This document shows, piece by piece, positions 1 to 64,000 of a stretch of 64,000 bases of DNA. Within the stretch, counting starts at the first letter, position 1. Every line of letters starts with the position of its first letter. Below the pieces are notes generated by a model. The model saw nothing but the letters and a program-made list of their open reading frames with translations. It did not search any database and was not told where the DNA came from. The position numbers were made by a program, and so were the translations under genes. Source of the DNA: Lineus longissimus (Eukaryota; Nemertea; Pilidiophora; Heteronemertea; Lineidae); the NCBI RefSeq assembly GCF_910592395.1, contig NC_088315.1, positions 14,737,808 to 14,801,807 of the forward strand, read 5' to 3'.

Positions 1-272
1 TGGGTTCCAATTGTCGTTGCTAACATCATCATTACCAACCCAGACACCCAAAATGTTGCGTTTTTCTTCTTCATTGAGTCCTAATACTTGGATATCTTGG
101 TTTTTCCCTTTCAAATCCTCACACAGAAGTGTTTTGGTTTTGTCCTGGTTGAGTTTTGCTTCTGTGGCTTTGCTATATAGGTTTAGAAGTTTGAAGAGTT
201 CCTTTATCGAGTTTATATCTCTGAGATAGAGGTTTGTATCATCAGCGTATGCGTTTATTTTTTGATTCAGTA
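1..272 (-). pseudogene. LINE reverse transcriptase, palm domain fragment with YADD
   Basis: Minus-strand reading gives QKINAYADDTNLYLR followed by the RT thumb-side sequence, ending in GVWVGNDD at the window edge. YADD is the RT active-site motif. The frame continues the RT of 944-1660 after removal of the intervening ~685 bp. The element runs off the left edge, so its endonuclease and 3' end cannot be judged. Confidence 0.8.
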
Positions 273-957
273 CCATCAGGTTGTATTAGCCCTTTTATGC
301 TTTTATTACTCTTAATTGCTTATTCTAAAATACCTTGGTACCGTAAAGTCAACTTTTAAATGGAAAATGCATAAGCCTCGTTCTGAGAGTGGAGTGTTTT
401 GGACACGCAACCAAGATGCTCTACCAAAGTTCCCTCGGGTTGCACTAAAATGTGGAACCATGCACACAGCTCACTTCAGAAGTTTGAGGCTCTCAAAACA
501 CTGCTTCAAACACAAATCAGCCAAGGAAGCATCAACCACCCTAAGTTTTTTAATGAGCACTACACATATTTGCTGAGAAAAACGCTCCAAATAGCCCATT
601 TGCGCGGATTTTAGCGTCACTTGAGCGAGCCGATCCGAACTTCCTATACGGGCTGCCGTAACATAATGTAAACAACGGCGCTACCGGCGCTCCGGGCAGG
701 CGATGGATGGAATTTGCCAAATTCGCACATATTCAAGTTATTTCGTGGCCTATCTTTTTAAGTTTGAGGTATTTTAGAATAGAAATTGAACCCTCGGCTT
801 CGGACCTTGGTTGAGTTACCAAGACACTCTCGGGTGGAGCTAAAATTTCGTCCAAACCCTCGCCTGTCGGCTCGGGTTTGGACTGTATTTTAGCTCCACC
901 CTCGAGTGTCTTGGTAACTCAACCAAGGTCCTCCGCCTCGGGTTCAATTCCTTAAGG
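272..957. mobile_element. Insertion splitting the LINE, ending in a long fold-back
   Basis: The two RT blocks that flank this stretch (VAETLSL on one side, QKINAYADD on the other) are normally adjacent, so these ~685 bp are an insertion. No coding potential was recognised. The right quarter is a near-perfect inverted repeat (784-952). Exact ends and target duplication are not resolved by eye. Confidence 0.6.
784..952. repeat. Long inverted repeat (fold-back), ~80-bp arms
   Basis: The left arm, starting attgaaccctcgg, is the reverse complement of the right arm ending cctcgggttcaatt, with a spacer of about 7 bases around position 868. Both arms contain the line ggttgagttaccaagacact or its complement. 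It would extrude a hairpin of about 80 bp. Confidence 0.8.
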
Positions 958-1660
958 ATAGAGTTTCTGCTACAATAACATATAGTAATGGTGAGAGTGG
1001 GCATCCCTGCCTCACTCCTCTTGTAAGTATAAAGGCCTCTGAAAAGAAGCCGTTTGTACAAATTCTGCTTCTAGTATTTGGATAGATATTTTTTATCCAA
1101 TTGATTATCTCTTTTCCAAATCCAAACTTTTCAAGGCACTTAAGTAAGTACCCGCGATTTACTCTATCAAAGGCTTTGCTTTGGTCGATACTTATTATTC
1201 CCAGAGGTTTTTTGGCTTTATTTGCATAAAATATTGCATCCTGGGTAAAAATTATGTTTTTATAAATTGATCTGCCTGGTACTCCACATGTTTGGTCTTT
1301 ACTAATGATTTCAGCCATTACATTTTTTATACGATTTGCAATACATTTTGCAAGTAGTTTATAGTCCACATTGAGGAGGGATATAGGCCTCCAATTCTTT
1401 ATATTTTCTTTTTCGCCACTTTTATACAGTAGAGTCACAATCGCTTCTCTCTGACTATCTGTTAGATTCCCTACATTGTATGCACAATTAAAACATCCAG
1501 AAGCTCTTCTCTTAAAATGTCCCAAAATTGCACAAAAAATTCTTTTGCGAGCCCATCACAACCCGGTGACTTGTTATTATCGAAGGATTTTAGAGCTTTG
1601 TCCAGTTCGGTTACGTTTATAACTCCTTCACATTTATTCCTTGACTGCATCTAAATAGGT
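944..1660 (-). pseudogene. LINE reverse transcriptase, N-terminal part (Tx1/L1-like), broken
   Basis: Minus-strand translation gives reverse transcriptase blocks in order: NNKSPGCDGL near 1560-1600, NWRPISLLNVDYKLLAK near 1360-1400, IDQSKAFDRV near 1160-1185 and TRGVRQGCPLSPLLY near 985-1030. This series is typical of L1/Tx1-clade non-LTR retrotransposon RT, which copies element RNA at nicked target DNA. The first block is in another frame from the rest, so there is a frameshift near 1470-1490. The catalytic YADD block is missing here and reappears at 1-272 beyond an insertion. A dead, 5'-truncated copy. Confidence 0.85.
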
Positions 1661-1767
1661 TTTTATATTGTCTAAGATATTCGCCATAGATGCAATATGA
1701 CGGCAAATTACAAAAAGTGACAATTTGGCAAATTTGTAACCAAGGGACCCTAATAATAAACATGGGT

Positions 1768-2540
1768 CTATAGTGTCAATAGACATTTGTGTACAGTAAA
1801 TGAATCAAAGAGATTTCTATAATTCCAATGTATCTTTTTTGTCGGAGTCTCGAGTATCGAATTCGATTCTGCAGCTACCTTACGTTTACACGTCTTCATG
1901 CAGTCATAAAGTACAATTGAACAATCCTTCACTTGTGGCTGCTGCAGCGACGGTGCTAAAGAGTTAAATTTGGGACATTTGTCATCACCGTCAACACGAT
2001 GTGATGCAACATCACCAGAGTCCGATTTTGATGGGTCAACAACCAAACAGTCGTTATCGGTGGTGTATTCGATTTCGTCGCCAGTTTGGTTATGCATTAT
2101 CGATAAATCGTACAAACAGTGTTTTCTGTACAGCCTATAGTTTTGCAAGTGTGTCCGAGTATCATGTTGTGCCATGACATGACGTCCATAATCCATGGAC
2201 AGACTTGGGACACATAGCTCATTACGAAATATTCCGCATGTCGGATGCAAATAAGTCCACACGAAGAAGTGTCCTTCTGGTAACATGTTTTTTTAGTGCA
2301 CTTTGAAAACGTGTACTCGTTGCCGTGAATTGAAAGGAATATTTGCATAATGTAATCCTGGCATTCATCACGGCGTTCATATACGCTGTTGAGGACAAAA
2401 CACTTTTTACGCTGCGTATCAATGACTAGCAACACCCAGTGATGACCAGTGTTACACGGTACAAAATAATGGCGCTTCCTTGACTCGTTTTGGGTAATAG
2501 GACTTCGACATATTCCTTTTAGATCGTTTCCCACCTTACC
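1768..2540 (-). pseudogene. Ulp1/C48-like protease, array copy 1, frameshifted
   Basis: First (leftmost) copy of the protease exon. A splice acceptor (tttcag) lies just upstream at 2541-2546. The His block (GHHWVLLVID) and the Gln-Cys block (CYQKDTSSCG) are readable, but a 5-bp duplication (catga) near 2172 changes frame between the core and the tail compared with the intact copies. The 3' end (VHKCLLTL then stop) differs from the other units, since the array ends here. Confidence 0.7.
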
Positions 2541-2973
2541 CTGAAATATATAATGCGAAGAGCACAATGAACTGATTTATCAGTATACCGAAGTGAGATG
2601 ATCCGGGGAATCATCGTCAGAAAAGTACAAATTTTGCCAAGAATATCACTTATAAATCCACCCAAAACTGCGCAATGTATGCTGAAGAAGCTAAATTGGC
2701 AAAACACAGTACCTCCAATGCTTTTCATCCCCGACAAAATGACTTGTTTTTTTACCATTTTTTGTCGGCATATCTTTTGCACAAATGTGGGTTTTCTTTC
2801 AGTTGTTGTGCATTTTCCCGTACGTCGAATCGTCGGTCCTCATCGTGTTGGTCATATTATCAATATATTTATCATAAGGATGCGCTGAAAGTACACAAAC
2901 GAGTATGTACAAAAACGTGTAGTCAATTGTTGCAATTTCTTTACTTGCGCGACACCATATACCGCCCTATAAG

Positions 2974-2982
2974 TATAAAAGG
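2974..2982 (+). promoter_or_regulatory. TATA box repeated in every array unit
   Basis: tataaaagg occurs here and at 5547, 8112 and 12198 in an otherwise conserved ~150-bp GC-richer block (gcgcgacaccatatacc upstream, ggccgcgcatc downstream). It is a consensus TATA element pointing right, opposite to the protease exons. Any transcript start would lie about 30 bp downstream. The target transcript is unknown. Confidence 0.4.
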
Positions 2983-3256
2983 CCGCGCATCCCCGTACAA
3001 CGTGGACAGTAGTTGCATACGGTATGACAATTGCACTTTTATGCCAGTCATTCTGTTGAATATTCCACTAAACACTGAACCAAAGAGCGTTTAGCAATCT
3101 CATCATTTAGCTAAAACTAGAAAATTTCATGTAACATTTGTTTCATGTGTCGCCTACATGTCCAAACTTCAAATACATGCATAACTTCCATTACTCAGAC
3201 TAAATGTTAAACCAATAGAGTACAACTATTCAAGCAAGAAGCGCACCTACCTTCAA

Positions 3257-4156
3257 AATGTTGAATACTCTCCTCTGTCAACTTGTCCAGGGTGATCAAA
3301 TCCTCTGGATGGTTGCAATCTGCGACACGATTGTACACGTTTAAAAGGAGCACAGAAAAACCATATTTGCCAACCGCTGTGGTGATCCCGCGACTGTGCA
3401 GGTTCGTCCTTATAAACTTCAACATACATGTATCGTAAGACCCGTCTTTGACATGGTATTGCTTTGCAATGCACATGTTTATTTGCCAACCGCTGTGGTG
3501 GTTCGTCCTAATAAAATTCAACGTACATGTATCGTAAGACCCGTCTTTGACATGGTATTGCTTTGCAATGCACATGTTTATTTGCCAACCGCTGTGGTGA
3601 TTCCGCGACTGTCCAGGTTCGTCCTAATAAAATTCAACGTACATGTATCGTAAGACCCGTCTTTGACATGGTATTGCTTTGCAATGCACATGTTATGATG
3701 TTCGATGTTATCACACAGATGTTTCAATTTGCCAGTATTAAAGCCAGCCAAAAGTGTGGTCAACAAGTGTTTGGGGTGCATATCGGCCACTGAAGTTTTC
3801 ATGCCGTCAAGGAAATCGAAACATTCTTGATACATTTTTTTTTGTTTAACAGTATCAGCTTTTGGTGATGTGTCAAGCTGATCGTCCGACACAGCGACAA
3901 CATTTGGTGGCTCGATTGCAGAATTCGCAACATCGCCAGTAAATTGTTCAACAGTCGGCATCAATAACTCGAAATCCCCATCGAGTAGTTGATGGGATTC
4001 GGACACGTCGAGCTCGTACACGTCGAGAGTTAGGTCATCATGCACCGGGTAAGTGGTTGATGACTGAACTTCGACAACTGGCTGCTGCAGGTCGACCTGC
4101 AATTCTGACATTTCGAAAACTGGCTGCTGCAGGTCGAGTCCGGACACGACACACAA
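3257..4156 (-). CDS. Tail exon of the array gene, unit 1
   Basis: Open frames downstream of the protease encode an acidic linker (VYELDVSESHQLLDGDFELL), then KMYQECFDFLDGMKTSVADM, a repeated block with MCIAKQYHVKDGSYDTC, and TLDKLTEESIQHFEG. The last codons overlap a good donor (GAAG then GTAGGT) near 3257. The repeated block occurs three times in the DNA (3363-3690, ~100-117 bp period), but the frame is broken between repeats, so the third repeat is probably read only after splicing or not at all. I do not recognise a domain. Confidence 0.5.
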
Positions 4157-4984
4157 ACCAAATCCTGGCCTGGGCCTTCCTCTCCCCTGTCTTGTTCTAT
4201 CGCTGCAATAGACGTCATAGTGTCAATAGACGTTTTGTGTACAGTAAATGAATCAAAGAGATTTCTATAATTCCAATGTATCTTTTTTGTCGGAGTCTCG
4301 AGTATCGAATTCGCTTCTGCTACTACCTTACGTTTACACGTCTTCATGCAGTCATAAAGTACAATTGAACAACCCTTCACTTGTGGCTGCTGCATCGACG
4401 GTGCTAAAGAGTTAAATTTGGGACATTTGTCATCACCATCAGCACGATGTGATGCGACATCACCTGAGTCCGATTTTGGTGGGTCAACAACCAAACGGTC
4501 GTTATCGGTGGTGTATTCGATTTCGTCGCCAGTTTGGTTATGCATTATCGATAAATCGTACAAACGGTGTTTTTTGTACAGCCTATAGTTTTGCAAGTGT
4601 GTCCGAGTATCATGTTGTGCCATGACGTCCATAATCCATGGACAGACTTGGGACACATAGCTCATTACGAAATATTCCGCATGTCGGATGCAAATAAGTC
4701 CACACGAAGAAGTGTCCTTCTGGTAACATGTTTTTTTTAGTGCACTTTGAAAACGAGAACTCGTTACCGTGAATTGAAAGGAATATTTGCATAATGTAAT
4801 CCCGACGTTCATCATGGCGTTCATATTCGCTGTCGAAGACAAAACACTTTTTACGCTGTGTATCAATGACTAGCAACACCCAGTGATGACCAGTGTTACA
4901 CGGTACAAAATAATGGCGCTTCCTTGACTTGTTTTGGGTAATAGGACTTCGACATATTCCTTTTAGATCGTTTCCCACCTTACC
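4030..4984 (-). pseudogene. Ulp1/C48-like protease, array copy 2, frameshifted
   Basis: Same exon as the intact copies at 6603 and 9168, with acceptor cag at 4985-4987. One extra T in the T-run near 4730-4737 (eight instead of seven) shifts the frame between the His/Asp half and the Gln/Cys half, so this copy cannot encode the whole domain from one frame. The rest of the sequence is over 95% like its neighbours by eye. Confidence 0.75.
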
Positions 4985-5829
4985 CTGAAATATATAATGC
5001 GAAGAGCACAATGAACTGATTTATCAGTATACCGAAGTGAGATGATCCGGGGAATCATCGTCAGAAAAGTACAAATTTTACCAAGAATATCACTTATAAA
5101 TCCACCCAAAACTTCGCAATGTATGCTGAAGAAGCTAAATTGGCAAAACACAGTACCTCCAATGCTTTTCATCCCCGACAAACAAAGATTTTGTCCAAAA
5201 ATTCGCAAATATCGGGACCGGAACGGCCCCCCCCCCCCACCAGCCCTCAGCAATTTGTGATAACGTTGGCCGCAACGTCAGTCATGAAGTCGTTCTGAAC
5301 CATCCAAAATGACTTGTTTTTTTTTTACAATTTTTTGTCTGCATATCTTTTGCACAAATGTGGGTTTTCTTTCAGTTGTTGTGCATTTTCCCGTACGTCG
5401 AATCGTCGGTCCTCATGGTGTTGGTCATATTATCAATATATTTATCATAAGGATGCGCTGAAAGTACACAAACGAGTATGTACAAAAACGTGTAGTCAAT
5501 TGTTGCAATTTCTTTACTTGCGCGACACCATATACCGCCCTATAAGTATAAAAGGCCGCGCATCCCCGTACAACGTGGACAGTAGTTGCATACGGTATGA
5601 CAATTGCACTTTTATGCCAGTCATTCTGTTGAATATTCCACTAAACACTGAACCAAAGAGCGTTTAGCAATCTCATCATTTAGCTAAAACTAGAAAATTT
5701 CATGTAACATTTGTTTCATGTGTCGCCTACATGTCCAAACTTCAAATACATGCATAACTTCCATTACTCAGACTAAATGTTAAACCAATAGAGTACAACT
5801 ATTCAAGCAAGAAGCGCACCTACCTTCAA

Positions 5830-6729
5830 AATGTTGAATACTCTCCTCTGTCAACTTGTCCAGGGTGATCAAATCCTCTGGATGGTTGCAATCTGCGACA
5901 CGATTGTACACGTTTAAAAGGAGCACAGAAAAACCATATTTGCCAACCGCTGTGGTGATCCCGCGACTGTGCAGGTTCGTCCTTATAAACTTCAACATAC
6001 ATGTATTGTAAGACCCGTCTTTGACATGGTATTGCTTTGCAATGCACATGTTTATTTGCCAACCGCTGTGGTGGTTCGTCCTAATAAAATTCAACGTACA
6101 TGTATCGTAAGACCCGTCTTTGACATGGTATTGCTTTGCAATGCACATGTTTATTTGCCAACCGCTGTGGTGATTCCGCGACTGTCCAGGTTCGTCCTAA
6201 TAAAATTCAACGTACATGTATCGTAAGACCCATCTTTGACATGGTATTGCTTTGCAATGCACATGTTATGATGTTCGCTGTTATCACACAGATGTTTCAA
6301 TTTGCCAGTATTAAAGCCAGCCAAAAGTGTGGTCAACAAGTGTTTGGGGTGCATATCGGCCACTGAAGTTTTCATGCCGTCAAGGAAATCGAAACATTCT
6401 TGATACATTTTTTTTTGTTTAACAGTATCAGCTTTTGGTGATGTGTCAAGCTGATCGTCCGACACAGCGACAACATTTGGTGGCTCGATTGCAGAATTCG
6501 CAACATCGCCAGTAAATTGTTCAACAGTCGGCATCAATAACTCGAAATCCCCATCGAGTAGTTGATGGGATTCGGACACGTCGAGCTCGTACACGTCGAG
6601 AGTTAGGTCATCATGCACCGGGTAAGTGGTTGATGACTGAACTTCGACAACTGGCTGCTGCAGGTCGACCTGCAATTCTGACATTTCGAAAACTGGCTGC
6701 TGCAGGTCGAGTCCGGACACGACACACAA
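5830..6729 (-). CDS. Tail exon of the array gene, unit 2
   Basis: Near-identical to the unit 1 tail: acidic linker, KMYQECFDFLDGMKTS block, three ~100-117 bp internal repeats (5936-6265) and the same GAAG/GTAGGT donor. A few substitutions (for example a Val to Ile change in the opposite-strand reading near 6233) distinguish it. Function unknown. Confidence 0.5.
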
Positions 6730-7556
6730 ACCAAATCCTGGCCTGGGCCTTCCTCTCCCCTGTCTTGTTCTATCGCTGCAATAGACGTCATAGTGTCAAT
6801 AGACGTTTTGTGTACAGTAAATGAATCAAAGAGATTTCTATAATTCCAATGTATCTTTTTTGTCGGAGTCTCGAGTATCGAATTCGCTTCTGCTGCTACC
6901 TTACGTTTACACGTCTTCATGCAGTCATAAAGTACAATTGAACAACCCTTCACTTGTGGCTGCTGCATCGACGGTGCTAAAGAGTTAAATTTGGGACATT
7001 TGTCATCACCATCAGCACGATGTGATGCGACATCACCTGAGTCCGATTTTGGTGGGTCAACAACCAAACGGTCGTTATCGGTGGTGTATTCGATTTTGTC
7101 GCCAGTTTGGTTATGCATTATCGATAAATCGTACAAACGGTGTTTTTTGTACAGCCTATAGTTTTGCAAGTGTGTCGGAGTATCATGTTGTGCCATGACG
7201 TCCATAATCCATGGACAGACTTTTGACACATAGCTCATTACGAAATATTCCGCATGTCGGACGCACATAAGTCCACACGAAGAAGTGTCCTTCTGGTAAC
7301 ATGTTTTTTTAGTGCACTTTGAAAACGTGAACTCGTTGCCGTGAATTGAAAGGAATATTTGCATAATGTAATCCCGACGTTCATCATGGCGTTCATATTC
7401 GCTGTCGAAGACAAAACACTTTTTACGCTGTGTATCAATGACTAGCAACACCCAGTGATGACCAGTGTTACACGGTACAAAATAATGGCGCTTCCTTGAC
7501 TCGTTTTGGGTAATAGGACTTCGACATATTCCTTTTAGATCGTTTCCCACCTTACC
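6603..7556 (-). CDS. Ulp1/C48-like cysteine protease exon, array copy 3 (open)
   Basis: Open reading frame entered from a good acceptor (tttatatttcag before 7556). In the 325-residue frame beginning at 7580 the C48 triad is visible: His42 in GHHWVLL, Asp59 in CFVFDSE, Gln96 and Cys102 in CYQKDTSSCG. Ulp1/SENP-type proteases cleave SUMO-like isopeptide bonds, and many animal and plant transposons carry C48 domains, so host and transposon origin are both possible. After the protease core comes an acidic, Cys- and Gln-rich linker. The domain lacks the usual N-terminal part of Ulp1, which should lie on earlier exons. The start is set by the acceptor, not by a methionine. Confidence 0.75.
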   Translation of the reverse strand, partial: GKVGNDLKGICRSPITQNESRKRHYFVPCNTGHHWVLLVIDTQRKKCFVFDSEYERHDERRDYIMQIFLSIHGNEFTFSKCTKKTCYQKDTSSCGLMCVRHAEYFVMSYVSKVCPWIMDVMAQHDTPTHLQNYRLYKKHRLYDLSIMHNQTGDKIEYTTDNDRLVVDPPKSDSGDVASHRADGDDKCPKFNSLAPSMQQPQVKGCSIVLYDCMKTCKRKVAAEANSILETPTKKIHWNYRNLFDSFTVHKTSIDTMTSIAAIEQDRGEEGPGQDLVCVSCPDSTCSSQFSKCQNCRSTCSSQLSKFSHQPLTRCMMT

Positions 7557-8394
7557 CTGAAATATAAATGCGAAGAGCACAATGAACTGATTTATCAGTA
7601 TACCGAAGTGAGATGATCCGGGGAATCATCGTCAGAAAAGTACAAATTTTACCAAGATTATCACTTATAAATCCACCCAAAACTTCGCAATGTATGCTGA
7701 AGAAGCTAAATTGGCAAAACACAGTACCTCCAATGCTTTTCATCCCCGACAAACGAAGATTTTGTCCAAATATTCGCAAATATCGGGACGGGTACGGCCC
7801 CCCCCCACCAGCCCTCAGCAATTTGTGATAACGTTGGCCGCAACGTCAGTCATGAAGTCGTTCTGAACCATCCAAAATGACTTGTTTTTTTACCATTTTT
7901 TGTCGGCATATCTTTTGCACAAATGTGGGTTTTCTTTCAGTTGTTGTGCATTTTCCCGTACGTCGAATCGTCGGTCCTCATCGTGTTGGTCATATTATCA
8001 ATATATTTATCATAAGGATGCGCTGAAAGTACACAAACGAGTATGTACAAAAACGTGTAGTCAATTGTTGCAATTTCTTTACTTGCGCGACACCATATAC
8101 CGCCCTATAAGTATAAAAGGCCGCGCATCCCCGTACAACGTGGACAGTAGTTGCATACGGTATGACAATTGCACTTTTATGCCAGTCATTCTGTTGAATA
8201 TTCCACTAAACACTGAACCAAAGAGCGTTTAGCAATCTCATCATTTAGCTAAAACTAGAAAATTTCATGTAACATTTGTTTCATGTGTCGCCTACATGTC
8301 CAAACTTCAAATACATGCATAACTTCCATTACTCAGACTAAATGTTAAACCAATAGAGTACAACTATTCAAGCAAGAAGCGCACCTACCTTCAA

Positions 8395-9294
8395 AATGTT
8401 GAATACTCTCCTCTGTCAACTTGTCCAGGGTGATCAAATCCTCTGGATGGTTGCAATCTGCGACACGATTGTACACGTTTAAAAGGAGCACAGAAAAACC
8501 ATATTTGCCAACCGCTGTGGTGATCCCGCGACTGTGCAGGTTCGTCCTTATAAACTTCAACATACATGTATCGTAAGACCCGTCTTTGACATGGTATTGC
8601 TTTGCAATGCACATGTTTATTTGCCAACCGCTGTGGTGGTTCGTCCTAATAAAATTCAACGTACATGTATCGTAAGACCCGTCTTTGACATGGTATTGCT
8701 TTGCAATGCACATGTTTATTTGCCAACCGCTGTGGTGATTCCGCGACTGTCCAGGTTCGTCCTAATAAAATTCAACGTACATGTATCGTAAGACCCGTCT
8801 TTGACATGGTATTGCTTTGCAATGCACATGTTATGATGTTCGATGTTATCACACAGATGTTTCAATTTGCCAGTATTAAAGCCAGCCAAAAGTGTGGTCA
8901 ACAAGTGTTTGGGGTGCATATCGGCCACTGAAGTTTTCATGCCGTCAAGGAAATCGAAACATTCTTGATACATTTTTTTTTGTTTAACAGTATCAGCTTT
9001 TGGTGATGTGTCAAGCTGATCGTCCGACACAGCGACAACATTTGGTGGCTCGATTGCAGAATTCGCAACATCGCCAGTAAATTGTTCAACAGTCGGCATC
9101 AATAACTCGAAATCCCCATCGAGTAGTTGATGGGATTCGGACACGTCGAGCTCGTACACGTCGAGAGTTAGGTCATCATGCACCGGGTAAGTGGTTGATG
9201 ACTGAACTTCGACAACTGGCTGCTGCAGGTCGACCTGCAATTCTGACATTTCGAAAACTGGCTGCTGCAGGTCGAGTCCGGACACGACACACAA
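8395..9294 (-). CDS. Tail exon of the array gene, unit 3
   Basis: Same structure as units 1 and 2, with three internal repeats at 8501-8830 and the donor near 8395. Its 192-residue frame at 8716-9294 is identical to that of unit 1. It overlaps the end of protease copy 4 in a different frame, so an intron or frameshift must separate the two if they form one protein. Confidence 0.5.
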
Positions 9295-10121
9295 ACCAAA
9301 TCCTGGCCTGGGCCTTCCTCTCCCCTGTCTTGTTCTATCGCTGCAATAGACGTCATAGTGTCAATAGACGTTTTGTGTACAGTAAATGAATCAAAGAGAT
9401 TTCTATAATTCCAATGTATCTTTTTTGTCGGAGTCTCGAGTATCGAATTCGCTTCTGCTGCTACCTTACGTTTACACGTCTTCATGCAGTCATAAAGTAC
9501 AATTGAACAACCCTTCACTTGTGGCTGCTGCATCGACGGTGCTAAAGAGTTAAATTTGGGACATTTGTCATCACCATCAGCACGATGTGATGCGACATCA
9601 CCTGAGTCCGATTTTGGTGGGTCAACAACCAAACGGTCGTTATCGGTGGTGTATTCGATTTTGTCGCCAGTTTGGTTATGCATTATCGATAAATCGTACA
9701 AACGGTGTTTTTTGTACAGCCTATAGTTTTGCAAGTGTGTCGGAGTATCATGTTGTGCCATGACGTCCATAATCCATGGACAGACTTTTGACACATAGCT
9801 CATTACGAAATATTCCGCATGTCGGACGCACATAAGTCCACACGAAGAAGTGTCCTTCTGGTAACATGTTTTTTTAGTGCACTTTGAAAACGTGAACTCG
9901 TTGCCGTGAATTGAAAGGAATATTTGCATAATGTAATCCCGACGTTCATCATGGCGTTCATATTCGCTGTCGAAGACAAAACACTTTTTACGCTGTGTAT
10001 CAATGACTAGCAACACCCAGTGATGACCAGTGTTACACGGTACAAAATAATGGCGCTTCCTTGACTCGTTTTGGGTAATAGGACTTCGACATATTCCTTT
10101 TAGATCGTTTCCCACCTTACC
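9168..10121 (-). CDS. Ulp1/C48-like cysteine protease exon, array copy 4 (open)
   Basis: Translates identically to copy 3 over 325 residues, including the His, Asp, Gln and Cys active-site positions, and has the same acceptor at 10122-10124. The identity implies a very recent duplication or gene conversion, or continued correction across the array. Its upstream neighbour in the minus direction is the expanded fourth unit. Confidence 0.75.
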   Translation of the reverse strand, partial: GKVGNDLKGICRSPITQNESRKRHYFVPCNTGHHWVLLVIDTQRKKCFVFDSEYERHDERRDYIMQIFLSIHGNEFTFSKCTKKTCYQKDTSSCGLMCVRHAEYFVMSYVSKVCPWIMDVMAQHDTPTHLQNYRLYKKHRLYDLSIMHNQTGDKIEYTTDNDRLVVDPPKSDSGDVASHRADGDDKCPKFNSLAPSMQQPQVKGCSIVLYDCMKTCKRKVAAEANSILETPTKKIHWNYRNLFDSFTVHKTSIDTMTSIAAIEQDRGEEGPGQDLVCVSCPDSTCSSQFSKCQNCRSTCSSQLSKFSHQPLTRCMMT

Positions 10122-10457
10122 CTGAAATATAAATGCGAAGAGCACAATGAACTGATTTATCAGTATACCGAAGTGAGATGATCCGGGGAATCATCGTCAG
10201 AAAAGTACAAATTTTACCAAGATTATCACTTATAAATCCACCCAAAACTTCGCAATGTATGCTGAAGAAGCTAAATTGGCAAAACACAGTACCTCCAATG
10301 CTTTTCATCCCCGACAAACGAAGATTTTGTCCAAATATTCGCAAATATCGGGACGGGTACGGCCCCCCCCCCCACCAGCCCTCAGCAATTTGTGATGACG
10401 TTGGCCGCGACGTCAGTCATGAAGTCGTTCTGAACCATCCAAAATGACTTGTTTTTT

Positions 10458-10508
10458 AGCTCACCTCTTAGCAGAGGTGAGCTTATCCCATACCGTGGCG
10501 TCCGTCGT

Positions 10509-10597
<89 letters not shown>

Positions 10598-11636
10598 CGT
10601 CGTCGTCCGTCGTCCGTTAGCAGGGCACGTTTCGTAACTGTTAGAGCTATTGAGTTGAAACTTGGTACACATGTACCCTTATGTAATGACACCTGGGAGA
10701 CCAAGTTTCGGTCCGATTCGTTTCATGGTTTGGCCACCAGGGGGCCAAACGTTAAAAGTGAAAATATGCAATATCTCCCTTAATAGTAGTCAGGAAATTT
10801 TGAAAAAAATATGGTAGGTACTTCTAGCAAAGGTGCATCATATATCCTCCGGGTTTTTGATTTGACCTCCTTTTCAAGGTCACAGAGGTCAAATGATGTA
10901 AATTGGCCGTTAGGATGTAACGATGGCACGTTTCTAAACTGCAATGACTATTGATACCAAATTTGGTACACATTTACCCCTTAGTCAGGTGATCTCAGGG
11001 ACCGAAGTTTGGTCCAATATGATTCACCACTTGACCACCAGGGGGCAAAATCCAAAAACCTTAAAAATGTGATTATTCTTGCCCGATTGCCACCAATTTG
11101 ATATCATGGGTACATCTAACCACCATACAGTATATGTCACACAGGTTTTTAATTTGACCTTCTTGTCAAGGTCACAGAGGTCAAATGGCGTAAATTCGCC
11201 GTCAGGCCGTAACTATGGCACGTTTCTTAACTGCAATGACTATTGATCACAAATTGAGTACACATGTACCCCTTGGTCAGGTGATCTCAGGTACCGAAGT
11301 TTGGTGCGATCTGATTTGCCGTTTGGCCTCCAGGGAGGGGGCCAAATCCTAAATTCTTCAAAATGCCATTATTCCTAGTAATGACTTGCCTGATTGGCAC
11401 CAATTTTATATCATAGGGACATCTAATTCTAACAACCATTCAGTGTGTCCCCCGGGTCTTCTTTGATTTGACCTACTTTTCAAGGTCACAGAGGTCGAAT
11501 GTACTGTAAATTGGCCATTTTGGGGAAATTGTAATTGCTTGGACCTACATCAAACCTAACACAACATGACACAAGACCATGCTCTTTATCCATCTTTCCT
11601 CCACATGAGGTGAGCACAATGGCCCTGGCCATTTCA
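10458..11636. mobile_element. Non-autonomous element with CGT microsatellite, copy A (1179 bp)
   Basis: Comparison with the empty site in units 1-3 (a run of seven T followed by acc) shows a clean insertion with a ~2-bp T duplication. The left end folds into a 10-bp hairpin (agctcacctc and gaggtgagct), and the right end carries an inverted gaggtgagc 20 bp before the terminus. The body has three divergent repeats of a ~300-bp module (gtacacatgtacccc, then caaggtcacagaggtc). No ORF. Class unclear. Confidence 0.8.
10504..10618. repeat. (CGT)n microsatellite inside element A
   Basis: About 35 uninterrupted cgt triplets with ccgtcg interruptions at the end. The same position in copy B has about 14. 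The poly-Asp, poly-Ser and poly-Thr frames it opens are artefacts of the triplet. Confidence 0.95.
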
Positions 11637-11873
11637 TTTACCATTTTTTGTCGGCATATCTTTTGCACAAATGTGGGTTTTCTTTCAGTTGTTGGGGTAT
11701 ATGATAAATAGAAAACTGCCCTCGTGTCTCTTCCGATTCACCGGATCACACGAGTTGATTTTCTCCGGCCGATTGAAAGCCCGAGACCCCAGAACTGCTG
11801 AAACTGCAGTCCTCTGTGTCTAGAAATTCGACAAAAAGAATAGCTGCATTCAATGATCTGAAAGCCACATACC

Positions 11874-12136
11874 TTCCAATATTTGAACCATGTCGTGAAT
11901 AGCACTTCCACCAAGTGATTCACTTCGTGCTTGTTGACCACGTTCAGGAGTTGTACCTCTAGGGTCTTACCGTTATACCAATGACCACGCACGACAATAG
12001 GACGTAGGTCGTCCCACAACAGCTTTTCGTCGTGCATTTTCCCGTACGTTGAATCGTCGGTCCTCATCGTGTCGGTCATATTATCAACATATTTATCATA
12101 AGGATGCGCTGAAAGTACACAAACGAGTATATACAA
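11874..12136 (-). CDS. Ancestral upstream exon kept only in unit 4
   Basis: Open minus-strand frame with DDSTYGKMHDEKLLWDDL, then LEVQLLNVVNKHEVNHLVEV, ending FKYWK directly before a strong donor (GTATGT at 11872-11873 downward). The first part (DDSTYGKMH) exists in every unit, but in units 1-3 about 345 bp are missing from just after it, including the donor. I read it as the exon preceding the protease exon. No family recognised. Confidence 0.5.
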
Positions 12137-12485
12137 AAACGTGTAGTCAAATGTTGCAATTTCTTTACTTGCGCGACACCATATACCGCCCTATAAGTAT
12201 AAAAGGCCGCGCATCCGCGTACAACGTGGATAGTAGTTGCATACGGTATGACAATTGCACTTTTATGCCAGTCATTCTGTTAAATATTCCACTAAACACT
12301 GAACCAAAGAGCGTTTAGCAATCTCAAATCATCATTTAGCTAAAACTAGAAAATTTCATGTAACATTTGTTTCATGTGTCGCCTTCATGTCCAAACTTCA
12401 AATACATGCATAACTTCCATTACTCAGACTAAATGTTAAACCAATAGAGTACAACTATTCAAGCAAGAAGCGCACCTACCTTCAA

Positions 12486-12965
12486 AATGTTGAATACTCT
12501 CCTCTGTCAACTTGTCCAGGGTGATCAAATCCTCTGGATTGTTGCTATCTGCGACTCGATTGTACGCGTTTAAAAGGAGCACAGAAAAACCATATTTGCC
12601 AACCACTGTGGTGATCCCGCGACTGTCCAGGTTCGTCCTAATAAACTTCAACATACATGTATCGTAAGACCCGTCTTTGACATGGTATTGCTTTGCAATG
12701 CACATGTTTATTTGCCAACCGCTGTGGTGATTCCGCGACTGTCCAGGTTCGTCCTAATAAAATTCAACATACATGTATTGTAAGACCCGTCTTTGACATG
12801 GTATTGCTTTGCAATGCACATGTTATGATGTTCGATGTTATCACACAGATGTTTCAATTTGCCAGTATTAAAGCCAGCCAAAAGTGTGGTCAACAAGTGT
12901 TTGGCGTGCATATCAGCCACTGAAGTTTTCATGCCGTCAAGGAAATCGAAACATTCTTGATACAT
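12486..12965 (-). CDS. Tail exon of the array gene, unit 4 (split by insertion B)
   Basis: This copy has only two internal ~105-bp repeats instead of three (12597-12825) and ends at the same donor near 12486. Its upstream half lies at 14099-14415 on the far side of a 1127-bp insertion in the T-run before KMYQECFDF. The unit is therefore disrupted unless the insertion is spliced out. Confidence 0.5.
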
Positions 12966-12971
12966 TTTTTT

Positions 12972-13022
12972 AGCTCACCTCTTAGCAGAGGTGAGCTTAT
13001 CCCATACCGTGGCGTCCGTCGT

Positions 13023-13060
<38 letters not shown>

Positions 13061-14098
13061 CGTCGTCCGTTAGCAGGGCACGTTTCGTAACTGTTAGAGC
13101 TATTGAGTTGAAACTTGGTACACATGTACCCTTATGTAATGACACCTTGGAGACCAAGTTTCGGTCCGATTCGTTTCATGGTTTGGCCACCAGGGGGCCA
13201 AACGTTAAAAGTGAAAATATGCCATATCTCCCTTAATAGTAGTCGGGAAATTTTGAAAAAATTATGGTAGGTACTTCTAGCAAAGGTGCATCATATATCC
13301 TCCGGGTTTTTGATTTGACCTCCTTTTCAAGGTCACAGAGGTCAAATGATGTAAATTGGCCGTTAGGATGTAACGATGGCACGTTTCTAAACTGCAATGA
13401 CTATTGATACCAAATTTGGTACACATTTACCCCTTAGTCAGGTGATCTCAGGGACCGAAGTTTGGTCCAATATGATTCACCACTTGACCACCAGGGGGCA
13501 AAATCCAAAAACCTTAAAAATGTAATTATTCCTTAACTTCTTGCCCGATTGCCACCAATTTGATATCATGGGTACATCTAACCACCATACAGTATATGTC
13601 ACACAGGTTTTTAATTTGACCTTCTTGTCAAGGTCACAGAGGTCAAATGGCTTAAATTGGCCGTCAGGCCGTAATTATGGCACGTTTCTTAACTGCAATG
13701 ACTATTGATCACAAATTAAGTACACATGTACCCCTTGGTCAGGTGATCTCAGGTACTGAAGTTTGGTGCGATCTGATTTGCCGTTTGGCCTCCAGGGAGG
13801 GGGCCAAATCCTAAATTCTTCAAAATGCCATTATTCCTAGTAATGACTTGCCCGATTGGCACCAATTTTATATCATAGGTACATCTAATTCTAACAACCA
13901 TTCAGTGTGTCCCCCGGGTCTTCTTTGATTTGACCTACTTTTCAAGGTCACAGAGGTAGAATGTACTGTAAATTTTCCATTTTGGGGAAATTGTAATTGC
14001 TTGGACCTACATCAAACCTAACACTACATGACACAATACCATGCTCTTTATCCATCTTTCCTCCACATGAGGTGAGCACAATGGCCCTGGCCATTTCA
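12972..14098. mobile_element. Non-autonomous element with CGT microsatellite, copy B (1127 bp)
   Basis: Nearly identical to copy A in the same orientation, but inserted in another T-run of the same unit (nine T in the empty sites of units 1-3, seven plus four here). Differences are a shorter CGT tract (13018-13070) and scattered substitutions plus a small indel near 13530. Two independent insertions into T-runs point to a T-rich target preference. Confidence 0.8.
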
Positions 14099-14415
14099 TT
14101 TTGTTTAACAGTATCAGCTTTTGGTGATGTGTCAAGCTGATCGTCCGACACAGCGACAACATTTGGTGGCTCGATTGCAGAATTCGCAACATCGCCAGTA
14201 AATTGTTCAACAGTCGGCATCAATAACTCGAAATCCCCATCGAGTAGTTGATGGAATTTGGACACGTCGAGCTCGTACACGTCGAGAGTTAGGTCATCAT
14301 GCACCGGGTAAGTGGTTGATGACTGAACTTCGACAACTGGCTGCTGCAGGTCGACCTGGAATTCTGAAATTTCGAAAACTTGCTGCTGCAGGTTGAGTCC
14401 GGACACGACACACAA
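14099..14415 (-). pseudogene. Tail exon of unit 4, upstream half, cut by insertion B
   Basis: Encodes the acidic linker seen in the other units (VYELDVSKFHQLLDGDFELL), then DTVKQ before the insertion boundary at 14098/14099, where the frame runs into element sequence. The matching downstream half is at 12486-12971. Confidence 0.6.
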
Positions 14416-15195
14416 ACCAAATCCTGGCCTGGGCCTTCCTCTCCCCTGTCTTGTTCTATCGCTGCAATAGACGTCATAGTGTCAATAGACGTTTTGTGTA
14501 CAGTAAATGAATCAAAGAGATTTCTATAATTCCAATGTATCTTTTTTGTCGGAGTCTCGAGTATCCAATTCGCTTCTGCTGCTACCTAACGTTTACACGT
14601 CTTCATGCAGTCATAAAGTACAATTGAACAACCCTTCACTTGTGGCTGCTGCAGCGACGGTGCTAAAGAGTTAAATTTGGGACATTTGTCATCACCATCG
14701 GCACGATGTGATGCGACATCACCAGAGTCCGATTTTGGTGGGTCAACAACCAAACAGTCGTTATCGGTGGTGTATTCGATTTCGTCGCCAGTTTGGTTAT
14801 GCATTATCGATAAATCGTACAAACGGTGTTTTCTGTACAGCCTATAGTTTTGCAAGTGTGTCGGAGTATCATGTTGTGCCATGACGTCCATAATCCATGG
14901 ACAGACTTTGGACACATAGCTCATTACGAAATATTCCGCATGTCGGACGCACATAAGTCCACACGAAGAAGTGTCCTTCTGGTAACATGTTTTTTTAGTG
15001 CACTTTGAAAACGTGAACTCGTTGCCGTGAATTGAAAGGAATATTTGCATAATGTAATCCCGACGTTCATCATGGCGTTCATATTCGCTGTCGAAGACAA
15101 AACACTTTTTACGCTGCGTATCAGTGACTAGCAACACCCAGTGATGACCAGTGTTACATGGTACAAAATAATGGCGCTTCCTTGACTCGTTTTTG
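14289..15195 (-). pseudogene. Ulp1/C48-like protease, array copy 5, 5'-truncated
   Basis: Rightmost copy. The His, Asp and Gln-Cys motifs are all readable (frame at 14586-15137). Homology to the other units stops near 15195, just upstream of the His block, so the splice acceptor and first ~35 residues are lost. A stop appears at 14586 (CKR then stop) where the others continue. The 3' linker continues in another frame at 14289-14477. Confidence 0.7.
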
Positions 15196-15199
15196 GTAA

Positions 15200-15502
15200 T
15201 AGTCCAGTCAATCTATGGTATGACCTCACACTAATTGCAAGAGTAACGAAACCTGCTTTATTGTGACTGTTATTATGTACCAAATGACATACTAAAAATC
15301 CCAAAAACTTACATAGTTAGGGTACTGGCGAAATTAGGGTACATACTGGAAAGTACAAAAAACACCATCTTATCCAACTACAAATTAAACCGAGTTAAAT
15401 TACTGGTGTAATAGAAGAGTCTACATTAATCAGGCTGTTAATAAAAGCCCTAGTGTGTAGTACCCTACCCCCTACCCCCCCCCCCCCCCCCCCCACCGCC
15501 AT
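15200..15502. other. Non-coding spacer with poly-C tract
   Basis: No gene seen. A run of about 20 C, preceded by ctacccccta repeats, lies at 15460-15495, directly downstream of the stop of the minus-strand CXC gene. Homopolymers of this kind are error-prone in assemblies. Confidence 0.7.
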
Positions 15503-18232
15503 TTAGCCATTGTCCCAATTTTCAACTTCCAGTCCAATCTCCATACTATCCATATCATCACCATGATCACTACCACTGTCACTCTCACCCATGTTCTCAC
15601 ATATCCCCTTGCATTCGCCACATGCAGTTGAGCAAGGCAGTCCTATTTTCTTGCAGCTACAGTGCTTGGTGCTGCACCCAGTTTTGCAGTGACATCTGAC
15701 GAACTCAAGTAATTCCTTGGGTGCAACATCAAGGCCCGTTTGTTGAGGAACCATACTTCCATCCACGATTTTCCATCCCCATTCTTCAGCATCTAATTCA
15801 ATGTTCTTCCATGTCTGGACCTGATGATAAACGCGCATGCTGTGGAACATAACAGCTGCTGAGGTTGGCGGAAGATTCTTGGGTTCAATAGCCTTCTTGC
15901 TAGTCCTCATCAGTTCAAGAAATTTGGTTGGTTGAGTTGGTTGAGATCGCAGATATTCGTACTTGGCTTGTACAAACACATGATTGCTTTTTCCCCAGCC
16001 GCTGTTACTTCATCCTGTGTGCAGCCCCTTCTGTTGAAAACCTTTGCCTGTTCGATAAACGTCTGGTTGTTCTTGATCAATTTCAATCCAACTGCCTTCC
16101 CAAAACCAAACAGTCTCGATGTTGTGTCGCATCCCAGGATAGCATGAACAAACAGAAGGTAACGACAAACCTCTTCCCCTAGTGCAGACCTTGCTTGATA
16201 AATATCCATGTATTTATCCTGCTGTCCGGATTTCGGCTCGGGGTGGAAGAATATTTTTTCGTGTTCGCTTGTTGCGAGATGGCACAGAAGTATCATTAAG
16301 TCCGTGTCGTCACCAACAACGATTGTAGTACATGTCTCGGCAACTTTCAAAGCGGTTGACACAATAAGCACATCAGCATCCCCATCTGCATGATGGACTT
16401 GGCAGCCTGAATTTTCCAAGTAACCACTGAGCATGTTGATGAAGTGCTGCTTGTTCTTCTTGTTTGACAGAAAATCTTCCTTCTTAGTTTGGAGTTGCAT
16501 GCTTGGGGTAAAAAGGACGTTTCTGGCAGCTGCTGCTGTTCCACCACGTCTGGATTGGGTGCCATCCTTTGGTGCGGGCCCACTATCATAACCATCGAAG
16601 ACAACAGTCAGATACATATCTTTGACATATGGAATCATAAGTCTGTCCAGTTTGCCACGGAATCTTATGCATCAAGGCACCACCATCAAGGACGTGTCTG
16701 CTGTGACAGGAAACCAGTTTTTGCTTCTCATCATCAGAAATGGGGGGTGCAACATCCCAGATTGCGTTTGCAAGCACAGGTTTATTTGCCTTTAAGAGGA
16801 AATTGCGTCTTTCAAAGAGAGCTGGGGGGGAAGCCGCATAGTTCATAACGAAAGGCGTCTTTCAGGTTGTCCTTCTGGGTGCCAATAAGGACCAGTCTTT
16901 GGAAAAGAAGCTGGGGGTCGATATGTACATCTTCTCCATCGATCCTCACTTTGGACTTCGATTCCATTGTAACAGCTCTATCCTTCTTCCTAAATACGTA
17001 GTTCACTACCTGTTTTCCAACCAATCCGTCCAAAATCTTGTCCCCGACTTCCTTTGCCTTGGTGACATTAACCTTTTCGGCTGCAACAACACCGGTTACT
17101 ACATTTCTGAGGCTTCCATCCTTATCAAATGGAGTCTTGTCTTGGAGGAAGTCAATCAGCTTGTTACTGAATCTCTCTTTTGCCGGGCTACAGAGAGGTC
17201 CTTGTGTTGTTCGCTAGTAGTGTACGTGACAGAAGTCAGCTGCTGCATGGCCTGGTTTACCTCTGTGCTTACAGGACTTGACATGACCCAAACATTTCTC
17301 TGCGTCTCAGTCATGCCACGTCCTCTAGTCAGGCCACCTGTTGTCTTAAGGCTCTGCATAAGGACCTGTTCAATCACTAGATCAACAGATAGCCCCGCCC
17401 AAAACCTGTCAGACCTTCTAACAACATGGAATCCTTTTTTGAACTGATGATAGAGTTCCTCATTTTTGTCCTGAAGTTTGCACATTTTCTGCAAGTAGAT
17501 TTGCAGTGATTTGGTGTAGAGGTTGTGTCCTGAGGCCACGAGGTATGGTAACATATCATACATCGCTTGCAAATGAAGGACCCAATCCCCAGTCCTTTCA
17601 GATCGTAAGAATTTTCGAATGATGTCGACCATCTTCATGTACAAAGTCCATAGCTGACAGGTATTTCTATTTTCCTCCGGCGTGTTTGTTGCATCTGAAA
17701 GCAACGATTGCAATGTTTTCAGTGTTGGGGATGAGGCAACATCTTCAAGAGACATATCATCTTTAATGAGGCGGTCAAGCATCGTGGCAATGTTCTTCAT
17801 GACATCTGGGAGCTCTTCGTCTCCTTCAGCAGATTCCACAACGTGGACATTTTCGGCCGAATCAGTGATGTCCGTGACTGACTCAACTTCGCGAGAACCT
17901 TCAGTTGGACTGCCTTCTCCGTTTTTCTCAACAGGCTTCAACTTCGAACTGGATTTCCGTTTGAAATCAAGTGAATTCTCAAGCAGGATTGTGTGAAGTG
18001 CAGCATCCACAAGGAAATGTCCCCTTAAAGCTCTGGCAACAGCCTTACCACTCATGATGTAAGTAACCGTATTGCTTGTGAACACCTGTTCCATAGTTTC
18101 CTTCAATCCAGACCCCTCCATCAAGTGGCCGATGCAACCCAAGTAGCTCATTAGTGTATGAAAACCACCAAGTCTCACTACAATTGATTGGAGCTCACTT
18201 CCCTCTCTTTCATTCTCCAGGATTGATGTAGC
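15503..18232 (-). pseudogene. PIN-like nuclease plus TSO1-type CXC domain gene, frameshifted
   Basis: One long minus-strand coding sequence read through five frames. From 5' to 3': SELQSIVVRLGGFHTLMSYL and SGKAVARALRGHFLVDAALH (18230-17950), a linker, a middle region, a PIN-like region with DGDADVLIVS and VVGDDTDLMILL (16300-16400) and CDTTSRLFGFGKAVGLKLI, then a TSO1/tesmin CXC domain (CHCKTGCSTKHCSCKK and CSTACGECKG, 15600-15700), known to bind DNA. Frame changes fall near 17185, 16825 (a G-run), 16610 and 15955. I have seen this family in many aquatic animals without an assigned role. A pseudogene and assembly indels in homopolymers are both possible. Confidence 0.7.
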
Positions 18233-18315
18233 CTGTGTTTATACCGTTTATTTGTATAAACACAAATATATTTACATGTACAGTAACTTTTCATATTTTA
18301 CAACATCATCCTTAC

Positions 18316-18409
18316 CTATTTCATCGAAAATCTGCCTTAGTTTGTCGTCAGATTCATCTGAAAGTGGAGTTTGTGCACCACTCGAATTTGGTGCCATGGG
18401 CGCCGCCAT
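18316..18409 (-). CDS. Possible first exon of the PIN/CXC gene
   Basis: Starts MAAPMAPNSSGAQTPL and ends DEIG at a strong donor (GTAAGG). A candidate acceptor (cacag) precedes the main coding block at 18233, but the phases do not match (one base left over here, phase 0 there). At least one exon must be missing between them, and sequence of exactly that kind sits inverted at 19050-19710. Confidence 0.45.
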
Positions 18410-18469
18410 CTTGACAGAGCTACTCTTCGTTTTCGTAGCCGCGCATTCACGCGGTTGTTAAAATGGAAT

Positions 18470-19040
18470 TGCAACAAATATATTATTGTTCTTCATGAAA
18501 AAAGCTTTTTTCTGATATAAAAATGATAGGTATCCGTGGTATAGTTTAGGCTGGCCAGCCATTTGAACTTTTTGAGTCAAAAATTCTATTAGATGGGTAG
18601 ATATTTTTTCTTTGAAAAAAATACGAATCTATAGCAGGAAGTTTAAATTTGAAGATGATACTATTTGCAACTTGATTCTAGCTCCGGTTACTTTGTGCGA
18701 GTGTTTTGAAGGAACCCGGTGTGATTTTGACTAATTGCCCGCACTCCAAAAGTTAAAACAATGGTGTCTCTCTGCCAAAACGTTGCTAATTAAGTGTAGA
18801 CTTTCTCTAGGTTAGTAAAATTTAATTCTATTGTGGGAGGTACCATTGGAAAGAAGAAAGACAGAGGTTTTTTTGATATAATTTTTATTACAATTCATCA
18901 AGAACTTTGACCACAACAGCTGATTAGAAATGATGAATTTGGTTGTTTGTGCACGTTCACTCATGCGTTATTGGTGAATCGGGTCGGCACTTGGGATACC
19001 TATATATAGGCACGGGTTTTGTAGTTCATACTCTGAAATT
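18470..19040. other. Non-coding spacer between inverted gene pieces
   Basis: AT-rich, no open frame or motif recognised. Contains a tatatata-like stretch (18998-19010) shortly upstream of the plus-strand fragment. Confidence 0.6.
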
Positions 19041-19059
19041 CAGAAGTTTGAGAGGAGCG

Positions 19060-19710
19060 CTGCTACCCAAAGTGGAACTGACATCCCAGGCTACATACCA
19101 GGTCATTTCATTCAATATGCTGCTGATAACGTTGACCACAATGTCCGAACATTGGATGGTAGCGGTACATTTCACGGGATGGGTATTGTTGCAAACATCA
19201 CACCAAAGGAAGCAAGCGCATCCGTTATCAAACGGGGGTTTGTAACCGCAAATGATATAGCCCAGGTCGGAAAGATCGATATTAGACATTACACTGCCCC
19301 AACCACCGGATTGAAAAAGCTTGAGTACAAGACAATCGTGTTATCAGAGAAACAGTCACCGGAAAAAATGATGAATGTTGACCTTTTGTGGAAAACAACA
19401 TTTGCGGTTAGACCACAGAGACCAGCCTGGTCAGGTTTCATGCAATTGATCTCGCGTGGTGAACACCCTGGAGCATCATCAGTGCGACTTCTACCCATGA
19501 TAGACATGGACCCAGGTGATTTGACTTGCATATATTCTACGTTGTGTTTCGTGTTCGATCATTCCAGACGGTACAAGGCCACTCCTGTCATCACGTTAGA
19601 CCAACCACTCTGGTGGAAGGCTACATCAATCCTGGAGAATGAAAGAGAGGGAAGTGAGCTCCAATCAATTGTAGTGAGACTTGGTGGTTTTCATACACTA
19701 ATGAGCTACT
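19060..19710 (+). pseudogene. Upstream part of the PIN/CXC gene family, inverted copy, truncated
   Basis: Plus-strand frames encode GHFIQYAADNVDHNVRTLDG, then SGTFHGMGIVANITPKEASA, LWKTTFAVRPQRPAWSGFMQ and finally LENEREGSELQSIVVRLGGF, identical in DNA to the start of the minus-strand block at 18160-18233 (about 90 bp shared, inverted). In an intact family member this part should lie directly upstream of LGGFHTLMSY. It is cut at 19710 by the mariner-like element. A frame change near 19150 is apparent. Confidence 0.7.
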
Positions 19711-20602
19711 CCGGCCATTCGATAGGATGGTTCAGAGCAATTACTCGGTCCTGAAAAAGTTCCCGCAAGCGATTCCGGACAGCAATGAGTCTGTGTGCAG
19801 GTGCACCGTTCTGTGCCCACCACAGTTGTCGGAAGACACCAGGTTGGAAATGCAACTGCAGCTGGGGCACAACATCTTGGTTGATCATCATCATGTATGC
19901 TTGACCATTCACATTGCGTTGAAAGAAGAATGGTCCGATAATCGTACCATTACCACACAGTCCTATCCAAACGGTGATCTTTTCTCGGCTCATGTTTTTC
20001 TCGAAGTTGAAATTGGGGGGATGTCTCATAGGCGCATATTCAACACAGTTATGGGTGTTAACTTGTCCATTCATGGAAAATCCTGCTTCATCGCCAATCA
20101 TCAACCACTCGAGAAACCTTTCATTTCTCCGACATCGCTCAAGGAGCCATTGAGCAAAACGTAGTCTTCTCCCCAGGTCCGCAGGCAACAGTTGATGACG
20201 AACGTGCATTCGATATGGATGGAAATTCAGGTCAAGCTTGGTTATGCGATTGAACGATGAGTGGGCGATTCCAAGTCCATTTCTCCTGCTACTGGTTCCC
20301 CTTGGATGCTCGAGAAGTTGCTGTCGAACTGCGGCAATGTTATCTTCAGTTCGCACCGTGCGTTGTCTACCTGAATGGCCCTTGTTCAGATTGAGGCTTG
20401 TTCCATGTTCTCGGTACTTCTTCACATTTGCCCAGATTGTTGTCTTTGCTGGCGGATCCCTATCAGGGAAGGCTTCCCTAAATGCATCTTGAGTAGCTTG
20501 TAGGCTCTTGTTTTCAAGGAATTGTGTTACAACAAACATTCTTTGCTCACTGGTAAGTTGCACCATGTTGCTGGCTTGATGTTCTGTTGTTAATAGGCCC
20601 AT
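19706..20602 (-). pseudogene. Mariner/IS630-like transposase, 3'-truncated, catalytic Asp altered
   Basis: 298-residue frame with an N-terminal helix-turn-helix (FREAFPDRDPPAKTTIWANV), a second HTH region (TVRTEDNIAAVRQQLLEHP) and the DDE core: first Asp in MIGDEAGF, second block WAQNGAPAH where families usually have Asp before Gly (here Asn). The frame ends HPIEWPE at 19706, before the third catalytic residue. Truncation and the Asp to Asn change both argue that it is inactive. It abuts the inverted PIN/CXC fragment. Confidence 0.85.
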
Positions 20603-20925
20603 CCTTCACCAATTGCCTACATAGCTTACTCAAGAAATCATTGCATAACTTAAAAATTATGTAAGTTAACCTTCCCTCATGAAGGTTATTGTCCCTGTCT
20701 TCCAGGTCAAGTGTGAGAGTGAGTGCACATTCCATTTCACTGGTTCATCCCAATTGAAACAAATGCGTTTGGACACACCATTTTCAACACAATGGTGCTC
20801 TCTGATGCACGACTGGAAGAATGTCATGAAGGTATCATTGGAAAGCATTTTGCTTCTACTTTACGGTAAAAAATGTGATTTTGGCCATGTAGTCCACAAC
20901 TTGGTCATATTATCCCATTACTTCA

Positions 20926-20955
20926 GGATTAGGTTTTTTCTGGGACACCCTGTAT
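20926..20955. repeat. Surviving terminal repeat of the mariner-like element
   Basis: Ends in tctgggacaccctgta followed by TA, the common outer end of mariner-like elements (acagggtgtcccaga read inward). The partner repeat is absent because the transposase 3' side is truncated at 19710. Confidence 0.75.
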
Positions 20956-20959
20956 AAGC

Positions 20960-22055
20960 ACTATGGCCTTTTGCAGTTATGACCACTATAGATGATACTA
21001 ATGAAGTTACCAAGTATTACTATACAGTCAGTACCTCACTTCCAAACAATGGCTGCAGTTTCAACAACAGCTAAACTTCAGTATTCTAAAGTATTCTTCT
21101 CAAGCACCAACTACCAAAAATTATCAGTACCAAAATAATACCACATCATATTGACTCAAACATGTTATCAAACTTGAGATTTATACTAAAACATTACATA
21201 CAATACAAATGAACCAAGCTTAATCTCAAATTGCAGGTTTGTTGGCGCACAAAGTTGCACGGTATACAAATACCTATCCAAAATACTCTTACTCACTGTA
21301 CACAAGTTCATCAAAATTCAAATATATCAAAAGTTACACAACATGTACCATCAAACTTACAGAGATCACTGCAAAGAGGGACAAGTTTTAACTGTACATC
21401 TACAGCAAATTTGTCTTAAAGTTACCAAGCTTCATCTTAATTCTTGAACCAGACACTCAAAGTACTCAAACATCAAGTCCCAACTACCAAATTACAGTTT
21501 TTGGGAATTTCACACTTCACAAATAATTCAATCAAACACCAATTACTCTAGTTTTGACAAAGTTTCCATGGTAACACATGCTAGACCAGCAGTCAGCACA
21601 TGCCCAGTTGAACCAAATATAAATTGCACCAATAATACATGTTATTTAGATAATTCTTACAATACAAACAGCATAATTACAACTATGGGGAAAGTTGTAC
21701 CCCTACTTTGTACTTATAAAATTGATGAGGTAACACACTGAGAAATCGACTTTCTCACCTCCACAGGTTAGAAAACAATGTCACTTCCAAGAATACTTCC
21801 AGAATTATCACACACAGTGAAGAGTGGTACTATCATAACAAGATTGAGTTCGTGCTAAATTCAAATTTTTAAACAATTAGAATGACAAGGTATGGGATTG
21901 CCATACATTGCCTGATTTTTGACTGTAAAACTTGAGACAGATAAAAATGGGACACCAGCTAAATTTTGAAATGTATACTAGACAAAAAAACAGCCTCGAC
22001 ACTGAACACACTTCACTGTATCGAATATCACAATCACATAATTTAGAGTCATAGT
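20960..22055. other. Non-coding, AC-rich stretch
   Basis: No gene, terminal repeats or tandem unit recognised. Rich in short words such as accaa and aaattc. Possibly a decayed repeat or an untranslated region of the ORF at 22056. Confidence 0.5.
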
Positions 22056-22607
22056 TCACGGCAAGTCAATAGTCCACATATCGCTGAGGCTAAGGTTCCC
22101 ATCACTTCCCTCTTCATTGCTCCTCAAGTTCTTGAACTTCGAAAATCGTGGGCTGACTGGCCCTGCCTCCTCCTTCGGTTGTACCTCTGATCCGCTACAG
22201 CTACAGGAACATGGACACTTCCGGCTGGACAGCTCCTGCAGGATGGCTGTTTGCTTTGTCAGCTGCTCCTGTATCTCTGCTAAAGTGTTGGGGGCAAAGC
22301 CCACATGCTGGCTCAGGGCGTCTTGCACCATAGAGAATACATCCTGGCAGAAGTCATCCATGGACTTGAAGACAGTTTCATGCAGGACAGTTGCTTTTGT
22401 CGCACATGTGTCTGTTATGCTAAGTTCAGGCGTAGCCTGGGGATAACTTAGGTTTTCCCCGCCCTCAACAGGAGAATCCTTTGGGCCCTCATTTAAAACA
22501 CTGTTCTGAACAGACAAGTCCATGGGCCGGTTTTCTTCACCCACCAGGTCCTCCGACAATGTTTGTTTACAAAATGGCCTCAACTGGCTCAGGAACCCTG
22601 ACAGCAC
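22056..22607 (-). CDS. Hypothetical protein with PMDLS motif
   Basis: 183-residue open frame, not recognised. It carries RPMDLSVQNS near residue 28, matching the PxDLS docking motif for CtBP corepressors, a helical stretch with ILQELSSRK, and a Cys-rich patch (CPCSCSCS). The frame reads back past the first methionine and ends with a stop just inside 22056, so it may be a terminal exon. Neighbours are transposon remnants, so it could be element-derived. The function is a guess. Confidence 0.4.
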   Translation of the reverse strand: MLSGFLSQLRPFCKQTLSEDLVGEENRPMDLSVQNSVLNEGPKDSPVEGGENLSYPQATPELSITDTCATKATVLHETVFKSMDDFCQDVFSMVQDALSQHVGFAPNTLAEIQEQLTKQTAILQELSSRKCPCSCSCSGSEVQPKEEAGPVSPRFSKFKNLRSNEEGSDGNLSLSDMWTIDLP

Positions 22608-22794
22608 TCCTCACAGACTGTGGGGGTAGCTTGGCACTGGTTTACAGCGGCTTCGTTCCCTCTAGCCAATTCAGAAAATCGTTCTGTGTCCAGTTGCGCA
22701 AACGGCCACCAACCATCTTCTCAAAGTTTTGGCCCTGTTCGGCCTCTTTCGAATGTTGGGAGTGGAAATGTTTGGTGGCGATACTCCTAGTTCT

Positions 22795-22918
22795 GGATCT
22801 CGCTCGACATAGCAGACAGTACCACGGAACTTGTTGTGCCGGTCAATGTCCATCAAAAATCTGTGCGAACGGCGACTGGCTCTGATGGTTTTCCCTCATG
22901 CTGAACAACAGCTTCAAG
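22795..22918 (-). pseudogene. BEL/Pao protease fragment, part beyond the Polinton
   Basis: Minus-strand reading gives NVLEAVVQHEGKPSEPVAVR followed by TDF, a stop, then WTLTG. This is the C-terminal continuation of BEL/Pao aspartic protease (normally LLIGANVLEA...GW.LTG). The first half lies at 36223-36340 on the other side of the Polinton, so the two were one sequence before insertion. A Gly to stop change marks it as dead. Confidence 0.8.
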
Positions 22919-22924
22919 AACATT
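22919..22924. repeat. Target site duplication, left (AACATT)
   Basis: AACATT directly precedes the AG terminus of the Polinton and recurs at 36223-36228 after the CT terminus. Six-base duplications are the rule for Polinton integrase. Confidence 0.95.
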
Positions 22925-23054
22925 AGAATATATGTATTGCGATGGTAGGAACTAGGTTATGCTTTAGGCCCTTTTGACCAAAGACCTTACAGGTCTTTTG
23001 CCCCAAATAAGCCTACAACCCCAAAGAACCAATCCACCACAATACATATATTCT
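22925..23054. repeat. Hairpin within the left terminal repeat (130 nt)
   Basis: Outer AGAATATATGTATTG pairs perfectly with inner CAATACATATATTCT at the hairpin base, followed by cGaTGG/CCACCA (wobble-compatible). The apex is the perfect palindrome AAAGACCT-TAC-AGGTCTTT at 22980-22998. The middle is imperfectly paired. Confidence 0.85.
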
Positions 23055-23117
23055 ATCATTCATGAGATTCCCAGTGAAGCGTTGCAATGAAATGGTCAAT
23101 GAAATGGTGAGGGAATA
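22925..23117. repeat. Polinton left terminal inverted repeat (193 bp)
   Basis: Matches the right repeat (36042-36222, 181 bp) base for base over most of its length. Differences are the outer ~11 bases, their inner partner, and a 12-bp tandem duplication (caatgaaatggt) near 23093-23108 that explains the length difference. Confidence 0.95.
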
Positions 23118-23418
23118 CTAGAGCTCAATGGGTTAATGTAATCATGACTTACTGTATTCCAACAGAAAGTACACGTCAATAGCTTTCCAAGGATACATCA
23201 TTGCAAATATCCGTTAAAAAATAGCAGAGAAATGAACCCTTGAAGTTCGCACATCTTGACAGTCCCAGCGTATTCCAATAAATGCTGTAGGCCTACACGA
23301 CAGCTGTTACAGTGATTAATCATTGTTGCTTGAATCTATTGAAAATATTGTTGACAGAGTCTGCATGTACATGGTAACATATGTTACCAAACAACACTCA
23401 CGTCCCAAAGTATTACAA

Positions 23419-23550
23419 AGGTCTATTGTTCGTTAATGCGTTTATCCGACAGAATTTAGAGAAATTATTTTAACGACGCAAAAATAATTTTCAGCGCTGA
23501 AAATATTTTCGAAAATTCTGTCGGATAAACGCATTAAGACACAATAGGCC
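23419..23550. repeat. Subterminal inverted repeat, left side
   Basis: 24-bp perfect arms (taatgcgtttatccgacaga onward, 23434-23457 and 23513-23536), extended imperfectly to ~38 bp outward. The loop contains a second palindrome centred on cagcgctg (23480-23508). Candidate replication or packaging site, or promoter control for the first gene at 23826. Confidence 0.8.
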
Positions 23551-23568
23551 TTTTCATGTCTTTGACAA

Positions 23569-23662
23569 GCAAAAATAATTAATGACTGCAACATCTGATA
23601 TGGCCATTGTAATTTGCAAGCACAAATAATTAATGACTGCAACATCTGATATGGCCATTGTA
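23569..23662. repeat. Two 43-bp direct repeats upstream of the first Polinton gene
   Basis: gcaaaaataattaatgactg... at 23569 and gcacaaataattaatgactg... at 23620, nearly identical through ggccattgta, period 51 bp. They lie between the subterminal palindrome and the first start codon. Confidence 0.85.
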
Positions 23663-23825
23663 CAACTGAATATCACTATGGTTTAAAGGCAAATGTTATT
23701 CTGTCCATGGAGACATGATGTTAACGTCACACTTTCTCCATCTGGTGAGATTATTCCATTAAAATAAATGGCCTTTTTACTGTCTTCATTAACCAAAATT
23801 CAAGGAAAAAATTCAAGTAAATTAA

Positions 23826-25217
23826 ATGTATTATCCAATAGCAAATCAACATAAAAGTAAATTCACCTATGACTTCTTTAATTTAGAAGTAACTGTTAAT
23901 ACTAATAACTTCTTCCGCCTACAAGAAACTAAGATAACACCTGGGTTTTTGAGCCTGAAAAATAAGAAAGACTGTCTGCGACTGGAAAAGAATCCATTAT
24001 CGTTTTACCAGAACCAATTTAACATGGCTGTTTGGTTTGCTACAACAGGTTGTGATATTTCAATAGACGATCACTTGAATCACAGTGACCCATTGATAAG
24101 GTCAATTTACAGGTTTCATGTTTACTATCAAATATTGAAGATCATGAAGAATCTAGAGATACCAATTCCAGGTGAAAGTGATTTTAATGAGACAAACAAT
24201 AACATTAACCGTAGGAAACTAGGAGGGTTATTGAGTGAATTTGGTTTAAAAGACGAGTACGATTTCTCGGTGTTTGAAAATAACGGTGGTTGGAGGTCAT
24301 GGAGTGTACCGGATTACAACCCGAACATAACTGATCCCGGATATTACATCAATGATTCTAAAATCAATTTCTTCCTCATGCAAGTTCATGAAAATAGAAT
24401 GCCACCGATGTTCAGTAAAGACTGGGATGCTGGAATGGCTAATTTCAAATATCCAGATATTTTCATCAAGGATCATGTCAGGAGACACAAGAATGTATTT
24501 GATGTAATTACACAAAATGAATGTCAAACCTATCAACAATTCATGATATTTAAATCAAATGGTTTCTCTAATCCTGGAATAGAGAGGTTGAATGATACAA
24601 TAAGAACATATGTTTACTGTATTCTGGGTGCTCAGGCGTTGACCAGAACACCAATAATTGGAGTACCGGGTACAGAATTGGATGCACAGAAGGAATTTAA
24701 CAAATTATTAAAGGACTCGATTAATCAACATCCTGATATTCCCACTTCAATTCAAAGATACCAAAAAGCAGTGAGTGACACTCATACAAGACTAGATTAT
24801 GTAATAGCACCAGGATTGTATGTCATAGGATCAAATATGGTACTCGTTATTGGTAAGCTGGATAACTACAATAATAACATTTTAATAGCACCAAAAAATG
24901 CTAAACCCGGTAAGAATGACATTAACCACAAAAAGACCTTACCACCACCACTGATGGAAGGAAATAGTTCTAAGAAAATAAGAGTTAAGAGTAGCGTTGG
25001 TACTGTCAAGACGGACTTCGTCCTGAGAGCAAAGCTCGAGACCAGTCATAAACCAAAGAGTAATGTTGATACACCAAAAACAACTGAAACCTCAAAGAAT
25101 ATTCCTACTACTACTAAACTTGACACCAAAGTTGAGAAGGAGGATGATACTCATGAAACAATTACATTCATGCTTTACTCAGTTGTTGGTACATTGATTG
25201 TTTTTATGGTTAGATAA
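23826..25217 (+). CDS. Polinton protein with C-terminal membrane anchor (463 aa)
   Basis: Unrecognised by name. The first ~360 residues look globular (blocks such as NMAVWFATTGCDIS and FYQNQFN), followed by a Lys/Thr-rich low-complexity tail and one hydrophobic helix at the extreme C-terminus (FMLYSVVGTLIVFMV), suggesting a membrane-anchored or virion-surface protein. The start follows AATTAAATG like other genes of the element. Codons ~397-405 are built from a copy of the 28-bp hairpin repeat (25013-25040). The next gene starts 10 bp downstream, as in a polycistronic arrangement. Confidence 0.7.
   Translation: MYYPIANQHKSKFTYDFFNLEVTVNTNNFFRLQETKITPGFLSLKNKKDCLRLEKNPLSFYQNQFNMAVWFATTGCDISIDDHLNHSDPLIRSIYRFHVYYQILKIMKNLEIPIPGESDFNETNNNINRRKLGGLLSEFGLKDEYDFSVFENNGGWRSWSVPDYNPNITDPGYYINDSKINFFLMQVHENRMPPMFSKDWDAGMANFKYPDIFIKDHVRRHKNVFDVITQNECQTYQQFMIFKSNGFSNPGIERLNDTIRTYVYCILGAQALTRTPIIGVPGTELDAQKEFNKLLKDSINQHPDIPTSIQRYQKAVSDTHTRLDYVIAPGLYVIGSNMVLVIGKLDNYNNNILIAPKNAKPGKNDINHKKTLPPPLMEGNSSKKIRVKSSVGTVKTDFVLRAKLETSHKPKSNVDTPKTTETSKNIPTTTKLDTKVEKEDDTHETITFMLYSVVGTLIVFMVR
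25013..25040. repeat. 28-bp double-hairpin repeat, copy 1
   Basis: Two adjacent mini-hairpins: GGAC-TTC-GTCC and GAGC-AAA-GCTC, followed by gag. In frame inside the 463-aa gene. Same unit as the copies at 26788, 27031, 28962, 30483, 32137 and 33381. Confidence 0.8.
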
Positions 25218-25227
25218 ATAAGTAATT

Positions 25228-26625
25228 ATGGCTGAAGGAGGTGAAGATATCCAAATGGGTGAGTTAGATAATTATCGCTTTCGTAATGTGGATGATCCTA
25301 ATACAGGTGAAACCAATAGAACTTTTCAAGATGACGGCACAACATACAACACAGGAGGTGGAAATCTTACTACTGAAACTTCATTCACTACAACTCCAGA
25401 AAGAGTAAGAGGTATTGTCCCTGAATTGATGGAAAAGGAGTTAAGATACGATACAATAGAGGATAAACTTGATAAAGCATTGGGAGGATCAAACTGGAAT
25501 TATGACAAGAAAAAATTGAGTAATCTTGCACCAAACATTATTTACATTGAAAACAAACTTTATTTATGGTGGCAAACACAGGATGAAGTTGATTTGATAA
25601 CGGATAAACTAGAAAACAAAAATTTATTTAGCACGGCCTATCCTGATAAGAAAGGACCCATTATCAAGTTAATTCCTTTAACTAAGGATAATGGAAGCTT
25701 CTTTGCTGAAAACACTTTAAAGAATAAGTTTGGTCTGAGATTTGTTAATTATTTAAAAGTTATGATTGCACCTGACCCACCAGTAAGTCAACCTGAATCT
25801 GCATCCACTCAAACAGACATATTAATTAATGAGGTAAACAGTTCAAACCAACCAATAGATAAACTGATAGATTCTAATGATGATGAACTTAAAACACTGG
25901 GTTTTACTGAATATGCCTTGAGAGAACTTAGAGGGTTAAAACAGGCTGGTGATGATCTAGCTGCAGTAAAGAGGGATAAGGACATGCAAATAGAGGAATT
26001 AGAAAATAAACTTCGTAATTTAACAAGAGACTATGTAAAGTCTGTAGAAGAAGATACTAAAGATAAAGTGGAGTTGAAAAAGCAAATAGATGAACTAAAT
26101 GACAAATTGCATGAGGAACAGTCAAAGGTATGGAGGTTAGACAATGACAGGGAGTCACAAACTAGAAGAATTAAACGTTTAATTGTTGATGTTCTAAAGA
26201 AACCAGATTCAACTATTCCTCTAAAGGACAGAATAAAGTTACTTTTTAAGACGTATGGTGTAACTATTAGCGCCATAATAACAGCTGTTGTAATGACATT
26301 TACAACTCTAGGTCTCAGTATCAGTAGTGCTTTAAGTGGTGCCACTAAATCTGTAAAACCAACTCCAGGACCAGGACCATCTCCAGGACCAGGCCCAACT
26401 CCAGGACCTACACCAGAACCTGGACCAAAACCATCAATACCAGATAAAGTAAAAGAAGGTCTCAAGAAGTTTGCTGAATGGCTAAAAGAACTAGCCAAGA
26501 AATCAGCTGCGGCTTTACCGGGAATCATCGGTTCTATCGTATCATTTCTCCTGAAAACAATTGGTGCAGTTGTTGGCTTTCTAGCTGAACATGAATTACT
26601 TTTACAGGAAGTCAACACTAGATAA
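25228..26625 (+). CDS. Polinton coiled-coil, membrane-segment protein, C-terminus lost
   Basis: 465 residues: polar N-terminus, coiled coil (about 245-305, with IEELENKLRN and LKKQIDELNDKLHEEQ), hydrophobic segment (about 345-375, ISAIITAVVMTFTTLGLS), Gly/Pro-rich linker (PGPGPSPGPGPTPGP), and a final hydrophobic region (LPGIIGSIVSFLLKTIGAVV) ending GFLAEHELLLQEVNTR. Homologues in other Polintons, as I recall them, continue into a last membrane helix after FLAEH. Here that part is replaced by sequence shared with the truncated polymerase gene, so a deletion joined the two. Role unknown; membrane association likely. Confidence 0.7.
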   Translation: MAEGGEDIQMGELDNYRFRNVDDPNTGETNRTFQDDGTTYNTGGGNLTTETSFTTTPERVRGIVPELMEKELRYDTIEDKLDKALGGSNWNYDKKKLSNLAPNIIYIENKLYLWWQTQDEVDLITDKLENKNLFSTAYPDKKGPIIKLIPLTKDNGSFFAENTLKNKFGLRFVNYLKVMIAPDPPVSQPESASTQTDILINEVNSSNQPIDKLIDSNDDELKTLGFTEYALRELRGLKQAGDDLAAVKRDKDMQIEELENKLRNLTRDYVKSVEEDTKDKVELKKQIDELNDKLHEEQSKVWRLDNDRESQTRRIKRLIVDVLKKPDSTIPLKDRIKLLFKTYGVTISAIITAVVMTFTTLGLSISSALSGATKSVKPTPGPGPSPGPGPTPGPTPEPGPKPSIPDKVKEGLKKFAEWLKELAKKSAAALPGIIGSIVSFLLKTIGAVVGFLAEHELLLQEVNTR

Positions 26626-26787
26626 GCATAAAAAGAAATGTGGAGAACACGATTACTGTAAGATTACTTTGCCTCCACCTAACAGTAAATGGTCACAAAT
26701 TAAATTTGAAAAACACTCATTCAAAAATAGAGTTCCGTTTGTGATCTATGCTGATTTCGAAGCGATAAGCACAACAGTCAATGATAA

Positions 26788-26804
26788 CTCGAGCTCTGCT
26801 CTCA
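26788..26804. repeat. Double-hairpin repeat, copy 2 (half)
   Basis: ctcgagctctgctctca: the GAGC/GCTC half only, in opposite orientation to copy 1, in frame in PolB, encoding SSSAL. Confidence 0.75.
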
Positions 26805-27030
26805 CAACTCAGACAGATACCACTGTTACCACTAAAAAACTTTTTAAACAAAATGCATCAGCTGTTGGTGTTTATGTTCACTCAGACTACACACACCTTT
26901 ACAGTAGCCAGTATGTGTCTCACAGGGGTGCTGATGTTGTAGATGTGTTCTGTAATTGGTTAATCAGGATGGAAGAACAATTCTCTAATTTATTGAACTG
27001 TAACTTTCCTCTAACAATGACAGATGAAGA

Positions 27031-27058
27031 CTCGAGCTCTGCTCTCAGGACGAAGTCC
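27031..27058. repeat. Double-hairpin repeat, copy 3
   Basis: Full 28-bp unit, exact reverse complement of the copy at 30483-30509 apart from its edges. In frame in PolB, encoding SSSALRTKS. Confidence 0.8.
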
Positions 27059-27267
27059 GACTGGCATAAATATCAATTAGAAACACATTGTTACTATTGT
27101 AATCAACCTTTGGGATATGACAAGGTCAAGGATCATGATCACTACTGTGGTAGATATCGAGGTGCTGCTCACAACTCGTGTAATTTGAATGAAAAGAAAG
27201 CTATGTTTGTTCCAGTGTTTTTCACAATCTCAGTAATTACGATTCTCACTTATTTATTAAAGAATTA

Positions 27268-28962
27268 ATGACTAAGCTACCGAAGTACAAGAAACTGAAA
27301 ATACTTGCCAAAACATCAGAGGAATACATTTCATTTCAGTTCGGTTGTTTCAGGTTTTTGGACTCGTACAGATTCCTGCAGTCAAGTTTAGACAACATAA
27401 CCAAATCAATGTTGGATGATGATTTTAAAATTACCAGACAGCTGTTCCCAAATACCACTGACTTTAAGCTATTGAGGAAGAAGGGTTCAGTACCTTACTC
27501 TTTTTACACATCACATGAAAGCTACAATGTTACTTACCTAGAAAAGTCTATGTTTTTTGACGAATTGAAAAATGAAATGGCACCTGATTCTGCCTATGAT
27601 GAGGCTAAGGTAATATGGGATCATTTCAAGATCAGGAATCACGGTGAGTTCATTGACCTCTACCTCAAAACTGATGTGATCCTTTTAGCTGATTTATTTG
27701 AGAAATTCAGGGATGTCAATTTGAACTACTTTCAGATAGATCCATGTCACTGTTACTCGGCACCAGGCCTAACCTGGCAAGCTGGTTTGAAGTACACAGG
27801 AATAAACCTAGAACTACTGACTGATACCAACATCTTACTTACTTTTGAGAAAGCAATACGAGGTGGAATTTCGGGTGTTATGGGAACAAGACATGTCAAG
27901 GCAGATGAACACCACAAACTACTCTATGTAGACGCAAATAATCTCTACGGCTGGTCCATGATGGAACCTCAACCCTATGGTAGTTTTGAAATGATAGATA
28001 TTGATCCACTTAACATGAATGTTATCAGTAAAGAGCAGATTATGGCAATTCCAAGTGATAGTGAAGTAGGCTACTTCTTAGAGGTTGATTTGGAGTATCC
28101 AGGAAATATTAAATTTAAGTCAAGGAACTTTCCATTCTGTCCCGAATCTCTCTTTATTGAAGATGATGAATTAAGTCCTTACCAGAGAGAGTTACTGGGC
28201 GATGATAAAAGATCAAATGTAGAGAAACTAATACTAACACAAAAGGATAAAACTAATTACATAGTGCATTACAGAATGCTACAATTTTACCTCAAGCACG
28301 GAATGGTACTTAAGAGGGTTCATTCAGTGATAAGCTTTAAACAATCAAAGTGGTTAGCACCATACATTGATTTTAACACTAAAAGACGTATGGATTCTAA
28401 GACTGATTTTGAGAAAGACTATTTTAAGCTCATGAATAATGCGTTCTACGGAAAGACTTGTGAGAATGTAAGGAACAGGGTTGAAATTGAATTTGTATCG
28501 GACGGGGAGAGAGCCAGGAATGTAATGGCCAATCCCAGGTTTTCATCGATATGCGTATTTGACGAACATAATGCTGCTATTAGCATGAGGAAAACATCAA
28601 TGAAATTCAACAAACCAATCTACATAGGAGCTTCAGTACTTGAATTGTCTAAATTATTAATGTATGAATTCTATTATGAAGTTCTTCAACCGTACTTTGG
28701 TGAGAAAAATATTGAACTGCTGTATCTAGATACAGATTCCTTTGTACTTAACATTAATACTGATGACTTAACTAAAGACTTAAAGGAGTTGAAACACTAT
28801 TTTGACTTCAGTAATTATCCAAAAGATCATCCACTCTATGATACCAGTAAAAAGAAGGTACCAGGCTACTTTAAGGATGAGCTAGGAGGAGTAGAGATGA
28901 CTGAATTCATTGCCCTGAGAAGTAAGATGTACGCTTACAGGACTAGGATTAGGACTATTTAG
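27268..28962 (+). pseudogene. polB: Polinton PolB, polymerase part, C-terminally truncated
   Basis: 564-residue frame with exonuclease motif II (FLDSYRFLQSSLDNI, ~30-44), exonuclease III (LKTDVILLADLF, ~132), polymerase motif A (DANNLYGWSM, Asp at ~221), motif B (MNNAFYGKTCEN, ~388) and motif C (LDTDSF, ~486). This is the protein-primed PolB signature of Polintons and adenoviruses, which replicates the linear element. The frame ends RSKMYAYRTRIRTI just before hairpin repeat copy 4; the usual ~80-100 C-terminal residues are absent. Catalytic motifs are intact, but the frameshift and both truncations make a working enzyme unlikely. Confidence 0.9.
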
Positions 28963-28989
28963 TCGAACTTTGTTCTCTGGACGTAGTCC
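28962..28989. repeat. Double-hairpin repeat, copy 4 (diverged), at PolB 3' end
   Basis: gtcgaactttgttctctggacgtagtcc matches the unit with several changes. It coincides with the truncation point of PolB and separates the plus-strand block from the convergent minus-strand block. Confidence 0.65.
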
Positions 28990-29003
28990 GGGTCCTGTTT
29001 GAT

Positions 29004-29663
29004 TTACTGAACTTTTAGTTTTTCTAGCATCTCTGTCTGTGCTAGTTTTTTTCCTTCTTCTAAAAAAGTCTTCTTTAAAGACTCTACATCAACAGCTGAA
29101 CTTGCCTCCCTTTGTTTTTTCCTAATGGCATTTTTCATCGAAATGTATTTCTCCTTCTCCTTGAGAATCAAAGTAAACTCATCTGTAGATATGTGAGAAT
29201 CGGTTAAGGCTTTACTAACCAAATCATTGATTGTGTTCAGTTTTGAAATTGCCAACATTCTGATATTCTCATGTTTTTCAATTTTCCTTAGAATATTCTT
29301 TTTCTCCCAGCCTAAGGCTGATGAAATAATGGCACTACCTATTGTTACGCCACCCAAAGCTAAGCCTATCGGTGCCGTGATGACACCAGCTAGAGCGGAA
29401 ACACCAACAGATCCGGCTGCTACGCTAGTTAAATTAAGGAAATGGCTAATGCCAGTAATTACGCTAAATGCTTTTTTGTACTTTGAAAATATCTTTCTTC
29501 TAAATTCAATCTCGCTTTCTAAGAAACTCTTAACCTCACATATTTGTTGTAGTCTGAAAGCCTGAGGGTTACTTTCTGTATGCTTTTCAGACCTTTCATA
29601 GTTCAATTGACTTTCAGAGTTTAAATTACTTAAATCTGGATAAACCTTATTGTCTCCATCCAT
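29004..29663 (-). CDS. Conserved Polinton protein with paired hydrophobic helices (219 aa)
   Basis: Helical N-terminus (QICEVKSFLESEIEFRRKIF), then two Gly/Ala-rich hydrophobic helices (about 68-115, ITGISHFLNLTSVAAGSVGV and APIGLALGGVTIGSAIISSA), then a charged helical C-terminus with ALTDSHISTDEFTLILKEKE. I recognise the pattern from Polinton elements of cnidarians and other animals, where it has no assigned role; a membrane or virion core-associated protein is plausible. Its ATG lies in AATTAAATGG and the gene upstream ends 5 bp away. Confidence 0.7.
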   Translation of the reverse strand: MDGDNKVYPDLSNLNSESQLNYERSEKHTESNPQAFRLQQICEVKSFLESEIEFRRKIFSKYKKAFSVITGISHFLNLTSVAAGSVGVSALAGVITAPIGLALGGVTIGSAIISSALGWEKKNILRKIEKHENIRMLAISKLNTINDLVSKALTDSHISTDEFTLILKEKEKYISMKNAIRKKQREASSAVDVESLKKTFLEEGKKLAQTEMLEKLKVQ

Positions 29664-29667
29664 TTAA

Positions 29668-29919
29668 TTAGTGGGAATAACTAGAATCAGTTGTTCTGTC
29701 ATTTCTAGTGTTTAGTGTTGATCCTACAGACACTACAGGTTTTTGAAGTACATTAAATTTTAAAGGTTTTTCTGTCTCAGCAGGCACAGCAGGTTTTAAA
29801 GGTTTTTCGGGACCAGGCTCCAACTTTGACTCTACTTCTGCCTCTAATTCTCTATGAAATCGTTCTAATCTTTCTTTCCAATTACGTGGTCGTTTTGTGT
29901 AACCCCAAGTTCTATTCAT
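29668..29919 (-). CDS. Small Polinton protein, Pro/Lys/Glu-rich (83 aa)
   Basis: Begins MNRTWGYTKRPRNWKERLER, then a low-complexity section with two repeats of EKPLKPAV/EKPLKFNV. Not recognised. Preceded by CTTAATTAAATG, the shared start context, and packed between two minus-strand genes with 4- and 19-bp gaps, which supports it being real despite its size. Confidence 0.55.
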   Translation of the reverse strand: MNRTWGYTKRPRNWKERLERFHRELEAEVESKLEPGPEKPLKPAVPAETEKPLKFNVLQKPVVSVGSTLNTRNDRTTDSSYSH

Positions 29920-29938
29920 TTAATTAAGTAAAATAAAA

Positions 29939-31063
29939 TCAATTCACTGCAAAGAGTAAATTTCTTTCAAGTCTATTATTCAACTTAATCATCTCGTTTA
30001 TGATTTCTGTCTGACTACATATGTTAATGTTCTGGTTCATTCTCATGTTATTATTTAAATTCGATAATCTATCAAGCAGAATCATATTTTCATCACGAAG
30101 ATAATCCCCGAAATGCTGTGATATCACTATTTTCCAATTTGGTATTACATCCTGGTCTCGAAAGACAAACCAGTTTTCACTTCTCATCTTTACCATGAAC
30201 TCCATTGACCTATCCAATTGATCCTTAAATAGTGTGTAGTCTACTTTAGCACTCTTCTGTCTGTTTTCTGTCTTTTCCATTGGTCTAATGTTAAACCAAG
30301 CAAAGCACAGTTCAGGTTTATCTTTGAATTCCTTTATTGGTAAGACATGATCCAACTCTTCTTCTACTATTCGAACTCTGTTCTCGGGACTTTGTCCTAT
30401 TGGAGATAGACTCCTCTGGTACTCTAACCACTGTGAGAAGAAACTGTCTGTACATCCTAGATTGAATGATGAATTACCGGTCGGACTTCGTCCTGAGAGC
30501 AGAGCTCGATTACACTCTCCCTTAGAAATGCGGTTTAGACCAACTCTAATTTTGTGTCTGTCTCTATTACCATTTTGGTCAAGGTAATCCTTTTTGTAAT
30601 ATGAATTAAAACATGATCTACAGTTACCTCTATTTCCGTCTTTACCAAATTCACCATCACTTAGTAATTTATTTTCATAACATTTATTACATCCCTTGAT
30701 TTTACTTGAACCACATTCTTTACAGTAATCAAGTAGTTTATTACGCCTGTTCTTTTCAAAATTAATTTCAGGTTTCTTTTCACAGCACTTAACACAATAA
30801 ATTGTAGGTTGATTTTCCATGTTTTGATTCATCATATTATTCTGATTTTCCATGTTTTGATTTTCCATGTTTTGATTTAAGATAAACTGATTTATCATAT
30901 TTTGATTTAACATGATCTGATTTATCATATTTTGATTTAACATATTATTTTGATGCAAATAATACAAAAACTTCTGAATATTCTGATTCATCATATTATC
31001 ATGATTCATCATACCATTTTGATTCATCATACCATTTTGATTATCAAATATTGCTCCCTCCAT
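29939..31063 (-). CDS. HNH-like, zinc-binding protein with Asn/Met repeats (374 aa)
   Basis: The N-terminal ~80 residues are a low-complexity array of NQNM-type repeats (15-18 bp units at 30815-31050). Next come paired Cys motifs (CVKCCEKK, CKECGSSK, CNKCYENK, CRSCFNSYY) and an HNH-like core: LDHVLPIKEF, then CFAWFNIRPMEKTENRQK. HNH proteins nick or cut DNA, and such genes occur in viruses as homing or packaging nucleases. A hairpin repeat lies in frame (30483-30509, NRALLSGRSP). Start codon follows AAGAAATGG. Substrate unknown; an HNH fold is inferred from motif order only. Confidence 0.65.
   Translation of the reverse strand: MEGAIFDNQNGMMNQNGMMNHDNMMNQNIQKFLYYLHQNNMLNQNMINQIMLNQNMINQFILNQNMENQNMENQNNMMNQNMENQPTIYCVKCCEKKPEINFEKNRRNKLLDYCKECGSSKIKGCNKCYENKLLSDGEFGKDGNRGNCRSCFNSYYKKDYLDQNGNRDRHKIRVGLNRISKGECNRALLSGRSPTGNSSFNLGCTDSFFSQWLEYQRSLSPIGQSPENRVRIVEEELDHVLPIKEFKDKPELCFAWFNIRPMEKTENRQKSAKVDYTLFKDQLDRSMEFMVKMRSENWFVFRDQDVIPNWKIVISQHFGDYLRDENMILLDRLSNLNNNMRMNQNINICSQTEIINEMIKLNNRLERNLLFAVN
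30483..30509. repeat. Double-hairpin repeat, copy 5
   Basis: ggacttcgtcctgagagcag followed by agctcga: GGAC-TTC-GTCC and GAGC-AGA-GCTC stems, in frame in the HNH-like gene. Confidence 0.8.
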
Positions 31064-31151
31064 TTCTTTCTTTATTTAGTAGGACATTTTTTTTTTAAAT
31101 TACGTTTTTCGAACTTGTTCTTGTGACTTAAGTCACTTTAGAGACTTTATT

Positions 31152-32273
31152 TCATTTCAATGATTTGATATCAGAAACTGGTAACCATTCATTGAACTTA
31201 TCACTGTAACCCTTCCACTTCACTAATCCGTATTTCTTGCCTTTACTGGTCTTGTACCTTAGGATTTTCTCGATCTTGTACTCTAGCTGGTCAGGATTAG
31301 GAACATAGCTCAATTCCTCTTCATAGAAATATCCTTGAATTTCTTCTTTGTGGTAATCCTCAAGCTTGTAGACGATAGGGTGAGTAAAGATGATCTGTTT
31401 GATTTGGAACACCTCCTCAGTGTAGTTGGGCATGTAACCTTTACCGAAAATGGACTTGTACTTTGAAATTCTTACACTGTCACATACTTTGTACTTTGGA
31501 TCACCAAATGTCTCTTTGAGGTGAAGACCGTAAAGATTGTACCACACTATTCCTTCGTTTTCCATCTTTCTGGCGTCTACAGGTTTCATACCTATTGATG
31601 AGTGAAATGTGTTATTGTAGCCGCTGACCAGGTCATCCAGAACGTCAATCCACTTGTCAGTCTCCTTAGCGGTGAAATAACGCCACATTTTTTCTTTAAG
31701 GGTTCTATTGAATCTCTCTACTACTGCTGCCTTCTTATCAGATTTTGTGGAGAACCATTCTATGTCATTTTCTGTTAAGAGTTCCTTGAAGTGTTTGTTG
31801 TAAAATTCTTTACCGTCATCAAACTGGATTTTCGTTGGTTTTGCTTCCTCAAATATCACTTTAAATGCATCTCTGATTTCTTCTCCCCTCTTACTCTTAA
31901 CTGCTAGAGCCCAAGAAAAACGACTAAATAGATCTATGACTGTTAAAATGAATCTGTTGCCTTTATTTTGTTTCTCGAATTTTTGCATGTCAACCAGATC
32001 TGCTTGCCATTGTTGATCGATGTACGATACCATTGTCTTCCTGAAGGTGAATTTCTTAATGGCCGGTTTGTGTAGTTGGTGAGTTGGTAGTGTTTCTAGA
32101 AATTCTTTCACTTCTTTTTGTTTAATAAGTTTTCCTGAGCTCTGCTCTCGTGACAAAGTCATATCTTCCTTGACCTGTTTCCAGATTTTACTCAAAGAAC
32201 TGTAAGCCACGGGACTCTCGGGGTTGTAGTACAAATCCCTTAGATACTGCTGTGTGTCATCCTTTACATTCAT
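31152..32273 (-). CDS. int: Polinton integrase (rve) with C-terminal chromodomain
   Basis: 373 residues, intact. rve core: Asp92 in QQWQADLVDM, Asp153 in FDDGKEFYN, Glu186 in VVERFNRTLKEK, the retroviral-type DDE triad that inserts element ends and makes the 6-bp duplications. The C-terminus is a chromodomain (EYKIEKILRYKTSKGKKYGL, then WKGYSDKFNEWLP), known in related integrases to bind modified histone H3 and bias insertion. The N-terminus carries a zinc-poor helical lead. Divergent from the ATPase with start codons four bases apart. Copy 6 of the hairpin repeat is in frame at 32137. Confidence 0.95.
   Translation of the reverse strand: MNVKDDTQQYLRDLYYNPESPVAYSSLSKIWKQVKEDMTLSREQSSGKLIKQKEVKEFLETLPTHQLHKPAIKKFTFRKTMVSYIDQQWQADLVDMQKFEKQNKGNRFILTVIDLFSRFSWALAVKSKRGEEIRDAFKVIFEEAKPTKIQFDDGKEFYNKHFKELLTENDIEWFSTKSDKKAAVVERFNRTLKEKMWRYFTAKETDKWIDVLDDLVSGYNNTFHSSIGMKPVDARKMENEGIVWYNLYGLHLKETFGDPKYKVCDSVRISKYKSIFGKGYMPNYTEEVFQIKQIIFTHPIVYKLEDYHKEEIQGYFYEEELSYVPNPDQLEYKIEKILRYKTSKGKKYGLVKWKGYSDKFNEWLPVSDIKSLK
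32137..32160. repeat. Double-hairpin repeat, copy 6 (diverged)
   Basis: gagctctgctctcgtgacaaagtc: first stem intact, second stem degraded. In frame in the integrase, contributing SREQSSG. Confidence 0.65.
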
Positions 32274-32280
32274 TTAAATG
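32271..32280. promoter_or_regulatory. Palindromic divergent start site CATTTAAATG
   Basis: A perfect 10-bp palindrome whose two halves are the start codons of the integrase (left) and ATPase (right). There is no room for a conventional leader, so both genes must be transcribed from signals lying within each other's coding sequence or from this core itself. Confidence 0.8.
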
Positions 32281-32898
32281 AGTGAAGTATTTATTTACGA
32301 GCGACACAATATGTTAATTTCTGGTGTTACCAATTGTGGTAAGACATATTTTGCCCTTGACCTCTTAGAAAAGGAGTATCGGCACAAGTTCCAGAACATA
32401 GTCATTTTCTGTCCAACATATTTCAACAATAAGACATATGAAAGGAAATGGATTTACCAAGACAAGAATGTCTACATAGTTAATCCCGAAGCTGTGGCCA
32501 GTAATTTGGACCTTGTGCTTCAGTTTGCTACTCTGACCTTTGCTGGTTCTAACACATTATTCCTCATTGATGACTGTGCTAATTTGAGAGACACAAAAAA
32601 GAAGGTGTCCGAGTTATGTAATCTTGCCTTTTCCGGCAGGCACTACAATCTCACTGTTTGGTTACTAGTTCAGAAGTACAATTCAGTTGTCAAGGACTAC
32701 AGAGAGAACATAAGAATTTTAGTATTATTTTTTAATAAGGATGAATCAGCCATGAAAGATGCCTTAGAAGAAAACAGTGTTATTCCTAAGGAGAAAAGAC
32801 AGTACTACATAGAAGAACTTAAGATGAAAAAAGGATCAAAACTGATCATTAGATTACAACATCCATTTGGATTTACTCTTTCCCATCAAAAATCTTAG
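32278..32898 (+). CDS. FtsK/HerA-type genome-packaging ATPase
   Basis: 206 residues, intact. Walker A GVTNCGKT at 16-23, Walker B LFLIDDC at 94-100, arginine-containing C-terminal part (SGRHYNLTVWLLVQKYNSVV). This is the A32-like packaging ATPase of Polintons, adintoviruses, virophages and poxviruses, which pumps DNA into capsids. Its length is slightly short of the family norm but no break is visible. It is the only plus-strand gene in the right half and its 3' end overlaps that of the 150-aa gene by 4 bp. Confidence 0.92.
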   Translation: MSEVFIYERHNMLISGVTNCGKTYFALDLLEKEYRHKFQNIVIFCPTYFNNKTYERKWIYQDKNVYIVNPEAVASNLDLVLQFATLTFAGSNTLFLIDDCANLRDTKKKVSELCNLAFSGRHYNLTVWLLVQKYNSVVKDYRENIRILVLFFNKDESAMKDALEENSVIPKEKRQYYIEELKMKKGSKLIIRLQHPFGFTLSHQKS

Positions 32899-33347
32899 TC
32901 CCGCTTCTCATCAATGGTCTTAGTCTTTCTAACCCTAGTAAAATAATAAATTATTAACCCTAAACCACTAAGTCCTAGTCCTAGGTATTCGTATTTCTTC
33001 ATTTCATCACTAGGTTGGTAGTAATCACTTAATTGTGGTCGCTGAGGTAGTACAATAGTTCTTTCTGGATGTAAATGATTGTAAACAGTAAGTGCTGAAT
33101 CAGTATTGTTAAAATCAATAGAAGCGTCTCTTTCTCTCTTTAATTCAAGGTTAACGAAGTCAATGGTACTTTTCCTATGCTCCTCCCATTCTGTGGAGGC
33201 CTTCTGTAATTTCTCCTGAGCCAAATCATGTCTTTTCACTTCAGTCTCATAACCGTTTTTGTCTAGTTTTTTAAAAAGGTAACCGGATCCAGTGAATGCT
33301 AATCCATTGATTATTGCAGATCCAAATAACATGCCAATGCCAGCCAT
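32895..33347 (-). CDS. Conserved Polinton membrane protein (150 aa)
   Basis: N-terminal hydrophobic segment with the family pattern AFTGSGYLFKKLDKNGY, a charged coiled-coil middle (about 40-80) and a C-terminal hydrophobic helix (YLGLGLSGLGLIIYYF) followed by basic residues. I recall close matches in other animal Polintons; role unassigned, probably virion-associated. Start in GAAATTAAATGG. Confidence 0.75.
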   Translation of the reverse strand: MAGIGMLFGSAIINGLAFTGSGYLFKKLDKNGYETEVKRHDLAQEKLQKASTEWEEHRKSTIDFVNLELKRERDASIDFNNTDSALTVYNHLHPERTIVLPQRPQLSDYYQPSDEMKKYEYLGLGLSGLGLIIYYFTRVRKTKTIDEKRD

Positions 33348-33369
33348 TTAATTTCAACGAATTTTAATT

Positions 33370-34137
33370 TCAATGATGTGTCCCTGAGAGCATAGCTCGA
33401 GTTAATACCAATTGGTACTGTACATTATGACCATTAAGATCGATGATGTCACCTTTTTCATCAGTTAAGCGAATATTCAGCTTATTGAATCTTGGTTTAC
33501 AGGGAATTGCTATTGGTTTCTCAAATGTGTATGCTATTAAATCTCCAAAATTAGCTTCCTTTATTGGTCTTGTGGTTAGCACATCAGATGCTTCACCATT
33601 ACTTAATACACTATTAGATTCGATTATGTCACAGTGAAAAACAAAATGGTTAATTGGTCTAAAATTGATGGGTTTCTCGCTTACAACATCATCCTTACTT
33701 TTATTGTCTAAAGGGTAAGGCCATTCTGATTTCATGCCAAATAATTCATTACTTTTACCAAGAAAATAGATCTGATAATGCGCCTCATTTTTTCTCTTTA
33801 GGAAGTGTAAGACGGCCTTACCTGTTGGTTCTTCAAGGTCAAATCTGACAGCACCTCTACTCATACTATTTTCTTTCAACTTATCCGCAAATACTTTTGA
33901 AAAGCTCTGTAGGTCATAGAGACCATCTGGTAGCGTAATCTCTGCCACATCAAACCCCTTAACTTTGATTCGGTTATTCTCCCTGGCTGCACTTATGTTG
34001 TAGAATGTACAAGGTATTACTGCAAAAGTTAAAGTGATGCTACATGCATCCTGAATTTCAGTCTTGAGATTGACTGTTAAATCACTTGAACTCTGATCTG
34101 GATAGTCACTTGAATCTATGTTCATTACAGTAACCAT
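33370..34137 (-). CDS. Penton-like minor capsid protein (single jelly-roll)
   Basis: 255 residues starting MVTVMNIDSSDYPDQSSSDL, with the family features: N-terminal strand, ITLTFAVIPCTFYNIS, ITLPDGLYDLQSF, and C-terminal KPRFNKLNIRLTDEKGD. In Polintons this gene encodes the pentameric single jelly-roll vertex protein paired with the double jelly-roll capsid protein. Intact. Hairpin repeat copy 7 lies at its 3' end (33381-33401). Start codon in TTAAGTAAATGG. Confidence 0.85.
   Translation of the reverse strand: MVTVMNIDSSDYPDQSSSDLTVNLKTEIQDACSITLTFAVIPCTFYNISAARENNRIKVKGFDVAEITLPDGLYDLQSFSKVFADKLKENSMSRGAVRFDLEEPTGKAVLHFLKRKNEAHYQIYFLGKSNELFGMKSEWPYPLDNKSKDDVVSEKPINFRPINHFVFHCDIIESNSVLSNGEASDVLTTRPIKEANFGDLIAYTFEKPIAIPCKPRFNKLNIRLTDEKGDIIDLNGHNVQYQLVLTRAMLSGTHH
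33381..33401. repeat. Double-hairpin repeat, copy 7 (partial)
   Basis: tccctgagagcatagctcgag: the GAGC/GCTC stem plus part of the second stem, located in the last codons and stop region of the penton-like gene. Confidence 0.65.
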
Positions 34138-34194
34138 TTACTTAAGCAAATTTTCGTTTTCAAATTTACCTTTTATCAAATAAGTAAATTATTC

Positions 34195-34431
34195 TTACTT
34201 CATAATATTTCTGGGTAGGATTCCTTGATCGTAAAGGTACTCTAATGTTCCATTACTAATAGCTACAGTTCCACCCAGTTTAAGAATTTCCTCTAGGTTG
34301 GCCTGACTTGGGGGACCAATATTGATTCTCAAGAACCTTTTCAGTAACATAGAGTAACCAATTGTTGTTGATGCCAACAGTAAACTTTGATACAGTGTAT
34401 TTATGATATCTTTCTTTCCTGGTGTATCCAT
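34195..34431 (-). CDS. Small conserved Polinton membrane protein (78 aa)
   Basis: One or two hydrophobic segments (LYQSLLLASTTIGYSMLLKR and LGGTVAISNGTLEYL) and the end LPRNIMK. Matches in size, layout and position (between penton-like and capsid genes) a small protein I recall from other animal Polintons. Start in TAAGTAATTAAATGG. Function unknown. Confidence 0.65.
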   Translation of the reverse strand: MDTPGKKDIINTLYQSLLLASTTIGYSMLLKRFLRINIGPPSQANLEEILKLGGTVAISNGTLEYLYDQGILPRNIMK

Positions 34432-34510
34432 TTAATTACTTAGAAAATCACTAGTAAAACTCATTTATCTAGTATTCAGTGCTGGAGTGAACTTTTGTTC
34501 TTGCAACACC

Positions 34511-35767
34511 TTAGTGTTGGAGTGAAGCAATCTGAGAATTCTGGATGTTTACCTGGGCGTCAGAAACCACGAATATGTGCATTTTGTATGGTCCCTTTCC
34601 AGATTTCTTTGTAATAGATAATTGAATACCATCTTTTGTGTTCTGGAGCTTCTTTCCTGATCCGTGTAGACGATTATCTTCAGAAGTTCTCAGGTCCAAC
34701 CATAAACCATAGTGATTAGAATCACCATAGTATTTCTCCATGGTCATGTTACAGTCATGAGTTTTCTTCAAATCTTCAGACATAAAATGTTTCTTGATCT
34801 CCTCCCATTGATCCATCATTCTCATTCCTTCTGGGAACACCTGATTGGCAACACCCTCTATTGTGATCTGCACTTTACTTATGTTAGGGTTTTCAAACTT
34901 CTCTGAATCTCTAGCTCCATCTACATAGTCAGACACAAATAGTAATAATAATCCTTTAATAGACATTCTTGGAAAGTTGATGTTCTCATTAATTAGTGTT
35001 TCATTAGCAGTAACATTGACTGTCTTAAAATGGTCTACCCAATCATAAAATATTGAGAATCCAGAATTGTACTTGTTACTCAATTGACTAGCAATCATTT
35101 TGTTGGTTACGGTATCATATTCAAAACAAATATTCTCTAGTTTGTAGCCCATACTTGCTGTGGTTGCGGTAACTATGATCTCTTCCTTTGGTGCTAATGT
35201 GATTTCAATGATAACATCTTCTTGAATTGGAAACTTGTAAAATGGAGCATGATGATGGAATAGTTCAAAATCTAATGGTATTTTGTACTTCTTGTCAAAC
35301 ACTTTCTTTAAAGTCTTTTCATTAGCTGTTTCTCCAGTGACATCAGCTTCAGCGACTCCTGATCTTAATTCTCTAAGATTTTCTGATTGAATACCCTGAA
35401 AAACTCTATCATTTCTTTCTTCTCCAGTTAGCCACAGATCTTTAAATGTAGAATAATGACTGTATTCGTCAAGGTCAAATATCTGCTCTGTTCCCCACTT
35501 AACCACCATCTTTGAAATCAGGTTTCTACCAAGATTATTTACAACACTATTTTTAGAATCACCAGAAATGGTTACATCAGCAGACAGATAAAGAGATTTA
35601 GGTACAAAGAATGTATTCTCTCGCAATGCCGGTATTCTAACATACAAAGTTTCTTTGGGGTTAGCAGATGAGGGGTTATGAGTAATGATATGATGCTGCC
35701 TCTCAGCTTTCAAACCAAGTGGAATCTTATGTGCCCTTTCGGTATTTAATAAATATCCTGTTGCCAT
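34511..35767 (-). CDS. Double jelly-roll major capsid protein
   Basis: 418 residues, intact. Recognised by the N-terminal HKIPLGLKAERQHHIITHNP, the strand VRIPALRENTFFVPKSLYLS, NNLGRNLISKMVVKWG, ELFHHHAPFYKFPIQEDVII and the C-terminal KSGKGPYKMHIFVVSDAQVN. These fit the Polinton capsid protein, which forms trimeric hexon-like capsomers. Preceded by ACTAGTAAATAAATAG and the start codon. Together with the penton-like protein and ATPase it gives this copy an apparently complete shell and packaging set. Confidence 0.93.
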   Translation of the reverse strand: MATGYLLNTERAHKIPLGLKAERQHHIITHNPSSANPKETLYVRIPALRENTFFVPKSLYLSADVTISGDSKNSVVNNLGRNLISKMVVKWGTEQIFDLDEYSHYSTFKDLWLTGEERNDRVFQGIQSENLRELRSGVAEADVTGETANEKTLKKVFDKKYKIPLDFELFHHHAPFYKFPIQEDVIIEITLAPKEEIIVTATTASMGYKLENICFEYDTVTNKMIASQLSNKYNSGFSIFYDWVDHFKTVNVTANETLINENINFPRMSIKGLLLLFVSDYVDGARDSEKFENPNISKVQITIEGVANQVFPEGMRMMDQWEEIKKHFMSEDLKKTHDCNMTMEKYYGDSNHYGLWLDLRTSEDNRLHGSGKKLQNTKDGIQLSITKKSGKGPYKMHIFVVSDAQVNIQNSQIASLQH

Positions 35768-35840
35768 TTTCTATTTATTTACTAGTAAAATTATGTGGAC
35801 TTTGAAGATCACTCATTTCGCAAACGTAGTAATCAATAAG

Positions 35841-35928
35841 ATTCTCTTAGAAGAGAATAACTAGGTCATTGGATTCTCTTCTAAGAGAATATCTAGGTCA
35901 GATTGATTGGATTCTCTTCTAAGAGAGT
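35841..35928. repeat. Three 18-bp palindromes near the right end of the Polinton
   Basis: attctcttagaagagaat at 35841, attctcttctaagagaat at 35873, and attctcttctaagagagt at 35911, spaced 32 and 38 bp and joined by ctaggtca-containing spacers. They lie 74 bp upstream of the capsid start codon and outside all genes. Candidate binding sites for an initiator or transcription factor. Confidence 0.85.
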
Positions 35929-36041
35929 CACTTACTGCGTAATGACTTAATTGGATTTTCCTCGTATTGGCTGGTTTACGAGGAAGTGTTTTCCCCGTAA
36001 TACGATCGATATTTTGTTAAAGCTGACAGATTTCTACAGTA

Positions 36042-36222
36042 TATTCCCTCACCATTTCATTGCAACGCTTCACTGGGAATCTCATGAATGATAGAAAGTG
36101 TGTATTGTGGTGGATTGGTTCTTTGGGGTTGTAGGCTTATTTGGGGCAAAAGACCTGTAAGGTCTTTGGTCAAAAGGGCCTAAAGCATAACCTAGTTCCT
36201 ACCATCGCAATATACACTTTCT
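36042..36222. repeat. Polinton right terminal inverted repeat (181 bp)
   Basis: Reverse complement of 22925-23117 apart from the terminal hairpin bases and the 12-bp duplication on the left. Ends in CT at 36222. Confidence 0.95.
36093..36222. repeat. Hairpin within the right terminal repeat (130 nt)
   Basis: Inner AGAAAGTGTGTATTG pairs with the terminus, which reads AGAAAGTGTATATTG from outside in: 14 of 15 match. The left terminus reads AGAATATATGTATTG, so each end agrees with its own inner arm, not with the other end. Confidence 0.85.
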
Positions 36223-36228
36223 AACATT
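36223..36228. repeat. Target site duplication, right (AACATT)
   Basis: Copy of 22919-22924. It lies in BEL/Pao protease codons (ANV) that continue on the far side of the element. Confidence 0.95.
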
Positions 36229-36982
36229 TGCTCCAATGAGTAGTTGCACTTGACCTTCAGAAGGGTATTGCCGGTAGATTCCCTCCAGATGACTTGTTAT
36301 TGAGGTTGGTTTCTGTTTATAACGAGGCACAGCATAAATTTAATCAACCCGTATGCTCTTCTCACTACAACCATTGTCACAGGGGATAACTTCTGTAGCA
36401 AACTTTAACATCTCTCGCTGTTGACCGCGAGCTTCTACTGTCCCAAGACTTAAACGTTCCACTTGACCTTGAACTTGAAGCTGACTAGCCAATTCTGTAC
36501 TACAAAGTGACGTCTGCGATCCAGGGTCCAACAAGGCAAAGGTTCGAACAGCATTTCCATCTGAGCTGTTGATGGTCACGGGAACAACTTGTAGTAGGAC
36601 TGACTCATCAGTTGTCCTGCTATCAGTAAATGTAGATGTGCGAGACTGAAAGGGGCGAAGCGGCAACATTCAAGGCTGAGCTGGTAACTTTTGGCCTTGT
36701 TGTAGTCAGGCTTGTAGCAGTGCTTGTAGTAGTGAGGGGAAAAACTCTGGCACTTCCATGTAACAGTCGATAATGTTTCGCAGTGCATCCATTCTCACCA
36801 CATAGCTTGGATTTATGACAATGGCGACTCCTGTGACCAGCAACGAGATATGAAAAACATAAGTTCTTATCAGCTGCAACTCGTGCTCTCTCTGAAGGTG
36901 TTTTTTCCATGAATTTAGGACATTGGCCAATTTTATGACTCTGCTTACACTCTGGGCAAACGTGGACATGTACGTTTGACTG
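36229..36982 (-). pseudogene. BEL/Pao zinc-knuckle and protease region
   Basis: Minus strand. CPECKQSHKIGQCPKF (36905-36960) is a CCHC knuckle, followed by a second Cys/His cluster (CHKSKLCGENGCTAKHYRLL), then the aspartic protease: VRTFALLDPGSQTSLCSTEL with active-site Asp in LLDPGSQ, and finally QVQLLIGAN at the Polinton junction. Several frame changes and a stop near 36340 show decay. The gag continues beyond the MITE at 37953. Confidence 0.85.
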
Positions 36983-36984
36983 TA

Positions 36985-37950
36985 CAGTCCTTCAAAAAAG
37001 TAAATGGACACACAAAAATCAAATTTTCTTGAAAACGGCTGGTGATAAATCGATTCGGTTTGCTGCATTTGATAGGACATTTAGTTGTGCATCATGGTAT
37101 CTACCACATAAAAATTAGCCATTTCATCTAATACCGACTTTTATTGATTTACAAAAGGCCCCAAAATCAACTTTTTCGTTTCCGATTTTTTTCGTACTTT
37201 TTCTTGATAGGATGAATCACCATGATGAAAAACCCACGTCCCCATCAAGGTGATGAAAATATCTTGTGTTAATTGGTGGGAAAACAGCATTTTATGTCAA
37301 AATTTTGCACCTTGTTTATTGACTTTGGAATTACTTTGGAGAAGTCGACCATAGCCAATTATGTCAGTTTCAACATGCAGCCCGAGTGTTAATTCCTTAT
37401 TGGCTGAGGTTTTGAATGGGGGTGGAAATGTTGTTAACATTGATGTATTGTAAACGCGAGGGTAAAGTAATATTGGTGAACCCATTGTCCAGCTGCCAAA
37501 TCCAGGCCTGGGAGAGCTATTCATAGGCATATTAAACAAGGCCATTGAAATGGTGACATGATTCCGGTTGTCTGGGCCAGGTGAATAATATCAAGGGGGC
37601 ATCTCCGCAGTAGAAGACCGGGTAAAAAAACCCTTTTGCACAAATGGGTTAATAAGTTGCAGATTCAAGTGAAAACTGTGGAATTTCTTAGATATTCACT
37701 CATAACTCAACAGAAGCTTCTAGTCAATATAAAATTTGCCCCCAAAAAATGTGTGATAAAAAAGTTGATTTTGGGACCTTTCATAAATCGAAAAAATTGA
37801 CTTATAGGTAAAATAGCAAATTTCCAAGTGGTAGATATCATGATGCACAACTAAATGCCCTATCAAATGCAGCAAACCGCATCGATTTATCACCAGCCGT
37901 TTTCAAGAAAATTTGATTTTTGTGTGTCCATTTACTTTTTTGAAGGACTG
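36985..37950. mobile_element. 966-bp MITE with ~200-bp TIRs, TA target duplication
   Basis: cagtccttcaaaaaagtaaa at the left end is inverted at the right end (tttacttttttgaaggactg), and similarity continues inward for roughly 200 bp on each side (to the ccccaaaatcaactttttcg block). Flanked by TA on both sides, within BEL gag, where the coding sequence resumes exactly. TA target and cag ends fit the Tc1/mariner superfamily. No transposase. Confidence 0.9.
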
Positions 37951-37952
37951 TA

Positions 37953-38640
37953 CATCAGGCTGTTGTGAAACAGTCGCAAGCGCAGTAACCGCATGATTGT
38001 TCGATGACACTGACGATGTCCATTTTTTACGAGCTGTTGGCGCCGGGCAGCATTGCGCTATTTTTACTTGCTGTTGCAACCATTTATCAAAGTCTTTCAA
38101 GTTTGGGCGGGAACCAATTTCAACGACACCTTTTCCCCAATCTCGCTTAAGTTCAGGCGGCAATTTCAGGGCTAGGCGACGCAAGTTTTCTGCACTGTTG
38201 ATATCACCAGTATAGCCTAAGCTTTCTAACGTGGTAATCACGCAGTGAAGAGTTGCACTAAATTTCTCAATCGCTTGATGGTCAATTTGATTATTAGCGG
38301 GAAGCGTGAACACAGTGCCAAGCGTGGCATGAACGATATCTTCTCTCTTCCAAAGCGCACCTTTAGTGCATCCAATGCAGCTTGGTAAAGATCACCATTA
38401 AACATCATTCCAGAAATAATCTGTTCTGCAATCCCTGCAATGGCCGACTGCAAGTGTGTCATCTTTTCGGTGTTTGTCAGCGAGGGTTGGCTATCGATGA
38501 GTGCTTTGAATTACTCGAACCATCTTGGCCATTCAGCACTTTTGCCAGAGAATTTAGGCAGCTGGATCTTTGGAAGCGACTTTGGAAATGGTGAGCGTAG
38601 AGGAGCTGGGGCAGGGGTAGGCCTATTATGCTTGTGGTCT
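37953..38640 (-). pseudogene. BEL/Pao Gag (DUF1759-type), broken
   Basis: Minus-strand frames give the Gag core: KSAEWPRWFE, MTHLQSAIAGIAEQIISGMM, YQAALDALKVRFGRE and FSATLHCVITTLESLGYTGD, then LRRLALKLPPELKRDWGK. BEL Gag packages element RNA. A stop near 38513 and a frame change near 38330 show decay. The C-terminus runs directly into the MITE at 37951, with the zinc knuckle on the far side. Confidence 0.85.
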
Positions 38641-38769
38641 TGACAAATAGGGTCCTTGAAATTGCAGTCTTCAATCCATTTTTCAACATCATCAAAATCT
38701 TCATCCCTATCAACATAAAAACGGGATCAACACGAGGATTTGATTGTGGTTGTTGTTATCTTGTATACT

Positions 38770-40620
38770 TTTCACAATTTCCGAATAAGCCGTTCGGGGC
38801 GCCGAAGACAACATATTACACTGTCGCAGTATGCGACAGGTCCTCTCCTGGTTGTTGAAGCGGTGAGCATTCCTGTCATAGCCCTCCCTTCTACCACGGT
38901 TTTGTCCAGGGTCATGACCTCGGCCCCTCGGGCTATGAAATTGTGGTGGCGGTCCCCGGAACGGGTCTGGTTCATGAAAGGCGGTGGTCCCACGAAAGAC
39001 GGTGGTCCATTGAACTGTTGTACACCTGAACCCAAAGCAGCAACATCACTCATGACATTATGGTCAAAGACTGGCAGGTTTATGGCCAGAAGGTGGGCCT
39101 CATAGCTCTTTGCTTTCTGCATGACTTGTTGAAGGGATAGCTCATTGTATTCAAAAAACTTGTCTCCTAGAGGACCTTCTCGAAGGGCCAGGTAAGGCTG
39201 GAGGCCTAAGTCAGGCTGGAGGCCACCATATGCCCACTTGCTGTATAGGCTGATTTGGAAAGCTGAATCATCCAGTGTTTCCCTTGGTTCCTCTCTACAT
39301 CACAGAGTTTCCCTACCTGTTGTGTATTTGTCTCCAGAGTCAGCAAGAAAGCAGGTAGGGAGGCCATTTAGATACGTTGTGAGATAAGTTCTAGTTGGTT
39401 CATCTTTATTTGCAGAATTTCCATTGAACTGTTGTACACCTGAACCTAATGTAGCAACATCACTCATGACATTTTGGTCAAAGACTGGCAAGTTTATGGC
39501 CAGAAGGTGGGCCTCATAGCTCTTTGCTTTCTGCATGACTTGTGGAAGGGATATGTCCTTGCATTCAAAAAGCTTGTCTCCTAGAGGAACTTCCCGAAGG
39601 GCCAGGTAAGGCTGGAGGCCTAAGTCAGGCTGGAGGCCACCATATGCCCGCTTGCTGTTTGCTCATAGCTCTTTGCTTTCTGCATGACTTGTGGAAGGGG
39701 TATGTCCTTGCATTCAAAAAGCCTGTCTCCTAGAGGACCTTCTCAAAGGGCCAGGTAAGGCTGGAGGCCACCATATGCCCGCTTGCTGTTTAGGCTGATT
39801 TGGAAAGTTAAATCATCCATTGTCTCCCCTTGGTTCCTCTTGAGATCACAGAGTTTCGCTACCTGTTGTGTATTTGTCTCGAGAGTCAACGAGAAAGCAG
39901 GTAGGGAGGCCATTTAGATACGTTGTGAGATAAGTTCTAGTTGGTTCATCTTTACTTGCAGAACTAAGAGATTCTCAGTATCCCACTCATGGGGTGATAT
40001 GAATAAAGACTAGCAAATGCTTTTACTCCGGTTTTGTACAGGAAGGCCTAGTGTAAATGTACATGGAGATTCAGATAAAAGCATTTGCTAGTCTTTATTC
40101 ATATCACCCATGGACTAGAGGAGGCATGGTCTACCGGTTTAAATGCCCACTGCCTGTTGAAGTTGGCTTGTTTGGCCCTGATGCTGGTGGGTCCACATGC
40201 GGCGGCCTGATCTAGAAAAATGTTCATTCGCCACTGGGCACTCCCTCCAGAAACAATTATCAGTACCCCTACAAATGTGTAAGGTTCTCTCCTGGTTGTT
40301 GAAGCGGCGGTCATTCCTGTCATAGCGCTCCCTTCCACCACGGTTTTGTCCACGGCCGCAACCTCGGCCCCTCAGGCTGTGCAATTGCGGTGGCGGTCCC
40401 CGGAACGGTGGTGCTCCATTGAAGGGCGGTGGTCCATTGAACTGTTGTACACCTGAACCCAAAGCAGCAACATCACTCATGACATTACGGTCACAGACTG
40501 GCAGGTTTATGGCCTGAATGTGGGCTTCGTAGCTCTTTGCCTTCTGCATGACTTGTTGAAGGGGTAGGTCCTTGTGGGGATCAGGACAATTCCCCCCCGG
40601 ACAACTCCCCCCGGTCAATT
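38770..40620 (-). pseudogene. Rearranged Gag-like retroelement fragments
   Basis: Four partial copies of one coding segment on the minus strand: QVMQKAKSYEAHLLAINLPV near 39000-39120, 39450-39540, 39660-39700 (short) and 40440-40560, each followed or preceded by WAYGGLQPDLGLQPYLALRE or by a Gly/Arg/Asn-rich stretch (RGRGCGRGQNRGGRERYDRN). The last ends near a Cys-containing CRGTDNCFWREC. It looks like a retrotransposon nucleocapsid/Gag that suffered local duplications and deletions. The superfamily is not certain. Confidence 0.5.
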
Positions 40621-40800
40621 GCCCCCCGACAACTCCCCCCTAGGCAATTACCCCCCAGTGAAATTGCCCCCCAGTCAAATTGCCCCCTGTCAAATTGCCC
40701 CCCCCGTCAAATTGCCCCCCCCCCCCCCGGTAAAATTACCCCCTGGTAAAATTGCCAACCGTAAAATTGCCTCCCAATATCTAATTGCCCCTGGATAACC
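40575..40800. repeat. C-rich minisatellite
   Basis: About fifteen imperfect repeats of a 13-17 bp unit of the type tcaaattgcccccc, with interrupted C-runs up to ten. The opposite strand is a series of G-runs able to form G-quadruplexes. Confidence 0.85.
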
Positions 40801-43134
40801 CCCTGCCAAGAAAAAAATTGAAACATTTACCATTGTTCATCCAGTCTAATGAAATGCGCTAGAAATGCTTTATCCCGTGGGGTTTTTGAATATCAATGTC
40901 TTGTCTCCAAGCACTGGTATCTCTGATAATCCGACCAAAATCAGTAGGTTCGGATCATCAGCAGACACCAATCTCTGGAGATGAGGAGGGCCTTCCCAAG
41001 AGGCCGTCGATCTTGACCTGCAGTGTGCCGATAGAAGGTCACAAGGGTCACGTCCAGGTAGAATCGTAGAATCGAGAAAATCGACAAGTCGGATATTGTT
41101 GGATAAGTATATTAGAATTTTCGTGAGAAGTATTCAAGTACAACATTCAGGTGAGCTGTGTACTAAAGGACAACTTACGTTAAGGTTATTTAAGGGTTGC
41201 TGAGAATCAGGATGGAGAGGTTAATATTTAGAATCTATGCCTAAGCAGGGAGCGTTTAATTTCGTATTTTTCAGACCGAAGTCAAAAGTCAAGAGCCTAG
41301 ATACTGGGTGTACCTCCTTTTTAAAGCCCCAACTGTCGCGCATGCGTCGTTGACCAGGAAGACCCTAACTCGTCATAAATGACCAATCAGGGACGGCCAA
41401 ACCATTTAGGAATCGTCACAACCAAACCACGGGAGTGTGATTTGGCCCTTATGCAAACGAGCAACTGTGACCCAAGCCTATTGTTTCGGGGGTCCCTAAA
41501 TGGCGACGACGATCCTGAGTCAGCGCGACAGCTGTAAACCTGCGAAAAACAAGTTTTAGAAATTCTGACCGAAGTCAACTTAATTCCAACTGACAACTCA
41601 TTACTAATTAAGACTAGGTGGTTTTCTTGTTAATTAAATAAAAGATGGTCTTTATAAATTAACCCCGTGAAAGGACAGCTTGAGTTCTCAGCGAAGTCAG
41701 AATTTGTCAAACTAATTGACCGAGTAAATATGTAGTCGAAACTCTCACACAAAAGAGAGGATGTCATTTTATATCAATTTATATGTCTGACCTCGATGCC
41801 AAGTTCCCAAATCGTACTTTCACGTACTTCACAAAGGGTAGAAACAAAGGTTTTAATTAAATAAATGGTTTACAAAATCACCATTCGTTAACTATCATCA
41901 GGGTGATTACCCTTTAAGAATTTCATTCATACAACATTATTTTAGTCGAGATATAAAACAGTAATTGAAAATTCTTATATAAATTATGGCTTTCCGCCTA
42001 TGACTATAGGTATAACTTATTCTAAGGAAAACTAAGGATGTGTCGTTCGAATAAACTATTAATATATCGCTTCAATTTATGAATCTGAGTTTTTAGACAT
42101 CACGTTTTTCAAAGTTATCTCCATGTGTATTTGGTCAGGATGTACGCAAATTTTAGCAACAGCTGAAGGGTAATTACGTGAATGACTCCAATACTTCGTA
42201 TAGTTTTGTACACAGCTCTTACATAGATATAAACCACAGATTTTGTCGGATTTAATGTGTTACCTCAGAGTGAGAGTGTGGCGGCTTGAACAATTTATAT
42301 TAATCATTTGACCAACTTAAAGGGAAAATTACCCTACCATACTCTAAAAATTCAACCTTAAACTATTCCAATCTAAGAAAAATAAACCGCAGTTTAAGTA
42401 GGATATAAAGCCGTCTGTTACAGTCTTCTCAATCGCCAGGGGAATGGATTCATCAAACTCAGTAAGGGGCCGAGTATTCATTCTCAACATCCTGGAATGA
42501 GATTAAAGCCAAATGGTCTCCGAGCCATTGGAAGAAAAACGTCATTAATTTTTCAACAGGAACAATGATATACATGTATTATAAATCAAAATCAACATGA
42601 AATCTTCATACAAAAATAAAATAATCCAAATGAAAACAAGACTAATTACAATTGTGCGTTTCCCGCAAACTCAAGTTACAAAATGCCACCGTATTCATCA
42701 CTTATTGTGGGTATCCTGAGACTGCTGGGCTATATGCTGGACCCCATCCGATAATATAGCTAACTGAAAATTTCACGATGTGAACGATGCCTCACGAGAG
42801 CTCGGCGCCTGTAGTTGACGCACTTTTTTGATGACGCATCCATTGTTCTCATAACAATAGGGTTTACATATAATCTCGTCCCCAGTTTTACATAGCCTAG
42901 GACCAAGGTTGGATTTTAAAAAACCTAGGGACGAGGTTGTATGACCTAGTTTCGATTTGCATAACAATAGAACAATACAGGCAGGAGGTGCAGGGCTAGG
43001 AAGTAAAGAAAGTCCATTCATTCGAGTTTTAACAAAGGGAATTACTTTCAATAGGTATTGTTCGATTTCGCTCGCGCTCCGCTGCATTTCTATGGGGTAT
43101 TGTGCAACTGTATTACAATGGTAGTGTATCTCTC
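40801..43134. other. No gene recognised
   Basis: Mostly AT-rich DNA with short open frames that show no domain and no codon bias. Short runs such as gaccgaagtcaa recur at 41275 and 41568. Nothing else supported. Confidence 0.6.
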
Positions 43135-43137
43135 CAT

Positions 43138-43240
43138 GTATTAGATAGGCTCGGAATCAAATCCTATATTCGCCTATGTATCTCCTGTGTATTAGATAGG
43201 CTCGGAATCAAATCCTGTATTCGCCTATGTGTCCTCCTGT
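43138..43240. repeat. Two direct repeats of ~55 bp
   Basis: attagataggctcggaatca followed by aatcctatattcgcctatgt occurs at 43140 and, with one or two changes, at 43191. Confidence 0.8.
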
Positions 43241-43533
43241 GCATTAAGTAAATTAAGATATCATATATACTACAAGAGTTTAGGCACAACTCCATAGCGC
43301 TTTATTGATTCTAAGAAACTACAAGACCACCACCAACATGCATACAGGTAATAAGAAAATATTCTACAGATTAATTAGAGACCAGCTCTTCTAAAAATAA
43401 AAACATCTATGGCAAGCCAGGAACATTTAAACAGTTTCTTTCGCATCTACAAATCATTCTACATGGCATTTGCTTGCATCGCAAGTATTTACCTAGTCTA
43501 CGTGTCATGACATGACCTTTAAATCGTACACAC

Positions 43534-44830
43534 TCATCCACATTCACTTTGTACTTTTCCTGGGCTTTTTTTTTGGCTTTTCTTTGGATTTTTCTTGGCC
43601 TTCTTGGCCACCGGTGCATCACTATCCGGTTCCTCATCGCTACTAATGATATGTACAAGAGATTTCGGAGATTGTGCATCTGCCGATTCATGAGCTGACA
43701 TTTTTTTCATTTTCGGCCTTCCAAAGCCAATCAGTGCATTTTCTAGTTGCACACAGATCAATATATTCCTCGTCATCGGAATCATAAATTTGCAATGCAA
43801 GGCTCTCAATCTCAAGATCAGTTTCATTCAAAGCTTTGATGGTGGCATCCTTATTATCTGAAGGGCCTTCCATCACTGATTCAAACTCCGCTAGGAGATT
43901 TCGTTTCATGTTAATCTTGAGTTCAAGATCCCTTTTCTTCTGTTTGCGGGTTGGTGCATGCAATTGTTGTGGGAAAGACAGTCCCTGCACGCCACTCATC
44001 ATCACTGCCCCTGGAGTTTCAATACCGCTTGAAGCAGGACTGAGAGGAGGAGGAGGACGTGAAAGAGGAGTTGTCGTTCCCATTTCATTTGCAGCAACAT
44101 CCTGTACTTTCTTTGGACTCGGAATGTTTATTTCAAAGGCAAATGGTTGGTCATCCTTCTCCATCGCATCGAATAGTATTCCAGCCTCGTATTCCGTGTA
44201 CAATTCCTTCCACATGAGAGGATGCAACGGTTTCTTTACCTTCTCCAGGTAATCACATTTCTTTGCATACACAAATCTACAACGATTTTGTATAGCCACT
44301 TTGTCTTCACCGGTCAACCAGTGATCAATTGGCCTGTTTGTTGTGATTATGACTGGAGTTGGAGAAACCATTGCATCCCCTCTGCACTTCACACAGGTCT
44401 TGAAGGATGTCCCCTCCAAGAGCAATTTGGTCTGGTCTACCAATTCAGGTAATACCACGAACTCTTCTGCCATTATCAGATTCTTATTCACACAATCCAT
44501 GAATGCAAACTGATTTGCAAGATGGGGGTGAACTTCACCATAGTTGTGGTTGTACAATGGCAAAAGAGATCGCACTATGTAAGACTTCCCTGCGTTGCTT
44601 TCACCTTGAAGTACCAAGGTGTTGACCTTCGACTTGCTCTTGCAGAGGACACCAAACAAGCGAGTTAAGAAATCCTTCTTTTCGATATTCCAAGCTTCTA
44701 GAATTTCGTTGAACACAAGAAGAGAGCTATCCACCGATAAGTATTCGTCAAGAGAATATTGATACGAACGTTTGTCTGCATTATAGAGTCTATCCGTAAA
44801 ACGAAGTTGAAGTTCCTTCTCGATGCACAA
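43534..44830 (-). pseudogene. Parvovirus NS1-like SF3 helicase (endogenous), with basic tail
   Basis: 380-residue frame with superfamily 3 helicase motifs: Walker A GESNAGKS (76-83), Walker B-type LIMAEEF (118-124), motif C VIITTNRP (160-167). Known for parvoviral NS1, which unwinds and nicks hairpin-ended ssDNA genomes. A Pro/Ser-rich linker and a coiled stretch follow, then after a frame change a Lys-rich tail (43534-43691). An in-frame stop at about 44865 separates it from the upstream frame at 44867-45214. With the upstream frameshift, this is a broken genomic copy rather than a working gene. A related ssDNA virus lineage is an alternative source. Confidence 0.65.
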
Positions 44831-44866
44831 GTCGCGTGCTTTCTCGAACAGTTGTTGGAAGTTCTA

Positions 44867-45636
44867 ACGGCTGAAGATTCTCCTCAAGTTGGTCATTACG
44901 CTGTGAGAAATGTTCATCTCTCCGGACAAGTACTTGACGTAATCCTTTCGATTGCAAACATGATGCTTCATCATAAATACTACTAACATGTCTATGCAAT
45001 CTTCGTTGCTGAACTTTCGCATTTGGTCTCCACTAAGTTTTCGCCAAGCGTTATCCTGACCTTTAGACAAGTTTGGGTCGCGGGTTCCGTCTTCTCCAGT
45101 GGCTCCGTTTCCGGTCGCCCATCTACGTTGTCCTTCATCTCGGGTGCGTTGACGGTTTGCGTGCTTCTCAAATCCTTGTTTATCAGCGAGGGCAGTGGCT
45201 CTAGCGGTATCCAATAATAAGATCTAGATCCCTCGAACGATCGCGGAGGAGTCTCACAATATTGAAGCAGGCCGTGCGGGCTGATGCAGGCAGATACCCG
45301 ATAATAACCAAGCAGATCCTTAACAAGGACTTTAAGACGAGATAAAGGCCTGCAGTTGTCAGGGCGACCTGATAATTTTGCAATTCCATGGAGGTGGTAA
45401 TGCGGGAACTCGTTGCATTCAGAATAGCCTGTATCGAGTCGCTCATCTCGAGGGTGCGCGTACCAGATTGAATCCAAAGCGTTCAGTTTTTTAACAAACT
45501 CTCGAATGACGGGATTTCTAATAAAGTCCGACCCTTCGTCGATCACAAATATTCTCGTTCCGTTAGTATACTTAACGTCCTTCCACAGATCACCCAAGTT
45601 CGGAAATGAAAGTATTATTGATTGGTGGGAAGACAT
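44867..45636 (-). pseudogene. Parvovirus NS1-like N-terminal HUH nuclease region, broken
   Basis: The frame at 44992-45636 has the HUH motif PHYHLHG (His79 and His81) and a candidate nicking Tyr in DLLGYYRVS (111-112), as in rolling-hairpin replication initiators. The C-terminal half continues in another frame (44867-45214, ending VMTNLRRIFSR at a stop), in phase with the helicase. So one frameshift and one stop interrupt the gene. A TATA-like box (tataaaat, 45681-45688 on the minus strand) lies about 45 bp upstream of the ATG at 45636. Confidence 0.6.
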
Positions 45637-45690
45637 CGTGACGGCAGTGCAGGTTATGAAAATTTCAAATCTAAACTTACATTTTATAGT

Positions 45691-46095
45691 CTACTGCGGG
45701 GTATTGTAAATTCCCTGACTCTCCATCTGCTTATCCCATTGGAGGCCCGGTTTCAGAAGCACCTCCCTCCATTCATTAAATCTCATCTCCGCTGGCCATA
45801 GAAAACAGTCCACGTATTTATCTCCATGAAAAGACCACATCATGTCACGCTGAGTGGACAACCTCCTGTCAATTTGAACAAAGGCACATTCGGAGTTATA
45901 GAAATCATTCAAGAGTGATCCCTTGGTGTTGCAATAATATGCATTTATCCAAACGCTAATCCCGCCCACATGGGGCCACAAAGGATCGTCCTGAGGCATT
46001 TTTCCTGCTTCAATGATTTTCATCCGTTGGTAAATCTCCCCCGGTAAAATGCCATCAGGCCATTCTTCCGTATTAACGGTCGTGTCTAGCAGCAA
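45691..46095 (-). CDS. Hypothetical ORF upstream of the NS1-like gene
   Basis: 134 residues, same frame as the HUH region but separated by a stop and ~55 bp. Contains WPHVGGISVWINAYYC and DMMWSFHGDKYVDCFLWPAE. No family recognised. It begins beside a Harbinger remnant, so the border of the viral-like insert is probably near 46100. It could be part of that insert or an unrelated host fragment. Confidence 0.4.
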   Translation of the reverse strand: MLLDTTVNTEEWPDGILPGEIYQRMKIIEAGKMPQDDPLWPHVGGISVWINAYYCNTKGSLLNDFYNSECAFVQIDRRLSTQRDMMWSFHGDKYVDCFLWPAEMRFNEWREVLLKPGLQWDKQMESQGIYNTPQ

Positions 46096-46103
46096 AGCGT
46101 CCT

Positions 46104-46328
46104 TTGTCGTCTCCTTGCTTGAAAAGTGGCCTCAGGACAAAGATGGAAACTTCACTCTCGATCATTGTTGCAACTGCTGTGCTTCATAATGTGGCTATCG
46201 AGGTCAACGACCCTTTCCCGGATGAGGATGAAGACCATGAAGACGACATGCCATTGGACCCGATGCCACCCGTTGATCGTGGCGGAAATGCGAAGCGTCT
46301 TGCTATCACAAGGCAATATTTTGGATAG
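46104..46328 (+). pseudogene. PIF/Harbinger transposase C-terminal fragment
   Basis: Reads SGLRTKMETSLSIIVATAVL followed by HNVAIEVNDPFPDEDEDHED and ends QYFG. This is the C-terminal end of Harbinger (HARBI1-like) DDE transposase. The catalytic domain is absent upstream, where unrelated minus-strand sequence begins, so only ~70 residues survive. Confidence 0.75.
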
Positions 46329-46363
46329 TGCACATCCGTGTACTTGAGCGAGGTACGTTCTGC

Positions 46364-46530
46364 AAAGTACTACGTGTATAAAAAAACATGATGCACTTAT
46401 GATAGCTTATTACTCAATTGTTTATGGATTCGAACCCACTGTCACCATGTACTGGCTGCAAGCCATCCATAAACTATTGAGTTATTTGCCATTGAAAATG
46501 TATCATGTTTTTTTATACACGAAGTACTTT
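46364..46530. mobile_element. 167-bp fold-back MITE
   Basis: aaagtactacgtgtataaaa at the left is inverted at the right (ttttatacacgaagtacttt). A second inner inverted pair, tttatggat and atccataaa, surrounds a centre that on the minus strand contains ggttcgaatcc, a match to the tRNA-type internal B box. Confidence 0.75.
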
Positions 46531-46559
46531 GGAAAGCATGCATAAATCCAGAAAGCATA

Positions 46560-48250
46560 GCTGAGCGCTCAGCTAGTTCATCGATATGTACACGTTGCAT
46601 TCATGGTACATGACTAAAACACATATATATGTACATGTATATGTGATAATTTACAGTATAACATACAAGGTTGAAATTGCTTTTGAATTCATTCTTCTAT
46701 TCACTTTACGCATAGGCGTCCCGACCGGGTTGGGCGGTTGTACGAATTTTATCGCGTTATGGTCCTTTTGTTATTACGCATTGTGGAAAGTCGTTTAAAG
46801 CGTATTTCACGTAACATTAGGCCACAGAACACTTACTCGCTGCTGTTCATAGAAACTACTCTTGATTTAAGATTGATAATTTTCCTGCCTTATGAGACAA
46901 AGATATACTCCATATTTTCCTGAGCAGTGAGGACGAGAATTGACCTTGACCTCAGGGACCGTATAATAACTATGTCAAGTTGTATAAGACGCACTAACCC
47001 TGGAAAATGTTCATTTCAACAGTTATGCAGGAATATGTGAGGTCGCCACTATGCCAAGGTTGTATGTCCCACGAACATGACGAACGCTGTAAAATGCCTT
47101 CCAACTGAGTTAGGCTAAACATTCGACGTCGCCATTACGCCGAGGGATAAACATGTCCCCAATAACGCCCTTTTGTTTGCTAAGGTATATTTGATCGAAA
47201 ACTAAATTTGTTGGAGCGAGATAGGGATACAAAACCTTTCTCTGTCTGAACAAAATCGTCTCATATTTACACTCATATCTACAACTAGGCTGGGGCCTAC
47301 ACTGAAAAGAAGGTGATGACATCCGTCGCCGCACTCAGGCATGTCAGGGAGCGCGGTAAAGTCCCTGGGTCGTGAAAACTCGACATCGACATACATGTAG
47401 GACAATTTTTTCTTTATAATTTGGTGAATAATAAAGTACCTACGAAGACCAAGCTGGGACCTCTCCGTTGTAAACGGAAATGAATGGACCTTGGCCTATA
47501 TTGTTGGCCCAAGGATTTGTTCACTGTGGGGTGCGAACCTAGTGATAACGCTGTGTATTGTCTGTAAAGTCCAAGGAAGGATCGCGACACTCAGATGGCA
47601 GCACATGTGTGCGAATGGAAAATAGCTATACTCAGACTGTGCGGCCACCTTGGTAGTGGTGTTCCCTTCCTTGGTACTTTACCCTAGGCTTACGTGACAC
47701 GAGCTCTGCTCCCCCTATGGCAAAAAAGGAGTAAATAGCTGATTTAATAATGAAACTTGCTCCCTTTTGCGGAGGGGGCGGGCTAAGGGTCCTACGCATA
47801 GGCGTCCCCGCCGCGTTATCAGGACGTATAGTAGGCCTTGCACACTCTTTTACCGAGCAGTGAGTACACGTGTTGTACTGTCATGTTGTGTGTGTCCCGA
47901 TTACGCTGGAAGAAGAAATTCGCTTTAAGATACGACGTCGCCATTATCCAAAGGTTAATGTACCAAATATGCAACGTCGATGCTTAGTCATTGGGAGTCA
48001 GATTCAGAGCCGGACCAAGGATTGAAATGAAATCTTAGCATTGAACTATGGACACTCGGTAGGCCCGTACTTATGGGAAGGTGAGGCTTGGTTTCTGAAC
48101 AGTACATAACCGCCTTGTTGGAGGGAAAGTGACTTGGGCTTGTAGTGGCATGATCAGAGTGATGACGACATGCACACTAGCAGCCAACTTCGACGACTCG
48201 AAGCGTTTGACTGAACGCCTCTCGACACCAGAGAGTTTGCGGCCGGTTGA
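46560..48250. other. No gene recognised
   Basis: Short open frames only. The phrase tacgcataggcgtcccg recurs with changes at 46706 and 47789, possibly remnants of one repeat family. Confidence 0.6.
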
Positions 48251-48252
48251 TC

Positions 48253-48412
48253 CCGGTGTAATAGAATCTGATGCCCCCTGATATTAAATGCCCTCAACAA
48301 TAGAACACGGCACCGTTCAATAGGACTCTAAAGAGACCAAGACCCTTAATCCGAAGACGAACAATACAGGCGGGCATCAGAAAAGGGAGGGCATTTGATT
48401 CTATCACACCGG
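48253..48412. repeat. Inverted-repeat element, ~45-bp arms
   Basis: ccggtgtaatagaatctgat at the left matches, inverted, tgattctatcacaccgg at the right. The arms then diverge through swapped gatgcc and aaatgccctc blocks. Probably a degraded MITE. Confidence 0.65.
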
Positions 48413-50370
48413 TAAGAGCACACCTCATGTTCAGATCAGTAGCGTCTCTTCCGCCACTCTGGGCTGTCAAGACGCAAGCTGATTTGCAAAAGACCCGCCA
48501 CTGACGCCAAGTCAGGCGCGCCGCCATCCGTTTACTGGCGTTCAAACGCGGTGACACGCGTCAAAAATTAAACTTATATTTCGGGTCGAGAAATGACGGA
48601 GCATGCCCAATTTCCAGTTACTTTTTTGTGACAATGTCTCATGGTCATGTGATGTGAATCTGGAAATTCACTTGACTATGAAATAACCTGAAGCGTTCTG
48701 TCACCATGCAAGGGCTGCATGAGTGCCAAGTCGTTGGACATTCAGGCTGTGGCGCTGGGTTGTGGTCTGCTTATTGTAATTCTTTCCGCATACACCGGTG
48801 GGAAGGACAGTTTTGCTTTTTTCCCGAAAATTAGCCAAGCATTCTTGCCACTTCCCAAGACAGTTGATTAGACAAATACGCACCACCAACCGGGTCTCAG
48901 ATTCACATCAAGCCGGCTGGTGGCGATACTCGTGTCTTTGTATCTTATAAAAGCCAAGGTTTTAAACCTTGCTACCATCAAGTTTCTACAGGGCCGAAGA
49001 CCAGCAGGGATCTGGACAACATTCACAGACCAGGCGTTTTCTCGGTGATTCTAAAGCAAAGAAAAAATTCTTTCCTCATAGGATATTTCAGTACACATTC
49101 TCTCCTTCGCAGGAAATGAAATTGAACTCTTTCATGAGGAAATGAACTCGCTAACCCAGGACGATGATTCAACACTGAATCCAGACAACGTGGCTTCCTG
49201 CCTCTCCGACAGTCTGTCCCTCTCTGTTTACATACATGCATAGACCTACTTGAAATAGACACCGTTACGTAGGAGCTACATCAAATGACTACCGTAGGCA
49301 GCATAACCTGTCGGGGATGGGGTGGGGATTCCTGATTATGATTCCGATGCCCTGTCGGATATCTTTAATTCGATTATCAAGATCGACGCCCTTAGGCCCT
49401 AGAGTTCTGGTGGACGCATACTCCTTAACAGCTGACGGACAGGAGAGGAGATAGCGAGATAGGATCAGTACCATCTGGCCCCATCGTGCTGGCATGTGTG
49501 TTACGCGTCCTACTATGGCCAACAACAAACGCCCTTAGTGTAGAAATCGTAGTGGGATGCAAAGAGGAGGCTTGATTGAAATCCTCGGAAAGGCCAGCAG
49601 TTTCAACACGTATCTCCTTTTCACTGTTCTCAACTGTTGACTGTTGTACAAGCAGCTCTTGCTCCAGAATACAATATAAAATAATAGTTGAGCAGTTAAA
49701 AATCATGACTAGAACTGACCCAGTGTCTTTACTAAAAATGAAATCAGAAGGAAGTGTTTTTTTTTAATAACTGATTGCGTTTATTAATCTACAAATCCTC
49801 GTTACATTTATTAACAAATGATTTCCCATGCATTATGATATACCCTGCCTAACATATAAATTTCTACAATGAACCCTGTGTTACCTCCATGTCTAGTGGC
49901 CCTATTCAGACTGTTACATGTTACTCTTTTCAATATGAACCGAAAAGCTTCTCATGGTCTTGTGCCTCAATGTGACCATTATTTGACATCTAAAATGCAT
50001 TATATCTATTATTTTACATCTAAAATGCAACATACATACAATACACTAAATAGTGAAAAAAGCCGGAATAATAAAGCCTCCACAAGACCTTTTCTTTGAA
50101 AGGCTTCTAAATGATTTCGGTAGAATTAATCCCCCTGGTTAATGCAAAAGTGCGATCGGAAGATGATTCCCCAGCCACGCACAAAACGATCATATATACA
50201 CTTGACAGGATTTCATGAAGTGAAAACCCCAACGGAAATGATCACTAATCCAATAACAGCAATAAAAAGACATCATATTTGACACTCGCCCCCATGAACA
50301 AACATTTGTTCCAGTGAGCACATTATGCTCCTTCATTTCACCGACTGGGATATCTGGTAACAATTGATGT
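48413..50370. other. No gene recognised
   Basis: Open frames are short and without domains. The stretch at 49600-50100 is AT-rich with repeated ttttacatctaaaatgca (49990 and 50012). Nothing further supported. Confidence 0.6.
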
Positions 50371-50371
50371 A

Positions 50372-51221
50372 CACTCATGGTCAAATGTTTATGGACACCA
50401 GTTATTGAACACTTTCTCAAAACGGCTGATCATCTTGAACCCAAATTTTCACCACTTGTGGAGAAACTTCTTGGCTATCGAATGATATCACACAAGTAGT
50501 TGATATCATGACCAATTGCATAACAAAGTTATTACATAATTTTGAGAGGCATCTTTTTTCACTTTTTTGTTGATGAATTTTTCGAAGCACTCTGGCATCA
50601 TACGGATAACAATGATTAGACTTGCTGTGAAGAATTGTTTGGAAAACATGTTGATAGATCATGAAAAGTAATCAAAATTTGAGATGAGATTTTTTTCTGA
50701 TTTTTCGATATATTCTGGTAGTACACATCCCTGAATGATTGGTGATTTTTTTCAACTAAGGGAACGTCTCAAAATTATGATTCGAAAACTTTGATACTTC
50801 CAAGTACCGGACTTTTCTCAGCAATATGATTTGATAGCTGGGCTAAATTGGTGCCAATCCGTATTTGGGTATGACCTCTCAATGATACGGTTGCAAAAAA
50901 AAACGAAAATATTAAAATACCGAAAATGTATCTCAAAGCCGAAATGAGATTTTCCAAAAGTTTTTCACAGAAAGTTTTAGCAATGTGTAAGGTATTATGT
51001 AGGCTAAATTTGGTTTTGAAAAATTTATTACCAAAGAAGTAAAAAAGATGCCTCTCAAAATTATGTAATAACTTTGTTATGCTATTGGTCTTAATATCAA
51101 CTGTGATATCAGTCGATAGCCAAGAAGTTGTTCCACAAGTGGTGAAAACTTGGGTTCAAGAGATTAGCCGTTTTTGAGAAAAGGTGCAATAATGGTGTCC
51201 ATAAACTTTTGACCATGAGTG
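50372..51221. mobile_element. 850-bp MITE with ~190-bp TIRs (Tc1/mariner type)
   Basis: The ends read cactcatggtcaaatgttta on the left and, inverted, cactcatggtcaaaagttta on the right, followed by tggacacca, a typical Tc1-like terminus. Inverted similarity runs inward ~190 bp to gagaggcatctttttt. The left flank is TA and the right flank AA, so one target copy has mutated. No transposase. Confidence 0.88.
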
Positions 51222-51387
51222 AACATCATCAAATAACACACACTAGCAATAATAGGTAAGAGTTAGCAATGACCCTTCTTACTTCAAAACAACGACCTCC
51301 AGATTACGAGCCCAGAATGCTGTTTCTTCTTTATGTCCTTGGGCAAGACACTTAGACGGACCTTGGTGACTCAAAACCACAAGTTGG

Positions 51388-51890
51388 GCGGATTACACCC
51401 AGATACAATATTTGGCATAATTGAAAGTATATACCCCTCACAATTTTTGTTTGGCCTTTTCCATAATGGTGCTACAACCTTCACCTTATCTTTAATCAGA
51501 TGTTGTACCTTACGTTTGATTTGCATTCGTGATCGTTGATTTAAGGTATGGTAGTTTTCAACAACTTTCTCAATATCAGCCTTTTGTGGCACCCTTTCAT
51601 TTAGAATGCAAAGCTAAAAGCATTCTTTATTATGCCTATGTCAGCATTCGACCATTTGACCCAGACCTTTTTACTCAGCATCTTTTTCATAGCCTGTGGC
51701 TTTGGGAGGGTCGTTTTAGGCAGTTTTGGCACTACTAATTAAGCTATCATTTTCAGAGTCAGTGCTTGTCTCAGAAGAATCTTCTTTATAATCCTCATCA
51801 ACCACCGAGTCTTTACGCGTATCATCGCTTAGACTGTAGGTTGGTGTCTTTATACTCTTACCTTTTGGGTTTTGGCTGATGCCACTCATA
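51388..51890 (-). pseudogene. Partial duplicate of the Myb/SANT terminal exon
   Basis: About 500 bp matching 54411-54905 in the same orientation: ADIEKVVENY near 51540, the acidic Asp/Glu/Ser stretch, and the same 3' flank (ggcggatta, tttggcataattgaaag). Stops and indels interrupt it, so it is a decayed tandem copy of the last exon of the recombinase-like gene. Confidence 0.8.
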
Positions 51891-52451
51891 GCCACACTTT
51901 GCTGACAGGATTTTGTGTCTAGAAAACCCCATTAAAAATTCTAATTAATCCATCTAATTAATCCATTGAATGACAGGATTTTGTGGGAGGTAAAAACCCG
52001 CTTTATAAAAAAAGTGTTTTAGAATAAATGTCGTTCAAAGAATAACCGTGTCTAATGATACACCAAACTTCAGAATGTAATATAACGCATGCATATGTAG
52101 CGCTGAGTATTACTCAGCTAAAACAAAGGATACATTTTCTGGTCAATGGTCCAGAAGAACCATGATGCTTCTCGATGATGATGATTATAATTAGCCTGGC
52201 ACCCTATTTCAAAATGTAGATACTAATTTCATCTAGCTTTAAAAAAGTATTAAATCAATTCAAAAAATAATAGTCATCTCCTAATCAAAAAGGCAATTTC
52301 ATGTAAAATGCAAACAGTGAGAGAGCAGTTGATTTCTTTCCTGGAGCCCATTATAATACATTGTTTTGGAAATGTCCGCTAACATTGAATACACTGTTAT
52401 ATGATATATATTGCCAAAATATCTTACACTCTGACACAAACATATTTAGAA

Positions 52452-53174
52452 TTAAAGATTTTGCAATGGTGATCTTTCAAAACCACCATAATACGGGTTA
52501 GAATAACCGCTCTCGTCACTGTAAAACATCTGACGCATTCTTTCAGACTGGTACTTTGAACATGTTTTGCATTTGCAGTGGGGTTGACATTTTGTTACAA
52601 ACCATTCATTGTGTCGTTTTGCATTTCGGTACTTTTGCTTAAAGTTGCGGTAACTGGGGCTAACACTTTTACATAAAGATGTCGGCAACTTGCACTTTCT
52701 GAAAAGATTTTCTACGGTGTCACAATAGTTGCTGCACAGAAGAGTATGCATCACTTTAAGATATGGCGCCATTTGTCCATTTTGAATTATAGGCATTAAA
52801 TCACTAACTATTGACTCTTCTAACTGAAGATAACATATGATCTCTACAGTGAGATATAGCAAATTGTCATGAATCGGAATGGTAGTACCTTTATTCAGGC
52901 ATGATATAAGACACTGAAATGCCTTCATATCAAATCGTTCGAAATTAAAATGAGAACATTTCCTTTTCAATAACATTCGAACTGCATTATCAGATGTGAC
53001 TAAAACATTGTGAGCTATGGTGGGGGGCTCAATGGTAATAGCACCATTGTCACCAAAGCTGAACACAAGCATATTTTCCATGTCTGGAACCTGTTTGATT
53101 TCTCTAAATTTCTCAATTATCCCGCATTCCCGCCCCCAGAGCCAGGAAAATATGCTTGTGCTGACAATAACCAA
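52452..53174 (-). CDS. BTB/POZ-like hypothetical protein
   Basis: 240 residues. NMLVFSFGDNGAITIEPPTI, DNAVRMLLKRKCSHFNFERF, CLISCLNKGTTIPIHDNLLY and LTVEIICYLQLEESIVSDLM have the spacing of a diverged BTB domain (strand and helix pattern, FxxxLxxG-like block). The C-terminus has a Cys cluster (CQPHCKCKTCSKYQ). BTB domains mediate dimerisation and cullin-3 binding. The match is by pattern only. The frame reads beyond the first Met, so an upstream exon is possible. Confidence 0.35.
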   Translation of the reverse strand: MVIVSTSIFSWLWGRECGIIEKFREIKQVPDMENMLVFSFGDNGAITIEPPTIAHNVLVTSDNAVRMLLKRKCSHFNFERFDMKAFQCLISCLNKGTTIPIHDNLLYLTVEIICYLQLEESIVSDLMPIIQNGQMAPYLKVMHTLLCSNYCDTVENLFRKCKLPTSLCKSVSPSYRNFKQKYRNAKRHNEWFVTKCQPHCKCKTCSKYQSERMRQMFYSDESGYSNPYYGGFERSPLQNL

Positions 53175-53251
53175 TGCAGTTCACTGTGCATACAGAAATA
53201 ATGAAAATAACTACAGAAAAGACATACACGTCAGAGATGTCCACCTAGCTC

Positions 53252-53812
53252 ATGAGTCGAATTCGATCACGGTTTCATGAGCAAGGTGTCGACAATATAC
53301 TCGAGAGAACTCGAATTCTATCACGGTTTCATGCCTTTAAAGAAACTATGTTTGGACGGATTTCCGTCACGAACAATACAACTTTCTTTGGCATGACTAA
53401 ACGATTAAACCCCAGTGAAAATGTTCATACTCTAGACTATCTCAGGGATGTCCACCTAGCTCGTGAGCAAGGTGTCGACAATATACTCGAGAGAACTCGA
53501 ATTCTATCACGGTTTCATGCCTTTAAAGAAACTATGTTTGGACGGATTGCCGTCACGAACAATGCAACTTTTATTGGCATGACTAAACGATTAAACCCCA
53601 GTGAAAATGTTCATACTCTAGACTATCTCAGGGATGTCCACCAAGCTCGTGAGCAAGGTGTCGACAATACACTCGAGAGAACTCGAATTCTATCACGGTT
53701 TCATGCCTTTAAAGAAACTATGTTTGGGCGGATTGCCGTCACGAACAATGCAACTTTCTTTGGCATGACTGAAAGATGGCAAAATACCAACAGTAGTCGG
53801 ATTCATAAGTAA
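53252..53812 (+). repeat. 186-bp tandem repeat, 2.7 copies, open in one frame
   Basis: Copies begin at 53279, 53465 and 53651 with exact 186-bp (62-codon) spacing. The plus-strand frame through them is open for 186 residues, with repeated units EQGVDNILERTRILSRFHAF and KETMFGRIAVTNNATFFGMT. The period is a multiple of three, so coding is possible, but no family is recognised and the three units are too similar to test selection by eye. A MITE starts in the last repeat. Confidence 0.8.
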
Positions 53813-54308
53813 ATGTCACTGCCCTTTCGGGTCACTGTGCAAAACCTACTGGGCCGATTTCTTCAAAGTTTGTTTTTTCTTGAATATAATTTCGGGACCC
53901 AACACAATTTTCAGGTTAGAGATTTGCAAATCACGAAGAAAAAAATTGTCAACTTTGGAGCCCTTGGCCATTTTGGGGTAGGCCTGGACGGGCCCGATTT
54001 TTTTTTTAATGGATAGTTCCAAATGAAACTTGGCACCTTTGAAGATACACACGAAAAAAAAATTAACCTGAATGTGTCTGCAAAATGCATCCAGAAACAA
54101 GCAGTACAGAGGCGAAAATGTAAAAATCAATGCACTACGTCAATGTACACCAATACATACAAAAGAATTATTTCGTAACCATGGTTACTGAAATATGAAA
54201 ATCCTCTTGGGTCTCGAAATTAGATTCAAAACCAAACTTTGAAGAAATCGGCCCAGTAGTTTTGCACAGTGACCCAAAATGGCAGTGACATTTACTTATG
54301 CATCCGAC
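53796..54308. mobile_element. ~513-bp MITE with ~95-bp TIRs, TA duplication
   Basis: gtcggattcataagtaaatg at the left and its inverse at the right (catttacttatgcatccgac), followed by a shared cactg and gggccgatttcttcaaagtt block. Flanked by TA on both sides. Internally AT-rich, no ORF of note. Confidence 0.88.
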
Positions 54309-54458
54309 TATAGACCAACTGGGAATCGATCTAGTTTTATGCATTCAAAGTAGCAAACATTTGGAAGGGGATTGAACTTAAGTGAAAATCATGATACAGC
54401 ACATGTTAGGCGGATTACCACCACAGACAATATTTTGGCATAATTGAAAGTATATCCC

Positions 54459-55093
54459 TCACAATCTTTGCTTGGCCTTTTCCATAATGGTGCTAGTAAC
54501 CTTCATCTTATTTTTAATCAGGTGTTGTACCTTACTTTTGATTTGCATCCACGATCGTTGCTTTAAGGTAGGGTAGTTTTCAACAACTTTCTCAATATCA
54601 GCCTTTCGTGGCACCCTTTCATTTAGAATGCAGCGCTTAAAAGCATTTTGTATTATGCCTATGTCAGTATTCGACCATTTTACCCAGACCTTTTTACTGG
54701 GAATCTTTTTCTGAGCCTGTGGCTTTGGGAGGACCTTTTTAGGCAGTTTTGGCACTACTAAGCTGTCATTCCCAGAGTCAGTGCTTGTTTCAGACGATTC
54801 TTCTTTATAATCTTCATCAATCGTCGAGTCATCACGCGTATCATCATCGCTTAGATTATAAGTTGGTGTCTTTATACTCTTACGTTTTGGGTGACGCCAC
54901 TCTTTGCCACCCTCAGCCTTCGAGTCGCTGCTGTTAATCGAAGTATCTGGTGATTCATGAGTTTCTGCACCTCTCTTTACAACTTTCTTATTTGGCTTTA
55001 ATGGTTTTTGCTTTCGTGTCTTTTTCCCCTCTCCGTCACCTTTGGGTCCAGCTTGGTCGTCGTCACTCTCATGCTGAGCTGGCATATTAATAT
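54459..55093 (-). CDS. Recombinase-like gene, last exon: acidic linker and Myb/SANT-like domain
   Basis: Acceptor ttacatttcag before 55093. Encodes MPAQHESDDDQAGPKG, basic nuclear-localisation-type runs (KKTRKQKPLKPNKKVVKRG), a Ser/Asp/Glu-rich linker, and a C-terminal ~65-residue domain (KKVWVKWSNTDIGIIQNAFK with later LKQRSWMQIKSKVQHLIKN) with the Trp and helix spacing of Myb/SANT-like DNA-binding domains. Stop at 54459. A similar C-terminus occurs in the fish and cnidarian relatives I recall. A decayed copy is at 51388. Confidence 0.65.
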
Positions 55094-55346
55094 CTGAAAT
55101 GTAACAAATATTATTTTGTAGAGATGGCTAGATCAGAATTATCGACATTTGAGTGGATGTGGTAGCATCATCGACATTTGCGTTGTTGCAGCTGTAGAAT
55201 TTATAAAACGTTTTACATATTTACATGTTGAACGATACATTGGTGTGTTCAAAGTTGTGTTGTTGTTGCTGTTGTTGTAAGGGGAAAATAACTTGATCAT
55301 TACATCAGTCATTAAGTAACTGAAGAAAAATCCGGTCTGAACTCAC

Positions 55347-55542
55347 CATCAATGTGAATATCATTTAGGGACTTCCCCTGGAAATTTCCCGCTGTCCCGT
55401 TTTCAATTGCTAACAGCACCTTCGACACCTTTGCCATCTCAATCGTTGATTCATGTAGCCTATACGAATCCTTGTGCACCTCTACAGTGTGGCCCAGGTG
55501 ATTCCCCAACCACTCAAGTTCACCAGGCTTCAAACCAAGTAT
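55347..55542 (-). CDS. Recombinase-like gene, exon with LGH and catalytic Tyr
   Basis: Between acceptor tttttcag and donor GATG/GTGAGT. Encodes ILGLKPGELEWLGNHLGHTV then EVHKDSYRLHESTIEMAKVS. LGH followed 9 residues later by Tyr is the box II His and nucleophile arrangement of tyrosine recombinases. Phase 0 at the 5' side and phase 1 at the 3' side, matching its neighbours. Confidence 0.75.
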
Positions 55543-56054
55543 CTGAAAAAACAGATGGGATAATCATTTGCATTAGCATGCTAAGATGGTTAAGAAATGG
55601 GAAAGTGTTCGTAGTATGCTATATTTTGGGAGAGTTGACTAACGAAACAGCAATATGCGTGGTCCGCAAATGAACCATAATACAAAAGCAGTGTGATGTG
55701 CATGGGGGGGGGGGGCAATACGATTTTAACGGTAGGCATTATATCGTTAAACACTGATAAAATAAACCCCAGTATTTTGATGCTGCAAGCATTTAAATCC
55801 CCAGTATTTTGATGCAACCACTTAAATCTCAATGTCAGAGGTTCAAATCCCCTTCAACTCAATTGCAGATAATCACATGCTAACCAAGAACTCCACCAAA
55901 ATGTTCGTCCATTCTAACTTTTCTCTTCTGTTATTGGAATGTCTGTTCAAGTGAAATCCATGATTTATGATTATTTACGATTTATGACAAGTATTTTCTC
56001 AATTGTCCATTACACACGTTATTCCAGTGACCTCCTATTTTAAATCTTCCTTAC

Positions 56055-56147
56055 CTGGGTTACTGTCGCGGTGTATTTTCTTAGTCGAGTTGTCGAAATG
56101 AGATCCGGTCTTGTACACTCTGCGTCCTTGGCAAATCGATTGAGAAC
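56055..56147 (-). CDS. Recombinase-like gene, exon with RLRK box
   Basis: 93-bp exon, 31 codons, between acceptor atttacag and donor CAG/GTAAGG. Encodes VLNRFAKDAECTRPDLISTT then RLRKYTATVTQ. The TRLRK stretch aligns with the HxxR box of tyrosine recombinases, with Thr in place of His and the Arg kept. Confidence 0.75.
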
Positions 56148-56583
56148 CTGTAAATAGGTAGGAGGGTTTTATATCCCGACCTCAACCGTGAAGAAGTTAC
56201 CTCTTGACTAAGCAGGCAAAGAGAAGGGGGTCCCACGTCTAGTTTCAGGGGTCAAAACGGAGCCCGTAGAACGTGACGTACGGTTCATGAGAGTAGTGGA
56301 GGCACGAAAAAAAGGTTCTCCCTGCAAAAGGGCTAATGTGAAGAGACTTGGAAGAAGAAAAAATCTGCAAGTCTTTTTTCAGGGCCTTGGTGGTGCTCAT
56401 TCATGGGTGTTACAATGATGGCATCAACGGAATGCGCATATAGCTTCCACTTCCAGTTTTACCTCACTTGTCTCATAAGTTTTTGTCAGGATTTTTAATT
56501 GATCAGGGAACGTTAAAATGGAACAATGTCTTCGATCAGAATACTGTTCCCCTTTAACATCTTCTCGAACTGATGCAACCTAC

Positions 56584-56755
56584 CTTCCAGGGGGATAGAT
56601 ATGAATTAGACCCAGGCACGGCAAAGAAATATTGGCCTGCCACGTTGCATTGAGATCGTTTCTCCACCAACAATTCCATCGGTCTAACCCATTCTGGTTT
56701 GAGAAGCAAAGGGACCTTTCTGTTTCTCTTGCCTGGTAACTGCACCATGTCCAGG
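56584..56755 (-). CDS. Recombinase-like gene, exon with KRNRKVPLLL
   Basis: 172-bp exon between acceptor tatttcag and donor AAG/GTAGGT. Encodes LDMVQLPGKRNRKVPLLLKP and AGQYFFAVPGSNSYLSPWK. Corresponds to the beta-sheet region of the recombinase catalytic domain, where a Lys normally sits on a beta hairpin. Joins the next exon in phase 0 and the large exon by completing a Ser codon. Confidence 0.7.
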
Positions 56756-56936
56756 CTGAAATATGAATAAGTACCGATATTTCAACCACCTTAAATGGGA
56801 CGAAGATGACATACCACACCCTTGTGCAATGGGATTTTCAGACTTAGCTTTCAATCACTCGTTTAAAGTCCACAAAACGTTTCCTCAATAGCCGTCTAAT
56901 TGTTATTGTGTATAAAATAAATTAAGACCCACTTAC

Positions 56937-58287
56937 CTTTCCAAGAGTCTTTGCTCCAACTGGGAGAGGGAGAGAAGTATATCTTCATTTCTATTTTCCT
57001 TCCAGTTTGGTCTGTTCGTGAAACAACCAACGACCATTTTTGCCACTTCCCCTCCTCGCCTTTTGTTGAACAAGGTAACGATGGAGAAGATACCTTCCGA
57101 CAGTCTTCTCCACGAATTCTCAGAAGGGGATTTCCTCAGCTCATCTTCCAAAACAACAATACTTCTGTCAAGAAATGTTCGAAGCTTAAGCAAGTCCGCT
57201 GTCACTGGAATTAACTCTACTTTATTGTATTTCTTTTCTTTGAGGCTTTGGAGCGCGTGTGACGAAACCAGTTCTGTCCATTCAGCATTGAAAAGTTGGA
57301 GAAATACGTGTGCTTCATCCGATTTGTCCTTGTCCATGGTTCTCAATCCGATGCCATGTTTGATGAGCGCACATTTTTTAAGCGAGTGGCCCAGTTGTAG
57401 TCCGATTGATGGAGTGTTCAGAAGGCTCACCCCCGCCATTGTTGTTTCTTTGCTAACACAACAAAGATTTCGGGTAGCCTTGACAGCAGAATCAAAGTGT
57501 TCTCCGCAAATTATTTCAGATAGACCGATGAATGGATTGTCCCTAAGTTGACGAAACTCCTGCAAGAATCTCCCAAGAAGGCGCAAACGTTGTGTTATGA
57601 CTTTTTGTCTCTTCACACCAATTTTGTTCAACAAAATTGCCCCCAGCTTCAGTATTAATGTGTCCTTTTTTATGATCGTTTTCACCACATTACTTCTCAT
57701 CGGACTGATTATAACACTGTGTAGATCGGCAAAGTCAGCCGAGTTAGGGTCTCTTCCTGTTGTTGCAGCATCAAGAAAGATACGACTTTGAATTTTAATC
57801 GAGTGTCCCTTGTATCCGTTGGCGTTTTTGTCATTGTCGTCATCCTCATCCTCGTCATCACCATCGTCACCATCGTCATCTCGACTGTCATCATCATTAC
57901 CACTTGATTTGGTGTTGAATTGGCAAACCCTTGCATGTCTCCATGCTTCATCTTCGTGAAGAAATGCAAGACAATGGATGCAAGGAATATATTCATTGGC
58001 ATCTCGATGCTGTATTGGACGTCTTGCTACGATGAGTTCGCCTTCACCCTTTTGTAAAATCTTTACATTATGGTTGAAGTTTCCCTTTAACCTTATACGT
58101 TCCACTTCCTTCAGTTTAGTTTGCTTGTCAGTCAAATTGAAAATTCGAGCGACCTCAACCTCATCAACATGGCATTTTTCTAAATGCCTCGGGAACTTTG
58201 CCTTCAATTCACCACAGTAGAAACACGCCTGCCGTCTGTCATAGGGCCGATTTCCACCGTCCTTTTTCTGGTATGTTGGAACAGTCA
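56937..58287 (-). CDS. Recombinase-like gene, large exon: two zinc motifs and box I Arg
   Basis: ~450 codons from acceptor ttttctttcag to donor AAAG/GTAAGT. Begins TVPTYQKKDGGNRPYDRRQA, then CFYCGELKAKFPRHLEKCH (CxxC...HxxxxCH) and a second motif CIHCLAFLHEDEAWRHARVC. An Asp-rich tract (57845-57890) follows, then a helical core-binding-type region (LGRFLQEFRQLRDNPFIGLS) and, near the 3' end, TLFNKRRGGEVAKMVVG, which aligns with box I (Arg) of tyrosine recombinases. I recall the same architecture in fish, cnidarian and echinoderm proteins of unknown function. Confidence 0.75.
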
Positions 58288-58614
58288 CTGAAAGAAAATG
58301 GAACAATTTCAATATGGAGTACTTAGAATATTTAAGGTGGAGTCACGTGGTTCCTTAATTCGTAGTGCAGGTGATGCATCAGAATATGCATATTTTTCTA
58401 GTGATGGAAGTTAGTCAGTACTAAGATGATGTTGGAACATGAACGGTCACATCTTGTTCACTGCCTACTATGGTGCAGTTGCATTGAACGATGAACGTAC
58501 CATTTAATTTCACTCGTTGACAAATTTGTGGTGGCGCTGCTGCTGCTACTATACGTGAAATATGTTGTCTGAAATATAATTTGAAATCGGTCTGTACAAA
58601 TTGTGTACCAACCT

Positions 58615-58829
58615 GATGGAAACTTCGAAGGCAGTCGCTTTGGTGATTTGTCCATTTCGAGTTTTCCAGATGTTATGGCACCCTTCTCTTCCACAGATGA
58701 ATGGCGTCTACCATTAGTATCAAAACTGCCTTCCGAACAGGCTTCCGCCCTCAAATGGTCTAAATGGCTGACATTGACAAATAGTTCCGGGGCCAGGCAT
58801 GGTTGTTTGTCATCATCCTTGAAAGAAAT
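58615..58829 (-). CDS. Recombinase-like gene, upstream exon
   Basis: Open between acceptor tgtag at 58830 and donor CAG/GTTGGT. Encodes PISFKDDDKQPCLAPELFVN followed by VSHLDHLRAEACSEGSFDTN and ends KRLPSKFPS. No domain recognised. Assigned to this gene by position and splice sites only. Confidence 0.5.
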
Positions 58830-59069
58830 AGGCCTACAATGCATGATTCAGTAACTACCGAAAAACAAGAAAATGTCCGCATATCACTGTGTGGACTCAA
58901 TGTTTTTATTTTGAGTAGATCGAATGCCACAGTATAACATCGGTGAAGTACACCTCAATTATCAATGATAGGACCAGTCATGTAGACTCATGTGCATGTG
59001 TACTGAGGACGTTCTCTTGTGTTGGGTCTGCATAGCTAAATGAAAAGTCCAGGTCTTCACATTGTGGTA

Positions 59070-59331
59070 GTTTCATTTAGGTTTTCTCCCCCCCCCCCCT
59101 GCGGCCCCTCGGCCACAACTTCCTTCACGTCACTGTTGCCCATCCCACTACTGTTATCCAACTCGAACATGCAATGAAAAATGTTTGAATTTACTTTGTT
59201 TGTGCTTTTTTTCCTTTCTTCCTTGGTTGTGGTGCTAATACTAATACCATCCTCTCCCTTGGATATGGTGCTGACATCATCTTCAGACATATCATCATAG
59301 CATGGTGCCTCAGACGCATTGCATTTGTTCT
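59070..59331 (-). CDS. Recombinase-like gene, acidic exon
   Basis: Acceptor attttgcag before 59331. Encodes NKCNASEAPCYDDMSEDDVS and a Lys/Thr-rich section. The 3' boundary is unclear: a poly-C tract (59086-59099) disturbs the frame and only a weak GT donor follows. Low-complexity, no domain. Confidence 0.4.
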
Positions 59332-59570
59332 GCAAAATGTCATTAAAGATGACTAGATGGATTTTCTATGTAAATATTTCATGAAAGCTCCGAGAAAAGG
59401 TAGCAAAATAATTGAATTGGTGACAAGTTTTGGAAAGACATTGGGGAGATTCACTACTACCAACCCGAAGCACTGACTGCTCATGTGGGGGGGGGGGGGT
59501 TAGTTAGCACCCCGACCCACTAAAATGCCTTTGAGAGATGAACGAATGTCCATAGTTACACGTTACACTT

Positions 59571-59967
59571 ACAGTCAAATGGGTCAAACTCATCTGGACT
59601 CACCAAGTCGGTGTTAATGTATCCATCTTTCCTGGGTGGGTTGCTGCATTCCTCTTCAAATACATCATCACTTAACTCATCATCACTTGATTCATCTCGA
59701 TCTATTTCTCCCCTGGTCGTATCATCAAAGGAATCTTGGGTGTTTTCCCCTCTGGACCCGGGCTCGCTATCGTCTTCATCTACCACTTCCATTGAGGTTG
59801 AATTACTACCATCATCAACCGAACATTCCATCATTGCATATATGCAACCTTCATTATCTGGAGATCGATGAACATAGTCCTCCGCGGCTGAACTTTCACT
59901 TATTACTTGGCTATTACAATCAAGTTGTTGTTCAATGACAGCTGGTATAGGAGTTCGCTCAGCCTGC
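59571..59967 (-). CDS. Recombinase-like gene, acidic exon
   Basis: Acceptor tgttttgcag before 59967, donor GACT/GTAAGT. Encodes AERTPIPAVIEQQLDCNSQV, a Ser/Asp/Glu-rich tract (RDESSDDELSDDVFEEE) and ends VSPDEFDPFDC. Probably a disordered linker. Confidence 0.5.
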
Positions 59968-60271
59968 AAAACATGAAAAATGAATATAAAAGTTGATACA
60001 GTAGGAAATAATCGCCAATCTGGTCCTACCCTTCACCCCTTCATTGAAATCCGATCACGACTTTGTCAATGAAATGCTAGCATAACAAGACCAAACCATC
60101 ATGCAGACACATTGTGAGTGTGGCATTGTCACTACTTTTTAAGCGCCAGCATTATCATAATCCCCTGAGAACTCTTGATTGATCAACAACGAGGCCAGCA
60201 ATTAAGTATTAGGTTGGTTAACCAGTGAAATGTTCACTCCAAAAACGACATGGGAAGAGGAGGGGCTAACC

Positions 60272-60584
60272 TGCATAGTTTTATCCTTTTCCTCTGCCAT
60301 GAATGAGTTGACGATATCTTCTAACAACCCTTGACTTGATTTCACATCTCTGCTCATTTCGTCATCGGCACAGCCATATCCCTCTGTAAACGAGGATGAT
60401 GTATCCGCATCATTTTCCATGATGATTGAACTGGTACCATTTCCTATCAACTCTGTGATATGGCCACCTTCATTTTGTGGTTGGTGCGCCTCCTCTGAAA
60501 AGTTAAGACTGCTTGGTTCCATGTGATTGCCTGGATGAGTTGACGGGGTAGATGTGACAACTGGCATGACTTGATGATCATCCT
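60272..60584 (-). CDS. Recombinase-like gene, linker exon
   Basis: Acceptor ctttaacag, donor CAG/GTTAGC. Encodes DDHQVMPVVTSTPSTHPGNH and DDEMSRDVKSSQGLLEDIVN. No domain recognised. Confidence 0.45.
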
Positions 60585-60829
60585 GTTAAAGTGAAGATGG
60601 AAAAGCATGATTTGATGCTAATCCTGGTCAAAATGACAAGAGTTATGGTAATGGAACTTGGGTCACTTGCCTCCTTTTGTAACACCTTGCTTTCTTTTCC
60701 GAAGCTAGTGTTGACAGAAGTTGGGGACAGTGATCTGAACGTACTGAGGGAGTTGTTGGACCCAAGGGCCATTGTTTGTGGTTTGCTTTATCGTACACTG
60801 ATAGAAAGGTTCCTATTTTGGATACTCAC

Positions 60830-60918
60830 CTCAAAATCAAATAGGCTATCTGGGCTAAGAGGAAGAACCAGACTCTCAGGGGTGAGGGGAAGCAGCATGG
60901 AATGCAGGAGGGCGTTAT
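60830..60918 (-). CDS. Recombinase-like gene, small exon
   Basis: 89-bp exon between acceptor atttcttccag and donor GAG/GTGAGT. Encodes NALLHSMLLPLTPESLVLPL then SPDSLFDFE. Assigned by splice sites and position. Confidence 0.45.
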
Positions 60919-61200
60919 CTGGAAGAAATATTTGCAAAATCATATTTAGTTTGTTCGCAAAAGCATAGTGGTGTTCTAAATCGTTTTTACCCCCGCCCAT
61001 GACATTCACTATGAATTCCTTATGTAGATCTGTGATTACTTTGCAGCAGTTCAGCAAAATTTCCCAAGAATACCTGTCGAAGGGCTACTGACTATTCATG
61101 CAACCTATGAAAGTCATCAGTACCTAGCAATAAAGTCACCATAACGACTCTGGTTGGAAATGCATTAGATAAGAAGTGTTAGGCAAGACAATAACTGTAC

Positions 61201-62085
61201 CTTTGGTATCTTCGCCTTCGGTTTCCTTGTCTCCTCTGCACATTCCATTTTGGCCAACCCCAGGTTTCGTGTTTCCAGGTATTCCTGATCGTTCATCTCC
61301 TGCTATTGTTGTTCCTTGGTCTACTTCTTCATTATGATCTACGTCCAGGTTTTGACCTCTTCCAAAACTTTCGTTTCCTGTTGCACTCATCCCATCAGCC
61401 AGCAAGGAATCATCACTGATTATAACCACATCTTTCTCATCAAGAGATGTTTCACTGAATAAAAAAACACCTTCCTCATCAAGAGATGTTTCAATGTCAT
61501 CATCTTTGATAATCATCGTGTCCGAGGCTTCGTCTTCCCCAATACCATACTCTCCAGTCTCCTCGCTTTCTCCCGCAGGGCAGACATTGCTTTGTTCCTC
61601 AACCACTTCCCCTGTCCGATGTAGCTCATCCTTCTCATCATCAGACGTGGCATATTCGATATATTTTTCCATGTCAGCATCACTTTCACAACTGTAGTGA
61701 TATTCCATGACCTCATTTGCATGAATTACATTACCACTGACTTCGTCGTTTACATCTCCATAATAATGAGTTACCTCCTTGGCATCTGCATCGCTGTCTT
61801 CAACCAACTCCTCAACCGGCTGTAACTCATCACTGCAAATTATTCCGTCCGACTTTTTGCCTTCTTTAGCTTCAGGCCTTTTTTCATCTCTGTACTTATC
61901 AGCCTCATGTAGCCCATCTCCTTGGTTTTTGTGAACAAACGGGGATACTTGGCTCTGTACCGTGGGAGGCATACTTTGGGTTTCTCCCAATGGAACCGTG
62001 CCTTGTGCTGAGCTGGCTCCAATATAGGTATTTTTCCTTTCGATAGCATTACTGGTCTGTTTGGGTGGTGGTCTGACCTTTTTAC
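61201..62085 (-). CDS. Recombinase-like gene, duplicated exon A (long form)
   Basis: 885 bp, 295 codons, acceptor ttttcattacag, donor AAG/GTACAG. Starts GKKVRPPPKQTSNAIERKNT like exon B at 62763-62993, and shares QSMPPTVQSQVSPFV. It then continues with ~220 acidic residues (SDADAKEVTHYYGDVNDEVS, twice ETSLDE). Both paralogues start with the same bases after an identical acceptor, which indicates tandem exon duplication. Confidence 0.6.
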
Positions 62086-62762
62086 CTGTAATGAATTTTC
62101 ATGTGTTTATGAATACCAGGGAACGACCGATACTGCATGTAATCGCAACGATGCTGCTGAGAGATGATATTGATGAGGTGAGGTGAGAGTGATATTTCAA
62201 TTCGATGGTCTATCGTGTATATGCTTTAACGCGCATGAAGACTGATATGAGAATAGTCGAAAATGTAATTGGGGTTAAATTCATTCCCTCGAATTTCAAA
62301 GCTAATATCATCAACTACATAGGTGTTCATTATTTCTCCGTTTAGAAAAGAAGAGGTTGTTTATCTTTCGGTATCACTTGTTTATGCCGAATTATGATCG
62401 AAGAATTCATTTGACTAAAACAGTGGTTTCCATATTCACGGCAAAGTGATTAGAATAAACAAAGAGTGAACCGCAATGTATATTTCTTAGGTTGCGCAAC
62501 TTCTGTACACCCTGATGCCAGAGAATGCTGAGGAGTGTGGATCCGAGCAATCGGGACCTCATTCTATGATGATATACTTTCTCTTTTCTTAAAACTTTTG
62601 GAAATGTGTAGGAAGCAGTCCACTGTTTTGCATAGGCTGGGTTGCAGTTCTTCCGTCAATTGAATGTGAGTGTGTGATTGATTGAAAGGGCTGATTATAT
62701 CATTAAGTAAGATGATTTATCAAACAAGTCAATGACATTTAGCAAAATATTGCTCTACTCAC

Positions 62763-62993
62763 GTTTCCTAGCTTGCACAACAGCTGGTGTGCGAAACGCC
62801 ACGGGGACCTGAGTAGTTTCACTGTGACCTGTAGGCATTGTAACAAACGGGGTTACTTGGCTCTGTGCCGTGGGAGGCATACTTTGGGATTCTTGCAATT
62901 GAGCCATGCCTTGTGCTGAGCTGGCTCCGATATGGGTCTTTTGCCTTTCGATAGCCATACTGGTCTGGTTGGGTGGTGGTCTGACCTTTTTAC
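62763..62993 (-). CDS. Recombinase-like gene, duplicated exon B (short form)
   Basis: 231 bp, 77 codons, acceptor attcattacag, donor AAAC/GTGAGT. Encodes GKKVRPPPNQTSMAIERQKT, IGASSAQGMAQLQESQSMPP and ends PAVVQARKR. Length divisible by three, so skipping or including it preserves the frame. Confidence 0.6.
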
Positions 62994-63204
62994 CTGTAAT
63001 GAATTTGCATGTTTTTATGAATACAATGAAACGACTGCAACTGCATGCTATCACAACGATGTTGCTGATCGAGGTGATAATGACAGGACGAGGTGAGAAT
63101 GATATGATTATTTGTTATTAATTACTTATACATGAAAGCTTACATGAAAATAGTCATCAATAAAATCGGGATATAATTCATGCTTTCGAACTACAAAGTA
63201 AATT

Positions 63205-63540
63205 CAACACTCTGACGCCAGGGAATGCTGAGTAGTAAGGACTCGAACCATGGGATGCTGAGTAGTGTGGACTCGAACCATAGGATGCTAAGTAGTGTTG
63301 GAGCCGAACCATAGGATACTGAGTAAAGTTGACCCCAGGGAATGCTGAGTAGTGTAGACTCGAACCATGGGATGCTAAGTAGTGTGGACCCGAACCATAG
63401 GATACTGAGTAAAGTGGACCCCAGGGAATGCTGAGTAGTGTAGACTCGAACCATGGGATGCTAAGTAGTGTTTGACCCGAACCGTAGGATGCTTAGTAGA
63501 GTGGACCCGAGCAAAGGGATGCTGAGCAGTGCAGACCCGA
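63205..63540. repeat. Intronic minisatellite, ~35-bp unit, about 9 copies
   Basis: Units such as gactcgaaccatgggatgct followed by gagtagtgtg, with variants cccagggaatgctgagtagt. A single related unit lies at the equivalent place of the downstream intron (62510-62560), so the array expanded after the exon duplication. Confidence 0.85.
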
Positions 63541-63666
63541 GCAATGAAGACCTCATTCTCTAGGTACCTCTTTTGTTTTACTTAAAGCTTTAAAGAATGT
63601 GACTCTGTGTTTGTTCTGCTTTGAGCTGATCTGGATCTATAAATGTTTCCTTTACGTTTTATACTT

Positions 63667-63750
63667 AGACCGCAAGCCGGAAGGACCGACAGCATGAGAC
63701 TGCCATTAATCGCAAGCCGGAAGGACCGACAACATGAGACTGCCATTAAT
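63667..63750. repeat. Two 41-bp direct repeats in the intron
   Basis: cgcaagccggaaggaccgac followed by agcatgagactgccattaat occurs at 63670 and again at 63711, with one base difference. Confidence 0.85.
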
Positions 63751-63817
63751 CAACTCATCACTGAGATCACTCAAATGCGACGTGGCGACACAAAAAATCA
63801 AGACCACTGCTACTTAC

Positions 63818-64000
63818 ATTTTTTGGGCTGTATGGCTGTTGAACTCTCCATAGCCATGGTGACCTTTGAATTGCGAACCTGATCATTTGTCGTTTCAGAT
63901 GGATCCTTCTTTTTCTTGCAGACTGGGGTAACGTGTCGCTGCGACTGAGCAGGGCCACTGGGGGTTTCTGGCAATGGAGCCCTGCCATGGCCTGAGCTTG
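63818..64000 (-). CDS. Recombinase-like gene, exon C, partial at window edge
   Basis: Third relative of exons A and B: SSGHGRAPLPETPSGPAQSQ then RHVTPVCKKKKDPSETTNDQ and MAMESSTAIQPKK before donor AT/GTAAGT at 63817. Aligns weakly with the AQGMAQLQES...PFV portion of exon B. The gene's start lies beyond the window. Confidence 0.5.

Follow-up and report, generated by a model that had tools for sequence, protein, structure and literature searches.

The ends of a Polinton family in the genome of Lineus longissimus form hairpins in which the outer arm, at the very terminus, and an inner arm ~100 nt inside it switch together around an unchanged middle. In nearly all copies examined the arms have changed jointly, which points to one arm serving as template for the other during replication. 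We favor, with somewhat more than even confidence, a conserved hairpin at each terminus, with arms homogenized by intrastrand template switching during replication, probably in the direction from the outer to the inner arm. Views on how linear Polinton-like genomes maintain their last bases derive largely from a small number of viruses and phages. In this family, exact patterns match >270 natural ends in one genome, the terminal sequence has switched several times, and some forms are partly converted. End repair, template switching and the folding of Polinton DNA thereby become directly testable, and the family may link protein-primed with hairpin-ended DNA replicons.

The Polinton copy and its two hairpins

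The copy at positions 22925-36222 of the window (the whole 64,000-nt stretch of DNA analyzed) is a deleted Polinton, recognized by its 6-bp target duplication, integrase, packaging ATPase and polymerase remnant. Direct reading agreed with the initial annotation in the coordinates and letters of both hairpins. The features are as follows:

22919..22924, no strand: target-site duplication, left copy, AACATT (direct reading and script pairing)
22925..23103, + strand: terminal inverted repeat at the left end, ~180 bp (repeat arms 22923-23103 / 36044-36224, 94% complementary)
22925..23054, + strand: left terminal hairpin, 130 nt (folding, z -6.9)
22925..22945, + strand: left outer arm, class A, AGAATATATGTATTGCGATGG (direct reading)
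22980..22998, + strand: left apex, AAAGACCT-TAC-AGGTCTTT (direct reading)
23034..23054, + strand: left inner arm, class A, pairing with the outer arm at positions 1-15 (direct reading)
26591..28962, + strand: polymerase B remnant without the N-terminal part, the rest in two frames (DNA identity to the ORF of L156)
31152..32273, - strand: retroviral-type integrase with chromodomain (PF00665, E 1.1e-11; PF00385, E 1.1e-7)
32278..32898, + strand: A32-like packaging ATPase (PF04665, E 2.7e-14)
34511..35767, - strand: possible major capsid protein, weak (PF16903 Capsid_N, E 0.013, under the cut-off)
36044..36222, - strand: right terminal inverted repeat (same inverted-repeat pairing, 94% complementary)
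36093..36222, - strand: right terminal hairpin, 130 nt (folding, z -5.9 and -6.1)
36093..36113, - strand: right inner arm, class B*, AGAAAGTGTGTATTGTGGTGG (direct reading)
36149..36167, - strand: right apex (direct reading)
36202..36222, - strand: right outer arm, class B, AGAAAGTGTATATTGCGATGG (direct reading)
36223..36228, no strand: target-site duplication, right copy, AACATT (direct reading)

The 6-bp AACATT duplication delimits the termini of the window copy, and 52 elements of the family in the same genome retain the two ends, flanked by a perfect 6-bp duplication. The polymerase remnant comprises two ORFs in different frames (26591-27268 and 27268-28962), 96.8% identical in DNA to the 3' part of a 1250-aa PolB ORF in the full-length copy L156. 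This latter ORF matches PF03175 (B-family DNA polymerase; E 1e-18) and had no match among the sequences of solved structures in the PDB. No adenovirus-like protease and no Rep/HUH nickase was matched among the ORFs scanned, a set that falls short of one whole intact copy, and searches of viral contigs with the integrase, polymerase, ATPase or terminal-repeat word returned no relatives. The family shares with Polinton/Maverick elements the 6-bp target duplications, terminal inverted repeats, PF03175 polymerase (in the full-length copy), retroviral-type integrase and A32 ATPase, and differs from them in having a covarying terminal hairpin at its ends; our literature search found no published account of hairpin-forming Polinton ends.

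Each terminal repeat had been described as a 130-nt hairpin with a perfect 8-bp apex, and both the letters and the folding of the two ends bear this out, the apex in each case enclosing a 3-nt loop. In the left hairpin the outer arm (AGAATATATGTATTG) equals the inner arm read as its reverse complement (AGAATATATGTATTG), while in the right hairpin the outer arm is AGAAAGTGTATATTG and the inner arm AGAAAGTGTGTATTG. The right inner arm, B*, has class-B letters at positions 5, 6 and 8 and class-A letters from position 10 on. The 88 nt between the 21-nt arms are identical in the two hairpins, so that every difference is confined to the arms. DNA folding gave -24.6 (left) and -22.7 (right) kcal/mol for the strand running inward from each terminus and -27.5 (left) and -26.8 (right) kcal/mol for the opposite strands; z-scores were -5.9 to -6.9, and in each of the four folds 0/200 dinucleotide shuffles were as stable.

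Joint changes of the outer and inner arms

Arms fell into classes A, B and C, A differing from B at 4 outer positions and from C at 3. The census consisted of 148 ends from the same genome, to which L067 (outer arm lost), L120 (N run), two inner copies in L073 and a cut copy in L068 do not belong. Subtracting L115 (start placed in the flank; B/B by arm reading and exact pattern), L108 and L145, both with terminal lesions, and L082, which has a deleted inner arm, left 144 ends, and subtracting L083, L119 and L149 (private lesions) left 141 classifiable ones. Ends from inner-repeat matches were drawn from the first 100 of 357, the others being covered through exact patterns, if at all. The two arms belonged to the same class in 139/141 ends, a count possibly biased toward matched arms since those of L104-L155 were placed by best complementarity, and in 68/69 ends from arm-blind pattern lists. 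Exact patterns, which are free of that bias, were applied genome-wide to arms without mismatch and 88-112 nt apart. They yielded 220 A/A ends, 34 B/B and 15 B/B* (these from 83 rows of pattern matches), 2 with outer B and inner A, and 0 with outer A and inner B; class C is known from the fetched ends only.

On an unrooted tree made without the arms, the outer class requires 19 changes and the inner class 19. Well-supported branches provided only 9 independent pairs for A versus not-A, of which 8 changed the same way, 0 oppositely and 1 showed no difference (p 0.008); the numbers for B (5/0/1) and C (5/0/0) are below testable size. More than one class occurs in each of five groups whose ends have the same middle letters, and 30 of their 32 ends are concordant (permutation mean 17.1, maximum 26 in 20000, with related ends taken as exchangeable). 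Such identical middles with different arm pairs indicate that the arms switch jointly and leave the middle untouched. Near-identical ends differ at 7-10 arm positions versus 0-1 of the 88 between; L038 and L048, for example, differ at 9 of 42 arm nt, at none of the 88 nt that separate the arms and at 3 of the next 210 nt (binomial p 1e-6). The outer class was predicted to 94% by the stem-partner column 120 nt off and to ≤25% by any one middle column. Counting against the template-switching explanation, the haplotype adjoining the inner arm also held 0.72 bits on the outer class, versus 1.20 bits for the inner class.

A scan for covariation, which the initial annotation had proposed, placed stem pair 8-128 at the top, followed by two within-arm pairs. 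Both sides had changed in 7/19 basal pairs, compared with 0-3 in slid controls. The basal stem was paired in 97.2% of cells among 88 distinct hairpins and was the only structure predicted to be common to them. Arm positions 1-9 matched in 97-100% of the 141 ends; matching dropped inward and ended at position 21. Among the 148 ends, no outer arm lay one step between classes, the sole partial form being the inner arm B*. The initial suggestion that arms change together within an end is upheld in the family, and a terminal hairpin is conserved.

A further claim, of ends matched within themselves but differing from one another, describes the window copy correctly but is not supported as a family rule: with two private lesions set aside, 45/49 TSD-verified elements with readable arms had the same arm class at both ends. 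Termini alike at left and right that do not track their inner arms had been named as contrary evidence; the termini are mostly alike, yet each follows the inner arm of its own end. The four mixed-class elements are the window copy, L012/L087, L146/L147 and L098/L100. The middles of the two ends are also clearly different in L012/L087 and L146/L147, differ by one letter in L098/L100 and do not differ in the window copy.

Template switching and the alternatives

From these sequences we infer a template-switching step, with a direction and timing, and a function for the hairpin. The element would be copied by a PF03175 B-family polymerase (viral/organellar type) such as that encoded in the full-length relative. 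The last bases pair with the inner arm ~100 nt inside in a basal stem of ~19-21 bp, and the middle of roughly 90 nt folds into a small apex hairpin. Once the nascent or displaced strand folds back, one arm could be re-synthesized on the other by intrastrand template switching. New terminal sequence would enter the outer arm, e.g., through recombination with another copy, and the inner arm would then be overwritten from the terminal side inward, over some 9 to 21 nt. The most likely function of the hairpin would be to fold the 3' end of displaced single strands and so offer a duplex end or primer to the polymerase or a terminal protein.

Multi-base changes that make inverted-repeat arms match are present in the family ends, and fold-back copying, as initially suggested, would be their simplest source. 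Arm homogenization and spacer inversion are published marks of template switching (PMC8604942); L031 has a single apex-loop inversion, its loop changed from TAC to GTA between perfect arms (1/148 ends). The Polinton ends have in common with quasipalindrome template switching the multi-base arm homogenization and stem maintenance (PMC8794818) and perhaps, judging from this one case, the spacer inversion. They differ in that these published cases are in yeast genes and RNA genes, while the present ones recur at mobile-element ends, and in that the outer arm is probably leading. Unlimited template switching would have repaired the middle, and the imperfect pairing of the middle in every copy read counts against it.

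As to direction, the incompletely matched class-B ends among the exact patterns have A letters in the inner arm in 17/17 cases (15 B/B*, 2 B/A), which indicates that the outer arm leads, provided A is older; the 15 B/B* ends may be descendants of a single event. Of the ends with different arms at positions 16-18, 22 carry CG in the outer arm and TGG in the inner one, and 1 shows the reverse. L097 is opposite in direction at position 16, its newer letter lying inside if TGG is older. Class A was found on all five middle combinations and class B on four. Since the tree is unrooted, a leading outer arm and a following inner arm are likelier only if class A (and TGG) is older. The initial annotation had the inner arm copied into the last ~15 bases; fold-back copying is supported as the simplest source of the joint changes, but its polarity is doubtful given the 17/17 B ends with A letters inside, the root being assumed. 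For L177, with outer B and inner A, an origin by recombination with a break near the apex is possible, and a search for its partner as a class-B right end with its duplication found none.

Selection alone might also explain matched arms, if these mutate independently and a compensatory change in the partner is favored since a folded end is needed for recognition of the origin, for binding by the terminal protein or integrase, or for priming. The stem pairing across the 88 distinct hairpins and the pairs changed on both sides fit this explanation, and selection for pairing could produce the concordance too. We nevertheless consider it unlikely to suffice, since classes are 3-4 outer positions apart without one-step intermediate outer arms in 148 ends, and since near-identical ends differ in their arms around a nearly constant middle. 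Recombination or gene conversion among copies could instead move both arms jointly, the match dating from one matching founder per class. Consistent with this, the ends are mosaics of several middle haplotypes, and 2/4 mixed-class elements (L012/L087, L146/L147) also have different middles. However, the outer class is tied tightly to the inner arm and weakly to the middle, co-switching would require two exchanges either side of an intact middle, one class recurs on several middle haplotypes, and B* is a chimera inside one arm; recombination as the source of the match is thus improbable.

A dedicated mode of end maintenance, in which the 3' end primes itself on the inner arm, a nick resolves the end and lost terminal bases are rebuilt, is possible but rather unlikely given that the inner arm seems to lag, that two further groups of PF03175-bearing elements in this genome have no terminal hairpins, and that the whole-hairpin inversion expected from AAV-type hairpin transfer is missing in 148 ends, although the near-complete match at positions 1-9, lessening inward, fits it and Streptomyces telomeres are similar in topology (PMC4513846). 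Very improbable, in our judgment, is that the arms are inverted binding sites for the integrase or terminal protein that co-evolve with the protein and form no hairpin in vivo. Its position makes the outer arm the substrate of the integrase, and the arm match stops at position 21, but joint change at paired positions on a constant background is not predicted by such a model itself. We tentatively raise the possibility, less likely than not, of a Polinton lineage with hairpin telomeres atop polymerase-B replication, in which the terminal 15-21 nt would be self-templating, fold-back synthesis would register the arms of each end, and new termini could be adopted while the folded end is kept.

Comparison with other elements and replicons

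Hairpin ends are not general to such elements: in this genome two further PF03175-bearing groups, which likewise have terminal inverted repeats, were without hairpins. These were L159/L160 with L164 (TCCCTT duplication at L159/L160) and L171/L175 (2.7-kb inverted repeat; a clean 6-bp duplication is absent at the ends as read), picked by PF03175 and placeable termini, other Polinton genes being no criterion. L157 (starting in a simple repeat) and L161, L162, L163, L165-L170, L173 and L174 (termini unplaced) were left out. The best complement match of the terminal 15-mers in the two groups was 8-9/15 within 300 nt, and fold z-scores were -1.3 to 0.1.

The terminal palindromes of parvoviruses and AAV fold back with a basal stem and inner hairpin, and AAV-type hairpin transfer gives whole-hairpin inversion (flip and flop). 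The Polinton ends have the fold-back, basal stem and inner hairpin in common with these but are without flip/flop: all had a single orientation, with inversion of 0/148 whole hairpins and 1/148 apex loops. Orientation was confirmed by the inner junction letters in 146/148, the exceptions being L082, whose inner arm is deleted, and L115 (register). This result argues against AAV-style hairpin transfer with inversion, which we rejected, and the likeness to hairpin-ended viruses first proposed, in the sense of parvovirus-type transfer, left no sign in the 148 ends. Bidnaviruses share a Polinton-derived protein-primed polymerase and terminal inverted repeats, whereas their repeats are stated not to fold into parvovirus-type hairpins (PMC4061559).

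The linear telomeres of Streptomyces (Tpg/Tap) are bacterial, with an internal origin and several tight palindromes and without a B-family polymerase, and we claim no homology. They are replicated with a terminal protein, as Polintons may be, and in common with the Polinton ends their end pairs with an internal sequence: the first 13 nt are complementary to part of an internal palindrome, with hairpins between, and there is evidence of fold-back extension in vitro with manganese (PMC4513846).

The Polinton in the window and its terminal hairpins

The Polinton in the window is a single insertion, flanked on both sides by AACATT as read directly in the window. Its features are as follows.

22925–36222, whole element
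22925–23054, left terminal hairpin (130 nt)
36093–36222, right terminal hairpin (130 nt)
within the element, retroviral-type integrase with a chromodomain
within the element, A32-like ATPase
within the element, capsid (weak match)
within the element, polymerase (broken)
23406–23564, second imperfect palindrome, ~480 bp inside the left end (77-nt arms, 74% complementary, 5-nt loop)
23557–23658, 51-nt tandem duplication after that palindrome
25020–25039, 26789–26808, 27032–27051, 28963–28982, first four of eight sites of the 20-nt word GTCCTGAGAGCAGAGCTCGA
30371–30390, 30490–30509, 32135–32154, 33381–33400, last four sites of this word
35840–35938, near the right end, three copies of the palindrome-like word GATTCTCTTCTAAGAGAAT and near forms, spaced 32–38 nt

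The host genome searched comprised 391 Mb in 30 contigs. A full-length relative on one contig (C9), with ends ~18.6 kb apart (L009 and L039), carries a PF03175 polymerase ORF of 1250 aa, the 3' part of which matches the window copy at 96.8%, while the 4.8 kb preceding this match have no counterpart in the window copy (10 kb compared). From this comparison we infer a deletion of ~5 kb, which would make the window element a non-autonomous deletion form of a Polinton. Among named database proteins, the one nearest to its ATPase (P0001, 90% identity) carries the label Bartonella sp. CL46QHWL and lies on a 747-base contig, perhaps host DNA inside a bacterial assembly. The eight occurrences of the 20-nt word (≤4 mismatches) are on both strands, and a search at the same threshold found none in the remaining 50.7 kb of the window; the word is possibly an element-specific signal.

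Each end folds with an outer arm at the extreme terminus (the last ~21 nt), an inner arm ~100 nt inside, an 88-nt middle between them and an 8-bp apex. The arm letters reported by the initial annotation were correct at both ends, and the hairpins it proposed were borne out by DNA folding, in which all four single strands outfolded 200/200 dinucleotide shuffles. The two hairpins differ in their arms only.

Concordance of outer and inner arms

Ends were gathered by three DNA searches with arm-containing queries and by two arm-free patterns, one in the apex (88 matches) and one lying further in than the inner arm (357 matches, with ends drawn from the first 100). Hit lists were merged by hand; the first two DNA searches gave 57 distinct ends, including the two in the window, and further ends came from the rest of the third search, the apex pattern and new places among the 100 listed inner-pattern matches. 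The resulting 148 readable ends had the following outer arms, from which a few depart by private changes.

Class A: AGAATATATGTATTG
Class B: AGAAAGTGTATATTG
Class C: AGAATAGTAGTATTG
C' (2 ends): AGAATAACAGTATTG

Outer/inner combinations were A/A (80 ends), B/B (30), B/B* (16, B* being an inner-arm form that mixes B and A letters), C/C (11), C'/C (2), A/C' (1) and B/A (1), the other 7 having a private lesion or wrong register. Broad class agreed in 139/141 ends, and in 68/69 classifiable ends from the arm-blind lists alone (76 fetched). Exact genome-wide patterns for intact A and B arms 88–112 nt apart lift the sampling limit for those classes. They returned 220 for A/A, a pattern that is its own reverse complement and counts the same ends by both strands. 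A B arm paired with either B or B* gave 83 rows, interpreted as 34 B/B ends that appear once per strand plus 15 B/B* ends that appear on a single strand, always with B outside. Pairings of A with B or B*, whichever lay outside, numbered 2, both with outer B and inner A.

Several copies are rearranged. L082 (C19:2807875–2808324) has a ~14-nt deletion in the inner arm and an intact outer arm. L068 (C7:17103900–17107400) holds two full terminal repeats on the same strand, 1338 bp apart, and a third that breaks off 72 nt in, at the apex, where the end of another copy takes over; one element seems to have inserted in the hairpin apex of another. L073 (C13:15089600–15091500) has two extra terminal-repeat copies inside its right end, 605 and 611 bp apart; neither retains the outer arm, and both break off at one shared word. 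The arrangement is a tandem subterminal duplication.

On a tree built from the middle and the 60 nt beyond the inner arm, with arms excluded (few columns, many open forks), outer and inner class each required 19 changes. Independent A/not-A contrasts on well-supported branches went the same way in 8 cases, opposite in 0 and without difference in 1 (p = 0.008); B (5/0/1) and C (5/0/0) contrasts were each too few for a test of their own. More than one class occurs within each of five sets with letter-identical middles, and 30/32 of their ends were self-concordant, compared with a mean of 17.1 and a maximum of 26 in 20000 shuffles of inner arms within sets, although relatedness makes the ends less than independent. 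Outer class was predicted at 94% by its stem partner, 120 nt distant, and at ≤25% by any single middle column; the haplotype beside the inner arm carried 0.72 bits of information on outer class versus 1.20 for inner class. Between L038 and L048, two almost identical ends that show this most plainly, there are 9 arm differences, 0 in the 88 nt between and 3 in the next 210. In a covariation scan, stem pair 8–128 ranked top, followed by within-arm pairs. Among 88 distinct hairpins, 7/19 basal pairs had changed on both sides and 97.2% of cells were paired (slid controls, 0–3 pairs and 22–61%); the basal stem was the sole commonly predicted structure, the middle varying by subfamily. The proposal that the arms of an end change together was upheld. 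Private changes in single copies (e.g., L056, L119, L134, L149) were one-sided, so the co-changes do not appear to come from a process acting on integrated copies.

Left and right ends, and the direction of change

Perfect 6-bp duplications flank 52 elements, and the arms of both ends were readable in 49. Outer class was the same left and right in 43, another 2 differed by a private lesion, and 4 differed in class (the window element, L012/L087, L146/L147 and L098/L100). Both arms differed in the window element, L146/L147, L012/L087 and L030/L054, and the own-end match was better in all four, too few for a test of their own. In most elements, therefore, an end matches both its own inner arm and the opposite end; the earlier description of ends matching themselves, not each other, is true of the window element but does not hold for the family. 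Mixed-class elements are recombinants or recent switches.

Arm match was 97–100% at positions 1–9 and fell at 10, 16, 18 and 21. In the B* inner arm, positions 5, 6 and 8 read as in class B and the stretch from position 10 inward reads as in class A, which would be the outcome of overwriting an A inner arm starting at its terminal side. All 17 incompletely matched intact B ends had B outside and A letters inside, and the exact-pattern run of A with B arms contained none in the reverse order. Where positions 16–18 differed, 22 ends had CG outside and TGG inside, a single end (L097) having the reverse. This order has the outer arm leading only if A and TGG predate their alternatives. All five combinations of middle halves are found with class A and four of them with class B, a spread that would favour A a little as the older class on an unrooted tree. 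Two combinations are readable either way as to direction (L064, outer A with inner C'; L024/L025, outer C' with inner C), and recombination near the apex may account for L177, whose outer half is that of one subfamily and inner half that of another. With A and TGG assumed older, there is moderate support for the outer arm leading and the inner following, the opposite polarity to the initial suggestion that terminal bases are copied from the inner arm.

Mechanism and precedent

AAV-type hairpin transfer, as in the hairpin-ended viruses to which these ends had been likened, is expected to invert terminal hairpins. No whole hairpin was inverted among the 148 ends, all of which lie in one orientation (inner junction confirming 146), which speaks against such transfer; an inverted apex loop occurred in one end, L031. 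The arm footprints fit well with template switching, by which the arms at Polinton ends would evolve self-templated. Published work describes template switching between short inverted repeats as homogenising arms and inverting spacers (PMC8604942), and as creating and maintaining stems through multi-base compensatory changes (PMC8794818). The closest working analogue is the Streptomyces telomere, whose 13 terminal nt have their complement in part of an internal palindrome; it replicates with a terminal protein, and in vitro work with manganese led to the inference of fold-back extension (PMC4513846).

Bidnavirus repeats, thought to be Polinton-derived, are stated not to form hairpins (PMC4061559), and the excerpted text of a giant-transposon review leaves Polinton hairpins unmentioned (PMC6431247). 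Titles and abstract openings in the open-licence literature disclosed no hairpin-forming Polinton/Maverick ends among the matches listed. The terminal hairpin of this Polinton family is real and well supported, and its arms probably evolve by self-templating. Template switching as a process is already known; its recurrence at extreme Polinton ends, with a record of partly converted forms, is surprising. A distinct end-maintenance step is no more than a possibility.

The terminal hairpin was absent in two other PF03175-bearing groups of the same genome. Outside the elements studied there are numerous PF03175 polymerase ORFs of ~1323 aa that score equally (e.g., C8:3482453, C12:9896843 and C16:9771389), and recent activity of further polymerase-bearing groups of elements is possible.
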